This document shows positions 1 through 64,000 of a stretch of 64,000 nt of DNA, one piece after another. A program made the translations under genes and the position numbers. The notes beneath the pieces were generated by a model. It ran no database searches, was not told the DNA's origin, and saw only the letters and a program-made list of their open reading frames with translations. How positions within the stretch are numbered: position 1 is the stretch's first letter; the number at the start of each line of letters is the position of its first letter. This DNA comes from Thalassobacillus devorans MSP14 (lineage in GTDB: Bacteria; Bacillota; Bacilli; Bacillales; Halobacillaceae), in assembly GCF_000496835.1 (NCBI RefSeq), contig NZ_KI543236.1:888901-952900 (forward strand), in the 5' to 3' direction.

Positions 1-72
1 TCGCCTGTCTCGGTAACGAACCCAAATTACTTTGAAACTGAGTCTTCCACAATTCGGCCATATTGTTGAATA
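1..72 (-). repeat. X-end of a palindromic repeat element (copy R0), cut by the window start
   Basis: This is the reverse complement of the left end of the element at 24998. About 54 bases match exactly (GGTAACGAA, CTGAGTCTTCCACAATTCGG), followed by the X-tip GGCCATATTGTTGAATA. The rest of the element lies before the window. In B. subtilis dapH directly precedes ykuR, so this copy probably sits between the two genes. Confidence 0.8.
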
Positions 73-132
73 TGGATCTTGTGAAATCATCAACTACGTT
101 TATATAGACCCATAAAAAAGAGGTGAGGAAGT

Positions 133-1251
133 TTGGATAGAAAACAGCTCCAAACAATAAGAAGAGAGTTGCATCAGATCCCTGAGTTGGGGTTTGAAGA
201 ATACAAAACCCAACAATATCTTTTAAATGAAATAAAGAGAATGCCACAGGAGCACATCGAAATCAAAACATGGCGGACAGGTATTTTGGTTTTCGTCAAA
301 GGTAAGAATCCGTCTAAAACCATTGGCTATCGTGCGGATATTGATGGGCTGCCGATTACAGAGGAAACAGGTTTTGATTTCGACTCTCGCCATAAAGGAA
401 AAATGCATGCCTGTGGTCATGATTTTCATATGACAATCGCGCTTGGTGCTTTGTCCCGGTTAGCTGAAAACCCGGCAGAAGATGACTGTCTTTTCATTTT
501 CCAGCCCGCAGAAGAAGGTCCAGGTGGCGCAGCACCATTACTGGAAAGCGAAGAGTTTCAAGCCTGGCGCCCCGATGTCATATTTGCATTGCACATCGCA
601 CCTGATTTGCCGGTCGGTACTGTCTCTTCAAGGGAAGGTCTGTTGTTCGCCAACACGAGTGAATTGTTCATCGACCTGAAAGGGAAGGGAGGGCATGCAG
701 CATATCCACACCAAACCCATGATATGGTCGTGGCAGCCAGTTATTTTGTTACACAGCTTCAGCAAATTGTGGCACGAAGAGTCGATCCGCTGGACAGTGC
801 GGTGGTGACAATCGGCAAAATAACCGGTGGAACCGTACAGAATATAATTGCTGAGCACGCCAGGTTAGAAGGTACAATCCGGACAATGTCCCCGAAGGCA
901 ATGGAAGAAGTTAAGGATAACATCGAACGGCTGGCAAAAGGCCTGGAAGTTGGTCACGATTGTGAAGTATCGATCGATTATGGGGCGAATTATCATCAGG
1001 TCTATAATCACGGCATCCATGTCGACTCTTTCCGTGAAATAGTCGCAGCACTGGAAGAGGTGGAATTTAAGGAAGCTCCCTCAGCTATGACTGGAGAGGA
1101 CTTCGGCTATATGCTGAAGGAGATTCCCGGGTTTATGTTCTGGCTGGGAGTGGAATCAGAATATGGACTCCATCATGCCAGACTGACACCGGATGAGCAA
1201 GCCCTCGCTGTCGGAGTGAATACTGTGGAAGCTGTAGTAAGACACTGGTAA
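133..1251 (+). CDS. dapL: N-acetyldiaminopimelate deacetylase (DapL/YkuR)
   Basis: This 372-residue M20-family amidohydrolase removes the acetyl group from N-acetyl-LL-diaminopimelate in the acetylase branch of lysine and peptidoglycan precursor synthesis. It is cytosolic and metal dependent. The metal-site segments [10 protein letters not shown] (about residue 92), QPAEEGPGG (about 126) and the late H-H region [10 protein letters not shown] are all present. The TTG start follows an AGGTGAGG ribosome binding site. ykuS, ykuT and ykuU follow as in B. subtilis. The usual partner dapH would lie upstream, across the R0 repeat and outside the window. Confidence 0.93.
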
Positions 1252-1332
1252 GCGACCTTCCTTCTGCATACCTCTTTGGTCGTTGGTAACAATAGGGAAG
1301 TAGACATTACCTAATCAAGGAGGAAAATGATC

Positions 1333-1575
1333 ATGAGTAAAATTGCAGTGGAAGAGAGCTTGTCAGATATCAGTTCTGCATTACAGCAAAAAGGGTATGA
1401 AGTAATAACCCTGAAGAATGAACAGGACGTTCAAGGGTGTGACTGCTGTGTCATTTCCGGTCAGGACAAAAATGTCATGGGGATGGCAGATGTTTCAACA
1501 CAGCAGGCAGTAATCAACGCTGATGGGTCTACAGCAGAACAAGTCTGCCAGCAGGTGGAACAGCGTTTGCGCTGA
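1333..1575 (+). CDS. ykuS: UPF0180 family protein YkuS
   Basis: An 80-residue protein of the UPF0180 family, which B. subtilis also carries right after ykuR. The segment QGCDCCVISGQDKNVMG matches the conserved family core, including the Cys-Asp-Cys-Cys cluster. AAGGAGG lies 9 nt before the ATG at 1333. An ATG at 1327 is too close to that site, so I chose 1333. The function is not known. There is no signal peptide or membrane segment. Confidence 0.88.
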   Translation: MSKIAVEESLSDISSALQQKGYEVITLKNEQDVQGCDCCVISGQDKNVMGMADVSTQQAVINADGSTAEQVCQQVEQRLR

Positions 1576-1624
1576 CAGGTGGGGCTGTTACGCCCCGTTA
1601 CATAGTTGTTAGAGGAGAGATTGG

Positions 1625-2908
1625 ATGGAAACCACTATAAAGCTTTTGGCAGTAGCCCTGCTCATCATTCTGACGGCTTTTTTTGTAGCAAGTGAGTTTG
1701 CGATCGTCAAGGTCAGAAAAACAAAGATGGAAGCAAGGGCATCTGCAGGGGATAAAAAAGCGGAAAGTGTATTGCGGCTGACAAACAACTTAGACTATTA
1801 CCTATCGGCGTGTCAGCTTGGTATCACAATTACAGCATTAGGATTAGGCTGGCTTGGGGAACCCACCCTGGTTGTGCTCGTTGATCCGCTGATAGAAGGA
1901 TTTGAGCTCCCGGCCGGAATCACTCATGCCATTTCTTTTGGAATCGCTTTTTTTGTCATTACCTTTTTACATGTGGTTTTAGGAGAATTGGCACCGAAAA
2001 CGGTGGCGATTCAAAAAGCGGAAGGGATTACGCTCGCCTTAGCAAAACCGCTGATACTCTATAGTAAAATGATGTATCCTTTAATCTGGCTCCTGAATGG
2101 CTCGGCCAATGTGCTGGTCCGTATGTTCGGTTTCCATGCAGCAAAAGAATCCGAAGAGGTTCATTCCGAAGAAGAGCTCCGGCATATTCTCTCAGAAAGC
2201 TATCAGAAAGGGGAAATCAACCGTTCTGAATTCACCTATGTAGATCGTATCTTCGAATTCGACAACCGCACGGCAAAAGAAATCATGATTCCCCGGACCG
2301 AGGTTGCTGTCCTGGATATCAATGATTCCATCAAAGCGATCAGCAGGTATATCCATCAGGAACGGTTCACACGATATCCAGTCATTGATGGCGATAAAGA
2401 TCATGTGTTAGGTGTTATACACTTGAAGGAATTATTTTATCATGATTATGAAGATTTGGATTCGTTAGAACCCTTTATCCGTCCTGCATTCAAAGTGTTT
2501 GAAAATATCCCTATCCATGATTTATTGGTACGGATGCAAAAAGAACGGACCCATCTTGCTGTTCTGATTGATGAATATGGCGGGACTTCCGGGATTGTGA
2601 CGATCGAGGATATCATTGAAGAAATTGTCGGGGAAATTCGTGATGAATTCGACCATGAAGAAGAGCGGGCGATCAAACGACTGAAAAATGGACACTTCCT
2701 TGTGGAAGGAAAAGTATCCATCCAGGATATGAATGAATATTTCGATCTTGATCTGGATAATGAAGACTATGACACGATTGCCGGATTCATATATACGAAT
2801 GATATTGACGCATCCGAAGGTACAGAGGTTACCCACGGCAGCTACCATTTCAAAATTGTCGATATGGTGGACGGCCAAATCAGAAAAGTGGAAGTATGGC
2901 AAAGTTAA
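1625..2908 (+). CDS. CNNM/CorC-type (hemolysin family) membrane protein
   Basis: 427 residues with an N-terminal CNNM transmembrane domain of about four helices (residues 1-185), then two CBS domains (about 205-330) and a C-terminal CorC/HlyC domain (about 345-425). Characteristic segments are ASEFAIVKVRKTKME after helix 1, GELAPKTVAIQKAE, and EYGGTSGIVTIEDIIEEIVG in the second CBS domain. Some family members, such as MpfA/YhdP, export magnesium, but the substrate cannot be told from sequence. GAGGAGAG lies before the ATG. This paralogue is not in the B. subtilis ykuS-ykuT interval, so it is a lineage-specific addition here. Confidence 0.88.
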   Translation: METTIKLLAVALLIILTAFFVASEFAIVKVRKTKMEARASAGDKKAESVLRLTNNLDYYLSACQLGITITALGLGWLGEPTLVVLVDPLIEGFELPAGITHAISFGIAFFVITFLHVVLGELAPKTVAIQKAEGITLALAKPLILYSKMMYPLIWLLNGSANVLVRMFGFHAAKESEEVHSEEELRHILSESYQKGEINRSEFTYVDRIFEFDNRTAKEIMIPRTEVAVLDINDSIKAISRYIHQERFTRYPVIDGDKDHVLGVIHLKELFYHDYEDLDSLEPFIRPAFKVFENIPIHDLLVRMQKERTHLAVLIDEYGGTSGIVTIEDIIEEIVGEIRDEFDHEEERAIKRLKNGHFLVEGKVSIQDMNEYFDLDLDNEDYDTIAGFIYTNDIDASEGTEVTHGSYHFKIVDMVDGQIRKVEVWQS

Positions 2909-2910
2909 CA

Positions 2911-2936
2911 AAAATGCCCGGGCAAACGCCAGGGCA
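2911..2936 (+). terminator. Weak hairpin after the CNNM gene
   Basis: ATGCCCGGGC pairs with GCCAGGGCAT with one mismatch, followed by CATTTGTT. The U-tract is poor, so termination may be partial. Confidence 0.5.
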
Positions 2937-3010
2937 TCATTTGTTAAGAAAAAGTGATATTTTACGGAACATAGGTGGTCAGTACTGGAACAAAGCGGAT
3001 GTTACGGTTA

Positions 3011-3865
3011 CTAAGCTTCCGTACCAATTTTTTTCTCAATATTGACCTGATGAGGAAATGGAATTTCAATGCCCGCTTCATCAAGCGCTTCTTTCATTGC
3101 ACGGCGTAAATCCCTTTCTACAGCCCATTGCTCCATGTTAACTGTCTTACCAAGTACACGCAGGACGACATCTGAAGAACCGAGACTTTGCACTCCTAAT
3201 ACGTCGGGACCTTCTTTAATCCGTTCGTCTGTTAGCGCAAATTCATCACAGACACGCTGCAGCACAGTATGTGCTTCCTCGATATTTTCATCATAGGCAA
3301 TGCCAATATCAATCATCGCACGCATATTACCGCGGGAGTGGTTGCTGACACCTGAAATTTCCCGGTTAGGGATATAATGCAGGGTGCCATCAAACCCTCT
3401 CAATTTGGTGGTTCGCAACCCTACTTCTTCGACAACTCCATCGTAACCTGCTGCAGTAACATAATCATCGACATCCACCTGCCGCTCGATCAAAATGAAG
3501 AACCCTGTAACGATGTCACTGACAAGTCCCTGGGCACCAAAGCCGATAGCCAGGCCGACAATACCGGCACCGGCAAGTAATGGACCGATTGGAATTCCTA
3601 TCATTTCCAGCAGCATGACAACGAAAACGAACATCAGGATATAGGAAAAGACATTGATCATCAGCCGTTCCAGTGTTTTGGTACGAGGTTCAGGAATTTT
3701 CCTGTGTTTACTGATACGGATGATCGCACTGCTGATGGCTTTCCGGCCAATCGGCGCTATAATAGCGAAAGCGATAATCAGTAACAGTATTTTTAACCCG
3801 ACCGTAATCAATAGCTCAGAGATTTCCGCAAAATTAAATTGGAAACCTTCCTCAAACAAATTCAT
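3011..3865 (-). CDS. ykuT: MscS-family small-conductance mechanosensitive channel YkuT
   Basis: 284 residues with about three N-terminal transmembrane helices (residues 15-120) and a cytoplasmic MscS beta/alpha-beta domain. The pore-helix signature GLAIGFGAQGLVSDIV (about 105-120) and the following FILIERQVDVDDYV segment identify the family. It releases solutes on hypo-osmotic shock. The ATG at 3865 is 8 nt from AGAGGAG and is preferred over an in-frame GTG nine bases upstream that overlaps that site. It is divergent from ykuU, as in B. subtilis. Confidence 0.92.
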   Translation of the reverse strand: MNLFEEGFQFNFAEISELLITVGLKILLLIIAFAIIAPIGRKAISSAIIRISKHRKIPEPRTKTLERLMINVFSYILMFVFVVMLLEMIGIPIGPLLAGAGIVGLAIGFGAQGLVSDIVTGFFILIERQVDVDDYVTAAGYDGVVEEVGLRTTKLRGFDGTLHYIPNREISGVSNHSRGNMRAMIDIGIAYDENIEEAHTVLQRVCDEFALTDERIKEGPDVLGVQSLGSSDVVLRVLGKTVNMEQWAVERDLRRAMKEALDEAGIEIPFPHQVNIEKKIGTEA

Positions 3866-4108
3866 GTAACCCACTCCTCTATTTATACAATGCTATCTAA
3901 TAGAATAGCGGAATTTGTAATAATTTATCAAATCAAATGGGTTACGTAACAATCCATCCATTAAAAACAGGCAAAACCGGATTGTAATCCATATCATTTT
4001 ACATTCATCATTCAATATTGTTTAATGAGAATGTGTAAGGGTTATATTATTGGGGCATGCTTGATTATGAAAGTCAAAAAGCCAGATTAAATTTATTATA
4101 ATTTAACA

Positions 4109-4137
4109 TTGACTTTAAACAAGCTGCTCGTTATAAT
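4109..4137 (+). promoter_or_regulatory. Sigma-A promoter of ykuU
   Basis: TTGACT at 4109-4114 and TATAAT at 4132-4137 are separated by exactly 17 bp. It lies 54 bp before the ykuU start in the 325-bp ykuT-ykuU divergent region. That region is otherwise AT-rich with no further gene. A TTATAAT heptamer overlaps the -10 but has no proper second PerR half-site. Confidence 0.8.
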
Positions 4138-4190
4138 ATAACTTGTGAGTGATTAAACTAGTCAATTTAATTAATTTTGGAGGGATTTTC

Positions 4191-4733
4191 ATGGCAGAAC
4201 GTATGGTAGCAAAACAAGCACCGCGCTTTGAAATGGACGCGGTACTTCCGAACAAAGAATTCGGAAAAGTATCTTTGGAAGAAAATATGAAAAACGATAA
4301 GTGGACAGTGCTTTTCTTCTATCCAATGGACTTCACTTTCGTATGTCCTACAGAAATCACTGCACTTTCCGATCGTTACGATGAATTCGAAGATCTTGAT
4401 GCAGAAGTAGTTGGCGTATCAACAGATACCATCCACACACACCTGGCATGGATCAATACTTCCCGCGATGACAATGGTCTTGGCGACCTTGAATATCCAT
4501 TGGCTGCTGACACAAACCATAAAGTCGCTCAGGACTATGGTGTACTGATCGAAGATGAAGGTGTTGCACTACGCGGTCTATTCATCATCAGCCCGGAAGG
4601 CGAATTGATGTATCAGGTAGTTAACCACAACAACATCGGCCGTGACGTGGATGAAACACTACGTGTACTTCAAGCACTTCAAACTGGCGGACTTTGCCCG
4701 GCAAACTGGAAGCCAGGTCAGGAGACTCTATAA
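4191..4733 (+). CDS. ykuU: 2-Cys peroxiredoxin YkuU
   Basis: 180 residues, the same length as B. subtilis YkuU. It is an AhpC/TSA-family thiol peroxidase that reduces hydrogen and organic peroxides in the cytosol. The peroxidatic cysteine is in FYPMDFTFVCPTE (about residue 51) and the resolving cysteine is in GGLCPANW near the C-terminus. The start at 4191 has TGGAGGG 8-9 nt upstream; a longer frame from 4149 lacks a site. A good promoter precedes it. The thioredoxin-like gene ykuV follows after a hairpin. Confidence 0.95.
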   Translation: MAERMVAKQAPRFEMDAVLPNKEFGKVSLEENMKNDKWTVLFFYPMDFTFVCPTEITALSDRYDEFEDLDAEVVGVSTDTIHTHLAWINTSRDDNGLGDLEYPLAADTNHKVAQDYGVLIEDEGVALRGLFIISPEGELMYQVVNHNNIGRDVDETLRVLQALQTGGLCPANWKPGQETL

Positions 4734-4760
4734 TAGGGTTATAAACAGGACAAGCTATTT

Positions 4761-4793
4761 AAAAGGGTCTAACTTCACGTTAGACCCTTTTAT
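4761..4793 (+). terminator. Intrinsic terminator or attenuator between ykuU and ykuV
   Basis: A perfect 13-bp stem (AAAAGGGTCTAAC / GTTAGACCCTTTT) with loop TTCAC. Because ykuV starts only 26 bp later, it probably lowers ykuV expression relative to ykuU. Confidence 0.85.
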
Positions 4794-4818
4794 ATCTAAG
4801 CGATAAGGAGGAATTAGC

Positions 4819-5268
4819 ATGCGTTTAAGAGCACCAATGCCTGAATTGGAAGGCGCAACTGAATGGTTGAACGGTCAAGTCTCCAAAAGTGATCTGTTAG
4901 GAGATAAACCTACCTTGATTCATTTCTGGTCCGTAAGCTGTGGTTTGTGTAAAGAAGCAATGCCAAACGTCAATGAATTCCGTGATGAATATAAAGATGA
5001 TTTGAACGTGGTTGCTGTCCATATGCCACGCTCTGAAAAAGACCTGGATTTAGATAAAATCAAAGAAGTCGCTGCCGAGCATGATATCACGCAGCCGATT
5101 TTCGTAGATAATAAACACGCATTGACAGATGCCTTTGAAAACCAATACGTACCTGCTTATTATGTATTTGATGAAGAAGGAAACCTTCGCCATTTCCAGG
5201 CAGGAGGCGGCGGTATGAAAATGCTTCGTAAGCGTGTCAACCGTGTCCTTGGCGTCAAAGATAAATAA
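4819..5268 (+). CDS. ykuV: Thiol-disulfide oxidoreductase YkuV
   Basis: 149 residues with a thioredoxin fold of the TlpA/ResA type. The active site is Cys-Gly-Leu-Cys in WSVSCGLCKEAMP (about residues 37-46), and the cis-proline region is YVPAYYVFDEEG. There is no signal peptide, so it is cytosolic, like B. subtilis YkuV (148 residues). It probably reduces disulfides alongside the peroxiredoxin upstream. The RBS AAGGAGG lies 8 nt before the ATG. Confidence 0.92.
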   Translation: MRLRAPMPELEGATEWLNGQVSKSDLLGDKPTLIHFWSVSCGLCKEAMPNVNEFRDEYKDDLNVVAVHMPRSEKDLDLDKIKEVAAEHDITQPIFVDNKHALTDAFENQYVPAYYVFDEEGNLRHFQAGGGGMKMLRKRVNRVLGVKDK

Positions 5269-5274
5269 ACATGG

Positions 5275-5306
5275 AAACCACCAGTTTTAAAACTGGTGGT
5301 TTTTTG
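5275..5306 (+). terminator. Terminator of ykuV
   Basis: A perfect palindrome, AAACCACCAGTTTT / AAAACTGGTGGTTT, running into a T-run. Confidence 0.88.
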
Positions 5307-5467
5307 TGGGGATATCCACGTCTGGCGTACATTCGTACCGTCCAATTTTACATTACATACAAGTGTGGGGAATTTTTAAAAAATTAACTCAAAAAGGTGG
5401 ATATTTATTTCGTAACCCGATATATTTATAATTACGTTAAAATTTTACAGAAAGAGGAGGGAGACAA

Positions 5468-7222
5468 ATGGATACCTTCAAAAAGCTGAAAGAGTTCTAT
5501 TGGCCTTATAAAAAGTTTTTCTTCTGGTCGCTGTTGTTTCTATTCTTTGTAACAGCGATTACCGTGGTATACCCAATCATTTTGAAGATTACCATCGACG
5601 ATGTGGTGGCAGATGAACGTTATAACCTGATCCCTTACCTGTCAGGAGCTTTCATCATCCTGATGGCGATCAAGGGGATCGCCACCTACTTACACCAATA
5701 CTTAGGTGATTTATTCGGAATTACCTCTGTTTATAAATTGAGAGATGAGCTTTATAAGAAATTACAGCGTCTGCCGTTCAAGTATTATGACAATGCAAAA
5801 ACCGGGGATTTGATGTCCCGTCTGACAGCAGATGTGGAGGGGTTCCGTTTTTTCCTTTCTTTCGGCATTGCAGAGCTCATCCGTATCACTTTATTGATTG
5901 TCATCAGTCTTAGTGTCATGTTCTACTTTTCTGTACCATTAGCGCTTGTGACGATGGCGGCTATGCCATTTCTTGCTGTTGTCGTTTTCCAATTCGATAA
6001 GCGTGTCCATCCTGCCTTCCGGGGCATCCGTAAATCGTTCGGGAAACTGAATACACGCGTGCAGGAAAATATCAGCGGGATGACGACAGTTAAATCCCTA
6101 TCAAGAGAAGGATTCGAGATTGGAAGATTCTCGGACCGAAACCAGGACTACCGGCAGAATTACCTGACGACCGCCAACATCTGGGCAAAGTATTTTCCAT
6201 TGATGGAGTTCATCGGAAACGTATCGGTAGTCGCATTGCTGGCATACGGAGGCAGAATGGTCGTAAACGGCAATCTGGGTCTCGGTGAACTGGTCGCATT
6301 TTTCAGTCTGGTATGGTATATTCTCGGGCCATTGATGAACCTCGGCTTTGTCATCAACCTGTTTTCTCAATCGAAGGCTTCCGGTGAACGTCTCCTTGAA
6401 ATATTAGAAGCAAAAGAAGATATTCAGGAAAAAGAAGCCCCAATAACTCTGAAGCGTTTGAATGGGCACGTTACTTTCGAGGATGTCACACTCACCTACA
6501 CGGAAGATGATGATTCGGCATTGAAACATATCAGTTTTGACGCCCCTCCAGGTAAGGTGATCGGTTTGATCGGGGCGACTGGTTCAGGAAAAACGAGTAT
6601 CACTCAATTAATTACCCGTTTTTATGAACCGGAACAAGGAAAAGTCCTCGTAGATGGCAAACCCGTCGATCATTATTCATTGAAAACGTTACGCCGCAAT
6701 ATCGGTTTTGTCCTTCAGGAATCTTTCCTTTTTTCCACGACCATCAAAGAAAATATCGCTTATGGAAACCCGGATGCTACATTAGAAGAGGTTATTGAAG
6801 CTGCCAAACGGGCACAGGCTCATGACTTCATCATGGATATGCCTGACGGTTATGATACATTGCTCGGAGAGCGGGGTATGGGACTGTCAGGTGGACAGAA
6901 GCAGCGGATTGCTATCGCACGTGCGATCCTGATTGACCCTGGTATTCTCGTATTGGATGATGCTACTTCTGCTGTTGATATGGAAACAGAATTCAAAATC
7001 CAGAAAGCATTGAAAGAAGTAATGGAAGGGAGAACGACGTTCATCATCGCTCACCGCATCTCTTCCTTGAAACATGCCGATGAAATTCTGGTACTGGAAG
7101 ACGGGGAAGTGAAAGAACGTGGTACACATGACTTTCTGCTATCTAATGGCGGGCCATATCAGCGGATTTATGATATCCAATACCAGGATAAAGAACAAAT
7201 TATGAACGCATCCAATATTTGA
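5468..7222 (+). CDS. yknU: ABC exporter half-transporter with degenerate Walker B (YknU-like)
   Basis: 584 residues with six transmembrane helices (about 15-310) fused to an ATPase domain (about 345-575). Walker A is GATGSGKTS and the signature is canonical LSGGQKQ. Walker B reads ILVLDDATSAVD, so the catalytic glutamate is replaced by aspartate. This is typical of the degenerate half of heterodimeric multidrug exporters. The partner starts 22 bp downstream. The locus between ykuV and ktrC matches B. subtilis yknUV, which supports the name. The substrate is unknown. The RBS AGAGGAGGGAG lies before the ATG. Confidence 0.85.
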   Translation: MDTFKKLKEFYWPYKKFFFWSLLFLFFVTAITVVYPIILKITIDDVVADERYNLIPYLSGAFIILMAIKGIATYLHQYLGDLFGITSVYKLRDELYKKLQRLPFKYYDNAKTGDLMSRLTADVEGFRFFLSFGIAELIRITLLIVISLSVMFYFSVPLALVTMAAMPFLAVVVFQFDKRVHPAFRGIRKSFGKLNTRVQENISGMTTVKSLSREGFEIGRFSDRNQDYRQNYLTTANIWAKYFPLMEFIGNVSVVALLAYGGRMVVNGNLGLGELVAFFSLVWYILGPLMNLGFVINLFSQSKASGERLLEILEAKEDIQEKEAPITLKRLNGHVTFEDVTLTYTEDDDSALKHISFDAPPGKVIGLIGATGSGKTSITQLITRFYEPEQGKVLVDGKPVDHYSLKTLRRNIGFVLQESFLFSTTIKENIAYGNPDATLEEVIEAAKRAQAHDFIMDMPDGYDTLLGERGMGLSGGQKQRIAIARAILIDPGILVLDDATSAVDMETEFKIQKALKEVMEGRTTFIIAHRISSLKHADEILVLEDGEVKERGTHDFLLSNGGPYQRIYDIQYQDKEQIMNASNI

Positions 7223-7244
7223 AATAGAAAAGGGGGGAGTTACC

Positions 7245-9089
7245 TTGGCACGCAGGCAAAAAACGAAACCACAAGAAAATAAGCACTTGAACCGGTTCCA
7301 TTACACTATCGATCAGGCGATCGAGAAGCCATTCAACTGGGAACAGATGGTCCGGTTATTGAAATATCTGAAACCTTACGCAAAAACATTATTGCCGGCA
7401 GCGATCATCGCCATGCTGGTATCGACAATCATCCGTTTGGTGGTACCGATTTTGATAGGGAAAGTAGCGATTGACATTGCTATTGCTAATCAGGACGTCA
7501 ATATGCTGATCCAACTGGTTGTCGGAATTGGCATCCTGTACTTGTTCAGTTATCTCGGCAACGTGTTCCGGATCAAATGGGTGAATATTCTGGGTCAAAA
7601 CGTCATTTATGATTTGCGTCAGCACTTGTTTTCCCATGTGCAGCGACTGTCCCACCGGTTCTTCGATTCGCGGTCTGCCGGCTCGATTCTTGTCCGGATC
7701 ATGAATGACATCAATTCGTTGCAGGAGCTGTTCACAAATGGAATCATCAATCTGTTGATGGACATCGTGACATTGCTTGGAATCATCGTCATCTTGTTTG
7801 TACTTAGCCCGAAACTGGCATTGGCAATCATGGTGATTCTTCCGATCATGTTCTATATCTCAACGAAATTGCGCCGGAATATCCGCCGCTCATGGCAGCG
7901 GGTAAGGATCCAGCAATCCCGGTTGAATTCCCATTTGAATGAAAGCATTCAGGGAATCCGGATCACCCAGTCGTTCTCTCAGGAAAAAGAAAATGCTGAA
8001 TTCTTTGATGGCGTCAATACGGACAGTTTTGAAGCCTGGCGGAATGCTACGAAAAAAAGCGCCATGTTCCGTCCCTTTGTGGAAATGAGTAACGCGATTG
8101 GCACAGTCATCCTTATCTCTTACGGGGCGTGGATGATTATCCAGGGACCTGCCAACGGGGGAATTGAAGTCGGTACGTTTGTCTCCTTTGCATTTTTTCT
8201 GGGTATGTTCTGGGAGCCTATTTCCCGGCTTGGACAGATGTATAATCAGCTACTGATGGCCATGGCAGCATCAGAAAGGATTTTTGAGTTTCTCGATGAA
8301 CAGCCGAATGTAGCGGAGAAGCCTGATGCGAAACGCTTAGAACAAATCCAGGGCCATATCGAATTCGATCACGTCCAGTTTTCTTATGATGAAAAAAGGA
8401 TCGCCCTCCACGAGATATCTCTGGAGATGAAACAAGGTCAGACAGTCGCACTGGTGGGCCATACTGGATCAGGCAAATCAACGATCGCCAATTTGATCAG
8501 TCGTTTCTACGATCCTACCAAAGGTGCTGTGAAGATTGATGGCACCGATTTGCGCGATGTCACCATTGACAGTGTCCGTCAGCAAATCAGTGTCGTCCTT
8601 CAGGATACATTCATTTTTTCCGGTACCATTATGGAAAATATCCGGTTTGGCCGTCCGAATGCCACAGATGAGGAAGTGATCGAAGCGGCTAAAGTTGTCG
8701 GCGCTGATGAATTTATTCAACGGCTTTCCGATGGTTATCAGACAGAAGTGGAAGAGAGAGGCAATGTTCTATCGGCAGGGGAGCGACAGTTATTATCTTT
8801 CGCTCGGGCCTTGCTTGCTGACCCTCGCATCCTTATCCTGGATGAAGCGACAGCAAGTATCGATACAGAAACCGAAATGAAGATCCAATCTGCGTTACGC
8901 AGACTGTTAAAGGGCAGGACAGCGATTATCATCGCACACCGTCTATCAACGATCAGGGAAGCGGATAATATCATCGTTCTCGAACATGGTAAGATTCTGG
9001 AACAAGGCAGCCACGATGAACTGATGAAACAAAAAGGAGAATACTACGACCTGGTCAAAACACAATTCCAAATGCTGGACGCCATTTAG
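7245..9089 (+). CDS. yknV: ABC exporter half-transporter, partner subunit (YknV-like)
   Basis: 614 residues with a six-helix transmembrane domain (about 40-345) and an ATPase domain (about 370-605). Walker A is GHTGSGKST and Walker B is intact (ILILDEATASID). The signature is altered to LSAGERQ. Paired with the upstream subunit (D for E in Walker B, normal signature), one composite ATP site is catalytically competent and one is degenerate. It has a TTG start after AAAAGGGGGGAG and is followed by a strong terminator, so the two genes form one transcription unit. Confidence 0.86.
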   Translation: MARRQKTKPQENKHLNRFHYTIDQAIEKPFNWEQMVRLLKYLKPYAKTLLPAAIIAMLVSTIIRLVVPILIGKVAIDIAIANQDVNMLIQLVVGIGILYLFSYLGNVFRIKWVNILGQNVIYDLRQHLFSHVQRLSHRFFDSRSAGSILVRIMNDINSLQELFTNGIINLLMDIVTLLGIIVILFVLSPKLALAIMVILPIMFYISTKLRRNIRRSWQRVRIQQSRLNSHLNESIQGIRITQSFSQEKENAEFFDGVNTDSFEAWRNATKKSAMFRPFVEMSNAIGTVILISYGAWMIIQGPANGGIEVGTFVSFAFFLGMFWEPISRLGQMYNQLLMAMAASERIFEFLDEQPNVAEKPDAKRLEQIQGHIEFDHVQFSYDEKRIALHEISLEMKQGQTVALVGHTGSGKSTIANLISRFYDPTKGAVKIDGTDLRDVTIDSVRQQISVVLQDTFIFSGTIMENIRFGRPNATDEEVIEAAKVVGADEFIQRLSDGYQTEVEERGNVLSAGERQLLSFARALLADPRILILDEATASIDTETEMKIQSALRRLLKGRTAIIIAHRLSTIREADNIIVLEHGKILEQGSHDELMKQKGEYYDLVKTQFQMLDAI

Positions 9090-9099
9090 GAATAGCTGG

Positions 9100-9129
9100 A
9101 AGAACGCTTGATATCAAGCGTTCTTTTTT
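9100..9129 (+). terminator. Terminator of the ABC exporter operon
   Basis: A perfect 26-bp palindrome, AAGAACGCTTGAT / ATCAAGCGTTCTT, followed by TTTTT. Confidence 0.9.
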
Positions 9130-9277
9130 GCGTTCTGTTAAAACATAGCCCCCTTAATTTAAGTATGCTTTAGCGATTTCATATGTGAAAGTACAGCATT
9201 GTCCCTCATTTATTTCGCAGTGGTTTTCATTTGGACAATAAGGCAGCAAATATTATACAATAATAACCAGAAAGAAT

Positions 9278-9295
9278 ATGTGAAGTTTGTCACAA
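9278..9295. promoter_or_regulatory. Candidate Rex operator upstream of cydA
   Basis: ATGTGA-AGTTTG-TCACAA differs by one base from the known Rex half-site arrangement TTGTGA-N6-TCACAA. It lies 113 bp before cydA, a known Rex target in B. subtilis. The 278-bp leader region (9130-9407) holds no gene. A weak CcpA-like site with two mismatches is centred near 9324. Confidence 0.62.
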
Positions 9296-9407
9296 AATAG
9301 TCGTTATTTAAGTAGGAATAAAACGATTTCAAGTATTATACTAGTCATAGTATTTTTAGGGTAGAGTAAATAAGAAGGTATTTTTGTGACATGGGGAGGG
9401 AGTTTGT

Positions 9408-10763
9408 TTGTTTGAATTAGATAACGTCCTGCTGAGCAGATTATTAACCTCACTAACGCTTGGCTTCCATATTATTTTTGCAACCATCGGTGTCGGGGTA
9501 CCGTTATTGATTTCCATTGCGGAGTTCATGGGTATAAAAAAGAAAGATCCGAATTATACGCTGCTGGCCAGAAGGTGGACGAGGGGATTCATCATCCTCG
9601 TAGCTGTCGGGGTTGTGACAGGAACGGCGATCGGCTTACAACTATCTTTATTGTGGCCAAGCTTTATGCAAGTGGCAGGTAATGTTATCAGTTTACCATT
9701 GTTTCTGGAAACTTTCGCATTCTTTTTTGAAGCGATATTTCTTGGGGCATATTTATACACGTGGGATCGGTTTAAAAAGCCGATTTATCACTGGTTATTA
9801 TCTATACCCGTCGTGTTTGGCGCAGGAATGTCAGCGTTTTTCATAACCACGGTCAATGCATTTATGAACACTCCACAGGGATTTGACGTAAAAGATGGTG
9901 CACTGGTCAATGTCCAGCCGTTAGTCGCCATGTTCAATCCGGCCACACCGACAAAAGTTTTTCATGTATTGTCAACGGCCTATATGACTTCTGCTGCGAT
10001 TCTGGCTGCGATTACTGCTTTTTATATCATCAGAAAAAGAAACACGGAATATCACAAAAAGGCACTGAAGCTGACTGTAGGTTCCATTTTTATTTTCGCC
10101 CTATTGACGGCGGTAGCAGGTGACTTATCCGCTAAATTCCTGGCGCATGAGCAGCCGGAAAAACTGGCAGTCGCCGAATGGCATTTTGAAACAGAAAAGG
10201 GCGCGGACCTGATCCTCTTCGGCCGTTTAAATGAAGAGAACGAAGTAGAAAACGCCCTCCGGCTTCCGAACGCTTTAAGCTTTTTAGCTACTGGTGATTT
10301 CAACGGGAAAGTGGTCGGGTTGGACCAGTTTCCGGAAGATGAAATCGCACCATTTTGGGTCCACTATATGTTCGATCTGATGGTTTTGATCGGTTTTTAT
10401 TCCCTTGCGATATCCCTGTTGTATTTAATCGTTGCTAAAGTGAAAAAATGGAACGAGCACAATAAATGGCTGTTGTGGCTCATTTTTCTCAATGGTCCAT
10501 TGGCGATGCTGGCAATTGAATTCGGGTGGATTTATGCTGAGGTCGGCCGTCAGCCATGGATTCTGCGGGGGTATATGAAAGTGGCAGAAGGAGCGACAAC
10601 ATCTCCTAATGTCGGCTGGATGCTTTTGTTATTCCTTCTTTTGTACACTGTATTGGGAACCGGTGTCATCACTGTGCTGCGCAAATTATTTAAGAATAAC
10701 CCGGCAGAATCGGAACTGGAGCGTCACTATCCAGACTTTAAAGCTGAAGGGGAGGAGCGCTGA
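9408..10763 (+). CDS. cydA: Cytochrome bd ubiquinol/menaquinol oxidase subunit I
   Basis: 451 residues with about nine membrane helices and a short Q-loop, as in Firmicutes. It carries the hemes of the high-affinity oxygen-reducing bd oxidase in the plasma membrane. Visible landmarks are the N-terminal heme-ligand histidine in LTLGFHIIFATIG and the family motif GRQPW (about residue 385). The TTG start follows GGGGAGGG. cydB overlaps by one base. The cydCD transporter genes that follow cydAB in B. subtilis are absent here. Confidence 0.93.
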   Translation: MFELDNVLLSRLLTSLTLGFHIIFATIGVGVPLLISIAEFMGIKKKDPNYTLLARRWTRGFIILVAVGVVTGTAIGLQLSLLWPSFMQVAGNVISLPLFLETFAFFFEAIFLGAYLYTWDRFKKPIYHWLLSIPVVFGAGMSAFFITTVNAFMNTPQGFDVKDGALVNVQPLVAMFNPATPTKVFHVLSTAYMTSAAILAAITAFYIIRKRNTEYHKKALKLTVGSIFIFALLTAVAGDLSAKFLAHEQPEKLAVAEWHFETEKGADLILFGRLNEENEVENALRLPNALSFLATGDFNGKVVGLDQFPEDEIAPFWVHYMFDLMVLIGFYSLAISLLYLIVAKVKKWNEHNKWLLWLIFLNGPLAMLAIEFGWIYAEVGRQPWILRGYMKVAEGATTSPNVGWMLLLFLLLYTVLGTGVITVLRKLFKNNPAESELERHYPDFKAEGEER

Positions 10764-11776
10764 TGACATACGAACTGATAGGAATCACCGTACTGTGGAT
10801 CTTTTTATACGGTTATTTAATCGTAGCCTCCATCGACTTTGGGGCAGGATTCTTTGCGTACTATGCAAAAATCACAAGACAAGACCACTTGATCAACAAA
10901 TTGATATCCCGTTATTTGTCACCCGTGTGGGAAGTGACCAATGTATTTTTCGTTTTCTTTTTCGTCGGTCTGGTTGGCTTCTTTCCGGATTCGGCGTACT
11001 ATTTCGGTCAAACTTTACTGGTGCCGGGAAGTATCGCAATTGTATTAATTGCTATCCGTGGCTCGTTCTACGCTTTTGAAAATTACGGGTCCAAACAAAG
11101 CAGTGTCTACTTGTTCCTGTACGGTGCGACCGGATTGCTTATTCCTGCTTCGCTGTCTACTGCCCTTACTATTTCCGAGGGTGGATTCATCAAAGAAACA
11201 TCAGAGGGAGTCCATCTTCTTACTGGAGCACTATTAACCAGTCCATACTCCTGGAGCGTTGTCTTTCTTGCCATCGTTTCCGTCCTGTATGTCAGCTCGG
11301 CATTTTTGAGCTTTTATGCCCACCGTGCTGATGACAAAGGAGCATTAAATTTAGTACGTAAGTACGCTTTATTTTGGAGCTCCCCTACGATCATTGCTAG
11401 TTTGACGACCTTCATTGCTATGAGTCAGCATAACCAGGAGCACTTCAAACGCATGATGGACTTATGGTGGGTTTTCGGGCTGTCCGTAGGATTTTTCATG
11501 ATCGCCGTCTTTTTAATCTATCAAGGCAAATACTATGGCTGGGCATTCATTGCAGTAATGTTCCAATTCCTGACTGCCTTTTTCGGATATGGTGCTTCCC
11601 ATTTGCCTTACCTGCTTTATCCGTATGTGACGCTCTCAGAAGGAGTGGTCAATGATGCAATGGGACTCGCACTGGTCATTGCTTTCATTGCGGGGTTGTT
11701 TCTGCTTATCCCATCGCTTGTATTGCTGATGAGGATGTTCCTGTTTGATGCCGATTATGTAAAAGGGAAAAAATAA
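10763..11776 (+). CDS. cydB: Cytochrome bd oxidase subunit II
   Basis: 337 residues with about eight to nine membrane helices, the structural partner of CydA in the quinol oxidase. The N-terminus (YGYLIVASIDFGAGFF) matches the conserved CydB start region. The start codon overlaps the cydA stop (TGATG), indicating translational coupling. A hairpin terminator follows, and ktrC begins about 110 bp later. Confidence 0.92.
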   Translation: MTYELIGITVLWIFLYGYLIVASIDFGAGFFAYYAKITRQDHLINKLISRYLSPVWEVTNVFFVFFFVGLVGFFPDSAYYFGQTLLVPGSIAIVLIAIRGSFYAFENYGSKQSSVYLFLYGATGLLIPASLSTALTISEGGFIKETSEGVHLLTGALLTSPYSWSVVFLAIVSVLYVSSAFLSFYAHRADDKGALNLVRKYALFWSSPTIIASLTTFIAMSQHNQEHFKRMMDLWWVFGLSVGFFMIAVFLIYQGKYYGWAFIAVMFQFLTAFFGYGASHLPYLLYPYVTLSEGVVNDAMGLALVIAFIAGLFLLIPSLVLLMRMFLFDADYVKGKK

Positions 11777-11786
11777 ACCCGTTCAG

Positions 11787-11814
11787 CCTCCCGTACAAGC
11801 GGGGGGTGTTTTTT
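11787..11814 (+). terminator. Terminator of cydAB
   Basis: Stem CCTCCCG / CGGGGGG with loop TACAAG, then TGTTTTTT. Confidence 0.75.
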
Positions 11815-11884
11815 AGGTCGTACCTTAGCCGGAATTATGATAGAATTACTTCTATCTGATGTCAGCAAAAATGGAGGATTCAAG

Positions 11885-12553
11885 ATGAAAAAGGAATATG
11901 CAGTCATAGGTTTGGGCCGTTTTGGCGGAAGTATTTGCCGGGAGCTGAGCCAGGAGGGGCTGGAAGTATTAGCGATTGATTTGGATGAAGATAAAGTTAA
12001 CGAGTACAAAGAAATCGCTTCGCATGCTGTAATTGCCGACTCTACAGACGAAACAGTGTTAAGGGAGCTTGGAATCCGGAACATCGACCATGTCATCGTC
12101 GCCATTGGTGACAATATCCAGGCGAGCCTGTTAACCACCGTCATATTAGAAGAGCTCGGGATAAAAAAAATAACCGTAAAAGCTCAAAATGATTACCATG
12201 AAAAAATATTGAGCAAAATCGGGGCAGACCATGTCATCCATCCGGAACGCGACATGGGCAAACGAATTGCCCATAATATCATGTCAAACAATATATTAGA
12301 CTACATTGAACTATCCGATGACCACAGTGTCGTCGAGGTAAAAGCAGGAGACAAAATGAGCGGCCAATCCCTCGTCGATCTCGATATCCGTGCGCAATAC
12401 GGTTGTAACGTGGTCGCCATCAAGCGTCAGAAAGATGTCATTGTGTCACCAATGGCAACTGAAATGATCCAGGAGGGCGATATCCTGATCGTCATCGGGG
12501 CGGATAAAGACATTTCCCGTTTCGAGAAAAATCTGGTTGTTGAAGACGATTAA
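11885..12553 (+). CDS. ktrC: Ktr potassium uptake regulatory subunit (KtrC/KtrA type)
   Basis: 222 residues. The N-terminal RCK/TrkA-N Rossmann domain (GLGRFGGSICREL, about residues 10-20, with acidic LAIDLDEDKV about 30 residues later) is followed by a C-terminal TrkA-C domain (about 135-215). It forms the ring that gates a KtrB/KtrD channel in response to nucleotides. No channel gene is adjacent, as for B. subtilis ktrC (ykqB, 221 residues). The start at 11885 has TGGAGG upstream; a longer frame from 11837 has no site. Confidence 0.9.
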   Translation: MKKEYAVIGLGRFGGSICRELSQEGLEVLAIDLDEDKVNEYKEIASHAVIADSTDETVLRELGIRNIDHVIVAIGDNIQASLLTTVILEELGIKKITVKAQNDYHEKILSKIGADHVIHPERDMGKRIAHNIMSNNILDYIELSDDHSVVEVKAGDKMSGQSLVDLDIRAQYGCNVVAIKRQKDVIVSPMATEMIQEGDILIVIGADKDISRFEKNLVVEDD

Positions 12554-12576
12554 AAACGGAAAAATAATAGTCACTT

Positions 12577-12617
12577 AAAAGGCTGGTGGAGAAATAACTC
12601 CGCTGGTCTTTTTTTAA
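12577..12617 (+). terminator. Terminator of ktrC
   Basis: AAAGGCTGGTGGAG pairs with CTCCGCTGGTCTTT through Watson-Crick and G-U pairs along the whole stem, then seven Ts. Confidence 0.85.
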
Positions 12618-12675
12618 TCGTCCTTCTTAAAGTTGTATTAAGCTGATTAAGCTCTAAACTCTTTCTTCATGAGAG

Positions 12676-12701
12676 GTTTTCTTTATCGCGGGGAAGGATA
12701 T
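12676..12701 (+). promoter_or_regulatory. Possible sigma-B promoter of pyruvate oxidase
   Basis: GTTTTC, 14 bp, GGATAT resembles the general-stress consensus GTTTAA-N12-15-GGGTAT. It lies 38 bp before ydaP, which belongs to the sigma-B regulon in B. subtilis. The hit is short and degenerate, so it is tentative. Confidence 0.42.
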
Positions 12702-12738
12702 ACTCATTGGTAGAACTAGAATGCAGAGAGGGTGCATC

Positions 12739-14463
12739 ATGTTGTTAGATAAACGAACTGGTACAGTTATGACAGAAATGATGATCGATTGGGGCATTGA
12801 CCATGTTTATGGCATGCCAGGTGACTCCATCAATGAATTGATTGACGATTTGCGGAAACAGGAAGAGAAGTTGAAATTCATACAGGTTCGTCATGAAGAA
12901 GTGGGGGCTCTTGCAGCAGCTTCCTATGCCAAGCTTACAGGGAAGGTTGGGGTATGTCTGTCAATTGCAGGACCCGGAGCAGTTCATCTCATGAATGGGC
13001 TTTACGACGCCAAGGCAGACAGGGCCCCTGTACTGGCAATTGTGGGCCAGGTACAAAGTGAAAATATAGGAACCGATGCTTTTCAAGAAATTAATTTGGA
13101 GCGTATGTTTGATGATGTGGCTGTTTTCAACGAACGTGCAGCAACAGAAGCCCAGCTTCCTGACCTGTTGAATCAAGCGATCCGGGAAGCTTATGTGAAA
13201 AAAGGGGTTGCCGTATTGATTGTTCCCGATGATCTTTTTGCAAAAAAGTTTAAAAATGAAAGCAGACTGACCTCCCAGGGCTATTATATGCCAGAGGTAT
13301 TTCCATCAGAGAAATCATTGAAAAATGCAAGGTCACTGCTGGATGATGCAAAAAAACCAATCATTTTAGCAGGAAAAGGCGTGAAACATGCGAGCGACGA
13401 ACTAGTGGCATTTGCCGAACATATCAAAGCGCCAATCATTCTCAGCCTGTTAGCCAAAGGCGTCATTCCGGACCAGCATCCGCTTTGCCTTGGACAGCAT
13501 GGACAAATAGGAACTAAGCCGGCTTATCACGCTATGATGGATGCTGATTTGATTGTCTTGATCGGAACACAATTCCCTTACCGTGAATTTCTCCCGGACG
13601 GGGTAAAAGCGATTCAAATCGATAACAAGCCTGAGCATCTCGGAAAGATGTACCCGATAGAAGTAGGGCTTGCAGGCGATGCTAAAGAAACACTTTCTTA
13701 TCTCACTTCTCATATGAGTGAAAAGAAGGATGATTCCTTTTTAAATGAGTATCAGGGAAAAATGAAAGAATGGCACACCAAGATTCTGGAAGAAAAAAAG
13801 CTGAATCAAAATCCGATTCACGCCCCTCAAGTCATGTATCATCTGGAACAAGTAATAGAGAAGGACGCGGTCATTTCCTGCGATGTAGGTAATGTAACGG
13901 TTTGGGTGACAAGGTTTTTACCATTATTACAGCAGGACTTTATCATTTCCGGCTGGCTGGCGACCATGGGAAGCGGCCTGCCAGGAGCTATTGCCGCGCA
14001 GCTTGCGTATCCGGGCAGACAGGCGATTGCCGTTTGCGGGGATGGCGGCTTTACCATGGTATCTCAGGACTTTGTTACCGCTGTAAAATATGACCTGCCG
14101 ATCAAAGTCATCGTGTTAAACAACAAATCAATCGGCATGATCAAATATGAGCAACAGCAAATGGGGCACCAGACGTATCAAACGGACTTAGGTGAGATGG
14201 ATTTTGCTAAATTTGCAGAAGCATGTGGCGGAGAGGGCTATCGGGTGGAAAAATTCGAAGACCTGGAAAACAGTATGAAACAAGCGTTTGCCAGTAACAA
14301 ACCTGCCATCATTGACGTTGTCATTGAGGAGCAGGCGCCATTACCCGGCCATATCAATTACACCCAGGCTGTCAATTTCAGCAAATTTTTGATTAAAGAA
14401 TTCTTCGATAGTGGGAAAATCGAGCTGCCTGATATGAAAAAAGCCATCGACCGTCTATCCTGA
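12739..14463 (+). CDS. ydaP: Pyruvate oxidase (YdaP), ThDP-dependent
   Basis: 574 residues, the length of B. subtilis YdaP. It has the three-domain ThDP enzyme fold: N-terminal PYR domain with the catalytic glutamate in VRHEEVGALAAASYAK (about residue 50), central FAD/nucleotide domain (about 190-320) and C-terminal PP domain with GDGGFTMVSQDF. It is expected to oxidise pyruvate to acetate or acetyl phosphate. The start at 12739 has GAGAGGGTG upstream; a frame from 12721 starts inside that site. Two terminators follow. Confidence 0.88.
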   Translation: MLLDKRTGTVMTEMMIDWGIDHVYGMPGDSINELIDDLRKQEEKLKFIQVRHEEVGALAAASYAKLTGKVGVCLSIAGPGAVHLMNGLYDAKADRAPVLAIVGQVQSENIGTDAFQEINLERMFDDVAVFNERAATEAQLPDLLNQAIREAYVKKGVAVLIVPDDLFAKKFKNESRLTSQGYYMPEVFPSEKSLKNARSLLDDAKKPIILAGKGVKHASDELVAFAEHIKAPIILSLLAKGVIPDQHPLCLGQHGQIGTKPAYHAMMDADLIVLIGTQFPYREFLPDGVKAIQIDNKPEHLGKMYPIEVGLAGDAKETLSYLTSHMSEKKDDSFLNEYQGKMKEWHTKILEEKKLNQNPIHAPQVMYHLEQVIEKDAVISCDVGNVTVWVTRFLPLLQQDFIISGWLATMGSGLPGAIAAQLAYPGRQAIAVCGDGGFTMVSQDFVTAVKYDLPIKVIVLNNKSIGMIKYEQQQMGHQTYQTDLGEMDFAKFAEACGGEGYRVEKFEDLENSMKQAFASNKPAIIDVVIEEQAPLPGHINYTQAVNFSKFLIKEFFDSGKIELPDMKKAIDRLS

Positions 14464-14522
14464 CACTGTACAGATTAAGTCAGGGCGAAGTACAGCTGGC
14501 CGATTTATCTATCTGAAAAATA

Positions 14523-14596
14523 GGAGCTTAGCTCATGAAGCTGGCTCCTTTTCTGTAACAAGAAATAAAGCCCGGACATAGGTGTCCGGGCTTTTA
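14523..14596 (+). terminator. Two tandem terminators after ydaP
   Basis: The first is GGAGCTTAGC...GCTGGCTCC then TTTT (14523-14552). The second is stronger: AAAGCCCGGACA TAGG TGTCCGGGCTTTT (14567-14595). Confidence 0.85.
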
Positions 14597-14654
14597 CATT
14601 ATCTGTGAAATTATAAAATTTTCTATTCGTAAATAACATTACGGGGTGGTTCAC

Positions 14655-14918
14655 ATCCAGCTCCAGCGCCTACCCCCTCGAGGTCTTAAGTCAATCCTCT
14701 CTGTGATTAGGAAAACTAAGGCTTATCGCCAATGGTTTATGGCGAAAGCCTTAGTTTTACTTATACTTTAAACCTAATTGGTCTAAAAGTACAAAGAACG
14801 TCACGCCGAGGCTTGTCTTAAGCTTGTCGGAGGCCTGCAGGATGCAGGTCAGTTCGACGTTGGCACAGGACGTGCCGTTCTTAGTCGAACATCATTACTA
14901 GCAAGGCGTTTGCGCTTT
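14655..14918. repeat. Composite palindromic intergenic repeat with a nested hairpin
   Basis: The left arm has CAGCTCCAGCGCC and CTCGAGGTCTTAAGTC. The right arm has GAGGCTTGTCTTAAGCTTGTCGG and ends with CAAGGCGTTTGCGCTTTT. The two arms are partly inverted relative to each other. The hairpin at 14712-14758 sits between them, and a further segment with AAGAACGTCACGCC and GGACGTGCCGTTCTT forms another inverted pair. No ORF of merit is present. Arms of this kind recur in other Bacillaceae genomes as far as I recall. Confidence 0.6.
14712..14758 (+). repeat. Hairpin repeat H1 (TCGCCA loop family)
   Basis: AAAACTAAGGCTTATCGCC pairs with GGCGAAAGCCTTAGTTTT with one bulged A around loop AATGGTTTAT. 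Related copies lie at 19691-19740 (minus) and 37434-37486 (plus). Confidence 0.75.
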
Positions 14919-14923
14919 TGGTA

Positions 14924-16591
14924 TTATACCTCCATGATGATCGGAAGGATCATCGGGCGGCGTTTTGTTTTGTCGAATAGAAACGGTGCGATGGTATCCG
15001 TGATTTCATTTTTAATCTCGGACCATTGCGTCGTACGACGTTCCATCACTTTTTCTACATGATTAGAAACAAGTTTCTGTGCTTCTTTGATAAGATCCTC
15101 TGATTCACGCATATAGACGAAACCGCGTGAAATGATGTCAGGACCGGAAGCAATCTTGAACTCTTTCATATTAATGCTGACGACCACGATAACCAGACCT
15201 TCTTCTGAAAGAATCCGACGGTCACGCAGTACGATATTTCCAATATCACCAATACCGCTTCCATCCACATAGACGGAGCCGGATGGAATCTTCCCGGCGA
15301 TCATGGCATTGTCTTTGCCGAGTGCAAGGACATCGCCATTATCCATGACGAAACAGTCGCTTGGATCCAGGTTGCATTGCTGAGCAAGTTTCGTATGTTC
15401 TTTCAACATACGGTATTCACCGTGGATCGGCATAAAGTATTTCGGCTGGATCAGGCGAAGCATCAATTTCATTTCTTCCTGACTGCCATGTCCGGAGGTA
15501 TGGATATCATTCAATGGGCCGTGAATAACATCTGCTCCGTTACGGTAAAGCATGTTGATGGTTTTAGATACACTGAGCGTGTTCCCAGGGATTGGGGAAG
15601 ACGAGAACACGACCGTATCTCCAGGCATGATTTGAATTTGACGGTGTGTACCATTGGCAATACGGGATAGAGCTGCCATCGGCTCCCCTTGGGAACCGGT
15701 ACACAGAATCATCACTTCATGTGCTGGAAGACGGTTGATTTGGTGCGCATCAATGAAAGTATCCTTCGGAGCCTGAATATAGCCAAGTTCCTGCCCGATA
15801 CGGATGGATGATTCCATGCTGCGCCCAAAAACGGCAACTTTTCGGTTATGCTTAACCGCTGCTTCTACCGCTTGCTGCAAACGGTAGATATTCGAAGCGA
15901 ATGTTGCAAAAATCACACGTCCGTTAACACGGCTGAAAATATCCTGGATGCTTTGTCCGACGACACTCTCAGACTTTGTAAAACCTGGGACTTCGCTATT
16001 CGTACTATCCGATAATAATGCTAAAACGCCTTCTTTTCCGATTTCAGCCATTTTTGCCAGGTCGGCCGGCTCTCCAACGGGGGTGAAATCAAACTTGAAA
16101 TCCCCTGTGTGCACAATATTTCCTGGAGGAGTCTTGACTACTACTCCGAAAGAATCCGGGATACTGTGCGTTGTCCGGAAGAAGGAAACGGATGTTTTGC
16201 GGAATTTAATGACATCGTCTTCCTGAATGATGTTCAATTTTGCATTACGCAATAATCCATGTTCATCTAATTTATTTTTGATCAGTCCGATCGCTAATTT
16301 TCCAGCATAAATTGGCACATTGATTTCACGTAGAAGATAAGGAATGCCGCCAATATGGTCTTCATGTCCGTGGGTGATGATAAGACCTTTTATTTTATCC
16401 TGGTTTTGCACCAGATAGGTATAATCAGGTATGACATAGTCAATTCCAAGCAATTCATCTTCCGGGAATTTGATTCCCGCGTCAATCAGGATGATTTCAT
16501 CCTGGAATTGGACTCCATATGTGTTTTTTCCGATTTCACCTAATCCGCCAAGTGCAAAAACAGCGGTTTGATCGTTTTTAACAAATTTCAT
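14924..16591 (-). CDS. rnjA: Ribonuclease J1
   Basis: 555 residues. It combines 5'-to-3' exonuclease and endonuclease activity in mRNA turnover and rRNA maturation. It is a metallo-beta-lactamase/beta-CASP enzyme with the zinc motif HGHEDHIGG (about residue 74), [12 protein letters not shown] in the beta-CASP region (about 300), PIHGEYRML (about 365) and a C-terminal dimerisation domain. It follows rpoY by 2 bp, and its ribosome binding site (GTGGAG) lies inside the end of rpoY. This operon is conserved in Bacillus (ykzG-ykqC). Confidence 0.96.
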
Positions 16592-16593
16592 GA

Positions 16594-16806
16594 TCAGCTG
16601 TTCTCCACTTCAAAATTATCTTTGGTTTGTTGTTCGTAATTCAGGTGCTCCTCATCTAACTCCTGAATGAACTCGATATTGATCCCACGATCGGACAGTT
16701 GTTCACGTACTCTTCTTTCTGTTTCTGCTTCCACGTACATTGCTTTGGTACGCTCTCGAACAGGAACTTCATCTGGAAGTTCCTGGTATAAAACTTTATA
16801 TACCAT
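16594..16806 (-). CDS. rpoY: RNA polymerase epsilon subunit (RpoY/YkzG)
   Basis: 70 residues, a small acidic protein bound to RNA polymerase in Firmicutes. The pattern [20 protein letters not shown] and the later [18 protein letters not shown] match the DUF1447/RpoY family. It has an ATG start with TAGGAGAGA upstream. It is co-transcribed with rnjA. A minus-strand promoter candidate and a tiny ORF lie upstream. Confidence 0.92.
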
Positions 16807-16938
16807 TTTCTAATATCTCTCCTAACTAGTAGTAATTTCCACATTCTTGTCCTGGCAACAATGATAGCATGTTTTATTATCGGATGGAATTTTTAATCAA
16901 TTATAGTTTCTGCTCCTAAATCGTAGGAGAAGACCGTC

Positions 16939-17010
16939 TCAGGCTAATGTTTTCCGCTTCCAAAAATCTTTCCAACGTTTCTTCAGCTTTCTTTTTAAGC
17001 GCTTCAGCAT
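16939..17010 (-). CDS. Candidate tiny cationic ORF ahead of rpoY-rnjA
   Basis: A 23-codon ORF whose product begins MLKRLKRKLKKRWKDF and ends TLA. It has 13 Lys/Arg against one Asp, so it is strongly cationic and would form an amphipathic helix. The ATG is preceded by AAAGGAG with 9-nt spacing, as good as any gene here. A promoter-like sequence lies 75 nt upstream on the same strand. It may be a leader peptide of the rpoY-rnjA operon or an independent microprotein. The overlapping 65-codon frame at 16916-17113 has no ribosome binding site. No family is recognised. Confidence 0.45.
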   Translation of the reverse strand: MLKRLKRKLKKRWKDFWKRKTLA

Positions 17011-17084
17011 AGCACTCATCTCCTTTCAAGGTGATGAAGAAAACAAGCAAAACGTTCAACCGACCCAATCCCGTTACTAATAGT

Positions 17085-17113
17085 ATAATACGGTTTGATG
17101 AATAATGAAACAA
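17085..17113 (-). promoter_or_regulatory. Promoter candidate for the tiny ORF / rpoY-rnjA operon
   Basis: On the minus strand TTGTTT, 17 bp, TATTAT. It fires toward the small ORF at 17010 and then rpoY at 16806. The 482-bp gap 16807-17288 holds this promoter, the tiny ORF and the ykrA upstream region (TTGACA at 17235 with no clear -10). Confidence 0.55.
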
Positions 17114-17288
17114 AGAACTATTGATATAAAGGATTTATTATCCATCACAGCCCAATATTGGAGGCTTTTGAAAGCTTCAGTTGCTTATAGTTTTTCCCTT
17201 CTCATCTTGTTTAAGTCATGCTATTGTGTATTCATTGACAATCTTTACAAATAAGAAGTGATAGGATCGCAGCAGGAGGATGAAAAAC

Positions 17289-18068
17289 ATGAATAAAAAA
17301 ATTGCATTTTTTGATATCGATGGTACCTTGCTTGATCATAATAAACAGCTTCCTGAAGAAACGGTGCTGGCTATCAAGCGGCTGCAGGAAGAGGGTGTAT
17401 ACTGTGCGATTGCCACAGGCCGGGCTCCCTTTATGTTTGAAGATATCAGAAAAACACTCGGAATCGAATCTTTCGTAAGCTTCAACGGTCAATATGTCGT
17501 CTTTGAGGGGAAAGTCATCTATGAAAACCCGCTTGCGACTGAACAGTTGTCGACATTGTTCGAGCATGCTAAACGTACAGGTCACCCGATGGTCTTCATG
17601 AATCATAAAGAGATGAAAGCAACTGAACCTGATCACGGGCATATTTCTGAGAGTATAGGGTCGCTGCACTTTGAATATCCGGGTATTGATGATGCGTTCT
17701 ATCAGGATAAAAATATTTATCAATCCCTGTTATTCTGTGAAGGGGATGAAATTGAGGAATATCGTGGGCAACATGATTCTTTTGATTTTATCCGCTGGCA
17801 TCCGAAAGCCTGTGATGTCTTACCAGGCGGCGGCTCTAAAGCAGAAGGCATCAAGAAGATGATAGAAGCTGCAGGGCTGCGCATCGAAGATTCCTATGGT
17901 TTCGGTGACGGTCCGAATGATAAGGAAATGATGCAAGTGGTCGGTACAGCAGTAGCCATGGGGAACTCCATTCCTGAACTGAAATCACTTGCCGATTACG
18001 TAACTGATGACGTTGATGAAGGCGGATTAGTCAAAGCCATCCAGGAAGTCGGCCTTCTCAAAAACTAA
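17289..18068 (+). CDS. ykrA: HAD-superfamily (Cof-type) phosphatase YkrA
   Basis: 259 residues of a Cof/IIB HAD hydrolase, a soluble sugar- or cofactor-phosphate phosphatase whose substrate is unknown. Motif I is FFDIDGTLLDHN (residues 6-17) with Asp nucleophile and acid/base. The catalytic lysine region is GGSKAEGI (about 183) and motif IV is GFGDGPNDKEM (about 205). The start at 17289 is 9 nt from AGGAGG; an ATG at 17280 abuts the site. It matches the position and length of B. subtilis ykrA. Confidence 0.9.
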   Translation: MNKKIAFFDIDGTLLDHNKQLPEETVLAIKRLQEEGVYCAIATGRAPFMFEDIRKTLGIESFVSFNGQYVVFEGKVIYENPLATEQLSTLFEHAKRTGHPMVFMNHKEMKATEPDHGHISESIGSLHFEYPGIDDAFYQDKNIYQSLLFCEGDEIEEYRGQHDSFDFIRWHPKACDVLPGGGSKAEGIKKMIEAAGLRIEDSYGFGDGPNDKEMMQVVGTAVAMGNSIPELKSLADYVTDDVDEGGLVKAIQEVGLLKN

Positions 18069-18076
18069 ACACCTGT

Positions 18077-18115
18077 AAAAAAGCTTAGAGTCCAGTAGAT
18101 ACTCTAAGCTTTTTT
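18077..18115. terminator. Bidirectional terminator between ykrA and def
   Basis: AAAAAAGCTTAGAGT / ACTCTAAGCTTTTTT, with A- and T-runs on both sides of the stem. It suits both the plus-strand ykrA and the minus-strand def. Confidence 0.87.
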
Positions 18116-18159
18116 GGTACTTATTATGTTGTTAACCTTTTAAATGAAGGTGCTGTTTC

Positions 18160-18714
18160 TTAATGATCCAGTGGCTTGGCATTTTCCGGTTCTTTGAATG
18201 GATTATCCGGATCGATATGATCATAGAACATGACCCCATTCAAGTGATCGATTTCATGCTGGAAGACAACAGCTGCGAAATCCCGGAGGCGCAATTTCAC
18301 TTCATTTCCTTCCAGGTCAGTTGCCTTGATGGTGACGCGGGCATAGCGCGGCACATAACCAGGTACTTCCCTGTCCACAGAAAGGCAGCCTTCTCCACTA
18401 GTAAGGTAGGCTTTTTCTACAGAATGGCTGACGATCCTCGGATTGAATAATCCGTAACTATATAATTTATCATTGAAATCACTAAAATGGACGGCAAGCA
18501 TCCGTTTGGACAATCCGATTTGAGGAGCTGCCAACCCTACTCCGGGACGGAGGTTATAACGGTCGCAAATTTGTTCATCCTGGCTGTTTTTTAAATATTG
18601 AAGCATTTCTTCTAGTGTTTCTTTATCTTCTTCGGAGGGGGGAAGATCCACTTCGCTCGCAACCTCTCTCAGGATTGGATCCCCTTCGCGGATAATGTCC
18701 TTCATGGTAATCAT
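18160..18714 (-). CDS. def: Peptide deformylase (DefB/YkrB)
   Basis: 184 residues, the same length as B. subtilis YkrB. It removes the N-formyl group from nascent proteins and binds a divalent metal. All three motifs are present: [10 protein letters not shown] (about 60), EGCLSV (about 113) and QHEIDHLNG (about 155). The start at 18714 (MITMKD) follows GGGTGGAC; an in-frame ATG twelve bases upstream overlaps that site. Confidence 0.95.
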
Positions 18715-18910
18715 TCCAAAGTCCACCCTTTCTCTCTATCTTCGAATATCTCCATATAGTTTAACATACATAACATTGGAAAGGTTAAATGAAGAAGTCG
18801 TTCGTATTGGGATTGGATAAATTATCCTTCCAATTTAAAATCATTTATTATACTATTGAAACTATGATGAAAAGTATGGATTTATCCATACTCCTTAAGG
18901 AGGAAGTTTC

Positions 18911-19660
18911 GTGTCGTTGAGAAAGCTATTCATACCATTAACCCTTATATTAGTTATGCTGGCAGCCTGTAACAATGGACCTGCTCCGGAAGAAAAGATT
19001 TATGAACACCTGGAAAAAGCCGTATCATTGGAGGAAGAGTTCCGCAAACAACAACAGCCTATCGTAGAGTTGGAGCGTAAAGAGCAGGAACTGTATAACA
19101 AAATCATCAACCTCAGCATGGATGAGTTTGAACAGATTAAAAAATACTCCCAAAAGGCAGCTGAATTAGTGGAAGAGCGTCAGAAGAAAATCCAATTGGA
19201 GAAAGAAAGCATTGATGCTGCTAAAGAGGAGTTTGATAAAATCAAACCTTTGATTGACGAATTAGATGAAGATCAGGCAGAAGCGAAGAAGAAAGCGAAG
19301 GCATTGGTAGACACGATGAACAATCGCTATGATGCTTATCAGCAGCTGTATGAAAATTATCAGGCAGCTATTGCTCTCGATAAAGAGCTGTATCAATTAT
19401 TGCAGAAAAAAGATTTAGAAGAAGATACCTTACAAAAGCACATTGAAAAGATCAATGATAGTTATGATAAGGTAATCGAATCGAATGAATCATTCAACAA
19501 GTTTACCGAGAAATATAATCGACAGAAAAAAGAATTCTATGAAGCGACAGATTTGAATGTTCAATACAGCGAAGATGAGCGTAATGTTTCGGATTCAGAA
19601 TCGAAGGATTCAAAGAAAGAAGAAAATGAGGAGAACAAAGGCCAAAATAGTGAAGAATAG
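18911..19660 (+). CDS. ykyA: YkyA-family lipoprotein
   Basis: 249 residues. It has a lipoprotein signal with lipobox MLAAC (Cys about residue 20), then a long highly charged helical region typical of coiled coil, ending in a Ser/Glu/Lys-rich tail. It matches the YkyA family (putative cell-wall binding lipoprotein), which lies between def and pdhA in B. subtilis. The GTG start follows AAGGAGG. Its precise role is not known. Confidence 0.87.
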   Translation: MSLRKLFIPLTLILVMLAACNNGPAPEEKIYEHLEKAVSLEEEFRKQQQPIVELERKEQELYNKIINLSMDEFEQIKKYSQKAAELVEERQKKIQLEKESIDAAKEEFDKIKPLIDELDEDQAEAKKKAKALVDTMNNRYDAYQQLYENYQAAIALDKELYQLLQKKDLEEDTLQKHIEKINDSYDKVIESNESFNKFTEKYNRQKKEFYEATDLNVQYSEDERNVSDSESKDSKKEENEENKGQNSEE

Positions 19661-19687
19661 AAAGACCGCCATGAGCGGTCTTTTTTT
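19661..19687 (+). terminator. Terminator of ykyA
   Basis: AAAGACCGC / GCGGTCTTT with a 5-nt loop, then a T-run. Confidence 0.9.
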
Positions 19688-19690
19688 GTT

Positions 19691-19740
19691 TATTAGGAAG
19701 GCCTGCTGTAAGTACTTGGCGACAGGCCTGGACTTTCTAA
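19691..19740 (-). repeat. Hairpin repeat H2 (TCGCCA loop family)
   Basis: Read on the minus strand, CAGGCCTGTCGCCAAGTACT is followed by the opposing arm CAGCAGGCCTTCCTAAT. It shares TGTCGCCAAGTAYTTA with H3 at 37434. Confidence 0.6.
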
Positions 19741-19861
19741 TATGATACAGATAATATGAAATGATGAAACAGGGTTGCGGTGCCAATAGCTCCCAGACCT
19801 GTTTCACCCATGTTTTGTAAGCTGTTTTTTTAAAATGCTTATTTTAATTGATACAAACTGT

Positions 19862-19891
19862 TTGACGTTACCTAGTCATATGAGCTAAACT
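19862..19891 (+). promoter_or_regulatory. Weak promoter candidate upstream of pdhA
   Basis: TTGACG, 18 bp, TAAACT. It lies 194 bp before pdhA. The 424-bp gap 19661-20084 contains the ykyA terminator, the H2 hairpin, this site and an AT-rich leader with no ORF. Confidence 0.35.
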
Positions 19892-20078
19892 ACAAACAGA
19901 ACATTTCATTGTACCAATTGTTTTTATGTTCTTATTGTAACAGTTTACGTTGTATAAGGCTTATGATTAATATAAATGGCTAAAGGGTAAAAGAATAAGA
20001 GCAAATCGGTACAGGTTTTTGCAGCTTTTGGGAAAGCTAAGGAAAGTAACCATTTTTTTAATAGGAAGGAAGAGGTGA

Positions 20079-21167
<1,089 letters not shown>

Positions 21168-21170
21168 ACC

Positions 21171-22148
21171 ATGGCACAAATGACAATGATCCAAGCCATC
21201 ACTGACGCGATGCGCACAGAATTAAAAAATGATGAAAATGTGCTAGTCTTCGGTGAAGACGTCGGCCAAAACGGCGGTGTTTTCCGTGCAACTGAAGGCT
21301 TACAAAAAGAATTCGGTGAAGACCGTGTATTTGACACACCACTAGCTGAATCCGGAATTGGCGGCATGTCAATCGGACTTGCTCTTCAAGGATTCCGTCC
21401 AGTACCTGAAATCCAGTTCTTCGGTTTCGTTTTTGAAACGATGGATGCAATCAGCGGGCAAATGGCTCGTTATCGTTATCGTTCCGGTGGTACCCGTACC
21501 ATGCCGATCACTGTTCGTTCCCCATTCGGCGGCGGTGTACACACACCAGAACTACATGCGGACAGCCTGGAAGGGTTGATGGCTCAGCAGCCAGGTCTGA
21601 AGGTAGTCATTCCTTCTAACCCTTACGATGCGAAAGGATTATTGATCCAATCCATCCGTGATAACGATCCAGTCATTTTCCTTGAACACATGAAACTGTA
21701 TCGTTCTTTCCGTGAAGAAGTTCCAGAAGAAGAATACGCAATCGAACTGGGTAAAGCTGAAGTGAAGCGTGAAGGTAAAGACGTAACACTAGTAGCTTAC
21801 GGTGCGATGGTTCATACTGCATTGAAAGCAGCCGATGAACTGGAAGAAAACGGAGTTTCTGCTGAAGTCATCGACTTACGCACGGTTGCTCCGGTAGATT
21901 ATGAAACCATTTTGGAATCAGTCAAAAAGACGAATCGCGCTGTCGTACTTCAGGAAGCTCAGAAGCAAGCTGGTATTGCTGCTGCTGTCGTTTCTGAAAT
22001 TCAGGAAAAAGCGATTCTGCATCTGGAAGCCCCCGTACTGCGCGTAGCTGCTCCAGATACTGTTTATCCATTCTCTCAGGCGGAAACTGTATGGCTTCCA
22101 AACCATAATGACGTTGTAGAGAAAGTCAATAAAGTAATGAACTTTTAA
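21171..22148 (+). CDS. pdhB: Pyruvate dehydrogenase E1 beta subunit
   Basis: 325 residues, the same length as B. subtilis PdhB. It is a transketolase-like pyrimidine-binding domain (residues 1-180) plus a C-terminal domain. It contributes the catalytic glutamate ([18 protein letters not shown], about residue 28) and the conserved [16 protein letters not shown] segment. It starts 4 bp after the pdhA stop. Confidence 0.96.
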
Positions 22149-22177
22149 TTGAAACCTAGAAAAGGGAGGCAATATTC

Positions 22178-23491
22178 GTGGCTTTCGAATTTAAACTGCC
22201 GGACATCGGTGAAGGCATCCATGAAGGTGAAATTGTAAAGTGGTTTGTCAAAGCTGGTGACGAAGTAAAAGAAGACGATGTTCTTTGCGAAGTGCAAAAT
22301 GATAAAGCTGTCGTAGAAATTCCTTCACCTGTGGAAGGTACTGTTAAAGAGGTGCACGTTGAAGAAGGTACCACTACTACAGTGGGAACAACGATTATTA
22401 CATTCGACGCAGAAGGCTATGAGTCTGATGACAGCGGTGACGATAAGCAGGAAGAAGCTCCAAAAGAAGAAGCGAAATCAGAAGAGCCGGCTGCAGAAGA
22501 CAAAGGTGCAGCAAAAGAAGAAGCTCCTGCTGCAGAGGATGAAGATGTAGATGAAAGCAAGCGTGTCATCGCTATGCCATCTGTGCGTAAGCATGCCCGT
22601 GATAACGATGTAGATATCCGTAAAGTCCAAGGGTCTGGTAAAAATGGCCGCGTGACTAAAGAAGACGTTGATGCGTACTTGAGCGGTGATCAGAAACCAG
22701 CGGCAGATGCAGGAGAAGCAAAAGAAGAAGCACAAGACCAGCAAGCTGCTGCTTCCAGTGAAAAACAACAGCCAGTACTGGAAGGTCAATATCCAGAAAC
22801 ACGTGAGAAGATGAGCGGCATCCGTAAAGCAATCGCCAAAGCGATGACTAATTCGAAGCATACTGCTCCTCACGTAACTTTGATGGACGAAGTTGACGTG
22901 ACAGAACTTGTTGCACATCGTAAGAAGTTCAAAGCTGTAGCTGCTGAGCAGGATATCAAGCTGACTTATCTGCCATATGTAGTGAAGTCATTAGTATCTG
23001 CTCTAAGAAAATATCCGGTACTAAATACGCAAGTTGATGACGAAACGGATGAAATTATTCAGAAACACTACTATAATATTGGTATCGCAGCAGATACTGA
23101 CAAAGGATTGCTTGTGCCAGTCGTAAAAGATGCTGATCGCAAATCCGTATTCGCTATCTCAAGCGAGATCAATGAACTTGCTGTGAAAGCTCGTGACGGT
23201 AAACTATCATCCGAAGAAATGAAGGGCGGTTCCACTACGATCACTAATATCGGTTCAGCAGGTGGACAATGGTTTACACCGGTAATCAATCATCCGGAAG
23301 TAGCTATCTTAGGTATTGGCCGTATTGCTGAAAAACCTGTCGTACGTGACGGCGAAATCGTAGTCGCTCCAGTTCTTGCAGTGTCCTTGAGCTTTGACCA
23401 CCGTATTATCGATGGTGCTACAGCTCAGCATGCAATGAACCACATCAAGCGTTTACTGAACGATCCACAACTAATTATGATGGAGGCGTAA
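22178..23491 (+). CDS. pdhC: Dihydrolipoyl acetyltransferase (PDH E2)
   Basis: 437 residues. The N-terminal lipoyl domain (1-77) has the lipoyl-lysine in NDKAVVEI (about 43), followed by a flexible Glu/Ala-rich linker. A peripheral subunit-binding domain (about 128-165, [16 protein letters not shown]) precedes a second linker and the catalytic domain (about 210-437) with the active site SFDHRIIDG. It has one lipoyl domain, as in B. subtilis. The GTG start follows AAGGGAGG. Confidence 0.96.
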
Positions 23492-23494
23492 AGT

Positions 23495-24901
23495 ATGGTA
23501 GTAGGAGATTTTCCAATTGAACTTGATACGTTAGTAGTAGGTGCGGGTCCTGGCGGCTATGTCGCTGCCATCCGTGCCGCACAAACGGGTCAAAAGGTAA
23601 CAATCGTAGACAAAGGTGTTCTTGGCGGGGTTTGTCTGAACGTCGGGTGTATCCCGTCTAAAGCCCTGATCCAGGCTGGTCACCGTTTTGCGCATGCAAA
23701 AGGCGCCGACGACATGGGCATCAAATCTGAAAACACAACTGTCGACTTTTCTAAAGTCCAGGAATGGAAAGGTAAAGTCGTTGATAAATTGACTGGCGGT
23801 GTTGAAGGGTTGTTGAAAGGTAACAAAGTAGACATCGTAAAGGGTGAAGTTTACTTTGTAGACAAAAACACTGTCCGTGTTATGGATGACAAGAACTCTC
23901 AGACTTACACGTTCAATAACTGCATTATTGCAACAGGTTCAAGCCCGATTGAACTTCCTAACTTCAAGTATTCTGAGCGTGTACTGGATTCTACAGGGGC
24001 ATTGAACCTGAAAGAAATCCCTAAAAAGATGGTTGTTATCGGCGGCGGTTATATCGGCACTGAGCTTGGTACAGCCTACGCTGATTTCGATACAGAAGTA
24101 ACCATCCTGGAAGGAACGAAAGACATTCTTGGCGGTTTTGAAAAGCAAATGACGCAGCTTGTTAAAAAGCGCCTCAAGAAAAAAGGTGTCAAAGTCGAAA
24201 CGAACGCCATGGCACAAGGCGTGGAAGAGACTAAAGATGGTGTGAAGGTCACTTATGAAGTAAAAGGTGAAGAAAAGACCATCGAAGCAGATTACCTGCT
24301 TGTCACTGTCGGACGTAAGCCAAATACCGAAGAACTTGGCCTGGAGCAAGTTGGTATTGAGATGGATGATAAAGGTCTTATCAAGATCGATAAACAGTGC
24401 CGTACGAATGTAGATAACATTTTTGCTATCGGTGACATTGTGGAAGGACCTCCACTAGCTCATAAAGCTTCTTATGAAGGTAAGATTGCAGCAGAAGTGA
24501 TTGCTGGTGAAAAATCAGAAATTGATTACCTTGGTATTCCAATGGTGGTATTCTCTGATCCGGAACTTGCTTCTGTCGGTTACACCGAAAAAGAAGCAAA
24601 AGAAGCCGGCTATGATGTCAAAGCTTCTAAATTCCCATTCGCAGCAAATGGCCGTGCACTTTCCTTGAATGATACGGACGGTTTTGTCAAAATGATCACC
24701 CGTAAAGATGATGGCCTCGTCATCGGTGCTCAGGTTGCCGGAGCGAATGCGAGTGATATGATTGCTGAACTCGGTTTGGCTATTGAAACTGGCATGACTG
24801 CGGAAGACCTTGCATTGACTATTCATGCGCATCCATCTTTAGGTGAAATTACGATGGAAACTGCTGAAGTTGCACTAGGTACTCCAATCCACATTAAATA
24901 A
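23495..24901 (+). CDS. pdhD: Dihydrolipoamide dehydrogenase (PDH E3)
   Basis: 468 residues of a FAD/NAD-dependent disulfide oxidoreductase that reoxidises lipoamide. FAD site [10 protein letters not shown] (about 17), redox-active pair in [15 protein letters not shown] (about 47-52), NAD site [10 protein letters not shown] (about 184) and catalytic His-Glu near the C-terminus (HAHPSLGE). The start overlaps the RBS context ATGGAGGCG just after the pdhC stop. It is the last gene of the operon, with a strong terminator. Confidence 0.96.
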
Positions 24902-24910
24902 TTATGATTC

Positions 24911-24946
24911 AAAAAATCCTGAACCATTGCGGTTCAGGATTTTTTA
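24911..24946 (+). terminator. Terminator of pdhABCD
   Basis: AAAATCCTGAACC / GGTTCAGGATTTT with loop ATTGC, then Ts. Confidence 0.92.
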
Positions 24947-24997
24947 TTTCTTATATATATTTGCGATGAATCGGAAGCTGATTCTTCATGAGATGCC

Positions 24998-25663
24998 TAT
25001 TCAATAAAATGGCCGAATTGTGGAAGACTCAGTTTCAAAGTAATTTGGGTTCGTTACCGAGACAGGGGAAAGGGTGGCTGGGAAACGATTCGCTTTCCAG
25101 CTGCATCGCCTAGACACTCGCGACATAAGCAGTCCATCAACGGGAAGAAAAAACACTTCCCTTTTGCTGTTCTGCTTATGCGTGTCGTGTCTCCCAAGGC
25201 GATTACGCATTCGTTTCTTTCCTGTGGGGGAGGCTGGCAAGCCTCCTCGGCCGTTTCACGACCTGTGGGGTCTCGCCTAGCCCCTTCTCCCACGGGAGTC
25301 TCACCGTTTCCCCGCCACCTTATCCATATTTTGACGAACGAACCCTACGTTGTGAGAAGATATCTTCCACATTTTCTGCATGAAAAGCTCAATGATTCAG
25401 GAAATAAGCTCTTTTCAGCTGTTAAGATGGTGGTTCCGCATATCGATGTTTCCGTTAGTCTTACAAATGCAAGGAGGGCCGGGAAATTGCGAGACTCCGA
25501 TGGGAGGATAGGACATGGTGAGATCCCGCAAGGCGGAGCCTGAGGAAGCTCACCGGCCGCCCATGGAAAGCGAGTGATTTCCCGGACCTCCAAACCGTTA
25601 CTATCGTAACGGAAACAATGTATCTCGAAACTGATTCTTCCATAAAAGGGAGCTTTACTGTAA
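24998..25663 (+). repeat. Palindromic repeat element copy R1 (complete, X end left, Y end right)
   Basis: A 666-bp non-coding element. The X end is TATTCAA...GGCCGAATTGTGGAAGACTCAG and the Y end is GATTCTTCC...GGGAGCTTTACTGTAA. Inside are a reversed GC-rich module (about 25068-25318), a 150-bp spacer with the palindrome GAAGATATCTTC, and a forward GC-rich module (about 25472-25590). Bases 25079-25498 are nearly identical, inverted, to 63582-64000 (two differences seen). ORFs running through it are on both strands and repeat the same DNA, so I treat them as spurious. It fills the 811-bp pdhD-25713 gap. Confidence 0.85.
25099..25222. repeat. Nested three-level hairpin inside R1, flanked by CTTTCC repeats
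   Basis: ATCGCCT pairs with AGGCGAT, CGACATAAGCAG pairs with CTGCTTATGCG, and an inner GGGAAG pairs with CTTCCC. Copy R2 runs straight through this point, so the segment looks inserted. CTTTCC occurs at 25093-25098 and again at 25217-25222. Confidence 0.65.
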
Positions 25664-25712
25664 GATCAACAAAGCGGAGGTATGGAAGGCTTTTCTGAAA
25701 CGATTACTATGT

Positions 25713-26075
25713 TTATTTAATAGTATTTTTTAAATGATCGACAATTTCCTGACTGTTACGCTCACCAGATATTTTAGCTATTGTTTTACCCTCTTTTCTG
25801 ATCAATAGGGTAGGAAGCTGGGTTATTTTATCTTCAATTCTATATAAAGATGAAGAGCTTTTAAAAAAATCCAGTGGCTGTTCCTGGTATTGATTTTTAA
25901 ACGCGATGAAGGCATCCATATAGGCCTTTTCAGTCTCGAGCTCTCTTTCTTCGGTAACCAGCTGTATTTCATAGCCACTCGGCTTGGCACTTATTATTTC
26001 TATTTTTTTCTGTTCTGGAAAACATCCGGTAACCATCAGGAAGATTATACCGATTGGCAGTACGGTTTTAGTCAA
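25713..26075 (-). CDS. Small lipoprotein, function unknown
   Basis: 120 residues with a TTG start and GAGAGTGG upstream. The N-terminus TVLPIGIIFLMVTGCFPE is a lipoprotein signal with Cys at about residue 18. The mature part is Glu/Lys-rich. Its end (LPTLLIRKEGKTIAKISGE) recalls the cis-proline strand region of thioredoxin-like folds, but no CxxC is present, so this is only a suggestion. It stands alone between repeat R1 and the betaine-type transporter. Confidence 0.65.
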   Translation of the reverse strand: MTKTVLPIGIIFLMVTGCFPEQKKIEIISAKPSGYEIQLVTEERELETEKAYMDAFIAFKNQYQEQPLDFFKSSSSLYRIEDKITQLPTLLIRKEGKTIAKISGERNSQEIVDHLKNTIK

Positions 26076-26235
26076 TGGACGACCACTCTCTTTCTTTTCT
26101 TAGAAGGTGATTTTATTTTAACAAATGAAAGTTGATAATTATCAGATGTTATCGAAATGTCACGGAAGTGAAAAACCATCGAATTTTAAATGAAAAGTGT
26201 GAAATAGAGAGGTAAGATACGGGGAAAGAAGCATT

Positions 26236-26265
26236 GAAAAAACCTGCCCGGTGATGGGCAGGTTT
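26236..26265 (-). terminator. Terminator of the BCCT transporter gene
   Basis: On the minus strand AAACCTGCCC / GGGCAGGTTT then Ts. It lies directly after the transporter stop codon. Confidence 0.88.
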
Positions 26266-26273
26266 CATTCAGC

Positions 26274-27809
26274 TTATTGTTTCTTTTTCAATCCGATTTT
26301 TCTGTCTTCTTCCGCGAATGATTTGACGAGTGAGAAGCATAGCATAATCATGATAAAGGTGAATGGGAAGGCAGCGATGATAGCAGCTGTTTGCAGCGCA
26401 CCTAAACCGCCTTGCCATAAGAGAACTGCTGCTGCGCCTGCCTGGATAAGTCCCCAGGTAAACTTGACCTGGTTACTTGGGTTAAGACTTCCTCCAGTTG
26501 TCTGCATACCAAGTACGAAAGTGGCAGAGTCAGCTGATGTAACAAAGAATGTACTGATCAGTGTCAGCCCGATAATCGACATGACCATGCCTAATGGAAT
26601 ATTTTCTAACATCGCAAACAATGCTACTTCTGTACCCAGTTCAGTAACGGATGATTGGATGTCCATTCCCTGGAAGAATTCCAAATGTATTGTAGTACCA
26701 CCGAATACGGAGAACCACAGGGCTCCGAAAATGGTCGGTACCAGTAGGACACCGAGAATGAATTCACGGATGGTACGCCCACGTGATACACGGGCGATGA
26801 AAGTTCCAACGAACGGCGCCCAGGAAATCCACCATGCCCAGTAGAAAATCGTCCATCCCTGCACCCAGTTATTATCCTCAGCGAATGGAGTCATACGTAA
26901 ACTCATTTGTGGCAGATTTGACAAGTAAGAACCGAAAGTTGTCGTGAAATAGTCCATGATAAAGTTGGTCGGTCCTGCAAATAGCAGGAAGAACATCAAT
27001 AATAATGCCAGCACGATGTTCGTGTTACTTAAATATTTGATCCCTTTGTTCAAGCCGGTCATAGCAGAAATCATAAATAACACCGTAACGATGGCAATGA
27101 TTGATAACTGCAGGGTGAAGTTATCATCTAAACCAGGTATCAAATAAGATAAACCACTGGAAATTTGCAGGGCACCTAGACCAAGAGAAGTCGCTACCCC
27201 GAAAATAGTGGCAAACACCGCGATGGAATCGACGGTTGTCCCAATAGGTCCCTTAATCCGTTCTTCCCCTAAGAGCGGTACTAATGCCGCACTAACGACA
27301 CCAGGTGCATTTTTTCTGAATTTGAAATAGGCCAGTGCCAGAGCGATTACAGCATAGATGGCCCATGGGTGTAATCCCCAGTGGAAGAAGCTGTAACGCA
27401 TCGCTTCTTTGGCAGCCTGCTGTGTTCCAGGTTCCGCCGTAGGTGGGGTATGGAAGTGAGAAAGTGGTTCTGCAGCACCCCAGAATACTAACCCGATACC
27501 CATACCAGCACTGAATAGCATCGCAAACCAGGTGATATAAGGATATTCAGGTTCATCGTCCGGTTTACCCAGTTTGATTTTTCCGTACCTGGAAAAAATC
27601 AAAAATATCGCAAATACCAAGAAGCCTGTTGCTGAAAGTAAGTAAAACCATCCAAATTTGTTCGTGAGGAAACCCTGAATATTTGTCGTGATGTTATTCA
27701 GGTTCCATGTCGGTAATGTTGATTCCGGTATGATTCCCCATCCGATAAAGAGAAAGGCAATCACTACCGAGATGTAAAAAACTTTTGTGACTTGTTTCAA
27801 TCTCATCAT
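26274..27809 (-). CDS. BCCT-family glycine betaine/choline-type transporter (OpuD-like)
   Basis: 511 residues with about twelve membrane helices. The glycine-rich GMGIGLVFWGAAEPLSH (about residue 95) and the family signature in WWISWAPFVGTFIARVSRG (about 325) identify a BCCT carrier. The GMGIG form is typical of sodium-coupled betaine uptake. It would import compatible solutes under salt stress. The start is ambiguous: two ATG codons overlap the RBS (AAAGG), and a TTG at 27800 has better spacing. The gene lies 34 bp after the 27844-28929 gene on the same strand. Confidence 0.88.
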   Translation of the reverse strand: MMRLKQVTKVFYISVVIAFLFIGWGIIPESTLPTWNLNNITTNIQGFLTNKFGWFYLLSATGFLVFAIFLIFSRYGKIKLGKPDDEPEYPYITWFAMLFSAGMGIGLVFWGAAEPLSHFHTPPTAEPGTQQAAKEAMRYSFFHWGLHPWAIYAVIALALAYFKFRKNAPGVVSAALVPLLGEERIKGPIGTTVDSIAVFATIFGVATSLGLGALQISSGLSYLIPGLDDNFTLQLSIIAIVTVLFMISAMTGLNKGIKYLSNTNIVLALLLMFFLLFAGPTNFIMDYFTTTFGSYLSNLPQMSLRMTPFAEDNNWVQGWTIFYWAWWISWAPFVGTFIARVSRGRTIREFILGVLLVPTIFGALWFSVFGGTTIHLEFFQGMDIQSSVTELGTEVALFAMLENIPLGMVMSIIGLTLISTFFVTSADSATFVLGMQTTGGSLNPSNQVKFTWGLIQAGAAAVLLWQGGLGALQTAAIIAAFPFTFIMIMLCFSLVKSFAEEDRKIGLKKKQ

Positions 27810-27843
27810 CCTTTCTATGAATTCTGTAACGATTGATTGACGG

Positions 27844-28929
27844 TCATTTCACGTGTTCCTGTTGTTTTAAATAACGATAATAAATGTCTGCGTGTTTCGA
27901 ACTGGAAAGTTGATTAAGCTCTTCAATCACATCATGTAAACAGAGTAGCTCATATAATAATACCGTTTGAGGTGGCAAATGGTGACGATAGCGTGTTTCA
28001 TGTTCGATATGTTCATGCTTCCATTCCCAAAAAACATGATCCAGCTCACTGATATGCTGGAAATGCTCTTCAGGGATATGATGTCTTGGTGCTTTTAATA
28101 TTGCCACAAATGAAGGAATCATTCTTCCGAGTAAATGTTTTTCCCTGTGATTGAAGTCTCCACTATCCGTTTGGATATACTGCAGGTTTCCTAAGTGGTA
28201 GATGATCTGCTGCAATAGATCAAGACGCTTTTGGGTAAATTGAAAGGCACGCATATCAATGTTTGTATGCTTGTGGTAGGACCATTCCTCCCGCTGGTAA
28301 TGGGAAAGCTGATGAGTCCTTTCGATACTTTGTGTCAATTCACGATATCTTCTATTAATGAGTCCTCTTTTTTCATGCTTTTCTCCAATGACGTCTTTTA
28401 AAATCAACTCCAGTAAATCAGCAGACTGTGAAAATAACCGATCGATATTGCGTTGGATACTGCTGAAATAATTCGGCGGCAACAGAAAAAAATTGACCAG
28501 GGAAGAAACTACTATACCAATAGATGTAGTACCCAATCTAATCAAGAACGAAACAATGTAATTTTCCTGGAAATCAGGAATCATTGCAGTTGCGGTTATC
28601 GTAGCGACCAGTATCCCATCCTGCAGGTTAAGTTTATGGCAGACAGCAATCGTCAGCATAGCTACGAGTGCATAAGTCAAAGCTCCTTTACCGAACATGC
28701 CATAAAAAGAAGTGGCCATCAATGCACCCAGGGCAGAGGCGGGAAACCTTATCGCTGCCTTCCGGATAGAATCTGCAGCAGTATGCTCAATCGTTACAAT
28801 CGCTGTAATAACCGCAAAAATAACCGGCCAGTCAAAAAAACCGCAGATCAGCGCGGTTATAAAGACAGAAATACCGGTTTTTAGTGTCCTGCTTCCAAAT
28901 AATTTGAATTGCAGCAGACGTTCCATCAT
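27844..28929 (-). CDS. Aromatic acid exporter (ArAE/FUSC) family membrane protein
   Basis: 361 residues. The N-terminal half has about four to six membrane helices (KTGISVFITALICGFFDWP through LVNFFLLPPNYF, residues 15-155). The long cytosolic helical C-terminal half is rich in His, Arg and Glu, matching the aromatic acid exporter family member 1 layout (B. subtilis YqjA type). The substrate is unknown. RBS AGGGTGA precedes the ATG pair. It probably forms a unit with the BCCT gene downstream. Confidence 0.82.
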   Translation of the reverse strand: MMERLLQFKLFGSRTLKTGISVFITALICGFFDWPVIFAVITAIVTIEHTAADSIRKAAIRFPASALGALMATSFYGMFGKGALTYALVAMLTIAVCHKLNLQDGILVATITATAMIPDFQENYIVSFLIRLGTTSIGIVVSSLVNFFLLPPNYFSSIQRNIDRLFSQSADLLELILKDVIGEKHEKRGLINRRYRELTQSIERTHQLSHYQREEWSYHKHTNIDMRAFQFTQKRLDLLQQIIYHLGNLQYIQTDSGDFNHREKHLLGRMIPSFVAILKAPRHHIPEEHFQHISELDHVFWEWKHEHIEHETRYRHHLPPQTVLLYELLCLHDVIEELNQLSSSKHADIYYRYLKQQEHVK

Positions 28930-29078
28930 CTTGAATCACCCTACATTTTCTTTGGCTACAGCCACGATTTTTAATTATAGTATAAATTAACCGTAAACCA
29001 TAGTAAAAACTATCATAAATCGTATATAATGTAATTATTGGAAATACATAGAAAAAAATAACATCCGGGGGTCTTTAC

Positions 29079-29951
29079 ATGAAGAAAAAGTTAGTTTTTT
29101 TATTGGCATTAGTTATGCTTATGGTTTTGGGGGCCTGCAATACGAGTGAAAATGTTTCCCAGGACGAGAAGGTAAAAGCGGAAGCTAAAAAAGAGACAGA
29201 AGCTCCACAACCAGAAGATAGTGAGTGGAAGGACAAAGAAAATCAAAGTGCAGAGGAGGAAACAGAAAAAGATTCAGAGGATACTGCAACTGAAAAAGAG
29301 AAAGAAGAGGCCGAAACAAAGCCGGTGTACGAATTAGCTGGTAACTGGGCTTTTCAACCTGTAAATGGGCAGGCAAACGAGAAAGTAGTTTTGCTTACCA
29401 TTGATGATGCTCCGGATAAATACAGTGTGGAGATGGCAAAAACATTGAAACAATTAGGAGCACCAGCAATATTTTTTGTTAATGGCCATTTCTTAAATAC
29501 TCCGGAAGAAGAAGAAAAGTTAAAACGCATCCATGAAATGGGCTTCCCGATAGGAAACCATACGTTTAATCATTCCTCATTGCCTGATTTGACAAAAGAG
29601 CAGCAATATGAAGAAATCATTAAGTTGAATGATCGGGTAGAAGCAATCATAGGAGAGAGACCAGAATTTTTCCGGGCACCTTATGGCCAGAATACGGATT
29701 ATACAAAGCAGCTGGCTGAAGAAGAGGGGATGCTGGTGATGAACTGGACGTATGGTTATGACTGGGAGAAAGATTATCAGAGTGCATCTGCCATAGCCGA
29801 AATCATGGTGGAAACACCGCTGCTGACAGATGGAGCCAACCTGCTGATGCATGATCGCGAATGGACAGCAAAAGGCTTGAAAGACATTGTCACCGGCCTT
29901 GAAACTAAAGGATATGAACTTTTAGATCCAGCCTTGATCAAGCGTCCTTAA
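29079..29951 (+). CDS. Polysaccharide deacetylase lipoprotein
   Basis: 290 residues. Lipobox MVLGAC (Cys about 20), then a Glu/Lys-rich linker to about residue 85, then a NodB homology domain. Catalytic motifs are TIDDAPD (about 108), HTFNH metal ligands (about 161), RAPYG (about 199) and LLMHDRE (about 261). It is probably anchored outside the membrane and deacetylates peptidoglycan or another N-acetylated glycan. It has its own terminator. Confidence 0.88.
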   Translation: MKKKLVFLLALVMLMVLGACNTSENVSQDEKVKAEAKKETEAPQPEDSEWKDKENQSAEEETEKDSEDTATEKEKEEAETKPVYELAGNWAFQPVNGQANEKVVLLTIDDAPDKYSVEMAKTLKQLGAPAIFFVNGHFLNTPEEEEKLKRIHEMGFPIGNHTFNHSSLPDLTKEQQYEEIIKLNDRVEAIIGERPEFFRAPYGQNTDYTKQLAEEEGMLVMNWTYGYDWEKDYQSASAIAEIMVETPLLTDGANLLMHDREWTAKGLKDIVTGLETKGYELLDPALIKRP

Positions 29952-29955
29952 TATC

Positions 29956-30001
29956 AAAAATACCATCGCCAGCTAAAATTTCTGGGCGATGGTATTTTTT
30001 T
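29956..30001 (+). terminator. Terminator of the deacetylase gene
   Basis: AAAAATACCATCGCC / GGCGATGGTATTTTT with a 13-nt loop and T-run. Confidence 0.9.
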
Positions 30002-30125
30002 GATAACTATCCGAAAAAGTTAATAATGACTTTGGAAGAATTTTTTCCTTTCAGACTTGTGCCAGATTGAAATCATCTAAGTAATTCGATTCAATCGGAT
30101 ACGAAGCAATGCATTTTTATTCTAT

Positions 30126-30557
30126 TTATGAAAGTTTTCGTTTATAATAATACATAATACGTTCGTTGAATAACTGTAATTTTCCTTCTAATTTCTTCGC
30201 AAAAAATTTAGCCAGTTCATTTCCTTTGTTTTTATCTCCGTGTGTTGAAGCCTCCGGTAATGTAATTTGAATGAAGTATTGTTCATCATCTTCTGTTGTT
30301 CCTTTAGTACTTCCTACTCCAATTAGTAAATGCTGATAATTAGGATCTTTTCCTTTCAAATGCAGGTAGTTGCCGTTGTCGTCTTTTTTTTCTGTAATCA
30401 AGTAAGGAAAAGCATGACCGCTGTAGCTCCAATCGAGTTGTTCGCCGGTTTTCGAGGTTATTTCCTGATAATAATTCAGCAACTCATGTACTTCTTTCAA
30501 TGAAATCGTCTGTTGGACACTTTCTTTCACTAAATGAATAAATGCGCTTTTTCCCAT
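30126..30557 (-). CDS. DUF1885-type protein
   Basis: 143 residues, soluble, with no signal peptide. The pattern KSAFIHLV, then KTGEQLDWSYSGHAFPY, then THGDKNKGNELAKFFAKKL and LFNERIMYYY resembles the small Bacillus DUF1885 family with a known structure but no function. This match is from memory. The start at 30557 has AGGAG 8 nt upstream; upstream in-frame codons overlap that site. Confidence 0.7.
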   Translation of the reverse strand: MGKSAFIHLVKESVQQTISLKEVHELLNYYQEITSKTGEQLDWSYSGHAFPYLITEKKDDNGNYLHLKGKDPNYQHLLIGVGSTKGTTEDDEQYFIQITLPEASTHGDKNKGNELAKFFAKKLEGKLQLFNERIMYYYKRKLS

Positions 30558-30694
30558 TTTTCCAACTCCTGTCATAAGTTTCTGCTTTTATGTTAGCACT
30601 TTCATCGTCTCCAGCTCAATAACATTTGTCACGTTTGAGGTAACTTTATGATGTAAAAAAGCCGAAAAGGCTTAATAATAAAAGGAGGAAAACT

Positions 30695-30994
30695 ATGTAT
30701 ATGGAAAAATTGTATGATGAAATGGAACAGTCTAATGTCAGGTTTGTAGGATTCACTACTCAGGAAGGAAGGTATGACTTCGGTATTATCTATACCAGTC
30801 AATTTTTCGGAAAACCGTTGATTGTGTGCATGCAGACCGGACAATCTGCATTGTTCGACAGCGCAGACGTTAAAGATTTGGATTTCCTGCAAAAAAAATT
30901 CCGCCTTCCTAACAAGAGTGTAGCAGTAGATTTAGCGGCCTTTCTCGACGAAGTTGTACCTCCGGCAGAATTGATGGAAGCATCTTACGAGTGA
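30695..30994 (+). CDS. DUF3055/SAV0927-like cytosolic protein
   Basis: 99 residues. The core VRFVGFTTQEGRYDFGIIYT and FFGKPLIVCMQTGQSALF matches what I recall of the DUF3055 family of Firmicute cytosolic proteins, whose role is unknown. A clear AAAGGAGG precedes the ATG. A small hairpin (AAGCCGAAAAGGCTT, 30660-30675) lies just upstream. The SR1 locus follows. Confidence 0.68.
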   Translation: MYMEKLYDEMEQSNVRFVGFTTQEGRYDFGIIYTSQFFGKPLIVCMQTGQSALFDSADVKDLDFLQKKFRLPNKSVAVDLAAFLDEVVPPAELMEASYE

Positions 30995-31046
30995 TATTGA
31001 CCCCAGTTCGTTTACAGGATGAATATATTAGGAGAAGAAATATTAA

Positions 31047-31057
31047 TGTGACATACT
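31047..31057 (+). promoter_or_regulatory. Upstream CcpN operator of SR1
   Basis: TGTGACATACT matches the CcpN consensus TRTGHYATAYW at all positions. It is 32 bp (about three helical turns) from the second site and upstream of the -35. Confidence 0.8.
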
Positions 31058-31065
31058 TTTTAGGC

Positions 31066-31094
31066 TTGATTTTTGAATTGTGTCATATTAAAAT
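31066..31094 (+). promoter_or_regulatory. SR1 promoter
   Basis: TTGATT (31066-31071), 17 bp, TAAAAT (31089-31094). Transcription should begin near 31101. The second CcpN operator covers the spacer and the first base of the -10. Confidence 0.8.
31079..31089 (+). promoter_or_regulatory. Core-promoter CcpN operator of SR1
   Basis: TGTGTCATATT is a full match to TRTGHYATAYW. It lies inside the promoter, where CcpN bound to RNA polymerase would block escape. Confidence 0.8.
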
Positions 31095-31106
31095 AAGAAC
31101 ATAACC

Positions 31107-31120
31107 TGAAAACGATTACA
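31107..31120 (+). promoter_or_regulatory. CcpA (cre) site at the start of SR1
   Basis: TGAAAACGATTACA matches the cre consensus TGWAANCGNTNWCA at every position. It covers about +7 to +20, a roadblock position. CcpA contributes mildly to SR1 repression in B. subtilis. Confidence 0.8.
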
Positions 31121-31150
31121 AAAATTCTTGTAAAGGAGCTGGATGTACAG

Positions 31151-31264
31151 ATGGGTACAATTGTATGCCAAGATTGCCAAAGAATTATTGAACATTATGA
31201 GGATGAGAAGGTTTCAACTCTTTATAGTACTTGTCCGTCATGCAACCCGAAAGAGAAAAAATAA
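31151..31264 (+). CDS. sr1P: GapA-binding peptide SR1P
   Basis: 37 residues starting MGTIVCQDCQRIIEHYEDEK, with a second Cys pair in TCPSCNPKEKK. The Cys-x-x-Cys pairs and the start match SR1P, the peptide encoded in the SR1 small RNA of Bacillus. SR1P binds the glycolytic enzyme GapA and stabilises its operon mRNA. AAAGGAG lies 12 nt before the ATG. A CcpN-type operator pair, a cre site and a terminator frame it. The ORF is short but the identification is strong from sequence and context. Confidence 0.9.
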   Translation: MGTIVCQDCQRIIEHYEDEKVSTLYSTCPSCNPKEKK

Positions 31265-31280
31265 ATTAGTGTGACATAAT

Positions 31281-31318
31281 GAACCCCACCGGAAGAAGAT
31301 CCGGTGGGGTTCTTTTTT
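31281..31318 (+). terminator. SR1 terminator
   Basis: Perfect 12-bp stem GAACCCCACCGG / CCGGTGGGGTTC, loop AAGAAGAT, then seven Ts. A near-match to a CcpN site (TGTGACATAAT, 31270-31280) abuts its 5' side. Confidence 0.93.
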
Positions 31319-31332
31319 TAAAAATGGTATAG

Positions 31333-32802
31333 CTATTTAAAGGCCCGATGCTCTTTTATGACACGGATGGTTTCAAGCGATTCATCCTCTGGCCCCTGTA
31401 CAGGCAGCCCTGCTTCCAGGTTTTCCTGTATATAGGCCACATTCTCTTTTGTAATGATTTCGCCTGGAATAAAGATCGGAATTCCTGGCGGATAGATCAT
31501 CAGTGATTCGGCGCTGATCCGTCCGATACCTTCGTCAAGAGCAACCACTTCAGTCTCCGAATAAAAGGCTTCCCTTGGCGATAAAGAAAGCAATGGGATT
31601 TCCGGTACTTTAACCTTGATCTCCTCATTCGCTTTCAGGACAGGGCGGCTGGATGCCAACTCTCTCAACGCATGTACCAGTACATCGGTCTCTTCTATTG
31701 AATCTCCTGGTGTTATTAGGCAGAGAATATTATATAAATCCGATAATTCGACTTCCAGGTTGTAATTCCGGCGCAGCCATACTTCAACATCATAACCTGT
31801 CAATCCCAACTCTTTTACAGAAATAATCAGCTTGGTAGGGTCATAATCGAAGGTGGCATCACTGCCGAGAATTTCTTTTCCCACGCAATAAAGGCCGGGC
31901 AGTTGATTGATTGCCTTGCGGGTACGTTCTGCCAGGATGATCGTCTGGTCAATCATCGCTTTTCCTTTTACAGCTAATTGCCGTCGTGCAGTATCCAGGG
32001 AGGCAAGCAGCAGGTAGGATGTTGAGGTAGTGGTCAACATGGACAATACTGCCTGAACGCGTTCATGGGACACCAGGCCTTCTTTTAAATTTAATACGGA
32101 ACTCTGTGTCATCGAGCCGCCAAGCTTATGGACACTTGTTGCAGCCAGGTCAGCTTCTGCCTGCATGGCCGATAATGGGAGCTCATCATGAAAGTGAATA
32201 TGGACACCATGTGCCTCATCTACTAGAACAGGTACGTCATAGGCATGTGCTACCTCTACAATTTTGCTTAAATCAGCAGCAATGCCGAAATAAGTAGGGT
32301 TGATAACGAGTACTCCTTTAGCGTCAGGGTGGGCTTCAAGCGCCCGGTTTACCGCCTCTGGCGTGATCCCGTGGGAAATACCTAACTGTTCATCCAGCTC
32401 AGGGTGAATGAAAATCGGGGTCGCACCTGAAAAAATGATCGCAGTGGTGACCGATTTATGAACGTTTCTTGGTACAATGATTTTATCTCCAGGATGGCAG
32501 ACGCTCATAACCATGGTCATGATCGCCCCGCTGGTTCCTTGAACAGAGAAAAATGTATAATCAGCCCCGAACGCTTCAGCTGCAAGGTCCTGTGCTTCTT
32601 TGATGATGCCTTGCGGATGATGCAGATCATCCAATGGCTCGATATTGATCAGATCGATGGATAGAGCATTGTCACCGATAAACTGACGGAACGCTTCATC
32701 CATTCCTTTTCCTTTTTTATGTCCGGGAATATGAAATTGGATCGGGTTCTTTTCCGTGTGTGCTAACAAACCCGAAAACAATGGAGTTTTGTCTTGAGAC
32801 AA
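31333..32802 (-). CDS. speA: Basic amino acid (arginine/lysine) decarboxylase SpeA
   Basis: 489 residues of a PLP-dependent Orn/Lys/Arg decarboxylase of the short Gram-positive type. Landmarks are HIPGHKKGKG (about 23), VDEAHGVHIHFHDELP (about 195), the PLP lysine in TSVHKLGGSMTQSS (about 227) and the C-terminal domain with IYPPGIPIFIPGE. In B. subtilis SpeA makes agmatine for polyamine synthesis, and the gene lies beside sr1 as here. The TTG start follows AGAGGTG. It is convergent with SR1. Confidence 0.9.
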   Translation of the reverse strand: MSQDKTPLFSGLLAHTEKNPIQFHIPGHKKGKGMDEAFRQFIGDNALSIDLINIEPLDDLHHPQGIIKEAQDLAAEAFGADYTFFSVQGTSGAIMTMVMSVCHPGDKIIVPRNVHKSVTTAIIFSGATPIFIHPELDEQLGISHGITPEAVNRALEAHPDAKGVLVINPTYFGIAADLSKIVEVAHAYDVPVLVDEAHGVHIHFHDELPLSAMQAEADLAATSVHKLGGSMTQSSVLNLKEGLVSHERVQAVLSMLTTTSTSYLLLASLDTARRQLAVKGKAMIDQTIILAERTRKAINQLPGLYCVGKEILGSDATFDYDPTKLIISVKELGLTGYDVEVWLRRNYNLEVELSDLYNILCLITPGDSIEETDVLVHALRELASSRPVLKANEEIKVKVPEIPLLSLSPREAFYSETEVVALDEGIGRISAESLMIYPPGIPIFIPGEIITKENVAYIQENLEAGLPVQGPEDESLETIRVIKEHRAFK

Positions 32803-32946
32803 TCGCTACACCTCTTCATGAATTCGTATAAAACATTTGAATTATAGCAGATGCGGGGCAATGTGGCTAGCGTTTTTGCGGATATGGATATTAGTTGAAG
32901 CTGTATAGAGCTGTCATGATAGAATGTAAAAAAAGGAGGAGAATAA

Positions 32947-33906
32947 ATGAATTGGGAAACAAGGGTCACAGATTTACTGGGAATTACATATCCGATCATC
33001 CAGGGCGGATTAGCACATCTCGCATACGCTGATCTTGCTGCAGCTGTTTCAGAGGCAGGTGGTCTGGGGCAGATCACTGCCATGAGTATGGAAGGGCCGG
33101 GACAGCTTACCGAGGAAATCCGGCGCGTCAAAAAGCTGACCGATCAACCATTTGGGGTCAATTTTGCCATCGGCCAGCACGGCAGGCCATTTGAGCGTAT
33201 GGTACAGGTTGCTATCGATGAAGAGGTACCAGTTATTTCAGTAACAGGAGGGAACCCGAAGCCGGTACTCGAAATGGTGGAGGGCACCTCGATAAAAAAA
33301 TTAGTGCTTGTCGCTGCCAGAAGACAGGCAGAGAAAGCAGAAGAGCTCGGCGCAGATGCCGTCATGGTCGTTGGTCATGAGGGGGGAGGACATATCGGCC
33401 GGGATGACATCGGGACGTTTGTACTTACTCCTCAAGTCGTGGATGCCGTAAACATTCCTGTCATTGCTTCCGGAGGCATTGGCGACGGCCGCGGCCTGAT
33501 GGCTGCTTTAAGCCTTGGAGCGGAAGGAATTGAAATGGGCACGAGATTTATTGCTACAAAAGAATGTATCCATGCCCACGAAAAGTATAAGCAGGCATTG
33601 GTGGAAGCGGATGAGATGAGTACCACCGTGATAAAAAAATCTTTGAAAGCACCAGCGAGAGCCCTGAAAAATAAATGGACCGATGAAATTCTTCAATTAG
33701 AAACAGGCAGCCCAGGCTATGAAGGTTTGAAAACTTATATCAGCGGGGAAGCGAATAAGCGATATATTTATCAAGGCGAAATAGATAATGGTTTTGCCTG
33801 GGCTGGCCAGGTGGCAGGCAGAATAAAGGATGTGCCTTCCGTGCAAACTTTATTTACAGGTATGATTACGGAAGCAGAGGAAATCAGGAACGAGTGGAGC
33901 CAGTGA
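32947..33906 (+). CDS. Nitronate monooxygenase family flavoprotein
   Basis: 319 residues with an FMN-dependent TIM-barrel of the NMO/2-nitropropane dioxygenase family, related to FabK. Visible motifs are YPIIQGGLAHLA (residues 15-26), GVNFAIG (about 73), VVGHEGGGHIGRDD (about 142) and PVIASGGIGDGRGLMAAL with GAEGIEMGTRF (about 175-205), which bind FMN phosphate. It would oxidise alkyl nitronates or act as an enoyl reductase. RBS AAAGGAGG. yktA follows 18 bp later, so they may be co-transcribed. Confidence 0.88.
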   Translation: MNWETRVTDLLGITYPIIQGGLAHLAYADLAAAVSEAGGLGQITAMSMEGPGQLTEEIRRVKKLTDQPFGVNFAIGQHGRPFERMVQVAIDEEVPVISVTGGNPKPVLEMVEGTSIKKLVLVAARRQAEKAEELGADAVMVVGHEGGGHIGRDDIGTFVLTPQVVDAVNIPVIASGGIGDGRGLMAALSLGAEGIEMGTRFIATKECIHAHEKYKQALVEADEMSTTVIKKSLKAPARALKNKWTDEILQLETGSPGYEGLKTYISGEANKRYIYQGEIDNGFAWAGQVAGRIKDVPSVQTLFTGMITEAEEIRNEWSQ

Positions 33907-33924
33907 ACGAAAGGAGTCATGAAC

Positions 33925-34194
33925 ATGAATTATACCTATCCAATTGACGAAACGTGGTCGAAACAGGAAATCATCGATGTTGTCAATTTTTATTCATTAG
34001 TGGAACAGGCGTATGAGAAAAGTGTAAAGCGCGATGAGTTGATGCTTGCCTATACCAGGTTCAAACAGATTGTCCCTTCCAAAAGTGAAGAAAAACAATT
34101 ATGCGGCAAGTTCGAGAAAGAATCCGGCTACTCCTGTTACCGGACCGTGAAAAAAGCGAGAGAAATGGCAAACGGTGATAAGGTAAGTATGTAA
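33925..34194 (+). CDS. yktA: UPF0223 family protein YktA
   Basis: 89 residues. The start YTYPIDETWSKQEIIDVVNFYSL and the end ESGYSCYRTVKKARE match UPF0223 (YktA). It is cytosolic and of unknown function. ATG 33925 is 8 nt from AAAGGAG; an ATG at 33919 is only 2 nt away. It is convergent with yktB, as in B. subtilis. Confidence 0.87.
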   Translation: MNYTYPIDETWSKQEIIDVVNFYSLVEQAYEKSVKRDELMLAYTRFKQIVPSKSEEKQLCGKFEKESGYSCYRTVKKAREMANGDKVSM

Positions 34195-34212
34195 TTCTAC
34201 TCCTTTATCTAA

Positions 34213-34260
34213 TAAAAAAGTCTGACCCTATCCACACTGGTTTCAGGGTCAGACTTTTTT
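34213..34260. terminator. Bidirectional terminator between yktA and yktB
   Basis: AAAAAAGTCTGACCCT / AGGGTCAGACTTTTTT, a perfect 16-bp stem symmetrical in A and T runs. Confidence 0.92.
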
Positions 34261-34285
34261 GTACTTTAACTTTAATGTGGTAATT

Positions 34286-34918
34286 TCAGGCCTGTTTTGC
34301 CATGCGATAAAGGGGCTCCAGAGTTTCGAAGGCGCCTTTGCATCGAGCAAGAAATTTATCGGGGTTTTTCAAAACAGGATCATTACGATCAATGTTCAGC
34401 CCGCAAAGCAGCTCAGCTTTTTTTACATTTTCCAGGCGATCAACCATTTCACTGAACTTTTCTTCCGTCAGATCTTTTTGAGAAATCGCCTCTGGTTTCA
34501 TATGATCGATCGACCAGACGAAGTCTTCAGGTATTTCTTTTTGGATTTGATTGTCTTCTTTCTTGATGGCTTTTGCAAAGTCCTGTTTCACTGGACTCTC
34601 ATAAATGACAGCGAACCAGGCGAACACATGCGTTTCCCATAATCCGATTTGAAAATGGGGAAGTTTTTTGTAACCACGGTTGCTGTTGGCGAGGGCGGCC
34701 CATGTATCATTAGGCGGGTTTTTGGTACGTCTTGCATGTTTCGCGACATGGACGAACATTTCATCTCCGGTCAATGCAGTAAGGTCGGGAGCCAGTTCCG
34801 TAGCTATCGCCTCGAGCTTCGGGGAAACCTGGGATTTCAAAACCTCCATACGTTCATCCAGACCGGGAATGCTGAAAACGTCAAAGTCTTTTTCTGTGAA
34901 ACCATTGAATTGTTCCAT
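34286..34918 (-). CDS. yktB: UPF0637 family protein YktB
   Basis: 210 residues of UPF0637, a single-domain soluble protein. Recognisable segments are [13 protein letters not shown] (residues 12-24), [19 protein letters not shown] and [19 protein letters not shown]. Its structure class is known but its function is not. RBS AGGAG lies 10 nt before the ATG. It faces yktA across a shared terminator. Confidence 0.88.
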
Positions 34919-35109
34919 TTATCATCAACTCCTAATCGTTCTGCTAGTAGAAAGTTTACCATAGTATGATTCATCTTCTAAATAATACGTTCTTTTGGTT
35001 TGAAACGCTGAAATTTTGGTTAAATAAAAGTAATAAAAACACATACCGAACCACCGAACTGCTCATATAAATAGACAAACGAGGGTTTATATAAGGGAGG
35101 GAAGAGCAG

Positions 35110-35298
35110 ATGAAGCGTGTAATGGAAGCATTAAGGCGCCGTGAGGCTGAAGAGAGACTCCCCGTCATCCGATTGGAAATAGATTACGAATTGATGACGT
35201 TATATGATGCGATGATGGAGGAAGATGAAGAGCAGATAGCCAATAGTAAACAACGCTTGAATGAGTTGCGTACCGAACTTATCCAATGGATGGCATGA
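35110..35298 (+). CDS. Small charged protein between yktB and yktC (YkzI-like?)
   Basis: 62 residues, very rich in Glu and Arg and probably helical (MKRVMEALRRREAEERLP...). An excellent RBS (AAGGGAGGG) and a terminator bracket it. Its location matches the small ykzI gene of B. subtilis, and I link it to that family only tentatively. Its function is unknown. Confidence 0.62.
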   Translation: MKRVMEALRRREAEERLPVIRLEIDYELMTLYDAMMEEDEEQIANSKQRLNELRTELIQWMA

Positions 35299-35300
35299 AT

Positions 35301-35328
35301 AGAGCAGCTGATAAGTTGCTCTTTTTTT
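35301..35328 (+). terminator. Terminator of the 35110 gene
   Basis: AGAGCA / TGCTCT with a 10-nt loop and a T-run. Confidence 0.75.
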
Positions 35329-35445
35329 GTATATAATGAAATGAAGGTATTGTTTTAACTGGTTCCAGAGCGTGAAACCTGTTAAAAACTCTGTTAGGCT
35401 GAAACTATACAACAACTACGTATTTATGTAAAAGGGGTTCTCGTC

Positions 35446-36252
35446 ATGGAAAAACAAGCAAGACAGCAGATTTTCGAACAGGCAAAAGCCTGGGTACTTG
35501 AAGCGGGTGAGCAAATCAGAAAGAAGATGGAACAGCCGTTTAAAATTGAAACGAAATCAAACCCGAATGATCTGGTTACAGAATTGGATAAGGAGACAGA
35601 AAAGTTTTTTGTAGAAAAAATACGCAATCATTATCCGCAACACCAGTTATTCGGGGAAGAAGGATTCGGTGATGATATCAAAACCCTCGATGGGACTGTA
35701 TGGATTGTCGATCCGATTGATGGAACGATGAATTTCGTTCATCAAAAAAGGAACTTCGCTATTTCTATTGGAATATACTACGATGGCATCGGAGAAATCG
35801 GGCTGATTTATGATGTCATGGCCGATGTGCTTTATACAGCTATAAAGGGTGAAGGTGCATACAAAAATGATAAGCCATTAAAAAGACTGGAAGAGCCACA
35901 GGAATTGGAAAAATCAATTCTTGCCATCAATTCCTTTTGGGCACTCCGTAATAAACGAGTAGGTGAAGAAGGGATCCATCGATTGGTGGAAAAAGTAAGA
36001 GGCACCCGTTCCTTTGGTTCCGCTGCTCTGGAATTTGCTTTTGTCGCCGAAGGGATCATTGATGGATATTTGACGATGAGCCTGATGCCGTGGGATATCG
36101 CAGCGGGGATTGTCATAGTGGAAGAAGTCGGAGGTATCACTACACAGGCAGATGGTCAGCCGGTCAATATGCTGGAGAAAAATTCGATTCTGACTTCCCA
36201 CAGGGACATCCATCAGGAAATCGTCAGTGAATATGTGGAATTAAAAATATAG
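35446..36252 (+). CDS. yktC: Inositol monophosphatase family protein YktC
   Basis: 268 residues of a Mg-dependent, Li-sensitive phosphatase family. Metal ligands are in LFGEEGFGDD (about residue 68), WIVDPIDGTMNFVH (about 87) and the C-terminal LMPWDIAAGIVIVEEVGG (about 209). It hydrolyses inositol-1-phosphate or related sugar phosphates, possibly also PAP. RBS AAAAGGGG. The locus matches B. subtilis yktC (suhB-like). Confidence 0.92.
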   Translation: MEKQARQQIFEQAKAWVLEAGEQIRKKMEQPFKIETKSNPNDLVTELDKETEKFFVEKIRNHYPQHQLFGEEGFGDDIKTLDGTVWIVDPIDGTMNFVHQKRNFAISIGIYYDGIGEIGLIYDVMADVLYTAIKGEGAYKNDKPLKRLEEPQELEKSILAINSFWALRNKRVGEEGIHRLVEKVRGTRSFGSAALEFAFVAEGIIDGYLTMSLMPWDIAAGIVIVEEVGGITTQADGQPVNMLEKNSILTSHRDIHQEIVSEYVELKI

Positions 36253-36274
36253 TGACATCCGTGCTTGTAACTAG

Positions 36275-36314
36275 AAAAAGCTTGTAGAGAGACTTTGTTT
36301 CTACAAGCTTTTTT
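36275..36314 (+). terminator. Terminator of yktC
   Basis: AAAAGCTTGTAGA / TCTACAAGCTTTT followed by TTT. Confidence 0.9.
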
Positions 36315-36382
36315 GTGTTTTTCGTGAGAAAATGTTCGCATTACAAAAGTTTTTTTCCTGCTCGCTCTCCTCTGAAAATAAT

Positions 36383-36409
36383 AAAAAAGCTGCCGCAAAA
36401 AGCGACAGC
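36383..36409 (-). terminator. Terminator of ylaF
   Basis: On the minus strand GCTGTCGC, loop TTTTT, GCGGCAGC, then six Ts. Confidence 0.82.
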
Positions 36410-36420
36410 ACCATGAAATT

Positions 36421-36591
36421 TCACGATCGTTTTCTTTTTCCTGCAATCCCAAATCCCATAATAGCAAAGCCGAGAAGCAGAAAAAATCCTGCCAGCCAAA
36501 AGTTCCTCAATCCTAATGCAAATCCTACAAAAACGAAACAAAGGATAGCTAAAAAAGCGACGAACATCCTTTTCCAGTCTATTTTATTCAT
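36421..36591 (-). CDS. ylaF: Two-helix membrane protein YlaF (DUF5325)
   Basis: 56 residues, easily missed because of its length. It begins MNKIDWKRMFVAFLAILCF and has two hydrophobic helices (about 8-25 and 30-49) with a basic tail GKRKRS. AGAGGTGA lies 5 nt before the ATG and a terminator follows. It matches the size, layout and position of B. subtilis ylaF. Its function is unknown. In B. subtilis typA (ylaG) follows between ylaF and ylaH; it is absent here. Confidence 0.82.
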   Translation of the reverse strand: MNKIDWKRMFVAFLAILCFVFVGFALGLRNFWLAGFFLLLGFAIMGFGIAGKRKRS

Positions 36592-36744
36592 TCCAATCAC
36601 CTCTTTTATATGTACCTAACCAGTATAGCGGACATTTCCTTTATTGAAAATGGTTGAATCAACAATGAAATCCTGAGATTTTCCTGTAGCGCCATTGCTT
36701 ATTGTTTAGTATCATGGAGACAAGAGAGAACAAGGGGGAACATC

Positions 36745-37122
36745 ATGAACGAGGAAAATATGTTGAACGTACCCAATGATCTTTGGCCAATTGCAGATAT
36801 GTTCTTCCAAGGGCTGGGTGCAGAAGTGAATATGAATAATGAAGATGAAGTGGCCTTGTTATTCCGTGGCTTCTTTTTATTGTATTTGACAGTCGTCGCT
36901 CTTGCTATTATTACCTTCAAACTTGGTTTCGCCAGAAAACTGCCATTATTACAGAATATCATCGTCTATGGCGTCTTAGTAGTCGGTACTTTCTTTTTAA
37001 CGCTTATTTTAGGATTGAACTTGCCAATTGCTGAAAGTCTGCTGGCATCCGCTATTGTATTGGGGATCTATCGTATCCGTCTCCACAGGGAACGGGAGTC
37101 CAGAAACGAGAGTTCATCATAA
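36745..37122 (+). CDS. ylaH: YlaH-like membrane protein
   Basis: 125 residues. A soluble N-terminus is followed by three hydrophobic helices (about 46-66, 72-90, 93-112; LLYLTVVALAIITFKLGF, IIVYGVLVVGTFFLTLIL) and a basic C-terminal tail. It matches YlaH in length and order. Its function is unknown. RBS AAGGGGG. A small gene follows 18 bp downstream. Confidence 0.83.
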   Translation: MNEENMLNVPNDLWPIADMFFQGLGAEVNMNNEDEVALLFRGFFLLYLTVVALAIITFKLGFARKLPLLQNIIVYGVLVVGTFFLTLILGLNLPIAESLLASAIVLGIYRIRLHRERESRNESSS

Positions 37123-37140
37123 TAAGGAGAGGTGAAGCGT

Positions 37141-37425
37141 ATGCGCTCATTGCAAGATGCTGTATATAACTGGTTAACGATCAAGGTAGTGGCAGATCAT
37201 CGTCCGGATGATACTTCTGCAAATGAAACCGCAGATTTCTTTTATGAGATGCTGCAAAGTGATCATCAGGTGAAAGAAATCGAGATCAATCGTGAAGATG
37301 AGTTATACCAGGTCACATGCCACACCTCAGAAGAAGTGCGTAAGCTTCGCTTTCCTTCCGAGCTGATTGAATTGATGCTTGTTCAAATCAAGGACGAACC
37401 TCATAAGTTCAAAAACTATTCATGA
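37141..37425 (+). CDS. Small hypothetical protein after ylaH
   Basis: 94 residues, acidic, soluble, with no signal peptide and no family I recognise. It starts MRSLQDAVYNWLTIKVVADH. ATG 37141 has GGAGAGGTG at good spacing; a GTG at 37132 lies within that site. It probably shares the ylaH transcript. It replaces nothing obvious in the B. subtilis order (ylaH-ylaI). A degenerate hairpin repeat and a terminator follow. Confidence 0.72.
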   Translation: MRSLQDAVYNWLTIKVVADHRPDDTSANETADFFYEMLQSDHQVKEIEINREDELYQVTCHTSEEVRKLRFPSELIELMLVQIKDEPHKFKNYS

Positions 37426-37433
37426 GAATATAG

Positions 37434-37486
37434 AAAAACCTGGCTTGTCGCCAAGTATTTATGGGGATAGCCTTAGTCTTTTCTTA
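37434..37486 (+). repeat. Hairpin repeat H3 (TCGCCA loop family)
   Basis: AACCTGGCTTGTCGCCA, loop AGTATTTA, then TGGGGATAGCCTTAGTCTTT. It has more mismatches than H1 and shares the right flank CTTATACT with it. Confidence 0.6.
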
Positions 37487-37527
37487 TACTAACCCATTAA
37501 CTAAGGTGAACTTTCTTTACGTATAAC

Positions 37528-37563
37528 AAAAGGCTGACCTTGATTAATAGGTCAGCCTCTTTG
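37528..37563. terminator. Terminator between the 37141 gene and ylaI
   Basis: AGGCTGACCT / AGGTCAGCCT with an 8-nt loop. It is flanked by AAA on one side and CTTTGTT on the other, so it can serve both convergent genes. Confidence 0.75.
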
Positions 37564-37577
37564 TTCTTCGTATGGGG

Positions 37578-37781
37578 TCAAGATAAATATTTTTCACTTT
37601 TGCGCTCTTTGTAGATGCGGAAATCACCGGTTGCCAGTCTTTTTTTCGTCTTTTCCCCAATACGTTCATGACAGCTTGGACACATGTAGGTAGTAAGACG
37701 GCGGTTTCTCAGCCGCTTCGCTTGCAGACAATTACTGTCGATGCTGTTTATTTCATCACATATTACGCATTGGACACGCAT
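37578..37781 (-). CDS. ylaI: YlaI-family zinc-ribbon-like protein (DUF2197)
   Basis: 67 residues with two Cys-x-x-Cys pairs: VQCVICDE (residues 3-10) and YMCPSCHERIG (about 32-42). It is probably a small zinc-binding protein. The pattern AKRLRNRRLTTYMC and ATGDFRIY matches B. subtilis YlaI. RBS GAGGTG precedes the ATG. Its function is unknown. Confidence 0.87.
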   Translation of the reverse strand: MRVQCVICDEINSIDSNCLQAKRLRNRRLTTYMCPSCHERIGEKTKKRLATGDFRIYKERKSEKYLS

Positions 37782-37913
37782 AGTTTCACCTCAGATAATC
37801 TTGATAACTATAATAGAAAAAGTATAACATAATCTATGACATGACGCATTTTTCTTATTGCTTCCATTCCACTATGGTTCAGAGTTCTTGTATTTTGCAA
37901 AGGAGGAGTCCGT

Positions 37914-38366
37914 ATGGCGAACCAGGTAGAGCACCTGCTGAATGATACCCAATTTGAACTGCTGCAAAAGGAAACTTTTATGCTGTTGTCAACGTATAGT
38001 CAGGAAAATCAATCACCCATGGTGAATGCCATCAGCTGGGTATATGCGAAAGACAGGCAGTCACTATTGTTCGCGGTTGATAATCGATCAGTCATTGTCA
38101 GGAACATAAACACCTCTCCTAATGTCGTACTGACATTGATTGATGCCGAATCAACGTATTCAATCAAAGGGAGGGCGCTTATTCTTACTGAACGAATCGA
38201 TGAAATTCCGTTGAAACTTGCTAAAATTGAAGTGGCCATTGAAGAGGTAAGGGATGTCATGTTTTATGGAGCAAAAATTTCTAAAGGCCCTGATTATGAT
38301 AAAACCTATGATAAAGAGGCGGCAGCCAAGTTAGACCGCCAAGTGATGACAGCTTTACAGCAATAA
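37914..38366 (+). CDS. Pyridoxamine 5'-phosphate oxidase-family protein
   Basis: 150 residues with a split-barrel flavin-binding fold. The N-terminal strands (FMLLSTYSQENQSPMVNAISWVYAKD) and NTSPNVVLTLID / YSIKGRALIL follow the PPOX-like pattern. It is not PdxH itself, as the substrate-site residues are not recognisable. Flavin, heme or F420 binding cannot be distinguished. RBS AAAGGAGG. Confidence 0.75.
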   Translation: MANQVEHLLNDTQFELLQKETFMLLSTYSQENQSPMVNAISWVYAKDRQSLLFAVDNRSVIVRNINTSPNVVLTLIDAESTYSIKGRALILTERIDEIPLKLAKIEVAIEEVRDVMFYGAKISKGPDYDKTYDKEAAAKLDRQVMTALQQ

Positions 38367-38440
38367 CCAAAAAAATGCTGTTTCAAATGATTTCAATAAG
38401 GGAAGGGTATCTACAGAAGACCAAGAAAGGATGATTTCTT

Positions 38441-38722
38441 TTGAAGAAAAGATGGATTTTTTCAACGGTTGGTGCACTAGGCGCTGGCACTTTAGCTTAT
38501 ATGCTGAAAGATGAAGAACGTCGCGGACAATGGAAAGGAAAAGCACAGTCGCTTTTCTCGAAATCCGAAGGAAGCGATTTACCGGTAGAAGCTGCTGGTA
38601 ATCCGCAGGAAGACAATCATGAAAATACTAAAATGGTATCTGAAGGCTCCCAGTTTGGAGTTCAGTATTATAATGAACTGACGGAAAAAGAACGGGAAAT
38701 ACTTGAAAAAGCAAACAGCTAA
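38441..38722 (+). CDS. Hypothetical protein with N-terminal hydrophobic segment
   Basis: 93 residues, TTG start, AAAGGATG upstream. Residues 5-21 (WIFSTVGALGAGTLAYM) form one membrane segment or signal anchor. The rest is charged and includes EGSQFGVQYYNELTEKERE near the C-terminus. There is no Cys, so it is not a lipoprotein. No family is recognised. The stop codon lies inside a terminator shared with ylaJ. Confidence 0.65.
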   Translation: MKKRWIFSTVGALGAGTLAYMLKDEERRGQWKGKAQSLFSKSEGSDLPVEAAGNPQEDNHENTKMVSEGSQFGVQYYNELTEKEREILEKANS

Positions 38723-38752
38723 ATCCTGAAAAGGATTTAGCTGTTCTTTTTT
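38714..38752. terminator. Terminator overlapping the 3' ends of the 38441 gene and ylaJ
   Basis: Perfect 13-bp stem AACAGCTAAATCC / GGATTTAGCTGTT then CTTTTTT. It includes the stop codon of one gene and the last codons of the other. Confidence 0.85.
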
Positions 38753-39348
38753 CGGTTAAGGTGTTCGTTGGATTGTTCCTCTTCTACTTCATTGAGTTTT
38801 TGTTCCTCTTGTTCCGGAACAGACTCTTTATTTGGATCAGGTTCATCCGCGCGGTCATCATCGATCGGCATTTCTGGCATGTAACGCCCGACAATAGCAC
38901 TTAACTCTTCTGTGACTGCCTGGATTGGATGGCCTTCTCGAAGCTTGTTGCTCAATTGACGGATTCTCTCGGCCCCATCAGCATCAGCGACGACTACCGC
39001 CCGTTTACCGAATGGATCGTGTTTCAAGGATTCACCGACAGAGTATTTGATCGTTCCGACGCGTGATCGGTCAAGTTCTTTATCTACATCAATACCGACA
39101 ACCACATAAGGTCCAAGCACGATTGCCGTAGCGTCATGTACATTCGGGACTTCTGTTGCCAATTTAGCCAGGTGCTCTGCAGCTTGCTGGTTTGTTTTTT
39201 CTTTCTTTTCCATTGGATCGGAATCTTTTACCAATAATGGTTCGGAACCTTCTCCTTCCTGGTGCAGCGTCTCTGGATCTTCACTTTGACATCCGGAAAT
39301 CACCAGTAAAGCGGTTAATAATAATGTAGTAAGGATGGGTTTTTGCAT
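38737..39348 (-). CDS. ylaJ: YhcN/YlaJ-family sporulation lipoprotein
   Basis: 203 residues. Lipobox LVISGC with Cys at about residue 20, a charged linker, then the YhcN/YlaJ domain (about 55-150: LAKLATEVPNVHDATAIVLGPYVVVGIDVD). The tail is Glu-rich. Members are found in the spore or forespore membrane. RBS AGGTGAAC. It is divergent from ylaK, as in B. subtilis. Confidence 0.88.
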   Translation of the reverse strand: MQKPILTTLLLTALLVISGCQSEDPETLHQEGEGSEPLLVKDSDPMEKKEKTNQQAAEHLAKLATEVPNVHDATAIVLGPYVVVGIDVDKELDRSRVGTIKYSVGESLKHDPFGKRAVVVADADGAERIRQLSNKLREGHPIQAVTEELSAIVGRYMPEMPIDDDRADEPDPNKESVPEQEEQKLNEVEEEQSNEHLNRKKNS

Positions 39349-39467
39349 CGTAAGTTCACCTACTTTTTTTACTAGGGTTTGTCAGGTCGTCTATCCTTAT
39401 GCATCCAAACATATAAATGAGGTAAGAACCCTTGGAACCATTCATCCTAATATAGGAGGCGTACCTT

Positions 39468-40790
39468 TTGGAAAAAATCTATGTCCTGGATACCAACGTA
39501 CTGCTGCAGGATCCAAACTCGATTTATACCTTTGAAGATAATGAAGTGATCATACCAGCTGTGGTTTTAGAAGAAGTGGACACGAAAAAAAGAATCATGG
39601 AAGAAATTGGGCGTAACGCAAGGCAGGTGTCCCGCATCATCGACCGGCTGCGCGGAAAAGGCGAATTGCATAAAGGGATTCTGCTTCGTAATGGGGGTAA
39701 ACTAAAAATTGAACTGAATCACCGCTCGTATCAGAAGATGGAAGAAATATTTGTAGAAAAAACGAATGATAACCGGATACTCGCGGTTGCCCACAACCTC
39801 CACGAAGAAGAAAAACAAAAGAAAAATGGAAAGCAGGTTATCTTAGTGTCAAAGGATATGCTGATGCGGGTGAAAGCGGACGCTATGGGCATTCCAGCGG
39901 AAGACTATTTGAATGAGCGGGCGATCCACAAAGATGAAATTTATGCAGGTTTCGTAGAACTGTATGCAAGTAAGGAAACGCTGGATCGTTTTTATAAGGA
40001 AAGTCAACTGGCGATTCAGGAATTGACGCTTTCCTATTATCCTAACCAATTTTTTATTATCAAAAACCGAGCGAACCCTTCCCAGTCAGCGATGGGGATT
40101 GTCGATCACAACGGAGTGTTGAAACCTTGTAAATTTTCAAATGAACATGTATGGGGGATTAAACCGAGGAATGCCCAGCAGGTGATGGCACTTGAATTGC
40201 TGTTAAGAAGGGATATCCCACTGGTGACATTGACAGGGAAAGCGGGGACAGGAAAAACCTTACTGGCACTTGCAGCCGGGTTGATGCAAATCGAAGACCT
40301 CGGACTTTATAAAAAGATGCTCGTTGCGCGCCCGATTGTACCGCTTGGTAAAGACCTTGGCTATTTGCCGGGAGAGAAAGATGAAAAGCTGAGACCGTGG
40401 GTTCAACCGATTTATGACAACCTGGAACATTTGTTCAACGTTAAAAAGCCGGGAGAATTGGATGGTATCCTGTCAGGGCTTGGCTCTATCCAGGTCGAAG
40501 CCCTTACTTATATCCGCGGGAGAAGCATACCGGATCAGCTGATATTGATTGATGAGGCACAGAACCTCACCAGACATGAAGTGAAGACGATTCTGACGAG
40601 GATTGGGGAAGGCAGCAAGATCGTACTTTTGGGGGACACCCAGCAAATCGATCATCCTTATCTGGATGAATATAACAATGGTCTCATGCACGTAGTTGAA
40701 AAATTCAAACACCATACGTTGAGCGGGCATGTGAAGCTTATCAAAGGAGAACGTTCGCCGCTGGCCCAACTTGCAGCCGACTATTTGTAA
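39468..40790 (+). CDS. ylaK: PhoH2: PIN domain-PhoH ATPase (YlaK)
   Basis: 440 residues. The N-terminal PIN nuclease domain (1-135) has acidic residues in VLDTNVLLQDP and VDTKKRI. The C-terminal PhoH-type P-loop ATPase has Walker A GKAGTGKTLLA (about 258) and Walker B LILIDEAQN (about 355). PhoH2 proteins of other bacteria act as sequence-specific RNA helicase/RNases. The TTG start follows AGGAGG. The position after ylaJ is conserved. Confidence 0.92.
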   Translation: MEKIYVLDTNVLLQDPNSIYTFEDNEVIIPAVVLEEVDTKKRIMEEIGRNARQVSRIIDRLRGKGELHKGILLRNGGKLKIELNHRSYQKMEEIFVEKTNDNRILAVAHNLHEEEKQKKNGKQVILVSKDMLMRVKADAMGIPAEDYLNERAIHKDEIYAGFVELYASKETLDRFYKESQLAIQELTLSYYPNQFFIIKNRANPSQSAMGIVDHNGVLKPCKFSNEHVWGIKPRNAQQVMALELLLRRDIPLVTLTGKAGTGKTLLALAAGLMQIEDLGLYKKMLVARPIVPLGKDLGYLPGEKDEKLRPWVQPIYDNLEHLFNVKKPGELDGILSGLGSIQVEALTYIRGRSIPDQLILIDEAQNLTRHEVKTILTRIGEGSKIVLLGDTQQIDHPYLDEYNNGLMHVVEKFKHHTLSGHVKLIKGERSPLAQLAADYL

Positions 40791-40798
40791 AGTGCTGC

Positions 40799-40850
40799 AA
40801 AAAAAAGCTGACTGGGAGGATGTCCAGCATACCTGCCCAGCCAGCTTTTT
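40799..40850. terminator. Terminator between ylaK and ylaL
   Basis: AAAAAAGCTGACTGGG pairs with CCCAGCCAGCTTTTT across a 20-nt loop. It is usable from both sides. Confidence 0.8.
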
Positions 40851-40862
40851 CGCATTACGTAG

Positions 40863-41351
40863 TTAACGGAAAATGATTTTTTTAACGCCTTTGATCGGTT
40901 CATCTTTATTACTGGCATCTTCCCAATATAGATGAAGCGGACCATCCTCTTTCAAAGGGCGGCCTTCTACTGAAAATAACGCAAGTGCCTGACGCATCTG
41001 TTCCACAGTCACTTCCACATCACCATGAGTCGTTTCTAATGTCACGCCGCTTAGGTCATTGGCAGGCTCGCTTGTAGAGATAAAAGGTTTTAAATCCATT
41101 AAATATGTCTCTTTTAGGATTTTTTCTCTCTCAAAACGGGAAATACTTCTATTAACTGGCGGATCGATCTTTTGTTGATAAATCTCCCGGTCCCACCGCA
41201 TGGAAGCCTTCTGGAGTTCATCCTCTTCTTCCTGTTCCTTTTCGCCGGTCCCGAAAGCTTCATCATAGGTTACTTTGCGGTCATCAAAGATCCACACGGT
41301 CGGATCAAGGGTAATTGGGTATTTTACATTTCCTGCTATTTGAACAATCAT
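40863..41351 (-). CDS. ylaL: YlaL family protein
   Basis: 162 residues, soluble. The conserved opening IVQIAGNVKYPITLDPTVWIFDDRK and the ending LKEDGPLHLYWED match B. subtilis YlaL. Its function is unknown. The start at 41351 is 8 nt from AAAGGTGG; a GTG twelve bases upstream overlaps the site. Divergent from glsA. Confidence 0.84.
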   Translation of the reverse strand: MIVQIAGNVKYPITLDPTVWIFDDRKVTYDEAFGTGEKEQEEEDELQKASMRWDREIYQQKIDPPVNRSISRFEREKILKETYLMDLKPFISTSEPANDLSGVTLETTHGDVEVTVEQMRQALALFSVEGRPLKEDGPLHLYWEDASNKDEPIKGVKKIIFR

Positions 41352-41437
41352 GGCAAGGGCCACCTTTCAATAAAATAATCACCATAATTCAGAATAGCAA
41401 AAAATCGCAATCATTGCACCCGAAGGAGGTCATTTAA

Positions 41438-42370
41438 GTGGCAAAAAACTTGACGAAAGAAACACTGGAAGATTGGTTAGAAAACGTAAGGCCGCTCGCG
41501 CATGACGGGAAAGTGGCTGATTATATCCCAGCGCTTGCCAAACAGGATCCAGAGGAGCTAGCTGTAGCGGTATATGATCTGGACGGGGAGTGTATCAGCG
41601 CAGGCAACCTGGAATGTTGTTTCACACTCCAAAGTATTTCAAAGGTAATCTCGCTTGCACTGGCACTGATGGATAATGGGGAAGACTTTGTTTTCGACCG
41701 AGTCGGGATGGAACCGACAGGAGACCCTTTCCATTCCATCTATCGTCTGGAGCAGCATGCCCCATCTAAGCCATTAAACCCTATGATCAATGCCGGAGCC
41801 CTGGCTGTAACCAATATGATCCATGGAGCTACCCCGGATGAGAAGGTGGGCAGGCTACTCAGCTTTATTCATGAAATGACGGACGATCAGTCGATCCGGT
41901 ACAACGAAGAAGTTGCCGAATCCGAGTTCAAAACCGCTTACCTGAACCGGTCGCTCAGTTATTACATGAAGCAGCACGGGGTAATCGAAGGCAGTGTAGA
42001 GGACACATTGGACGCTTATACGAAGCAATGTGCTATCGAGGTCAACATCCAGCACCTGGCACGTATTGGCGCTATATTTGCTAATGAAGGAAAAGATCTC
42101 GACTCGGGGAGACAGATTCTCCCAAGACACTTAGCGCGTATATGTAAAACTTTTATGGTGACATGTGGCATGTATGATGCATCCGGTTCCTTTGCCATAC
42201 GCGTAGGTATACCTGCAAAAAGCGGCGTATCAGGAGCTGTAGTCGGAGCGGTTAATGGCTATGGCGGCATTGCCGTCTACGGGGCAGCCCTTGATGAGAA
42301 AGGGAACAGCGTTGTCGGACTGAAACTTCTGGAACTTCTCGCCAACCGTTATGATTTATCCATTTTTTAA
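41438..42370 (+). CDS. glsA: Glutaminase
   Basis: 310 residues of a serine-dependent beta-lactamase-like glutaminase that yields glutamate and ammonia. The catalytic Ser-x-x-Lys is in FTLQSISKVIS (about residue 65), PMINAGALAV follows (about 111) and the late MVTCGMYDASGSFA and KSGVSGAVVG segments are conserved. The GTG start follows AAGGAGG. It is YlaM (glsA2) by position. No ordinary terminator was seen; repeat R2 begins about 39 bp downstream. Confidence 0.93.
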   Translation: MAKNLTKETLEDWLENVRPLAHDGKVADYIPALAKQDPEELAVAVYDLDGECISAGNLECCFTLQSISKVISLALALMDNGEDFVFDRVGMEPTGDPFHSIYRLEQHAPSKPLNPMINAGALAVTNMIHGATPDEKVGRLLSFIHEMTDDQSIRYNEEVAESEFKTAYLNRSLSYYMKQHGVIEGSVEDTLDAYTKQCAIEVNIQHLARIGAIFANEGKDLDSGRQILPRHLARICKTFMVTCGMYDASGSFAIRVGIPAKSGVSGAVVGAVNGYGGIAVYGAALDEKGNSVVGLKLLELLANRYDLSIF

Positions 42371-42408
42371 ACTTGGCTGACCAAATTGCCTTTAGTTCTA
42401 TTGATTTT

Positions 42409-42927
42409 CAGTAATAGCTCCCAATAGCTGAAGACTCAGTTTCGAGATGGTTGGGGCCGTTACCATGAGCGGAATGGAATGGTCCGGGAAACAACTCGCT
42501 TTCCTGCGGGGGACCTGGCAAGCTTCCTCGGGCTAAAGCCCTGCGGGATCTTGCCTAGACCCTTCTCCCGCGGGAGTCTCGCCGTTTCCCTCCCCATCCA
42601 GCCAGTTTTGTATTAAACGGACCCTTCACAAAGAGAAAGAATGTAGCTGAAATCTTCATCCTGAGGCATTTTACAAAGGATGAGAGGCATTAAAATCTTC
42701 AATCATAGGACAGTTTTCTTCGGCTGATTTTGAGAACTTCCCACGGCAAGGGGGCGTAGGGAAACGGTGAGACTCCTGTGGGAGCTGAGTGATAGATGAG
42801 GCCCCGCAAGGCGAAGCCTGAGGAGACTCAGCACACGCCCACGGAAAGCGAATCGTTTCCCGCAGCCCCTTACCTCCATCAATATCTCGAAATCGAGTCT
42901 TCCACAATTCGGCCAAATAGGTGAATA
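42409..42927 (-). repeat. Palindromic repeat element copy R2 (complete, Y end left, X end right)
   Basis: 519 bp. The Y end is CAGTAATAGCTCCCAATAGC followed by TGAAGACTCAGTTTCGAGAT. The X end is ATCTCGAAATCGAGTCTTCC followed by ACAATTCGGCC...GTGAATA. The reversed GC module is at about 42481-42594, the spacer at 42595-42745 and the forward module at 42746-42870. The CATAAGCAG hairpin of R1 is missing. The remaining gap to ylaN (42928-43139) holds only a weak promoter-like TTGACT at 43018. Confidence 0.85.
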
Positions 42928-43139
42928 AGCCATTGTATAAGACAACAGCACTTTTATAAGCGCCATCAAACTAAAAGCATGAGGTGGTAAAAACGAGACT
43001 CCCCGTAAATTTTCCCCTTGACTCATTTATTACAGAATAGTAATTGTATGTTGTAATGGTGAAAATATATCTTATGTTGCAATTTATCGGGACAGACGAT
43101 AATATATTAAATAGAAGTCTGTTATTGGAGGGGATGTTG

Positions 43140-43421
43140 ATGTTATCTGATCTGGCTGTGGATCATCGCGAAAAAGCCTATGCCCTTCTCAAGGCTGATG
43201 CAGATAAGATCTTAAAGTTAATCAAGGTTCAAATGGATAATTTGACCATGCCACAGTGTCCGCTATATGAAGAGGTTTTAGATACACAAATGTTCGGGTT
43301 ATCCCGTGAAATCGATTTCGCGGTACGCCTTAACCTGGTTACCGAGGAAGAAGGCAAAGCCTTGCTGGATAACTTGGAACAACAGTTGAATGTATTACAT
43401 GAAGCTGCACAGAAATCTTGA
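43140..43421 (+). CDS. ylaN: YlaN family protein (iron/Fur-related)
   Basis: 93 residues, the same length as B. subtilis YlaN. The middle, [20 protein letters not shown] and [16 protein letters not shown], is almost invariant in the family. YlaN is small and helical, and has been linked to iron homeostasis through Fur. ATG 43140 is 8 nt from GGAGG, whereas ATG 43134 is only 2 nt away. The gene precedes ftsW, as in B. subtilis. Confidence 0.92.
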
Positions 43422-43429
43422 TATATAAG

Positions 43430-43469
43430 CTCAAATTGCGACAGCTAATGTTGTAATTTGGGTTTTTTT
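43430..43469 (+). terminator. Terminator of ylaN
   Basis: CTCAAATTGCGACA pairs (with G-U) to TGTTGTAATTTGGG, then seven Ts. Confidence 0.8.
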
Positions 43470-43571
43470 ATATCATTCACAGTCACTGCGAAAGAACAAA
43501 TATAAAATTACTTATGGTGTAAAGAAGGATTTTTACGACGAATCTAGTAAAATATTATAGAGGGATGAAAC

Positions 43572-44774
43572 ATGATGCGACAAAAATTGAAAAATATCGA
43601 CTTTACCTTATTTATTATTCCTATTCTGCTGACGGGCTTTGGCGCTGTAATGATTTACAGTGCCAGCATGGTTTATGCCCCGGTAGTACTGGACACTTCA
43701 AGTTACCACTTTTTGAAGAAGCAGCTGATGTGGGGGACAATGGGACTCATGGTCATGATGTTTTTTACCATATTTCCATATCGCCATCTGCAAAGAATGA
43801 CCAAAATAATTGTCTTAGCGATGATTGCCCTGTTAGGGGGGCTGTTCTTATTCGGGAAAAATGTTAACAATTCTGTTTCCTGGTATGACCTGGGAGTGAT
43901 GAGCTTCCAGCCGGCTGAATTTGTAAAAATAGGCCTGATCATATACTTGTCTTCCGTTTATGCCAAGAAACAGCAGTATATTGGTGAGTTTGGCAGGGCT
44001 GTAATTCCCCCGTTGATTTTGACAAGCTTGATCCTCGGTCTTATTCTTCTTCAGCCTGACATTGGGACAGCGGCGATTATCGGATTGATTGCCAGTTTCG
44101 TTATCGCAAGCTCCGGTATCAAAGGGAAACATATCGCTCTTTTGGTCGGTGTTACATTTGCATTCATCCTTGTGGCTGCCCCTCAGATGGTAACGGAAGA
44201 ACGCCTGGCGAGATTTTCGGGTGCCTTCAGCCCATTCGAAACGCCGGATGGAGATGGCTACCACCTGATCCAATCCTATGTAGCAATCGGCACAGGAGGC
44301 CTTTTCGGGGAAGGGCTGGGGCAGGGAGTTCAAAAACTTGGCTACCTCCCTGAACCACATACTGACTTTATTATGGCCGTCATCGCAGAGGAATTAGGGT
44401 TTATCGGTGTAATCATTGTTGTGGGATTAATAGGCGGATTGGTGTTACGGGGGTTGTACATATCCAGACGGTGCAAGGATACTTTTGGGGCACTGCTCGC
44501 CCTGGGTATTTCCGCAATGATTGGCATCCAGGCATTCATCAACCTGGGGGCCATGTCAGGGATGCTCCCCATCACTGGTGTCCCCCTGCCTTTTGTCAGC
44601 TATGGAGGTTCCTCGCTGGTAATCATGATGATTTCAGTCGGTATATTGAATAATGTCGCACTTACAGTCAGGGTAAAAGAAGAGCAGAACACTACAGCCC
44701 GGCAGCCATTACCAGTGAATGAAAGTAATCAAAACACCAGCAATCAACTAGAACGACAAGGAGTGAGGTCATGA
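43572..44774 (+). CDS. ftsW: Peptidoglycan glycosyltransferase FtsW (SEDS)
   Basis: 400 residues with about ten membrane helices. It polymerises lipid II at the division septum together with a class B PBP. The signature segments KQLMWGTMGL, VNNSVSWYDLGVMSFQPAEFVKIGLI (the catalytic Asp follows in the large loop) and ITGVPLPFVSYGGSSL are present. The soluble tail is Gln/Asn-rich. The last four bases overlap the start of pycA (ATGA), indicating coupling. Confidence 0.93.
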   Translation: MMRQKLKNIDFTLFIIPILLTGFGAVMIYSASMVYAPVVLDTSSYHFLKKQLMWGTMGLMVMMFFTIFPYRHLQRMTKIIVLAMIALLGGLFLFGKNVNNSVSWYDLGVMSFQPAEFVKIGLIIYLSSVYAKKQQYIGEFGRAVIPPLILTSLILGLILLQPDIGTAAIIGLIASFVIASSGIKGKHIALLVGVTFAFILVAAPQMVTEERLARFSGAFSPFETPDGDGYHLIQSYVAIGTGGLFGEGLGQGVQKLGYLPEPHTDFIMAVIAEELGFIGVIIVVGLIGGLVLRGLYISRRCKDTFGALLALGISAMIGIQAFINLGAMSGMLPITGVPLPFVSYGGSSLVIMMISVGILNNVALTVRVKEEQNTTARQPLPVNESNQNTSNQLERQGVRS

Positions 44775-47700
44775 CTGAAACCAAGAAAATCAACAAAGTT
44801 TTAGTAGCTAATCGCGGGGAAATCGCTATCCGGGTTTTTCGTGCCTGTACCGAATTGAATATTCGTACTGTGGCTGTTTATTCGAAAGAAGATACCGGTG
44901 CGTTCCACCGTTACAAAGCGGATGAAGCATATCTTGTCGGTGAGGGCAAAAAGCCGATTGATGCGTATTTAGACATTGAGGGCATCATTGAAATAGCCAA
45001 AAATGTCGGGGTAGATGCCATTCACCCCGGGTATGGATTCTTGTCAGAAAACATTGACTTTGCTCGTCGCTGTGAAGAAGAAGGCATCATTTTCATTGGG
45101 CCAAGCAGTGAACACTTAAATATGTTCGGGGATAAAGTCAAAGCACGTGATCAGGCGGTACAAGCCGGTATTCCTGTCATTCCAGGGAGTGACGGCCCGG
45201 TTTCAAGCTTTGATGAAGTAAAAGAATTCGGCGAGAAACATGGCTATCCGATCATCATTAAAGCAGCATTAGGAGGAGGCGGCCGCGGTATGCGGATCGT
45301 ACGTAATCCTGATAATGTCCATGAAGCCTACGACCGTGCCAAATCAGAAGCAAAGGCCGCTTTTGGAAATGATGATGTCTATGTTGAACGGTTGATAGAG
45401 GAACCGAAGCATATCGAAGTTCAGATTTTGGGTGATATCGATAAAAATATCGTCCATTTATATGAACGGGACTGCTCTGTCCAGCGTCGCCATCAAAAAG
45501 TAGTCGAAGTAGCACCAAGCGTGTCTCTGACGGACCAGTTACGGGAAGAAATCTGTGACGCTGCAGTGAAATTGATGAAGAACGTAGACTATATCAACGC
45601 CGGGACTGTGGAATTTCTTGTCACAGATAACGAATATTTCTTTATTGAAGTCAATCCACGGGTTCAGGTAGAGCATACCATTACGGAATTGATTACCGGG
45701 GTTGACATTGTACAGACCCAGCTCAAAATAGCAGAAGGTTATTCGCTGCATGAGGACTATGTAGGTATTCCTGAACAATCAGAAATCCGCACCCATGGGT
45801 ATGCGATTCAGTCCCGAGTGACTACAGAGGATCCATTGAATAACTTCATGCCAGATACAGGTAAAATCATGGCATACCGCTCCGGTGGCGGTTTCGGTGT
45901 CCGGCTGGATGCAGGAAACGGCTTCCAGGGTGCTGTCATTTCTCCATACTATGACTCTTTACTTGTTAAGGTTTCCACTTGGGCGCTTACCTTTGATCAG
46001 GCAGCTAAAAAGATGGTGCGTAATCTGAGAGAGTTCAGAATAAGAGGAATCAAAACGAATATTCCTTTCCTGGAGAATGTCATCCAGCATAACCAATTCC
46101 TGTCGGGAGAATATAATACGACATTCATCGATCGTTCCCCTGAATTGTTCGTGTTTCCAAAGCGGAAAGACCGTGGTACGAAAATGCTTAATTATATCGC
46201 GGACAAGACTGTCAACGGTTTTGAAGGAGTCGAAAATAAAAAGAAACCAGTATTTGAAAAACCTAGGATTCCAAAAGTCAGATATTCAGAGCCAATACCT
46301 GAGGGTACCAAACAGGTTTTGGATCATCAGGGCCCGGAAGGATTGGCAAACTGGCTGAAAGACCAAAAAGAGGTATTGCTGACAGACACCACATTCCGGG
46401 ATGCCCATCAGTCTTTACTGGCTACAAGGGTCCGCACCAAGGATTTGGATATGATTGCAGAACCGACCGCGCGTCTGTTGCCTGACTTGTTTTCCGTTGA
46501 AATGTGGGGAGGAGCTACCTTTGACGTGGCATCCCGATTCCTGAAAGAAGATCCATGGCAGCGTTTATTGAAACTGCGGGAAAAAATGCCGAATGTATTG
46601 TTCCAGATGCTTTTACGGGCCAGCAATGCAGTCGGATATAAAAATTACCCGGACAACCTGATTCGGGAGTTTGTGGAAAAGAGTGCAACAGCTGGTATTG
46701 ATGTCTTCCGGATCTTTGACAGTCTCAACTGGATCGATGGAATGAAGCTTGCAATCGATTCTGTCCGTGAAAATGAAAAAGTGGCAGAAGCAGCTCTTTG
46801 TTATACTGGAGATATTTTGGATTCCTCAAGACCGAAATATGATTTAGACTATTACGTTCGTATGGCGAAGGAATTACAAAATGCCGGAGCCCATATCCTT
46901 GGTATCAAAGATATGGCAGGACTGTTGAAACCGGAGGCTGCTTATCAACTTGTCTCCAGCTTAAAGGACTCGATCGATATACCGATCCACCTTCATACCC
47001 ATGATACGAGCGGCAATGGTATTTTCACCTATGCCCGTGCAGTGGAGGCTGGAGTGGATGTTGTTGATGTAGCCACAGGCTCCATGGCAGGCTTAACCTC
47101 TCAGCCGAGCGCAAACAGTCTCTATTATGCACTGGAGAGCAATGACCGTAAGCCGAATGTCGACATCAAAGCATATGAGGAGTTAGGACATTACTGGGAA
47201 GATATCCGCAAATATTATTTCGATTTTGAAAGTGGCATGATGTCCCCGCATACGGAAGTGTACGAGCATGAAATGCCAGGCGGCCAATACAGTAACCTGC
47301 AGCAGCAGGCTAAAGCAGTGGGCCTTGGCGATCGCTGGGATGAAGTCAAGAAGATGTATCGGAGAGTTAACGATATGTTTGGAGACATTGTCAAAGTTAC
47401 ACCTTCCTCCAAGGTTGTCGGAGATATGGCCCTTTTCATGGTACAGAATGACTTGACCGAAGACGATGTCTACGACCAGGGAGATTCACTGGCATTTCCT
47501 GACTCAGTCGTGGAGTTCTTCGAAGGATATCTGGGGCAGCCCTATCAAGGTTTTCCTTCCGAACTTCAGCGCATCGTGCTGAAAGGCAGAAAACCGATTG
47601 AGGTACGCCCTGGTGAATTATTGCCTCCAGTAGATTTCAAGGAACTGCGGGATACGCTGTTCCATTCACTCGACCGTCAAGTGACCAGTTTTGATATGAT

Positions 47701-48214
47701 CACTTATGCCCTTTACCCTAAGGTATTCATGGATCATCATCGCTTTTATGAGCAATACGGTGACATGTCCGTACTGGATACACCAACATTCTTCTATGGT
47801 ATGCGTCTGGGAGAAGAAATCGAGGTGGAGATCGAACAGGGTAAGACATTGATTGTGAAGCTGGTTTCCATCGGCGAAGCCCAGGCTGATGGGACACGGA
47901 CTGTCTACTTTGAACTGAACGGACAGCCACGTGAAGTGGTCGTTAAAGATCACAGCATCAAAGCAGCAGTCGAGGAACGGCCTAAAGCTGATAAAACCAA
48001 TGAAAAGCATATCGGAGCAAGTATGCCCGGAACGGTCATTAAAGTCCTTGCTGAAAAAGGGGAAAAGGTTGAAAAAGGCGACCATTTGATGATAACCGAG
48101 GCAATGAAGATGGAAACGACTGTCCAGGCACCATTCGCCGGGCAGATCAAAGATATCTATGTCAAAAATAATGGTGCTATCCACGTAGGGGATTTATTGA
48201 TTGAATTTGAATAA
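44771..48214 (+). CDS. pycA: Pyruvate carboxylase
   Basis: 1147 residues, a full-length single-chain enzyme that makes oxaloacetate from pyruvate and bicarbonate. The biotin carboxylase ATP-grasp domain (1-455) has GGGGRGMRIV (about 165) and EVNPRVQVEHT (about 291). The carboxyltransferase TIM barrel (about 530-800) has TTFRDAHQSLLATRVRT. The C-terminal biotinyl domain carries the biotin lysine in ITEAMKMETT (about 1112). It overlaps ftsW by 4 bp. A stable hairpin (48228-48259) without a T-run follows. Confidence 0.96.
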   Translation: MTETKKINKVLVANRGEIAIRVFRACTELNIRTVAVYSKEDTGAFHRYKADEAYLVGEGKKPIDAYLDIEGIIEIAKNVGVDAIHPGYGFLSENIDFARRCEEEGIIFIGPSSEHLNMFGDKVKARDQAVQAGIPVIPGSDGPVSSFDEVKEFGEKHGYPIIIKAALGGGGRGMRIVRNPDNVHEAYDRAKSEAKAAFGNDDVYVERLIEEPKHIEVQILGDIDKNIVHLYERDCSVQRRHQKVVEVAPSVSLTDQLREEICDAAVKLMKNVDYINAGTVEFLVTDNEYFFIEVNPRVQVEHTITELITGVDIVQTQLKIAEGYSLHEDYVGIPEQSEIRTHGYAIQSRVTTEDPLNNFMPDTGKIMAYRSGGGFGVRLDAGNGFQGAVISPYYDSLLVKVSTWALTFDQAAKKMVRNLREFRIRGIKTNIPFLENVIQHNQFLSGEYNTTFIDRSPELFVFPKRKDRGTKMLNYIADKTVNGFEGVENKKKPVFEKPRIPKVRYSEPIPEGTKQVLDHQGPEGLANWLKDQKEVLLTDTTFRDAHQSLLATRVRTKDLDMIAEPTARLLPDLFSVEMWGGATFDVASRFLKEDPWQRLLKLREKMPNVLFQMLLRASNAVGYKNYPDNLIREFVEKSATAGIDVFRIFDSLNWIDGMKLAIDSVRENEKVAEAALCYTGDILDSSRPKYDLDYYVRMAKELQNAGAHILGIKDMAGLLKPEAAYQLVSSLKDSIDIPIHLHTHDTSGNGIFTYARAVEAGVDVVDVATGSMAGLTSQPSANSLYYALESNDRKPNVDIKAYEELGHYWEDIRKYYFDFESGMMSPHTEVYEHEMPGGQYSNLQQQAKAVGLGDRWDEVKKMYRRVNDMFGDIVKVTPSSKVVGDMALFMVQNDLTEDDVYDQGDSLAFPDSVVEFFEGYLGQPYQGFPSELQRIVLKGRKPIEVRPGELLPPVDFKELRDTLFHSLDRQVTSFDMITYALYPKVFMDHHRFYEQYGDMSVLDTPTFFYGMRLGEEIEVEIEQGKTLIVKLVSIGEAQADGTRTVYFELNGQPREVVVKDHSIKAAVEERPKADKTNEKHIGASMPGTVIKVLAEKGEKVEKGDHLMITEAMKMETTVQAPFAGQIKDIYVKNNGAIHVGDLLIEFE

Positions 48215-48713
48215 TTGGTAACAATAAGGGCTGGCCGCTGCATATTCAATGGCCAGCCTCAACTATGGAAATAAAACTGAAAGTAAAAAAGAGGAAACAT
48301 GTTTGTTACAATTTTGTTCAATTTGTAGTATTAACAGCATTGAAATGTAAAAAACACTTGCAAATGAGGCTGTTGTTTGCTAGAAATATATAGGGGATAA
48401 TTATTGTGATAAATTCGTAAAACCCCTGTTGCATAAGGGTTTTCAGCGGAATAAGGTAGAAGGTGGGAAAGCTTACCTGCCTTTTATTTTATTATGGAGG
48501 CTGTTTTCACAAATTTGTCACATTTCGTATAAAAAAGCGTGATTAAATAGATTGAAAATAAATTCCATGATACAATGGCGTTGATGCCCCACGGGCTATG
48601 TAAAGGCTGATTAGCCTATATAGACCTTTTTGATATACCACCCGAAAAAACACAGCTTCCATAAATGTCGAACAATTGTTTTATGAGGGAGGTAGAAGGA
48701 GGAAGATAAACTG
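48215..48713 (+). other. Long pycA-ctaB intergenic region with promoter candidates, ctaA absent
   Basis: 499 bp without a gene on either strand. It contains the pycA hairpin GGGCTGGCC/GGCCAGCC, TTGTTT-17 bp-GATAAT (48373-48401) followed by a TTGTGA half-site, a hairpin AAAACCCC...AGGGTTTT, and an extended -10 TGATACAAT (48568-48576) suited to ctaB. B. subtilis has the divergent heme A synthase gene ctaA here, and no remnant of it is visible. Confidence 0.6.
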
Positions 48714-49646
48714 ATGAATAATACAAGAACAGTCGAAGCTTCATCGTCTCAAGTCATTAACCATTCGACTGTCAGCAAATCATCACTTTGGGCTGATATC
48801 ATGAGTCTGATCAAAATCGGGATCATCAATTCCAATTTGATTACGACATTCGCTGGTTTTTGGCTGGCCATCTACTTTACCGGGTCATCCTTCACAGCTC
48901 ATTGGGCGACATTTTTGCTTACGATGGCCGGATCTGCTGCGATCATAGCGGGCGGCTGTATCCTCAACAACTGGTATGACCGGGATATTGATCCAATTAT
49001 GACCAGGACGAAAACCCGCCCGACCGTAACAGGAACTATCTCCCTGTCTCACATAAGGAATATGGGGATCGTAGTTTCCGCCCTCGGCTTTCTACTATTG
49101 TTATTTACTACAATCGAAGCAGCGCTTCTTGGTGCCTTCGGATGGTTTGTATATGTGTACCTTTACACGATGTGGTCTAAAAGAAGATATACAATTAACA
49201 CGGTGATCGGCAGTTTCTCCGGTGCGGTTCCTCCGCTCATTGGCTGGGCAGCAATTGAACCTGGTCTTCGCTTAGAAGCTCTTATCCTGTTTCTGATCAT
49301 GTTCATATGGCAGCCCCCACACTTCCTGGCATTGGCTATGAAGAAAAAGGAAGAATATAAAGCAGCCAATATTCCGATGCTACCAGTAGTTCACGGTTTC
49401 GGGATCACCAAGCGTCAGATGGTTGTCTACGTGGCTTGTCTATTGCCTTTGCCAATCTATCTAGCTTCTTTAGGTTCCATTTTCATGATAGTAAGCAGTT
49501 TGCTGACTGCAGGCTGGTTAGTACTAGCAATCGCAGGTTTTAAAATGAAGGACGATATCAAATGGGCGACATGGATGTTCCTTTATTCCTTGTTATATTT
49601 GACAATTATCTTCCCATTGATGGTCATCGTCACATTACCATATTAA
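48714..49646 (+). CDS. ctaB: Protoheme IX farnesyltransferase (heme O synthase)
   Basis: 310 residues with nine membrane helices of the UbiA family. It adds the farnesyl chain to heme b, the first step toward heme A for the caa3 oxidase. The prenyl-diphosphate motif NNWYDRDIDPIMTRTKTRP (about residues 86-104) and the second loop MFIWQPPHFLALA are present. RBS AAGGAGG lies 10 nt before the ATG. First gene of ctaBCDEFG. Confidence 0.94.
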   Translation: MNNTRTVEASSSQVINHSTVSKSSLWADIMSLIKIGIINSNLITTFAGFWLAIYFTGSSFTAHWATFLLTMAGSAAIIAGGCILNNWYDRDIDPIMTRTKTRPTVTGTISLSHIRNMGIVVSALGFLLLLFTTIEAALLGAFGWFVYVYLYTMWSKRRYTINTVIGSFSGAVPPLIGWAAIEPGLRLEALILFLIMFIWQPPHFLALAMKKKEEYKAANIPMLPVVHGFGITKRQMVVYVACLLPLPIYLASLGSIFMIVSSLLTAGWLVLAIAGFKMKDDIKWATWMFLYSLLYLTIIFPLMVIVTLPY

Positions 49647-49727
49647 TATAATCGGATGCAGGTTTAACCGCCTTCATCCGGTTATTAAATAAAAGTAAAG
49701 CTAAAAAGAGAAAGAGAGGTAGTATTC

Positions 49728-50771
49728 ATGAAAGGATGGATGGGAAAATTCCGTGCTCTGTTCATGCTCGGATCGCTCTCCTTAATCCTGTCAGGCTGCG
49801 GAGTTGAAAAATTAAGCGCGCTTAAACCTGCAGGGTATGGAGCGGAACTGTTATACGATTTGATGATTCTTAGTATCGCAATCATGATCTTTGTATTCAT
49901 CGTCGTAATGGCCATTTATACTTTTGTTCTGATTCGTTACCGTCGGAAAAAGGGCCAGGAGGATTATATCCCCAAACAAACAGAAGGTAACAAAGTTCTT
50001 GAAATTATCTGGACAGTCATTCCGATTATCCTATTGTTAGTGTTAGCGGTACCAACAGTTCAGGCTGTCTTCGATTTGGCTGAAACATCTTCAGATAAAG
50101 CTGATATCAGAATCGATGTAACTTCAGCTCAGTTCTGGTGGCAGTTTGACTATGCTGGTGAGGAGATTTCTACCAGTCAGGATCTTTATATCCCTAAAGG
50201 GAAACGCGTATACTTAACGATGAAGTCTGCTGACGTCATCCATTCCTTCTGGGTACCATCGATTGCAGGTAAAATCGATACCAACCCAGGAGATAATGAA
50301 AACACGATGTATCTTGAAGCAAATGAAGAAGGCGTTTACTGGGGACAATGTGCTGAATTGTGCGGTCCATCCCATTCACTGATGGATTTCCGTGTCGTTG
50401 TAGTAAGCCCGGAAGAGTATGAGCAATGGGTGAAGGACATGAAGAATGCGGACCCAGAGGCTAAGCCGGAAACAACAGTTGCTCAAGAAGGACAGAAAAT
50501 CTTCCAAAACAACTGCATGAGTTGTCATGCAATCGGTGCACAGCCTAAAGGCGTAGGTCCTAACTTGACCAATTTTGGTGATCGTTCCAAAGTTGCCGGT
50601 ATTTTAGAGCCTACAAAAGAAAACATCGTGGATTGGATTTTGAATCCGAATGAACATAAACCTGGTAACTCTATGCCGCCAAACCTGGTCAACAAAGAAG
50701 AAGCTGGCAAGGTTGCTGAATACCTGATGCAATTGAAGCCATCAGAAATAACACCTGAAGACGCAAAATAA
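49728..50771 (+). CDS. ctaC: Cytochrome c oxidase subunit II with fused cytochrome c (caa3)
   Basis: 347 residues. Lipobox SLILSGCG (Cys about 24), two membrane helices (about 45-70, 87-110), a cupredoxin domain with CuA ligands in WGQCAELCGPSHSLMDF (about 205-221), and a C-terminal heme c domain with CMSCH (about 264) and a distal Met (NSMPPN). This marks the oxidase as caa3 type, taking electrons from cytochrome c. Confidence 0.96.
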   Translation: MKGWMGKFRALFMLGSLSLILSGCGVEKLSALKPAGYGAELLYDLMILSIAIMIFVFIVVMAIYTFVLIRYRRKKGQEDYIPKQTEGNKVLEIIWTVIPIILLLVLAVPTVQAVFDLAETSSDKADIRIDVTSAQFWWQFDYAGEEISTSQDLYIPKGKRVYLTMKSADVIHSFWVPSIAGKIDTNPGDNENTMYLEANEEGVYWGQCAELCGPSHSLMDFRVVVVSPEEYEQWVKDMKNADPEAKPETTVAQEGQKIFQNNCMSCHAIGAQPKGVGPNLTNFGDRSKVAGILEPTKENIVDWILNPNEHKPGNSMPPNLVNKEEAGKVAEYLMQLKPSEITPEDAK

Positions 50772-50823
50772 ATAAATAAATGAATGATGAGATAGGAAAG
50801 AAGTTTAGAGGGAGGTTAAAAGC

Positions 50824-52683
50824 GTGAGTACTGCAGTAGCGCAAAAGAAAGGCTTCGGCGCTTTTATCTGGGATTACCTGACTACCGTCGACCATAAGAA
50901 AATCGCACATTTATACTTGGTCTCGGGCGGCTTGTTTTTCCTAATGGGCGGTTTAGAAGCAATGATTATCCGGATCCAACTGATGAAACCGGACAACGAA
51001 TTCATCAGTGCCGGTCTTTACAATGAAATGATTACGATGCATGGTACAACTATGATCTTTCTGGCAGCCATGCCATTATTATTCGCTTTAATGAATGCCG
51101 TCGTACCATTACAAATTGGTGCCCGTGACGTAGCATTCCCGTTTCTTAACTCTTTAGGTTTTTGGTTGTTCTTTTTCGGGGGTGTCATTCTTAACTTTTC
51201 CTGGTTTATGGGTGGCGCACCTGATGCTGGGTGGACAGCATATGCTCCATTATCCACTACATCTCCTGGCCATGGGGTAGACTTCTACGTCATAGGCTTA
51301 CAGATTTCTGGTGCCGGAACCTTAATTGGTGGTATCAACTTCCTGGTAACGATCGTCAATATGCGTGCACCCGGTATGAGTTACATGCGTATGCCATTGT
51401 TCACCTGGACGATATTTGTAACAAGTACATTGATTTTATTTGCATTTCCGGCATTGACTGTCGGTTTGTTCCTGATGATGTTCGACCGCATGTTCGGTTC
51501 TGTTTTCTTTGATGTTGCAGCAGGTGGTAACGTCATTATCTGGGAGCACTTATTCTGGATTTTTGGACACCCGGAAGTATATATTCTGATTCTTCCTGTA
51601 TTTGGTGTCTTTAGTGAAGTTTTCGCTACTTTTTCAAAAAAACGCCTTTTCGGTTACTCTGCGATGGTTTTCGCGACCGTATTGATTGGTTTCTTAGGTT
51701 TCATGGTGTGGGCGCACCACATGTTCACAACAGGTATGGGGCCAGTAGCCAACTCGATTTTCGCAGTTACCACTATGGCGATTGCTGTACCGACAGGCAT
51801 TAAGATATTCAACTGGTTATTCACGATGTGGGGCGGATCGATTAAAATGACCTCCGCTATGCTTTGGTCGGTTGCATTCATTCCGACGTTCACGATCGGC
51901 GGTATGACTGGTGTCATGCTTGCTGTAGCAGCAGCCGACTATCAATATCATGATACTTACTTTGTTGTAGCTCACTTCCACTACGTAATTGTCGGTGGTG
52001 TCGTATTCGGTATTTTTGCCGCTCTCCATTATTGGTGGCCGAAGATGTTCGGTAAAGTGTTGAACGAAAAACTGGGAAAATGGGCGTTCTGGCCATTTTT
52101 CATCGGTTTCCATTTGACATTCTTCATTCAGCACTTCCTTGGTCTGATGGGAATGCCTCGACGTTACTGGAAGTTCCTTGAAGGTCAGGGTCTTGCTACT
52201 GGTAACCTGATCAGTACGATCGGTGCTTTCTTCATGGCCCTTGGGGTCATCATTTTCCTTTGGAATGTCATCTACACAGCAGTTAAAGAGCCGAAAGCAT
52301 CTGCCGATCCATTTGACGGCCGTACGCTTGAATGGTCTATTGCATCACCACCGCCGTTCTATAACTTTAAGCAGACACCTTTGGTACGTGGATTAGATGC
52401 ACTATGGATCGAAAAATCAGAAGGTAAGAAGGGAATGACTCCAGCTGAGCCGCTTGGAGACATCCATATGCCTAACGGATCCATCTTACCGTTTGTCATG
52501 TCATTCGGCCTTTTCATTGCTGGATTCGGCTTTATCTATCAAGTCGATAATCCTGTCTGGTTATCTCTTGTATTCATCGGTATGGGTATTTTGTTAGGTG
52601 CCATGTTCGTACGTTCAGTCAAAGACGATCTTGGCTATCATATCCATAAAGAAGATTTAGAAAAGGGGGATGGCCAGCTATGA
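50824..52683 (+). CDS. ctaD: Cytochrome c oxidase subunit I
   Basis: 619 residues with at least twelve membrane helices. It carries the heme a and heme a3-CuB centre. Conserved segments are MHGTTMIFLAAMP (heme a His), WEHLFWIFGHPEVYILILP (CuB His and cross-linked Tyr), WAHHMFTTGM (CuB His pair) and VAHFHYVIVGG (heme ligands). The GTG start follows GGGAGG. ctaE overlaps by 4 bp. Confidence 0.96.
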   Translation: MSTAVAQKKGFGAFIWDYLTTVDHKKIAHLYLVSGGLFFLMGGLEAMIIRIQLMKPDNEFISAGLYNEMITMHGTTMIFLAAMPLLFALMNAVVPLQIGARDVAFPFLNSLGFWLFFFGGVILNFSWFMGGAPDAGWTAYAPLSTTSPGHGVDFYVIGLQISGAGTLIGGINFLVTIVNMRAPGMSYMRMPLFTWTIFVTSTLILFAFPALTVGLFLMMFDRMFGSVFFDVAAGGNVIIWEHLFWIFGHPEVYILILPVFGVFSEVFATFSKKRLFGYSAMVFATVLIGFLGFMVWAHHMFTTGMGPVANSIFAVTTMAIAVPTGIKIFNWLFTMWGGSIKMTSAMLWSVAFIPTFTIGGMTGVMLAVAAADYQYHDTYFVVAHFHYVIVGGVVFGIFAALHYWWPKMFGKVLNEKLGKWAFWPFFIGFHLTFFIQHFLGLMGMPRRYWKFLEGQGLATGNLISTIGAFFMALGVIIFLWNVIYTAVKEPKASADPFDGRTLEWSIASPPPFYNFKQTPLVRGLDALWIEKSEGKKGMTPAEPLGDIHMPNGSILPFVMSFGLFIAGFGFIYQVDNPVWLSLVFIGMGILLGAMFVRSVKDDLGYHIHKEDLEKGDGQL

Positions 52684-53303
52684 GTAACGAAGATATTTTA
52701 AATCCGAAACAAATGCCCCGGGAACCGGAAAAAGCCACCCTTGAAGGCAAGAACAAATTTATTGGGTTCTGGTTCTTCCTTGGTGGAGAAACCGTTCTGT
52801 TCGCAAGTCTTTTCGGAACTTTCCTGGCACTGAGAAATTCAACAGCCGGCGGACCTGGTACTGAAGAGCTGTTCGGACTTGAGCTCGTATTTATCATGAC
52901 AATGCTTCTTCTGACAAGTTCTTTGACAAGCGTGTATGCTATGTATCATATGAAGAATAATGACTTCGGCAAGATGCAGGTATGGCTTGGCGTAACGGTC
53001 GCCCTTGGTCTTGCTTTCTTAGGCGGTGAACTATACGAGTTCAATCACTATATACACGAGTATGAGTTCACTTTCCGTTCTTCTGCATTAGGATCATCTT
53101 TTTATACGCTTGTAGGTTTTCATGGAGGACACGTACTTTTCGGTCTTCTATGGATTGTTACCTTGATGGTGAGGAATGCTAAGCGTGGTCTGAATCTTTA
53201 CAATGCTCCTAAGTTTTATATCGCCAGCTTATACTGGCACTTCATTGACGTCGTTTGGGTATTCATCTTTACAGTTGTCTACCTAATGGGAAAGGTGGGT
53301 TAA
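52680..53303 (+). CDS. ctaE: Cytochrome c oxidase subunit III
   Basis: 207 residues with about five membrane helices, the short Gram-positive form. Typical segments are FIGFWFFLGGETVLFASLF (about 23-41), GFHGGHVLFGLLW (about 147) and YWHFIDVVWVFIF near the C-terminus. It stabilises the oxidase and supports proton uptake. Start overlaps the ctaD stop. Confidence 0.95.
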   Translation: MSNEDILNPKQMPREPEKATLEGKNKFIGFWFFLGGETVLFASLFGTFLALRNSTAGGPGTEELFGLELVFIMTMLLLTSSLTSVYAMYHMKNNDFGKMQVWLGVTVALGLAFLGGELYEFNHYIHEYEFTFRSSALGSSFYTLVGFHGGHVLFGLLWIVTLMVRNAKRGLNLYNAPKFYIASLYWHFIDVVWVFIFTVVYLMGKVG

Positions 53304-53306
53304 TCC

Positions 53307-53630
53307 ATGACAAAAGACACCAATTCCACACATCATAACGAGTTTGAAAAAGCTGAACATAAAGATGAAATGAAACATCAGGTAATCAGTTTTGCGATGA
53401 TGATTATTTTTACTATCGCAGCTTTCGCTGTAGTAGCTACCGATGCTATCGGTAAATATTTTACCATTCCGATTATCCTGTTATTGGCGCTTGTCCAGGT
53501 CATCTTTCAGCTTTATTATTTCATGCATCTGAAAAATAAAGGTCATGAAATGCCTGCATTGATGATTTATGGCGGCATCGCAGTTGCGTTTATGACAATT
53601 CTTACTTTCACAACGATTATTTGGTGGTAA
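53307..53630 (+). CDS. ctaF: Cytochrome c oxidase subunit IVB
   Basis: 107 residues with a charged N-terminus (residues 1-27) and three membrane helices of the COX4/CtaF type. QLYYFMHLKNKGHEMP (about 70-85) is the characteristic loop. Small accessory subunit of caa3. RBS AAAGGTGGG. It ends the structural oxidase genes, and a terminator follows. Confidence 0.9.
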   Translation: MTKDTNSTHHNEFEKAEHKDEMKHQVISFAMMIIFTIAAFAVVATDAIGKYFTIPIILLLALVQVIFQLYYFMHLKNKGHEMPALMIYGGIAVAFMTILTFTTIIWW

Positions 53631-53643
53631 AGAAGCAGATAAG

Positions 53644-53679
53644 AAGAGGTCGGAGCACTATGTTCCGGTCTCTTTCTTC
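53644..53679 (+). terminator. Terminator after ctaF
   Basis: AAGAGGTCGGA pairs with TCCGGTCTCTT (two G-U), then TCTTC. The T-run is interrupted, so read-through to ctaG is possible. Confidence 0.6.
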
Positions 53680-53798
53680 AATTCATGCAAAGTTTTGTCG
53701 CTTTTGTGAATTTTTCTGAGCTTTGGATTTAATAGTCGAGAATTTCGCCAGCTTACGTTAAAATAGGTTATATCATGACCAATATGGAGTGAACGTTT

Positions 53799-54707
53799 AT
53801 GTGGTTAGAATTGCAGATTTTCGGATTCCGTGCGATGTGGAGTCCTTATTACTTCTTGTTTTTATTGTTAGTGGCGGGTATCTATTTCTATTTGACTGGT
53901 CCTGGCCGGCATAGATTCACAAAAGAAGGGCGTCCGTCAGGCAAACAGCAAGCTATGTTCTATACAGGGTTAATCGTCTTATACATCATCAAGGGCTCCC
54001 CGATTGATTTATTAGCCCATATCGTCTTTACAGCTCATATGACACAAATGGCGCTTTATTACTTGTTATTCCCGATTTTGATCATAAAGGGAATACCGAA
54101 GTGGATGTGGGAGAAACTGTTTAATCTTGCGGTAGTACGTCCGGTGTTATTGCTATTGTCTAAACCCTTGATTGCTATATTGCTTTTCAATGGCCTGTTT
54201 TCATTGTATCACCTGCCAGCTGTATTCGATTATGCTAAAACAGGGGAGTTTGTACACGCCGGAGTTACCATCGTCATCTTAATAACGGCATTTTTAATGT
54301 GGATGTCTGTTTTTCCTCCGTTGGAAGAATTGGACCGGCTAAGTGAAATCATGAAAATCGGCTACATCTTTGCCAATGGTGTGCTGATTACGCCAGCTTG
54401 TGCCTTGATTATCTTTGCCGAGGCACCTATGTATGCGACATTTACAGAAGGCGGGCCATGGGTACAGGCTTTAAGTCTTTGTGTTCCCCAGGATGTACTG
54501 AATGGTATGTCAGGGCTGAAGATGAGTGGCCCGGAACTATTTTCCCCGCTTTCTCTGTTAGATGACCAGCAGACAGCTGGAATCATCATGAAAGTGGCAC
54601 AGGAAATCATTTTCGGTACAATCATCGCTAAAATATTTTTTACCTGGTTCAACAAAGAACGGGATGTCATTGATCCGTTACCAGCTAATGCTCAACAGGA
54701 TTCCTGA
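53799..54707 (+). CDS. ctaG: Cytochrome c oxidase assembly factor CtaG (caa3_CtaG)
   Basis: 302 residues with about seven membrane helices. The family (unrelated to Cox11) helps build the CuB-containing site of caa3 oxidase. Segments such as AHIVFTAHMTQMALYYLLFPILIIKGIP and NGLFSLYHLP carry the conserved His residues. RBS TGGAGTGA. Positioned after ctaF as in B. subtilis. Confidence 0.92.
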   Translation: MWLELQIFGFRAMWSPYYFLFLLLVAGIYFYLTGPGRHRFTKEGRPSGKQQAMFYTGLIVLYIIKGSPIDLLAHIVFTAHMTQMALYYLLFPILIIKGIPKWMWEKLFNLAVVRPVLLLLSKPLIAILLFNGLFSLYHLPAVFDYAKTGEFVHAGVTIVILITAFLMWMSVFPPLEELDRLSEIMKIGYIFANGVLITPACALIIFAEAPMYATFTEGGPWVQALSLCVPQDVLNGMSGLKMSGPELFSPLSLLDDQQTAGIIMKVAQEIIFGTIIAKIFFTWFNKERDVIDPLPANAQQDS

Positions 54708-54714
54708 TGACTAT

Positions 54715-54747
54715 AAAGCTTTCCTGATTTATCAGGAAAGCTTTTAT
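54715..54747 (+). terminator. Terminator of ctaG
   Basis: AAAGCTTTCCTGA / TCAGGAAAGCTTT with a 4-nt loop, then TTAT. Confidence 0.88.
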
Positions 54748-54830
54748 ATTAAATCGGATGCTTGTCTAAATCAGAGATCTTTATTAGTATGAAAGAGAAT
54801 CAGGATATTGCTTGAAGGGAATGAACGTCC

Positions 54831-55286
54831 ATGCTTTTGTTACCTGCGATCAGCACCTTTTTTATTGCTCTCAGCGGAACACTAGTAGCAATCGGCTGGG
54901 TGTTGATTGTAAAAGGGCATCCCCAGCGTCACAGACAAGTGATGCTGGCTGCGGCAATCAGTGCGCTTTTATTTTTTATCATTTATTTGACCAGAACCAT
55001 CCTGGTAGGGAATACCAGCTTTGGAGGACCTGAAAACGTAGAACAATACTATACCATTTATATGATTTTTCACATAATCCTCGCTACTACAGGAGCGATA
55101 TTCGGTATAGTTACATTAAGGCTCGCTCTGAAACGTAAAATCGCTAAACACCGGAAGATAGGACCGATCACAAGCGTTATTTGGTTTTTTTCAGCTGTCA
55201 CTGGGGTCATCGTTTATTTCCTTTTATACATCATCTATGAACCTGGTGAAACGACAAACGTTTTCCGAGCTATTTTCGGTTTCTAA
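54831..55286 (+). CDS. DUF420 membrane protein
   Basis: 151 residues with four membrane helices. The pattern LPAISTFFIALSGTLVAIGW, HPQRHRQVMLAAAISALLF and FHIILATTGAIFG matches the DUF420 (YozB) family, with conserved His residues at helix ends. Members commonly sit next to heme-copper oxidase genes, which fits here, but the role is not established. Confidence 0.82.
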   Translation: MLLLPAISTFFIALSGTLVAIGWVLIVKGHPQRHRQVMLAAAISALLFFIIYLTRTILVGNTSFGGPENVEQYYTIYMIFHIILATTGAIFGIVTLRLALKRKIAKHRKIGPITSVIWFFSAVTGVIVYFLLYIIYEPGETTNVFRAIFGF

Positions 55287-55362
55287 ATAAGGGGTCGCAT
55301 GAAGTCATCACCGATTTCATGCGATTTTTTTCTAACCGGGGAACGAGGAGTGGAGGGATTTG

Positions 55363-55872
55363 ATGAACATTGAAACGGAACGATTACATATTCGGGCATT
55401 TACCATTGAAGATGCTCAGCTGCTGATAAAAAATAAACGTAAGTTTTTTCTGGAAAAAGACGTCCGTTATAATGAAGATTGGCCGAGTGATGGTCTCCTG
55501 GCCTGGCTTCCTTTATATACAGAGTCTCTTGCCGAGGATTGTCAGGAACCGGGTTTCGGCCCCTGGTATATCACGATGCGGTTCAGCCCTGTGTTAATAG
55601 GAGATGTGGGCTTTAACCCAGTATCCAACCATGAAGGACAAAGGGAAATAAGTTATTCGGTCGTAGCGGCGGAACAGGGGAAAGGGTATGCACAGGAAGC
55701 CGTAAGCGCACTTACAGCCTGGGCATTCAACCAGCATATCTCTTTGATTACAGCTCAGTGTGACCGGTATAACACCCCGTCCCTCCGAGTGTTGAAAAAA
55801 TGCGGATTCAGGCTCCATGGAAAAGAGGGGGATATTTTATTGTTCAAGAAAGAGAGGAACCGACATGAGTGA
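55363..55872 (+). CDS. GNAT-family N-acetyltransferase (RimJ/RimL-like)
   Basis: 169 residues. The acetyl-CoA binding motif A is EQGKGYAQEAVSALTAWAF (about residues 105-123) and the C-terminal VLKKCGFRLHG is typical of the RimJ-like branch. The substrate is not predictable. ATG 55363 has GGAGGG upstream; a TTG three bases earlier is also possible. Its stop overlaps the next acetyltransferase by 8 bp. Neither gene is part of the B. subtilis ctaG-ylbA order. Confidence 0.85.
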   Translation: MNIETERLHIRAFTIEDAQLLIKNKRKFFLEKDVRYNEDWPSDGLLAWLPLYTESLAEDCQEPGFGPWYITMRFSPVLIGDVGFNPVSNHEGQREISYSVVAAEQGKGYAQEAVSALTAWAFNQHISLITAQCDRYNTPSLRVLKKCGFRLHGKEGDILLFKKERNRHE

Positions 55873-57031
55873 TGTAAAAAAAGTTTCTGCCAGTGAATAT
55901 GATACGTGTTTGCAATTAGGTGAAAATGCTTTTAATTATAAGCTGACCGAAGAGCAAATCAAAGATAGAAAATGGCAAATGGATAAACAGGATATATTTA
56001 CGGTACAGGAAGGTGATCGACTGGCGGCAAAACTACACCTTCTTCCATTACAAATATTCCTGAATGAAAAGAAAATTGATATAGGAGGGATAGCTGGGGT
56101 AGCGACCTGGCCAGAGCATCGCAGAAAAGGCTATGTCGGAAAATTGATGAAAAAAGCATTGAATGTCATGCGGGAGCAGGGTTATGCTTTATCGTTACTT
56201 CATCCGTTCTCCATACCATTTTATCGTAACTATGGATATGAGCTGACGCAGTACGCCTATACGTATCAGGGGCGCATTTCCAATTTGATCGTCAGCCAGC
56301 CTTCTTGCGAAGGAAAGCTGGTTCGTTTGAAAAAAGAGGAGGCGTCAAGCCTGTTGAACGATGTTTATGAAAAGGCAGCTTCCGCTTATACATTGATGCT
56401 GGTCCGAGAACCATGGTGGTGGGAGCGGCGCGTGCTTTCCGATGACACTCAAATCATCGCGTATGAAGCACAAGGCCAAATTGAGGGGTATATCCTGGCT
56501 GAAATGAAAAAAGACCGTTTGGTCATTGAGGAATTCATTTATCATACCCATTCTGCATTTCAAGCCTTACTTCAATGGATGAAAAATCATGATTCCATGA
56601 CTGAACAAGTGGAAATTTCCATGCTGCCTGGCGATTTAGATGCCTTCCATTTTGCGAACCCACGTTTTAAAGAAATAAAACAGCCCTATTTCATGGCCAG
56701 AATCGTGGACATTGAGAATTTCTTCAGTCTCTATCCCTTTTCTGCTCCCTTAGCTGATACTCCCTTGAACCTAAAGATAGTCGATAAATATGCGCCATGG
56801 AATGATGGGGTATGGCAATGTATCCCGAATAAAGAAGGTATGGTGGTTGAGCAGACAAGCGATGAGGCAGATCTAGAAACCGATGTAAAGACACTGGCAG
56901 CTCTGCTTTTAGGCAGCCTGACGGTAGATAAAGCTGTCTTTATGGAAAAATTAACGGGAGATCCAGACAATCTTGAGCGCTTATCCGGATGGATACCGAA
57001 TAATCAACCGGCATTTCTCGACTTTTTCTAG
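55865..57031 (+). CDS. Eis-like GNAT acetyltransferase
   Basis: 388 residues. The N-terminal GNAT domain (1-150) has GIAGVATWPEHRRKGYVGKLM as motif A. A second acetyltransferase-like domain (about 155-285) and a C-terminal SCP2-like domain (about 290-388, ending FLDFF) give the Eis/YfiS layout. Such enzymes acetylate amines, including aminoglycosides, but the substrate here is unknown. Translationally coupled to the gene upstream. A longer frame from 55817 has no ribosome site. Confidence 0.83.
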   Translation: MSDVKKVSASEYDTCLQLGENAFNYKLTEEQIKDRKWQMDKQDIFTVQEGDRLAAKLHLLPLQIFLNEKKIDIGGIAGVATWPEHRRKGYVGKLMKKALNVMREQGYALSLLHPFSIPFYRNYGYELTQYAYTYQGRISNLIVSQPSCEGKLVRLKKEEASSLLNDVYEKAASAYTLMLVREPWWWERRVLSDDTQIIAYEAQGQIEGYILAEMKKDRLVIEEFIYHTHSAFQALLQWMKNHDSMTEQVEISMLPGDLDAFHFANPRFKEIKQPYFMARIVDIENFFSLYPFSAPLADTPLNLKIVDKYAPWNDGVWQCIPNKEGMVVEQTSDEADLETDVKTLAALLLGSLTVDKAVFMEKLTGDPDNLERLSGWIPNNQPAFLDFF

Positions 57032-57065
57032 AGACCCGTTTTGCCAGCAAAGAAATGTGTAACTT

Positions 57066-57101
57066 AAAAACGTTCAGGTTTCCTGCCTGGCCGTTTTTTT
57101 T
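57066..57101 (+). terminator. Terminator of the acetyltransferase pair
   Basis: AAAAACG..CAGG pairs with CCTGG..CGTTTTT, then T-run. Confidence 0.8.
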
Positions 57102-57129
57102 ATGAAATGTCTAGCTCTGGTTAGAGTTT

Positions 57130-57300
57130 TATTCAATTATATGGCCGAAAAGTCGAAGACTTGATTTTGAGATATTTGTGGAGCTTAGGGGCGTTTGGGA
57201 AGGATTCGCTTTCCAGCTCCATCCCATCCTTTCATGGTAACGGACCCACTATCTCACTATCTCGAAACTGAGTCTTCAGCAATTGGGAGCTTAATTGTAA
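57130..57300 (+). repeat. Deleted copy R4 of the X/Y palindromic element
   Basis: 171 bp with both ends kept. The X end is TATTCAA...ATGGCCGAAAAG then TCGAAGACTTGATTTTGAGAT. The Y end is ATCTCGAAACTGAGTCTTC then AGCAATTGGGAGCTTAATTGTAA. Only the outer GGGAAGGATTCGCTTTCC part of a module remains between them, plus a GGTAACGG subterminal motif. Confidence 0.8.
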
Positions 57301-57319
57301 GGTCCACAATGAGATTTTA

Positions 57320-57365
57320 AAAAAGCGTTCTGTATGGAAATTAATTTCCATACAGAACGCTTTTT
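57320..57365. repeat. Perfect 46-bp palindrome
   Basis: The 23-bp arm AAAAAGCGTTCTGTATGGAA continues with ATT and is followed by its exact reverse complement with no spacer. It can act as a bidirectional terminator, as A and T runs are at both ends. It lies between R4 and R5. Confidence 0.85.
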
Positions 57366-57407
57366 GTTGTAGAAATCTAAGGAAATCACTCTTTTTTCGT
57401 TTACCCT

Positions 57408-57558
57408 CTGTTGATTCCACGATGAGCGTTCGGTGGTGACGCCTGCGGGAACAGCGCGAGCCGAAGCTCCACTTGGTCAAGTGATCTTCTTGACCAAGTT
57501 AGCTGAGGCCGTGCCCGCGGCAAGCATCCACCGACAAGCGATTCGTGAGAATCAACAG
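57408..57558. repeat. TIR-bounded GC-rich palindromic repeat (R5)
   Basis: CTGTTGATTC at the left end and GAATCAACAG at the right end are exact inverted ends. Inside, GGTGG pairs with CCACC, GCCTGCGGG with CCCGCGGC, and an apical ACTTGGTCAAG / CTTGACCAAGT stem is perfect. It has different ends from R1-R4 but a similar internal style. The whole 57032-57633 gap has no gene. Confidence 0.72.
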
Positions 57559-57633
57559 CAAACGTTGCCAGCCCCTTTAGGTTATAAAGGACTTTTTCAA
57601 TGGCCTCGGATATACCTCTGAGCTTTTTTCCTC

Positions 57634-58692
57634 TTAAATTTTATAGTTCCATCGTATGATTCCTGCTTCTTTAGCAGAGTTGAAAGCAATTAGAATCAAT
57701 GGTCCTAAAATAAAACCCATGATGCCCATCAATTGTAATCCAAGGAACATAGCAATCAATGTCGCCAGCGGAGAAAGTCCGATATGCCGCCCCATCACTT
57801 TCGGTTCTACAGTACGGCGGATAGCAAGAAGAAGAACGGCTAAAATTGCTAACTTTGTTCCTGTTACGATATCACCCGCCAGGTACATGTATAACGACCA
57901 GGGGGCTAATATGACGATTGAGCCGATAATCGGTATGAAGTCGATGGCCCAAATAATCAGAGACATGATCACTGCCACTTCCGGTGATATGAACAGCAAA
58001 CCGATAAGGGTGACAATGAAAATAATGATACTGACCAGAAATTGCGCTTTTAAAAATCCGAATACCACATAAGACAATCGACCATTCATAAACTTGACCT
58101 TTTCGGAAGTTTCCTCTGTCATATGATCGTATGCTTTCTCTTTCAATCGTGGCATTTCCAGCATGAACAGGAAAAGTGCGATCAGGTATACTAAAAAGCT
58201 GACCAGGTATTCAGGGATTTTCGCAAATACTTTGGTAATATTTTCAATCGTTAAATTATTGGTGATCGTTTCACTCAGATTCTTTACATTGCTTTGCATC
58301 CCTGCTGTAATCTCAGTAACAAATTCATCGGGAAGATCCTGTGCATAACGGTCGATACTTTCTTCCCAATCCTGTACCATCAGGTTTATTTGTTTCACAT
58401 AAGCAGGCGCATTTTCCGTCAAATGAGCTACTTGTGTAATGGTTTTTGTCACAACAAAGGTACCCAGGATACTGATGAGAAGCAGGAAAAGCAAAAAAGT
58501 TATGATGACGGAGAGTTTTCTCTTCATTCGAAATCGAAACTGCATCATACGAACTGCAGGGTTAAGAAACAATGCAGTAACGAACGCTGCAATCAAAGGA
58601 ACGGAAACGGGCAGCAGAAAATAGGCCGCAATAATAAATAGTACAGATATAATGATCAGAATCCATTGTCGTTTTGTAAGGTAGCGGAACAA
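57634..58692 (-). CDS. AI-2E transporter-family membrane protein
   Basis: 352 residues from a TTG start at 58692, with an AAAGGAG 13 nt upstream. In-frame codons extend the reading frame to 58749 but lack a site, so the start is uncertain. It has seven to eight membrane helices in the AI-2E/YdiK arrangement, with the central region FVVTKTITQVAHLTENAP and the C-terminal GRHIGLSPLATLIAMFLGLQLMGIMGFILGPL. Family members export varied substrates, some acting as Na+/H+ antiporters, and none can be assigned here. Confidence 0.85.
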   Translation of the reverse strand: MFRYLTKRQWILIIISVLFIIAAYFLLPVSVPLIAAFVTALFLNPAVRMMQFRFRMKRKLSVIITFLLFLLLISILGTFVVTKTITQVAHLTENAPAYVKQINLMVQDWEESIDRYAQDLPDEFVTEITAGMQSNVKNLSETITNNLTIENITKVFAKIPEYLVSFLVYLIALFLFMLEMPRLKEKAYDHMTEETSEKVKFMNGRLSYVVFGFLKAQFLVSIIIFIVTLIGLLFISPEVAVIMSLIIWAIDFIPIIGSIVILAPWSLYMYLAGDIVTGTKLAILAVLLLAIRRTVEPKVMGRHIGLSPLATLIAMFLGLQLMGIMGFILGPLILIAFNSAKEAGIIRWNYKI

Positions 58693-58785
58693 TTTGGTTA
58701 TGTATCTCCTTTCATAATAACACCTATATTTCAAAATATAGCAAAACACAGACCTTTTGAACAGTCATACAGGTTAGCATGTAAT

Positions 58786-58816
58786 AAAAAACCGCAACCT
58801 AGCAACTAGGATGCGG
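58786..58816 (-). terminator. Terminator of ylbA
   Basis: On the minus strand CCGCATCCTAG / CTAGGTTGCGG with loop TTG and six Ts. Confidence 0.87.
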
Positions 58817-58828
58817 CAGTGCAGAGGT

Positions 58829-59200
58829 TCAGACTGCTTCTTGATGCTTTTTGATGTCTTCTGCAGCTTTAGTGACTAATTTATTGGCACGATCAACCAG
58901 ATCCTGGGAGAAACCTTCCTGTTCGCCATATTCAACACCATGGGGGTAATAATGACGTCCAAGAAGCGGGGCAAGCATTTTGAAAACACCCGTTCCAGAA
59001 TCAACCTCCCCCTCGATTGCGTATCCTTGGATACGTACATAGTAAGTAATGTTCTTTTCCGGTGAGCCGATTTTGTAATCGTAAGTAACCCGCTCGTAAT
59101 CCCATTGACCTCCGCGGATGAACCCCGCTTTATTCAATATATGATGGAGCGGTTTCTGTTTGATGACTAACCCTTCAATCCCTGTAGCTTCCAGTTTCAT
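58829..59200 (-). CDS. ylbA: YugN-like family protein (YlbA)
   Basis: 123 residues, soluble. The sequence GQWDYERVTYDYKIG, YYVRIQGYAIEGEVD and GRHYYPHGVEYGE matches the YugN-like family, to which B. subtilis YlbA belongs. Its function is unknown. The start at 59200 has GAGGTG 6 nt upstream; the frame can extend to 59242 without support. Confidence 0.85.
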   Translation of the reverse strand: MKLEATGIEGLVIKQKPLHHILNKAGFIRGGQWDYERVTYDYKIGSPEKNITYYVRIQGYAIEGEVDSGTGVFKMLAPLLGRHYYPHGVEYGEQEGFSQDLVDRANKLVTKAAEDIKKHQEAV

Positions 59201-59377
59201 TTCAAACACCTCGCAAAAATTGTATGTAGTTAAGCTTATCATAGTATGAAATCAAGCATGTTGCAATTCATTATACTATAAATCCTTTACTGTTGCATGC
59301 AAACTTTTTCCCTTTTTGGATAAACTACCTGATGTATGGACAGGTTCTACTGTCTTTTTAAGCAAAAAGGAGGGTAT

Positions 59378-59812
59378 ATGATAATGAAAACAGTACGTGA
59401 GGTCATGACTGGAGAAGTTTCTGCTTGTACAACAGATGATCATTTATTCGATGCCGCCACCATGATGAAAGAAAAAAACGTAGGTGCTGTGCCGGTATGC
59501 GGAAGCAACCAGGAACTGCTTGGGATGGTGACAGACCGTGATTTAGTAATCCGCGGTTACGCGAATAAAAAGCCTGGTTCTACTCCGATTCAGGAGGTAA
59601 TGAGTGACAAGCTCTATCACGTGACACCAGATGCAACATTGCAGGAAGCGAGTAATGTAATGGCTGAACACCAGGTACGCCGCCTTCCGGTCGTGGAACA
59701 AGGCAAGCTTATCGGTATGCTTTCCCTTGGAGATCTATCGGTAGACGATATGTCTGATGAAGCAGCCGGAAGAGCGCTGGGAGAAATATCTGAACGTCCG
59801 GAATTGCACTAG
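59378..59812 (+). CDS. ylbB: CBS-domain protein YlbB
   Basis: 144 residues made of two CBS domains (about 10-65 and 75-130): VREVMTGEVSACTTDDHLFDAA, GMVTDRDLVIRG and VMSDKLYHVTPDATLQEA with LIGMLSLGDLSV. It probably senses adenine nucleotides, but no effector domain is attached. AAAGGAGGG precedes both ATG 59378 and ATG 59384, and either may be used. The position between ylbA and ylbC is conserved. Confidence 0.9.
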   Translation: MIMKTVREVMTGEVSACTTDDHLFDAATMMKEKNVGAVPVCGSNQELLGMVTDRDLVIRGYANKKPGSTPIQEVMSDKLYHVTPDATLQEASNVMAEHQVRRLPVVEQGKLIGMLSLGDLSVDDMSDEAAGRALGEISERPELH

Positions 59813-59817
59813 TCCTG

Positions 59818-59851
59818 AAAAAACGGTTCTGCTATGGCAGGATCGTTTTTC
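59818..59851 (+). terminator. Terminator of ylbB
   Basis: AAAAACGGTTCTGC pairs with GCAGGATCGTTTTT (two G-U), then CTTTTC. Confidence 0.8.
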
Positions 59852-59965
59852 TTTTCTTATTGTTCTGTAGCCACAGTCATAAATAGTTGCAGTATAGACT
59901 ATACTGATGATAAAAATAAAGTAGTATCGAGGAAACATCGTGATATTAAATAAGGGAGAGAAGAC

Positions 59966-61048
59966 ATGAACTTCATACGCTTCATCATATTGATAATGTT
60001 GGCAGCTGGTACCTACTTGCTGGTAACAGGAAATTTCGCTGACGACACTATAGAGGAAGGCCTGAAAAAAGGTAAGGATGCAGCGGGGAAATTAGCAGAA
60101 ATGCTTGATCAGGAAGAGGAAGACTCTTTTCCTGATGATACTGTTCAAAAGGAAAGCTTATCATTAGAAGGCGATATGTATAAATGGATTGGCAAGGATA
60201 AACAATCACTCCTGGATACATACGGGCAACCACAGCGTAAAGACCCCAGTGCCTATGGTTATACATGGTGGGTGTATAATAATGATCCGGAAAAATACCT
60301 TCAATTTGGAGTAGAAGACGGAAAAATATCCACCTGGTTTTTAACCGGAGCTGAGGCTGCAGCTGATCCCCTTACCATTGGGGATGATTATCAAACGGTT
60401 AAGTCACAGCATGATTTTAAGAAAAAGGTTACCTATAAAAAGGGCATTGAGCACTATACCTTTATTTTATCAAAGGACGACCTCACATCGAGACCTTTAG
60501 TACAATTGAGTGACAGCGTATTTGCCCAGTTGTATTTTGATACATTTACAAATCAGCTTTCTTCCATCCGGGTGATGAATTATGAAGTTCTGTTAAAACA
60601 GCAGCCTTACCAGGTTTCTTATCGTGGAAAGCTGCCGAAGTCTCCCGTTATCGAAAAGGAATGGAAAGCGATCGAAGCGGCGAGGGAGAAACAAATATTT
60701 GATATTACAAACCGATACAGAAGCCGCTTCGGTAAAGAGCGGCTGGAATGGTACCAGCCGGTTGCTGAAGTAGCTTTTAAGCATAGCAAAGATATGCAGG
60801 AAAACAATTATTTTTCCCATTATACCCCGGAAGGCATCGGGCTGCCAGAACGCCTGAAAGCAGATGGGGTCACTTACTCCAGCGCAGGTGAAAATATAGC
60901 TGCCCAATATCCGGATGCTGCTGCAGCCATGGAGGGATGGCTTAACAGTAAAGGCCACAGGGAAGCATTGCTGCATAATCGCTATTCTCACCTCGGTGTA
61001 GGGGTTTATAGGGATTATTATACGCAGAATTTTCTAGTCCCGAGGTGA
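59966..61048 (+). CDS. ylbC: CAP/SCP-domain protein YlbC
   Basis: 360 residues. The N-terminal hydrophobic anchor (residues 4-22, FIRFIILIMLAAGTYLLVTG) is followed by a CAP-associated domain (about 70-210) and a C-terminal CAP/SCP1 domain (about 235-355) with HSKDMQENNYFSHYTPEG and SAGENIAAQYPDA. It is probably anchored outside the membrane. RBS AAGGGAG. It matches B. subtilis YlbC in order and size. Confidence 0.9.
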   Translation: MNFIRFIILIMLAAGTYLLVTGNFADDTIEEGLKKGKDAAGKLAEMLDQEEEDSFPDDTVQKESLSLEGDMYKWIGKDKQSLLDTYGQPQRKDPSAYGYTWWVYNNDPEKYLQFGVEDGKISTWFLTGAEAAADPLTIGDDYQTVKSQHDFKKKVTYKKGIEHYTFILSKDDLTSRPLVQLSDSVFAQLYFDTFTNQLSSIRVMNYEVLLKQQPYQVSYRGKLPKSPVIEKEWKAIEAAREKQIFDITNRYRSRFGKERLEWYQPVAEVAFKHSKDMQENNYFSHYTPEGIGLPERLKADGVTYSSAGENIAAQYPDAAAAMEGWLNSKGHREALLHNRYSHLGVGVYRDYYTQNFLVPR

Positions 61049-61402
61049 AGGATCCAGAATATTAGAAAAATGAAAAACTGAGTGATTCCATTCACCGGAG
61101 AGGCGGGTATACTGCCCAGTCCTGAACTTCGCTTGCTCATGATCCGGGCAGGCGGGTTCTTTTTTTATTGCTTTTATTCTTCCTCTGTTACTGTCCACCC
61201 AGAGTTCAATAACGGACAGGTAGAGGTCCTGATAGTATTTTTCCTGATAGGATGCTGTTCGGACTACCGTTCCTTCCAGCACCGCAGCTTCATTCGTCTT
61301 ACCTATATCAAGCCATTCCTGATAATAGCTTTCCCGTTCTTTCTTTGTGCGACGGTAAAAATAGAAAATCAGGATAGGGATGACAATCGAGGCGATAAAC
61401 AT
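61034..61402 (-). CDS. Small membrane-anchored hypothetical protein between ylbC and ylbD
   Basis: 122 residues. The N-terminus MFIASIVIPILIFYFYRRTKK is a signal anchor. The rest is a soluble extracytoplasmic or cytosolic domain with a conserved-looking GTVVRTASYQEKYYQDLYLSVIELWV. AAGGAGG lies 6 nt before the ATG, so it is very likely expressed. Its 3' end overlaps the last 15 bases of ylbC. It is not part of the B. subtilis order, and no family is recognised. Confidence 0.7.
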   Translation of the reverse strand: MFIASIVIPILIFYFYRRTKKERESYYQEWLDIGKTNEAAVLEGTVVRTASYQEKYYQDLYLSVIELWVDSNRGRIKAIKKEPACPDHEQAKFRTGQYTRLSGEWNHSVFHFSNILDPSPRD

Positions 61403-61487
61403 GGGATTCCTCCTTGCCTGCGTAACAAAACCGATTCCATGGCATAGGCTATTACCAGGTAATATTTGAAATAAAGGGGTGCAGCAT

Positions 61488-61880
61488 ATGGATAGAAACA
61501 AGCTTCATCCAAGTGTTGAACAGTTCCGTGAGTTCGTAAATACCCATCCGAAATTGAAAAGCGAGTTACGTAATGACAGAAAGAAACTCCAGGAGTATTA
61601 TGAAAAATGGCTTTTATTAGGGGAAGATGATCCATTTTTTGATGAATATCGATCAACTCACGATTCAGGTGAAACAAAAAATAAAAGTACGGATAAAAAA
61701 GAATGGATGAACCAGTTTGTGCAAATGGTCGATCAGGTTAACTGGGATAATATCAATGGCCATATTCATCATTTGAACGGTGCACTGGGTAATCTGCAGA
61801 CACTTGTGAAGCAATTCCAGGAAATGAAAACCTCTTCCAAAGGCCATCATTCCAATCAATTTCCGTTTTTAAAGGACTGA
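61488..61880 (+). CDS. ylbD: YlbD spore coat-type protein
   Basis: 130 residues. The opening LHPSVEQFREFVNTHPKL and the Trp-rich YYEKWLLLGEDDPFFDEY match the YlbD family (B. subtilis 132 residues, annotated as coat protein). It is rich in charged residues, His and Gln. ATG 61488 has AAAGGGG 9 nt upstream; a GTG nine bases before it overlaps the site. ylbE follows 6 bp later. Confidence 0.87.
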   Translation: MDRNKLHPSVEQFREFVNTHPKLKSELRNDRKKLQEYYEKWLLLGEDDPFFDEYRSTHDSGETKNKSTDKKEWMNQFVQMVDQVNWDNINGHIHHLNGALGNLQTLVKQFQEMKTSSKGHHSNQFPFLKD

Positions 61881-61886
61881 GAAACC

Positions 61887-62123
61887 ATGCAACCTGAAAA
61901 TTATCGCTTTTTACAAGCTGATGAGGAACGCCTTGCTTTCATCCGCCTTAACCCGGAATGGTATCGGAAACTTGCCCGGGATCCCGGGAAGCAAGTACAA
62001 TTCGATAAAGAAATGAAACGTTTCTTTGGGAAGACCCCGATCCAACGTGTGGAAAAGGTCGGAAACCAGCTGCAAATGATAAATATGCTGATTCAGATGG
62101 CAAAGGCGATGAAAGAAGAATAA
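61887..62123 (+). CDS. ylbE: YlbE-family protein
   Basis: 78 residues, one fewer than B. subtilis YlbE. The core LNPEWYRKLARDPGKQVQFDKEMKRFFGKT matches the family. It is small, basic and of unknown function. It has a weak ribosome binding site and is probably translated by coupling to ylbD. Confidence 0.85.
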   Translation: MQPENYRFLQADEERLAFIRLNPEWYRKLARDPGKQVQFDKEMKRFFGKTPIQRVEKVGNQLQMINMLIQMAKAMKEE

Positions 62124-62180
62124 TTATCACGATTTCTTTATCTTTCCACTTTTGTTATGATAGAAGTGGAGGTGAAGCAA

Positions 62181-62618
62181 ATGCTGGCCACGATAGAAAT
62201 TGTCGATGTGTTGGATTCATCTGAACACATCGGGCAAATGATATTGCAGTCGGATGTCATGGATGCGTATCAAACTGCTAAAAAACAGTTGGAAGAAGAT
62301 GACGAAGCACAACGCCTGATCAGTGATTTCAAAAAGATCAAAGATCAATACGAAGATGTACAGCGGTTTGGCCGTTATCATCCTGACTATAACCGGATAA
62401 TGAAAGAGGTTCGTTCCGTTAAAAGAGAGATGGACATGAACGAAAAGGTTGCCGCCTTCAAATTAAGAGAGCGCGATCTTCAAAAACTCCTTGATGAAGT
62501 GAGTCAACATGTGGCCTTCAGTGTTTCAGAAAATATCAAAGTACCTCGTGATGGCATGGCCCTGACAGACAGCGGCTGTGGCTGTGGTACTGGCGGCGGC
62601 TGTGGCTGTGCTTCCTGA
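62181..62618 (+). CDS. ylbF: YlbF (RicF): Y-complex regulator of mRNA processing and sporulation
   Basis: 145 residues. The helical YlbF/YmcA domain (about 15-115: MILQSDVMDAYQTAKKQLEEDDEA, QYEDVQRFGRYHPDYNRIM) is followed by a Cys-rich C-terminus CGCGTGGGCGC with four cysteines. With YmcA and YaaT it forms an Fe-S complex that assists RNase Y and promotes Spo0A activation, and these cysteines are cluster ligand candidates. GTGGAGGTGA precedes ATG 62181; a frame from 62157 begins before it. Confidence 0.93.
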   Translation: MLATIEIVDVLDSSEHIGQMILQSDVMDAYQTAKKQLEEDDEAQRLISDFKKIKDQYEDVQRFGRYHPDYNRIMKEVRSVKREMDMNEKVAAFKLRERDLQKLLDEVSQHVAFSVSENIKVPRDGMALTDSGCGCGTGGGCGCAS

Positions 62619-62619
62619 T

Positions 62620-62949
62620 TCAAAAAGGATCTGTGAACCTGATACAGTCATCACATAGATTGCCGCAACAGAACATTTTACGCTGAGGGACCAAAAAACG
62701 GACCCTATACACATAGAGCGCCTGGCTTTTGCGAACGTAACTCATCGCAAGGGTCAGGCGTTTTCCTTTCATGGCAGATGCTGCCGCCCGTTTCAGGAGC
62801 TCTTCGATATCGGTGCGGGGTGTCTCTTTTAACGGCTTTATATATACAAACGGGAGACCGGTATAGGTCTTTACAGTAAACTTTTCAATGATCTCTGCCT
62901 GTTCCATAAATGCGATGAACTTTTCCCATGCGCGTTCATGATCCGTCAT
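62620..62949 (-). CDS. Hypothetical cysteine-tailed protein between ylbF and ylbG
   Basis: 109 residues, soluble, no signal peptide. The C-terminal MFCCGNLCDDCIRF contains four cysteines in a metal- or cluster-binding-like spacing (CCxxxCxxC). A strong AGAGGAGG precedes the ATG. It is antisense-oriented between two genes adjacent in B. subtilis and begins 1 bp after the Cys-rich end of ylbF. No family is recognised. Confidence 0.72.
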   Translation of the reverse strand: MTDHERAWEKFIAFMEQAEIIEKFTVKTYTGLPFVYIKPLKETPRTDIEELLKRAAASAMKGKRLTLAMSYVRKSQALYVYRVRFLVPQRKMFCCGNLCDDCIRFTDPF

Positions 62950-63098
62950 ACCGTTCCTCCTCTGGAAACCCTGCCTTTATACTATCCTAACTTTCTGTAC
63001 AGACATTTTCAATGAAGAGGAGAAGTATAGAACAATTGCCTGAAAATTATAATTCTGATACACTTGCTTTAAATGCCTATAAAAGCGAGGAACCAAAT

Positions 63099-63374
63099 AT
63101 GAACGTGCAACGACAAGGTATGGTCATTTACTTTCAGCACATGAAAAATTTAAGACAAATAAAAAAGTATGGACATTTAATTTATGCATCCAAAAAAAGC
63201 AAATATGCCATCCTTTATGTAGATAAGGATCGTCATGAGGAAACAATGGAAAAACTCGAACGGTTCCCATTCGTCTCGAAAGTCGTCCCTTCCTATAAAC
63301 CAGAAGTCAAGACAGACTACGAAAATGCAAAACCGGATAAAGCAAAGCAATATGACTATAAAATGGGAATATAA
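63099..63374 (+). CDS. ylbG: UPF0298 family protein YlbG
   Basis: 91 residues, compared with 90 in B. subtilis. The sequence RQGMVIYFQHMKNLRQIKKYGHL, KYAILYVDKD and the C-terminal DKAKQYDYKMGI are typical UPF0298. It may be an RNA- or protein-binding regulator, but its function is unknown. GCGAGGA precedes the chosen ATG. The frame can extend to 63012 but there is no matching family sequence or good site. ylbH (rsmD) would follow but lies beyond R3. Confidence 0.9.
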   Translation: MNVQRQGMVIYFQHMKNLRQIKKYGHLIYASKKSKYAILYVDKDRHEETMEKLERFPFVSKVVPSYKPEVKTDYENAKPDKAKQYDYKMGI

Positions 63375-63408
63375 AAGAAGCCAGCCGAAAGACGGACTGG
63401 CTTCTTTT
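63373..63408 (+). terminator. Terminator of ylbG
   Basis: AAAAGAAGCCAG / CTGGCTTCTTTT, starting at the stop codon. Confidence 0.88.
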
Positions 63409-63414
63409 CATTTA

Positions 63415-64000
63415 TTACAGATAAGCTCCCAATTGCTGAAGACTCAGTTTCGAGAGAAACTGTTTCCGTTACGGTGGTGAGCGTTTGGAGGTCCGGGAAA
63501 TCACTCGCTTTCCATGGGGGTACGGTGAGCTTCCTCGGGCTAAAGCCCTGCGGGATCTCACCATGTACTCTACTCCCATAGGAGTCTCGCAATTTCCCGG
63601 CCCTCCTTGCGTTTGTAAGACTAACGGAAACATCGATATGCGGAACCACCATCTTAACAGCTGAAAAGAGCTTATGTCCTGAATCATTGAGCTTTTCATG
63701 CAGAAAATGTGGAAGATATCTTCTCACAACGTAGGGTTCGTTCGTCAAAATATGGATAAGGTGGCGGGGAAACGGTGAGACTCCCGTGGGAGAAGGGGCT
63801 AGGCGAGACCCCACAGGTCGTGAAACGGCCGAGGAGGCTTGCCAGCCTCCCCCACAGGAAAGAAACGAATGCGTAATCGCCTTGGGAGACACGACACGCA
63901 TAAGCAGAACAGCAAAAGGGAAGTGTTTTTTCTTCCCGTTGATGGACTGCTTATGTCGCGAGTGTCTAGGCGATGCAGCTGGAAAGCGAATCGTTTCCCA
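63415..64000 (-). repeat. Palindromic repeat element copy R3 (Y end left, cut by window end)
   Basis: The Y end is TTACAGATAAGCTCCCAATT then GCTGAAGACTCAGTTTCGAGAG. A reversed module follows (about 63495-63605), then the same spacer as R1, a forward module, and the CATAAGCAG hairpin (about 63858-63982). It is in inverted orientation to R1, with two differences seen over about 420 bp. The reading frame at 63356-63901 is the same DNA and is not counted as a gene. Confidence 0.87.

Follow-up and report, generated by a model that had tools for sequence, protein, structure and literature searches.

Insertion sequences of the IS1595 family produce an 8-bp target duplication and have terminal repeats starting with GGC. 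The repeat which we describe here, named X/Y element after its two unlike ends, shares with the IS1595 elements and MITEs this duplication, the terminal repeats and, in gene-bearing elements with the same ends, an IS1595 transposase. It differs from them as it is non-coding, carries an inverted pair of hairpins that is absent from five gene-bearing elements, and has an interior that seems to have been exchanged after insertion. Another comparison is with the REPIN and BIME repeats and their RAYT transposases, which also occur as many intergenic copies and as inverted hairpin pairs. The X/Y elements are distinguished from them by target duplications, a different transposase class and no link to a RAYT, and their hairpin has about 105 bases versus 20–40 for REP according to an excerpt of PMC3733652. 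From a related genus, Bhal-1 of Bacillus halodurans is described as a stem–loop family of 74 bp with 36 copies (PMC2267715, in excerpt). Compared by this description only, it is similar as a stem–loop repeat family, whereas the excerpted description gives no ends, duplications or transposase. The same excerpt (PMC2267715) cites bcr1 of the Bacillus cereus group, a small repeat with mobile-element characteristics judging from the cited title; by this description it is likewise a small repeat of the Bacillaceae with mobile-element traits. Related subjects in the literature are gene conversion in M. tuberculosis (PMC12046097) and STAR repeats (PMC3532100). Within the open-licence literature we found no description of the X/Y element or of its interior exchange, and searching the letters of the core as text in open-licence papers returned none on bacterial repeats by title.

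We analyzed a stretch of 64,000 nucleotides of the Thalassobacillus devorans MSP14 genome, in the following called the window. The core of the X/Y element is the 19-bp inverted repeat GAAGACTCAGTTTCGAGAT. With up to 3 mismatches it is found at 7 sites in the 64-kb window and never in 100 shuffles. The 3.94-Mb host genome contains 107 sites with up to 2 mismatches, while the reversed pattern used as control has none. Our host sample consists of 80 stretches around cores among the matches listed, which need not be the complete set. A facing core pair is present in 74 of these stretches and absent in 6. The original prediction had placed five copies in the window and all five are located there. 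It had also claimed that every copy with two visible ends has one X and one Y end. This is the case for 3/3 such copies in the window; copies 1 and 5 run across the window edges, which leaves three of the five with both ends visible. Genome-wide, sliding the X and Y outer consensus sequences along the ends types 61 of the 74 host pairs as clear X+Y, 10 as ?X, 2 as ?Y and one as ??, thus in 13 pairs at least one end is too eroded to be typed. Pairs with two like ends, X-X or Y-Y, had been named as an observation which would speak against the family, and there are none among the 74 host pairs. For three related genomes (T. cyri, which is our G001, and the congeners G003 and G004) we counted 44 XY, 9 ?X, 3 ?Y and one XX among 57 pairs; the sole XX is L333, which has lost the Y tip at its left end. 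The predicted fixed wording of the tips, with TATTCAA or TTACA outside, is too strict. Besides GGCCGAATTG and AGCTCCCAATTG, the X tip also reads GGCCGAAAAGTC or GGCCGGATTATG and the Y tip also AGCTCCCTTTTATG, and copy 3 has neither an exact TTACA nor an exact TATTCAA. By their interiors, the 69 host copies of 300–800 bases fall into family A (35 copies), B (17) and C (11) and 5 single ones, with L076 left out. The features of the copies in the window are compiled in Table 1.

Table 1. X/Y element copies in the 64-kb window and their parts
Feature	Position	Strand	Remarks
Copy 1, right part	1..111	+	X inverted-repeat core 29-47, X tip, eroded terminal repeat ending near 111 (L072: 5 mismatches)
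Copy 2, family A	24958..25689	-	L096; full extent inferred from usual core-to-terminus distances
Copy 2, X-end inverted-repeat core	25023..25041	+	core search
Copy 2, X-half hairpin	25080..25315	.	contains extra ~124-base stretch at ~25102-25226
Copy 2, Y-half hairpin	25481..25583	.	
Copy 2, Y-end inverted-repeat core	25622..25640	-	core search
Copy 3, family B	42381..42967	+	L030; full extent inferred; terminal repeats eroded
Copy 3, Y-end inverted-repeat core	42430..42448	+	core search
Copy 3, Y-half hairpin	42486..42590	+	
Copy 3, X-half hairpin	42759..42861	-	inverted vs Y-half hairpin
Copy 3, X-end inverted-repeat core	42884..42902	-	core search
Copy 4, truncated	57113..57327	-	L017; X core 57155-57173, Y core 57259-57277; hairpins mostly deleted
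Copy 5, family A	63389..64000	+	L018; Y core 63438-63456; start inferred from usual distance

The Y end of copy 1 lies to the left of the window start. Copy 5 runs past the window and its X core is found 38–56 bases beyond the window end. The terminal repeats of copy 2 are eroded beyond recognition, with 8 mismatches per side against a control median of 10. The interior of copy 2 is 77% identical to that of its T. cyri ortholog (L123) and 98% identical to its best host paralog. The place aligned to copy 2 is free of X/Y elements in G003, G004 and G002; in G003 and G004 a short related element follows further along. Copy 3 has no counterpart at the corresponding place of T. cyri, G003 or G002; in G004 this gap is occupied by a family A element, probably a separate insertion. 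At E 1e-5, copy 3 is not matched by any plasmid or phage. Copy 4 has 123 bases between the outer core edges, and its outer extent is taken from weak terminal-repeat matches (7 mismatches at X, 6 at Y). Family A has two size classes, 618–619 and 495 bases, which differ by about 124 bases in the X-half hairpin. This additional stretch is palindromic by eye and sits between two TTTCC-type motifs (L018, L033, L055, L065, L096 and others); it is possibly a nested smaller element. At gathering scores, Rfam has two matches in the window, neither on an X/Y copy: Bacillaceae-1 RNA at 14834–14900 and the SR1 antisense sRNA at 31095–31314.

The X and Y tips had been taken for the limits of the element. 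They are instead subterminal: intact elements extend about 25–40 bases further, that is about 50–65 bases outside the cores, to GGCTCTGTTAAA-N6-TGTTGATTT. The full-length X/Y element L129 of G004 has 619 bases and carries this terminus on both sides; next to either terminus stands ATTTTTTA as a direct repeat, an 8/8 duplication. In T. cyri and G003 the site of L129 carries no insert. We collected from all loci examined 74 elements with both termini at up to 3 mismatches. The 8-bp duplication is perfect in 41 and matches in at least 7/8 positions in 59 of them, while mismatched termini as a control give 0.2% (8/8) and 2.0% (at least 7/8). The duplicated targets are A+T-rich (mean 91%). The 74 host pairs are more worn. 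With up to 6 mismatches a terminus is recognized at 29/74 Y sides, at 25/74 X sides and at both sides in 10/74, against 1/146 in the control. Of the ten copies with both termini, 4 have a duplication of at least 7/8, compared with 3/90 mismatched pairs. Among the 59 duplicated elements 54 have no open reading frame of 300 aa or more; in five of these 54 that are X/Y elements, frames reach at most 105 aa. The elements hence have terminal inverted repeats, a target duplication of fixed length, no internal transposase gene and an orthologous empty site, the criteria for a MITE. The prediction of a defined family with unlike ends that acts as a unit is borne out by the terminal repeats, the 8-bp duplications and the empty sites.

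With up to one mismatch the terminal pattern occurs in 22 of 41 genomes. When named genomes were scanned, at least 80 rows were obtained, mostly Bacillales by title; the genera among the matches listed are Thalassobacillus, Neobacillus, Mesobacillus, Sutcliffiella and Paenibacillus with a few Clostridia and metagenome bins, a spread which is a lower bound. Five elements (L156, L264, L269, L276 and L280) have the same termini as the X/Y family and duplications of 7/8 or 8/8; they are A+T-rich (28–31% GC), non-coding, 444–1044 bases long and lack the hairpin core. Another host region (L079 880–3250, G000:C1:597000-602000) contains core-like repeats that have diverged and whose outer tips are of another kind; this may be a distinct element related to the X/Y family.

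The five duplicated elements which do have an open reading frame of at least 300 aa are L164, L168, L242, L243 and L263. All five lack the hairpin core. We scanned the proteins of L164, L168 and L242 with transposase models, leaving out L243 and L263, and 3/3 match IS1595 transposase models, with E values from 2.9e-12 to 6e-18 for PF12762 and 205–215 bits against a cut-off of 75 for NF033547. These three proteins, from elements of other genera, are therefore classified as IS1595 (ISXO2-like) DDE transposases. Since elements with the same ends encode IS1595 transposases in other genera, the X/Y repeats are, on the sequence evidence, almost certainly non-autonomous MITEs of the IS1595 type. PF12762 is found in 5 of the 41 genomes and is absent from the host (G000) and four congeners, so that the five genus genomes yielded no intact IS1595 transposase. 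Searching the genus genomes with the L164 protein gave only a broken stretch of 56 residues, in G003. The autonomous partner with the same ends, for which a search had been proposed, thus exists in other genera and is not found intact in the host or in the four congeners. We suggest that an IS1595 transposase once moved the elements in trans and was later lost from the lineage. As no intact IS1595 transposase is left in the five genus genomes, most copies would now be fixed and their outer ends would be eroding. Three observations on open reading frames may be added. L145 (G039) has a frame of 105 aa near a terminal-repeat match, which by eye resembles a piece of an IS1595 transposase. L021 carries at 1220–2450 an IS3-like element, named by eye (frames of 94 and 279 aa), nested in an X/Y copy, and L073 has at 1986–3287 a reverse-transcriptase frame of 433 aa, by eye like that of a group II intron, inside an X/Y copy.

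Inverted hairpin pairs are also the form of REPINs, and the X/Y repeats could be imagined as a REP/BIME-like system moved by a Y1 (RAYT-like) transposase. The host does have one Y1_Tnp gene (L097 1279–1866, 195 aa), and 30/41 genomes have a Y1_Tnp match. The 8-bp target duplications and the IS1595 ends do not fit such a system, the 3.3 kb around the sole Y1_Tnp gene contain no significant match to the element (best E 1.1), and G004 has 38 element matches and no Y1_Tnp match. This origin is in our view extremely improbable. Across the 41 genomes PF01797 tracks the repeat only loosely; G004, G006, G008, G021 and G036 have the repeat and no match, and we rejected a Y1/RAYT mover. T. cyri has a single, strong PF01797 match, by eye of the short IS200-like kind.

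In a full copy the two 19-bp inverted repeats enclose a hairpin of about 105 bases and, beyond a spacer, another hairpin that points the opposite way. We aligned 28 hairpin sequences of less than 82% identity, taken from 29 representatives with the long outlier L307 left out. The structure string of 27 pairs was drawn by hand after viewing the alignment and a run of RNAalifold. In the 28 hairpins 87.0% of the cells are paired versus 78.1% after shuffling, double-change cells number 79 versus 22.9, and the covariation score is 0.290 versus 0.143; for each of these measures the real value is reached by 0/500 shuffles. A weaker measure, further pair types, gives 36 versus 32.2 and is reached by 25/500 shuffles. 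When the partners are slid by 1–3 columns, at most 61% of the cells are paired and at most 16 show double changes. In the RNAalifold structure 15/25 pairs have double changes. These values suggest that selection acts to maintain base pairing in the hairpin. As to whether pairing occurs in RNA or DNA, there are 38 G-T versus 24 A-C cells, 26 of the 38 G-T cells coming from one near-invariant T-G pair. The hairpin core is present in 38 of the 54 non-coding duplicated elements and in 0/5 gene-bearing ones. Elements among the 59 with a single core mostly have about 140–320 bases, many of them 175–250. Two opposite cores are found in five of the 59, namely L129, L160, L293 and L352 of Thalassobacillus and L150 of G013, which belongs to another genus of the same family.

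The role of the hairpin could lie at the level of the element, as a cruciform or single-strand hairpin in replication or transposition. Alternatively, it could serve the host, for example in two-way insulation of transcripts. By simple calling of open reading frames, no X/Y copy lies inside a spanning frame of more than 200 aa. Relative to the neighboring genes, 70 of the 74 copies could be scored: 22 are Y-to-X in tandem, 20 X-to-Y in tandem, 18 convergent and 10 divergent. A strand-specific regulatory role is not supported by these orientations.

We compared the host copies with those of T. cyri, for which 64 stretches and L123, together 65, were available; 43 contain a facing pair and 22 do not. 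When the flanks were compared with those of the 74 host copies, 17 shared sites had the same orientation and one the opposite orientation. The 17 sites do not include the oppositely oriented pairs L352/L037 and L318/L078, nor the G004 pair L129/L030. At these 17 sites the flanks are 80–93% identical, and among the T. cyri copies the host copy is matched best by its ortholog in 0/17. At the 16 full-length shared sites the best host paralog is 90–100% identical. The interior family agrees at 3 of the 13 scorable sites versus 3.9 expected at random; here the mosaic L343 (C/A) counts as a mismatch, and four of the 17 sites were left unscored as the interior is short or truncated in one species. 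Over the core and up to 12 bases beyond it, the similarity between orthologs does not exceed that between random pairs. Between 12 and 30 bases a position-wise permutation analysis finds no signal, whereas a second analysis gives p 0.014 (Y) and 0.0015 (X). In the permutation analysis the ortholog signal is clear from 30–40 bases outward on the X side (p 0.006) and from 40–50 bases on the Y side (p 0.009); the Y side zone of 12–45 bases taken as one block gives p 0.12. From 40 bases outward on the X side, orthologs are more alike than random pairs with p < 0.001. It is thus very probable that the X-to-Y interior was exchanged after insertion at the shared sites. The single moving unit of the original prediction resolves into two nested ones: the unit that was inserted, an IS1595-type MITE, and the X-to-Y interior that would have been exchanged since.

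Different interiors at the same place would also result if different elements had landed independently in the same intergenic gaps of each species. Two gaps with opposite orientation, L352/L037 (T. cyri) and L318/L078 (G003), fit this explanation, and the A+T-richness of the duplications means that A+T-rich gaps may be preferred targets. Independent landing would, however, give about half of the sites in each orientation, and 17 of the 18 shared T. cyri sites agree; as a general cause it is therefore very unlikely. The greater likeness of the outer terminal repeats in orthologs, which on the X side is significant from 40 bases on, is also against it. By eye, L297/L056 and L349/L086 share many derived changes in the outer repeats and have interiors of different families, which refutes independent insertion at these places. 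L358/L061 and L361/L094 share, also by eye, a deletion in the terminal repeat, both with a truncated interior in T. cyri. From these shared deletions and changes it follows that all four pairs are single old insertions.

A short-read assembler could have joined wrong interiors to the right flanks. We worked with draft assemblies of up to 40 contigs, and in T. cyri several contigs break off at or within a repeat, thus some interiors could be misjoined; moreover, some copies are 98–100% identical. Yet for 6 of the 10 family-discordant T. cyri interiors the best paralog among the fetched copies, which are a subset of the copies of either genome, is 83–88% identical. With a divergence of 12–17%, a misjoin of another fetched copy would not yield such interiors. 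At 6 of the 10 matching host sites the best paralog, again from this subset, is 90–95% identical, so that reads inside the element are distinguishable. We regard assembly error as a highly improbable source of the pattern.

For the exchange after insertion, we consider homologous gene conversion the likely process, rather than a dedicated enzyme or an artefact. Gene conversion is read here from the pattern of the copies and not seen directly. Dispersed copies would recombine, presumably by RecA-type homologous recombination, whereby the X-to-Y interior is replaced and the older termini are kept. The limits of the exchange would lie about 12–40 bases outside the cores, and they cannot be placed more narrowly since the two analyses differ for the zone of 12–30 bases. 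Beyond the core X resembles only X and Y only Y, which would preserve polarity. The fixed polarity of the interior would thus be explained by the unlike X and Y ends. The best interior match is inverted in 0/128 elements. Conversion within one family would have hundreds of bases of homology at its disposal. Between the families A, B and C, homology is restricted to the short shared ends, roughly the 19-bp core and 20–30 imperfect bases, and this little homology leaves room for a dedicated exchange mechanism.

Such a mechanism could be a dedicated recombinase which swaps the X-to-Y cassette and uses the unlike ends as its sites. That the exchange extends past the inverted-repeat core on either side, and that unlike ends and polarity are maintained, would be expected for it. 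The X/Y elements themselves do not appear to encode such an enzyme: the 105-aa frame is the longest in the five examined, and the two long copies hold the nested IS3-like element and the reverse-transcriptase frame. Seven elements are mosaics with halves from different families, hence the exchange also breaks in the middle of the interior as homologous recombination would do, and an inversion between the inverted cores is seen in 0/128. We consider a dedicated recombinase decidedly unlikely. The wider proposal, that the X/Y ends define a dedicated cassette-exchange system in immobile IS1595 MITEs with site-directed swapping of the interior and hairpins kept by selection for a role in the host or the element, also appears unlikely. 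If it were true, swapping would be fast enough that between sister species an ortholog is never the best match and the family assignment looks random. Some T. cyri copies (L346, L349, L354, L360 and L363, together with the mosaic L343) have a core variant ending in GAGAC. The first five belong to family C and are 97–98% identical to their best paralog, which suggests a recent expansion of this group.

In summary, gene conversion among the copies, if it holds, would make the X/Y elements a natural record of ectopic recombination between dispersed bacterial repeats. The eroding outer ends would date the insertion and the interior would date the last exchange. The rate and the minimum homology of gene conversion between short repeats could then be measured from genomes, and MITEs of the IS1595 type would be the source of a structured repeat found in many genomes of the Bacillales.
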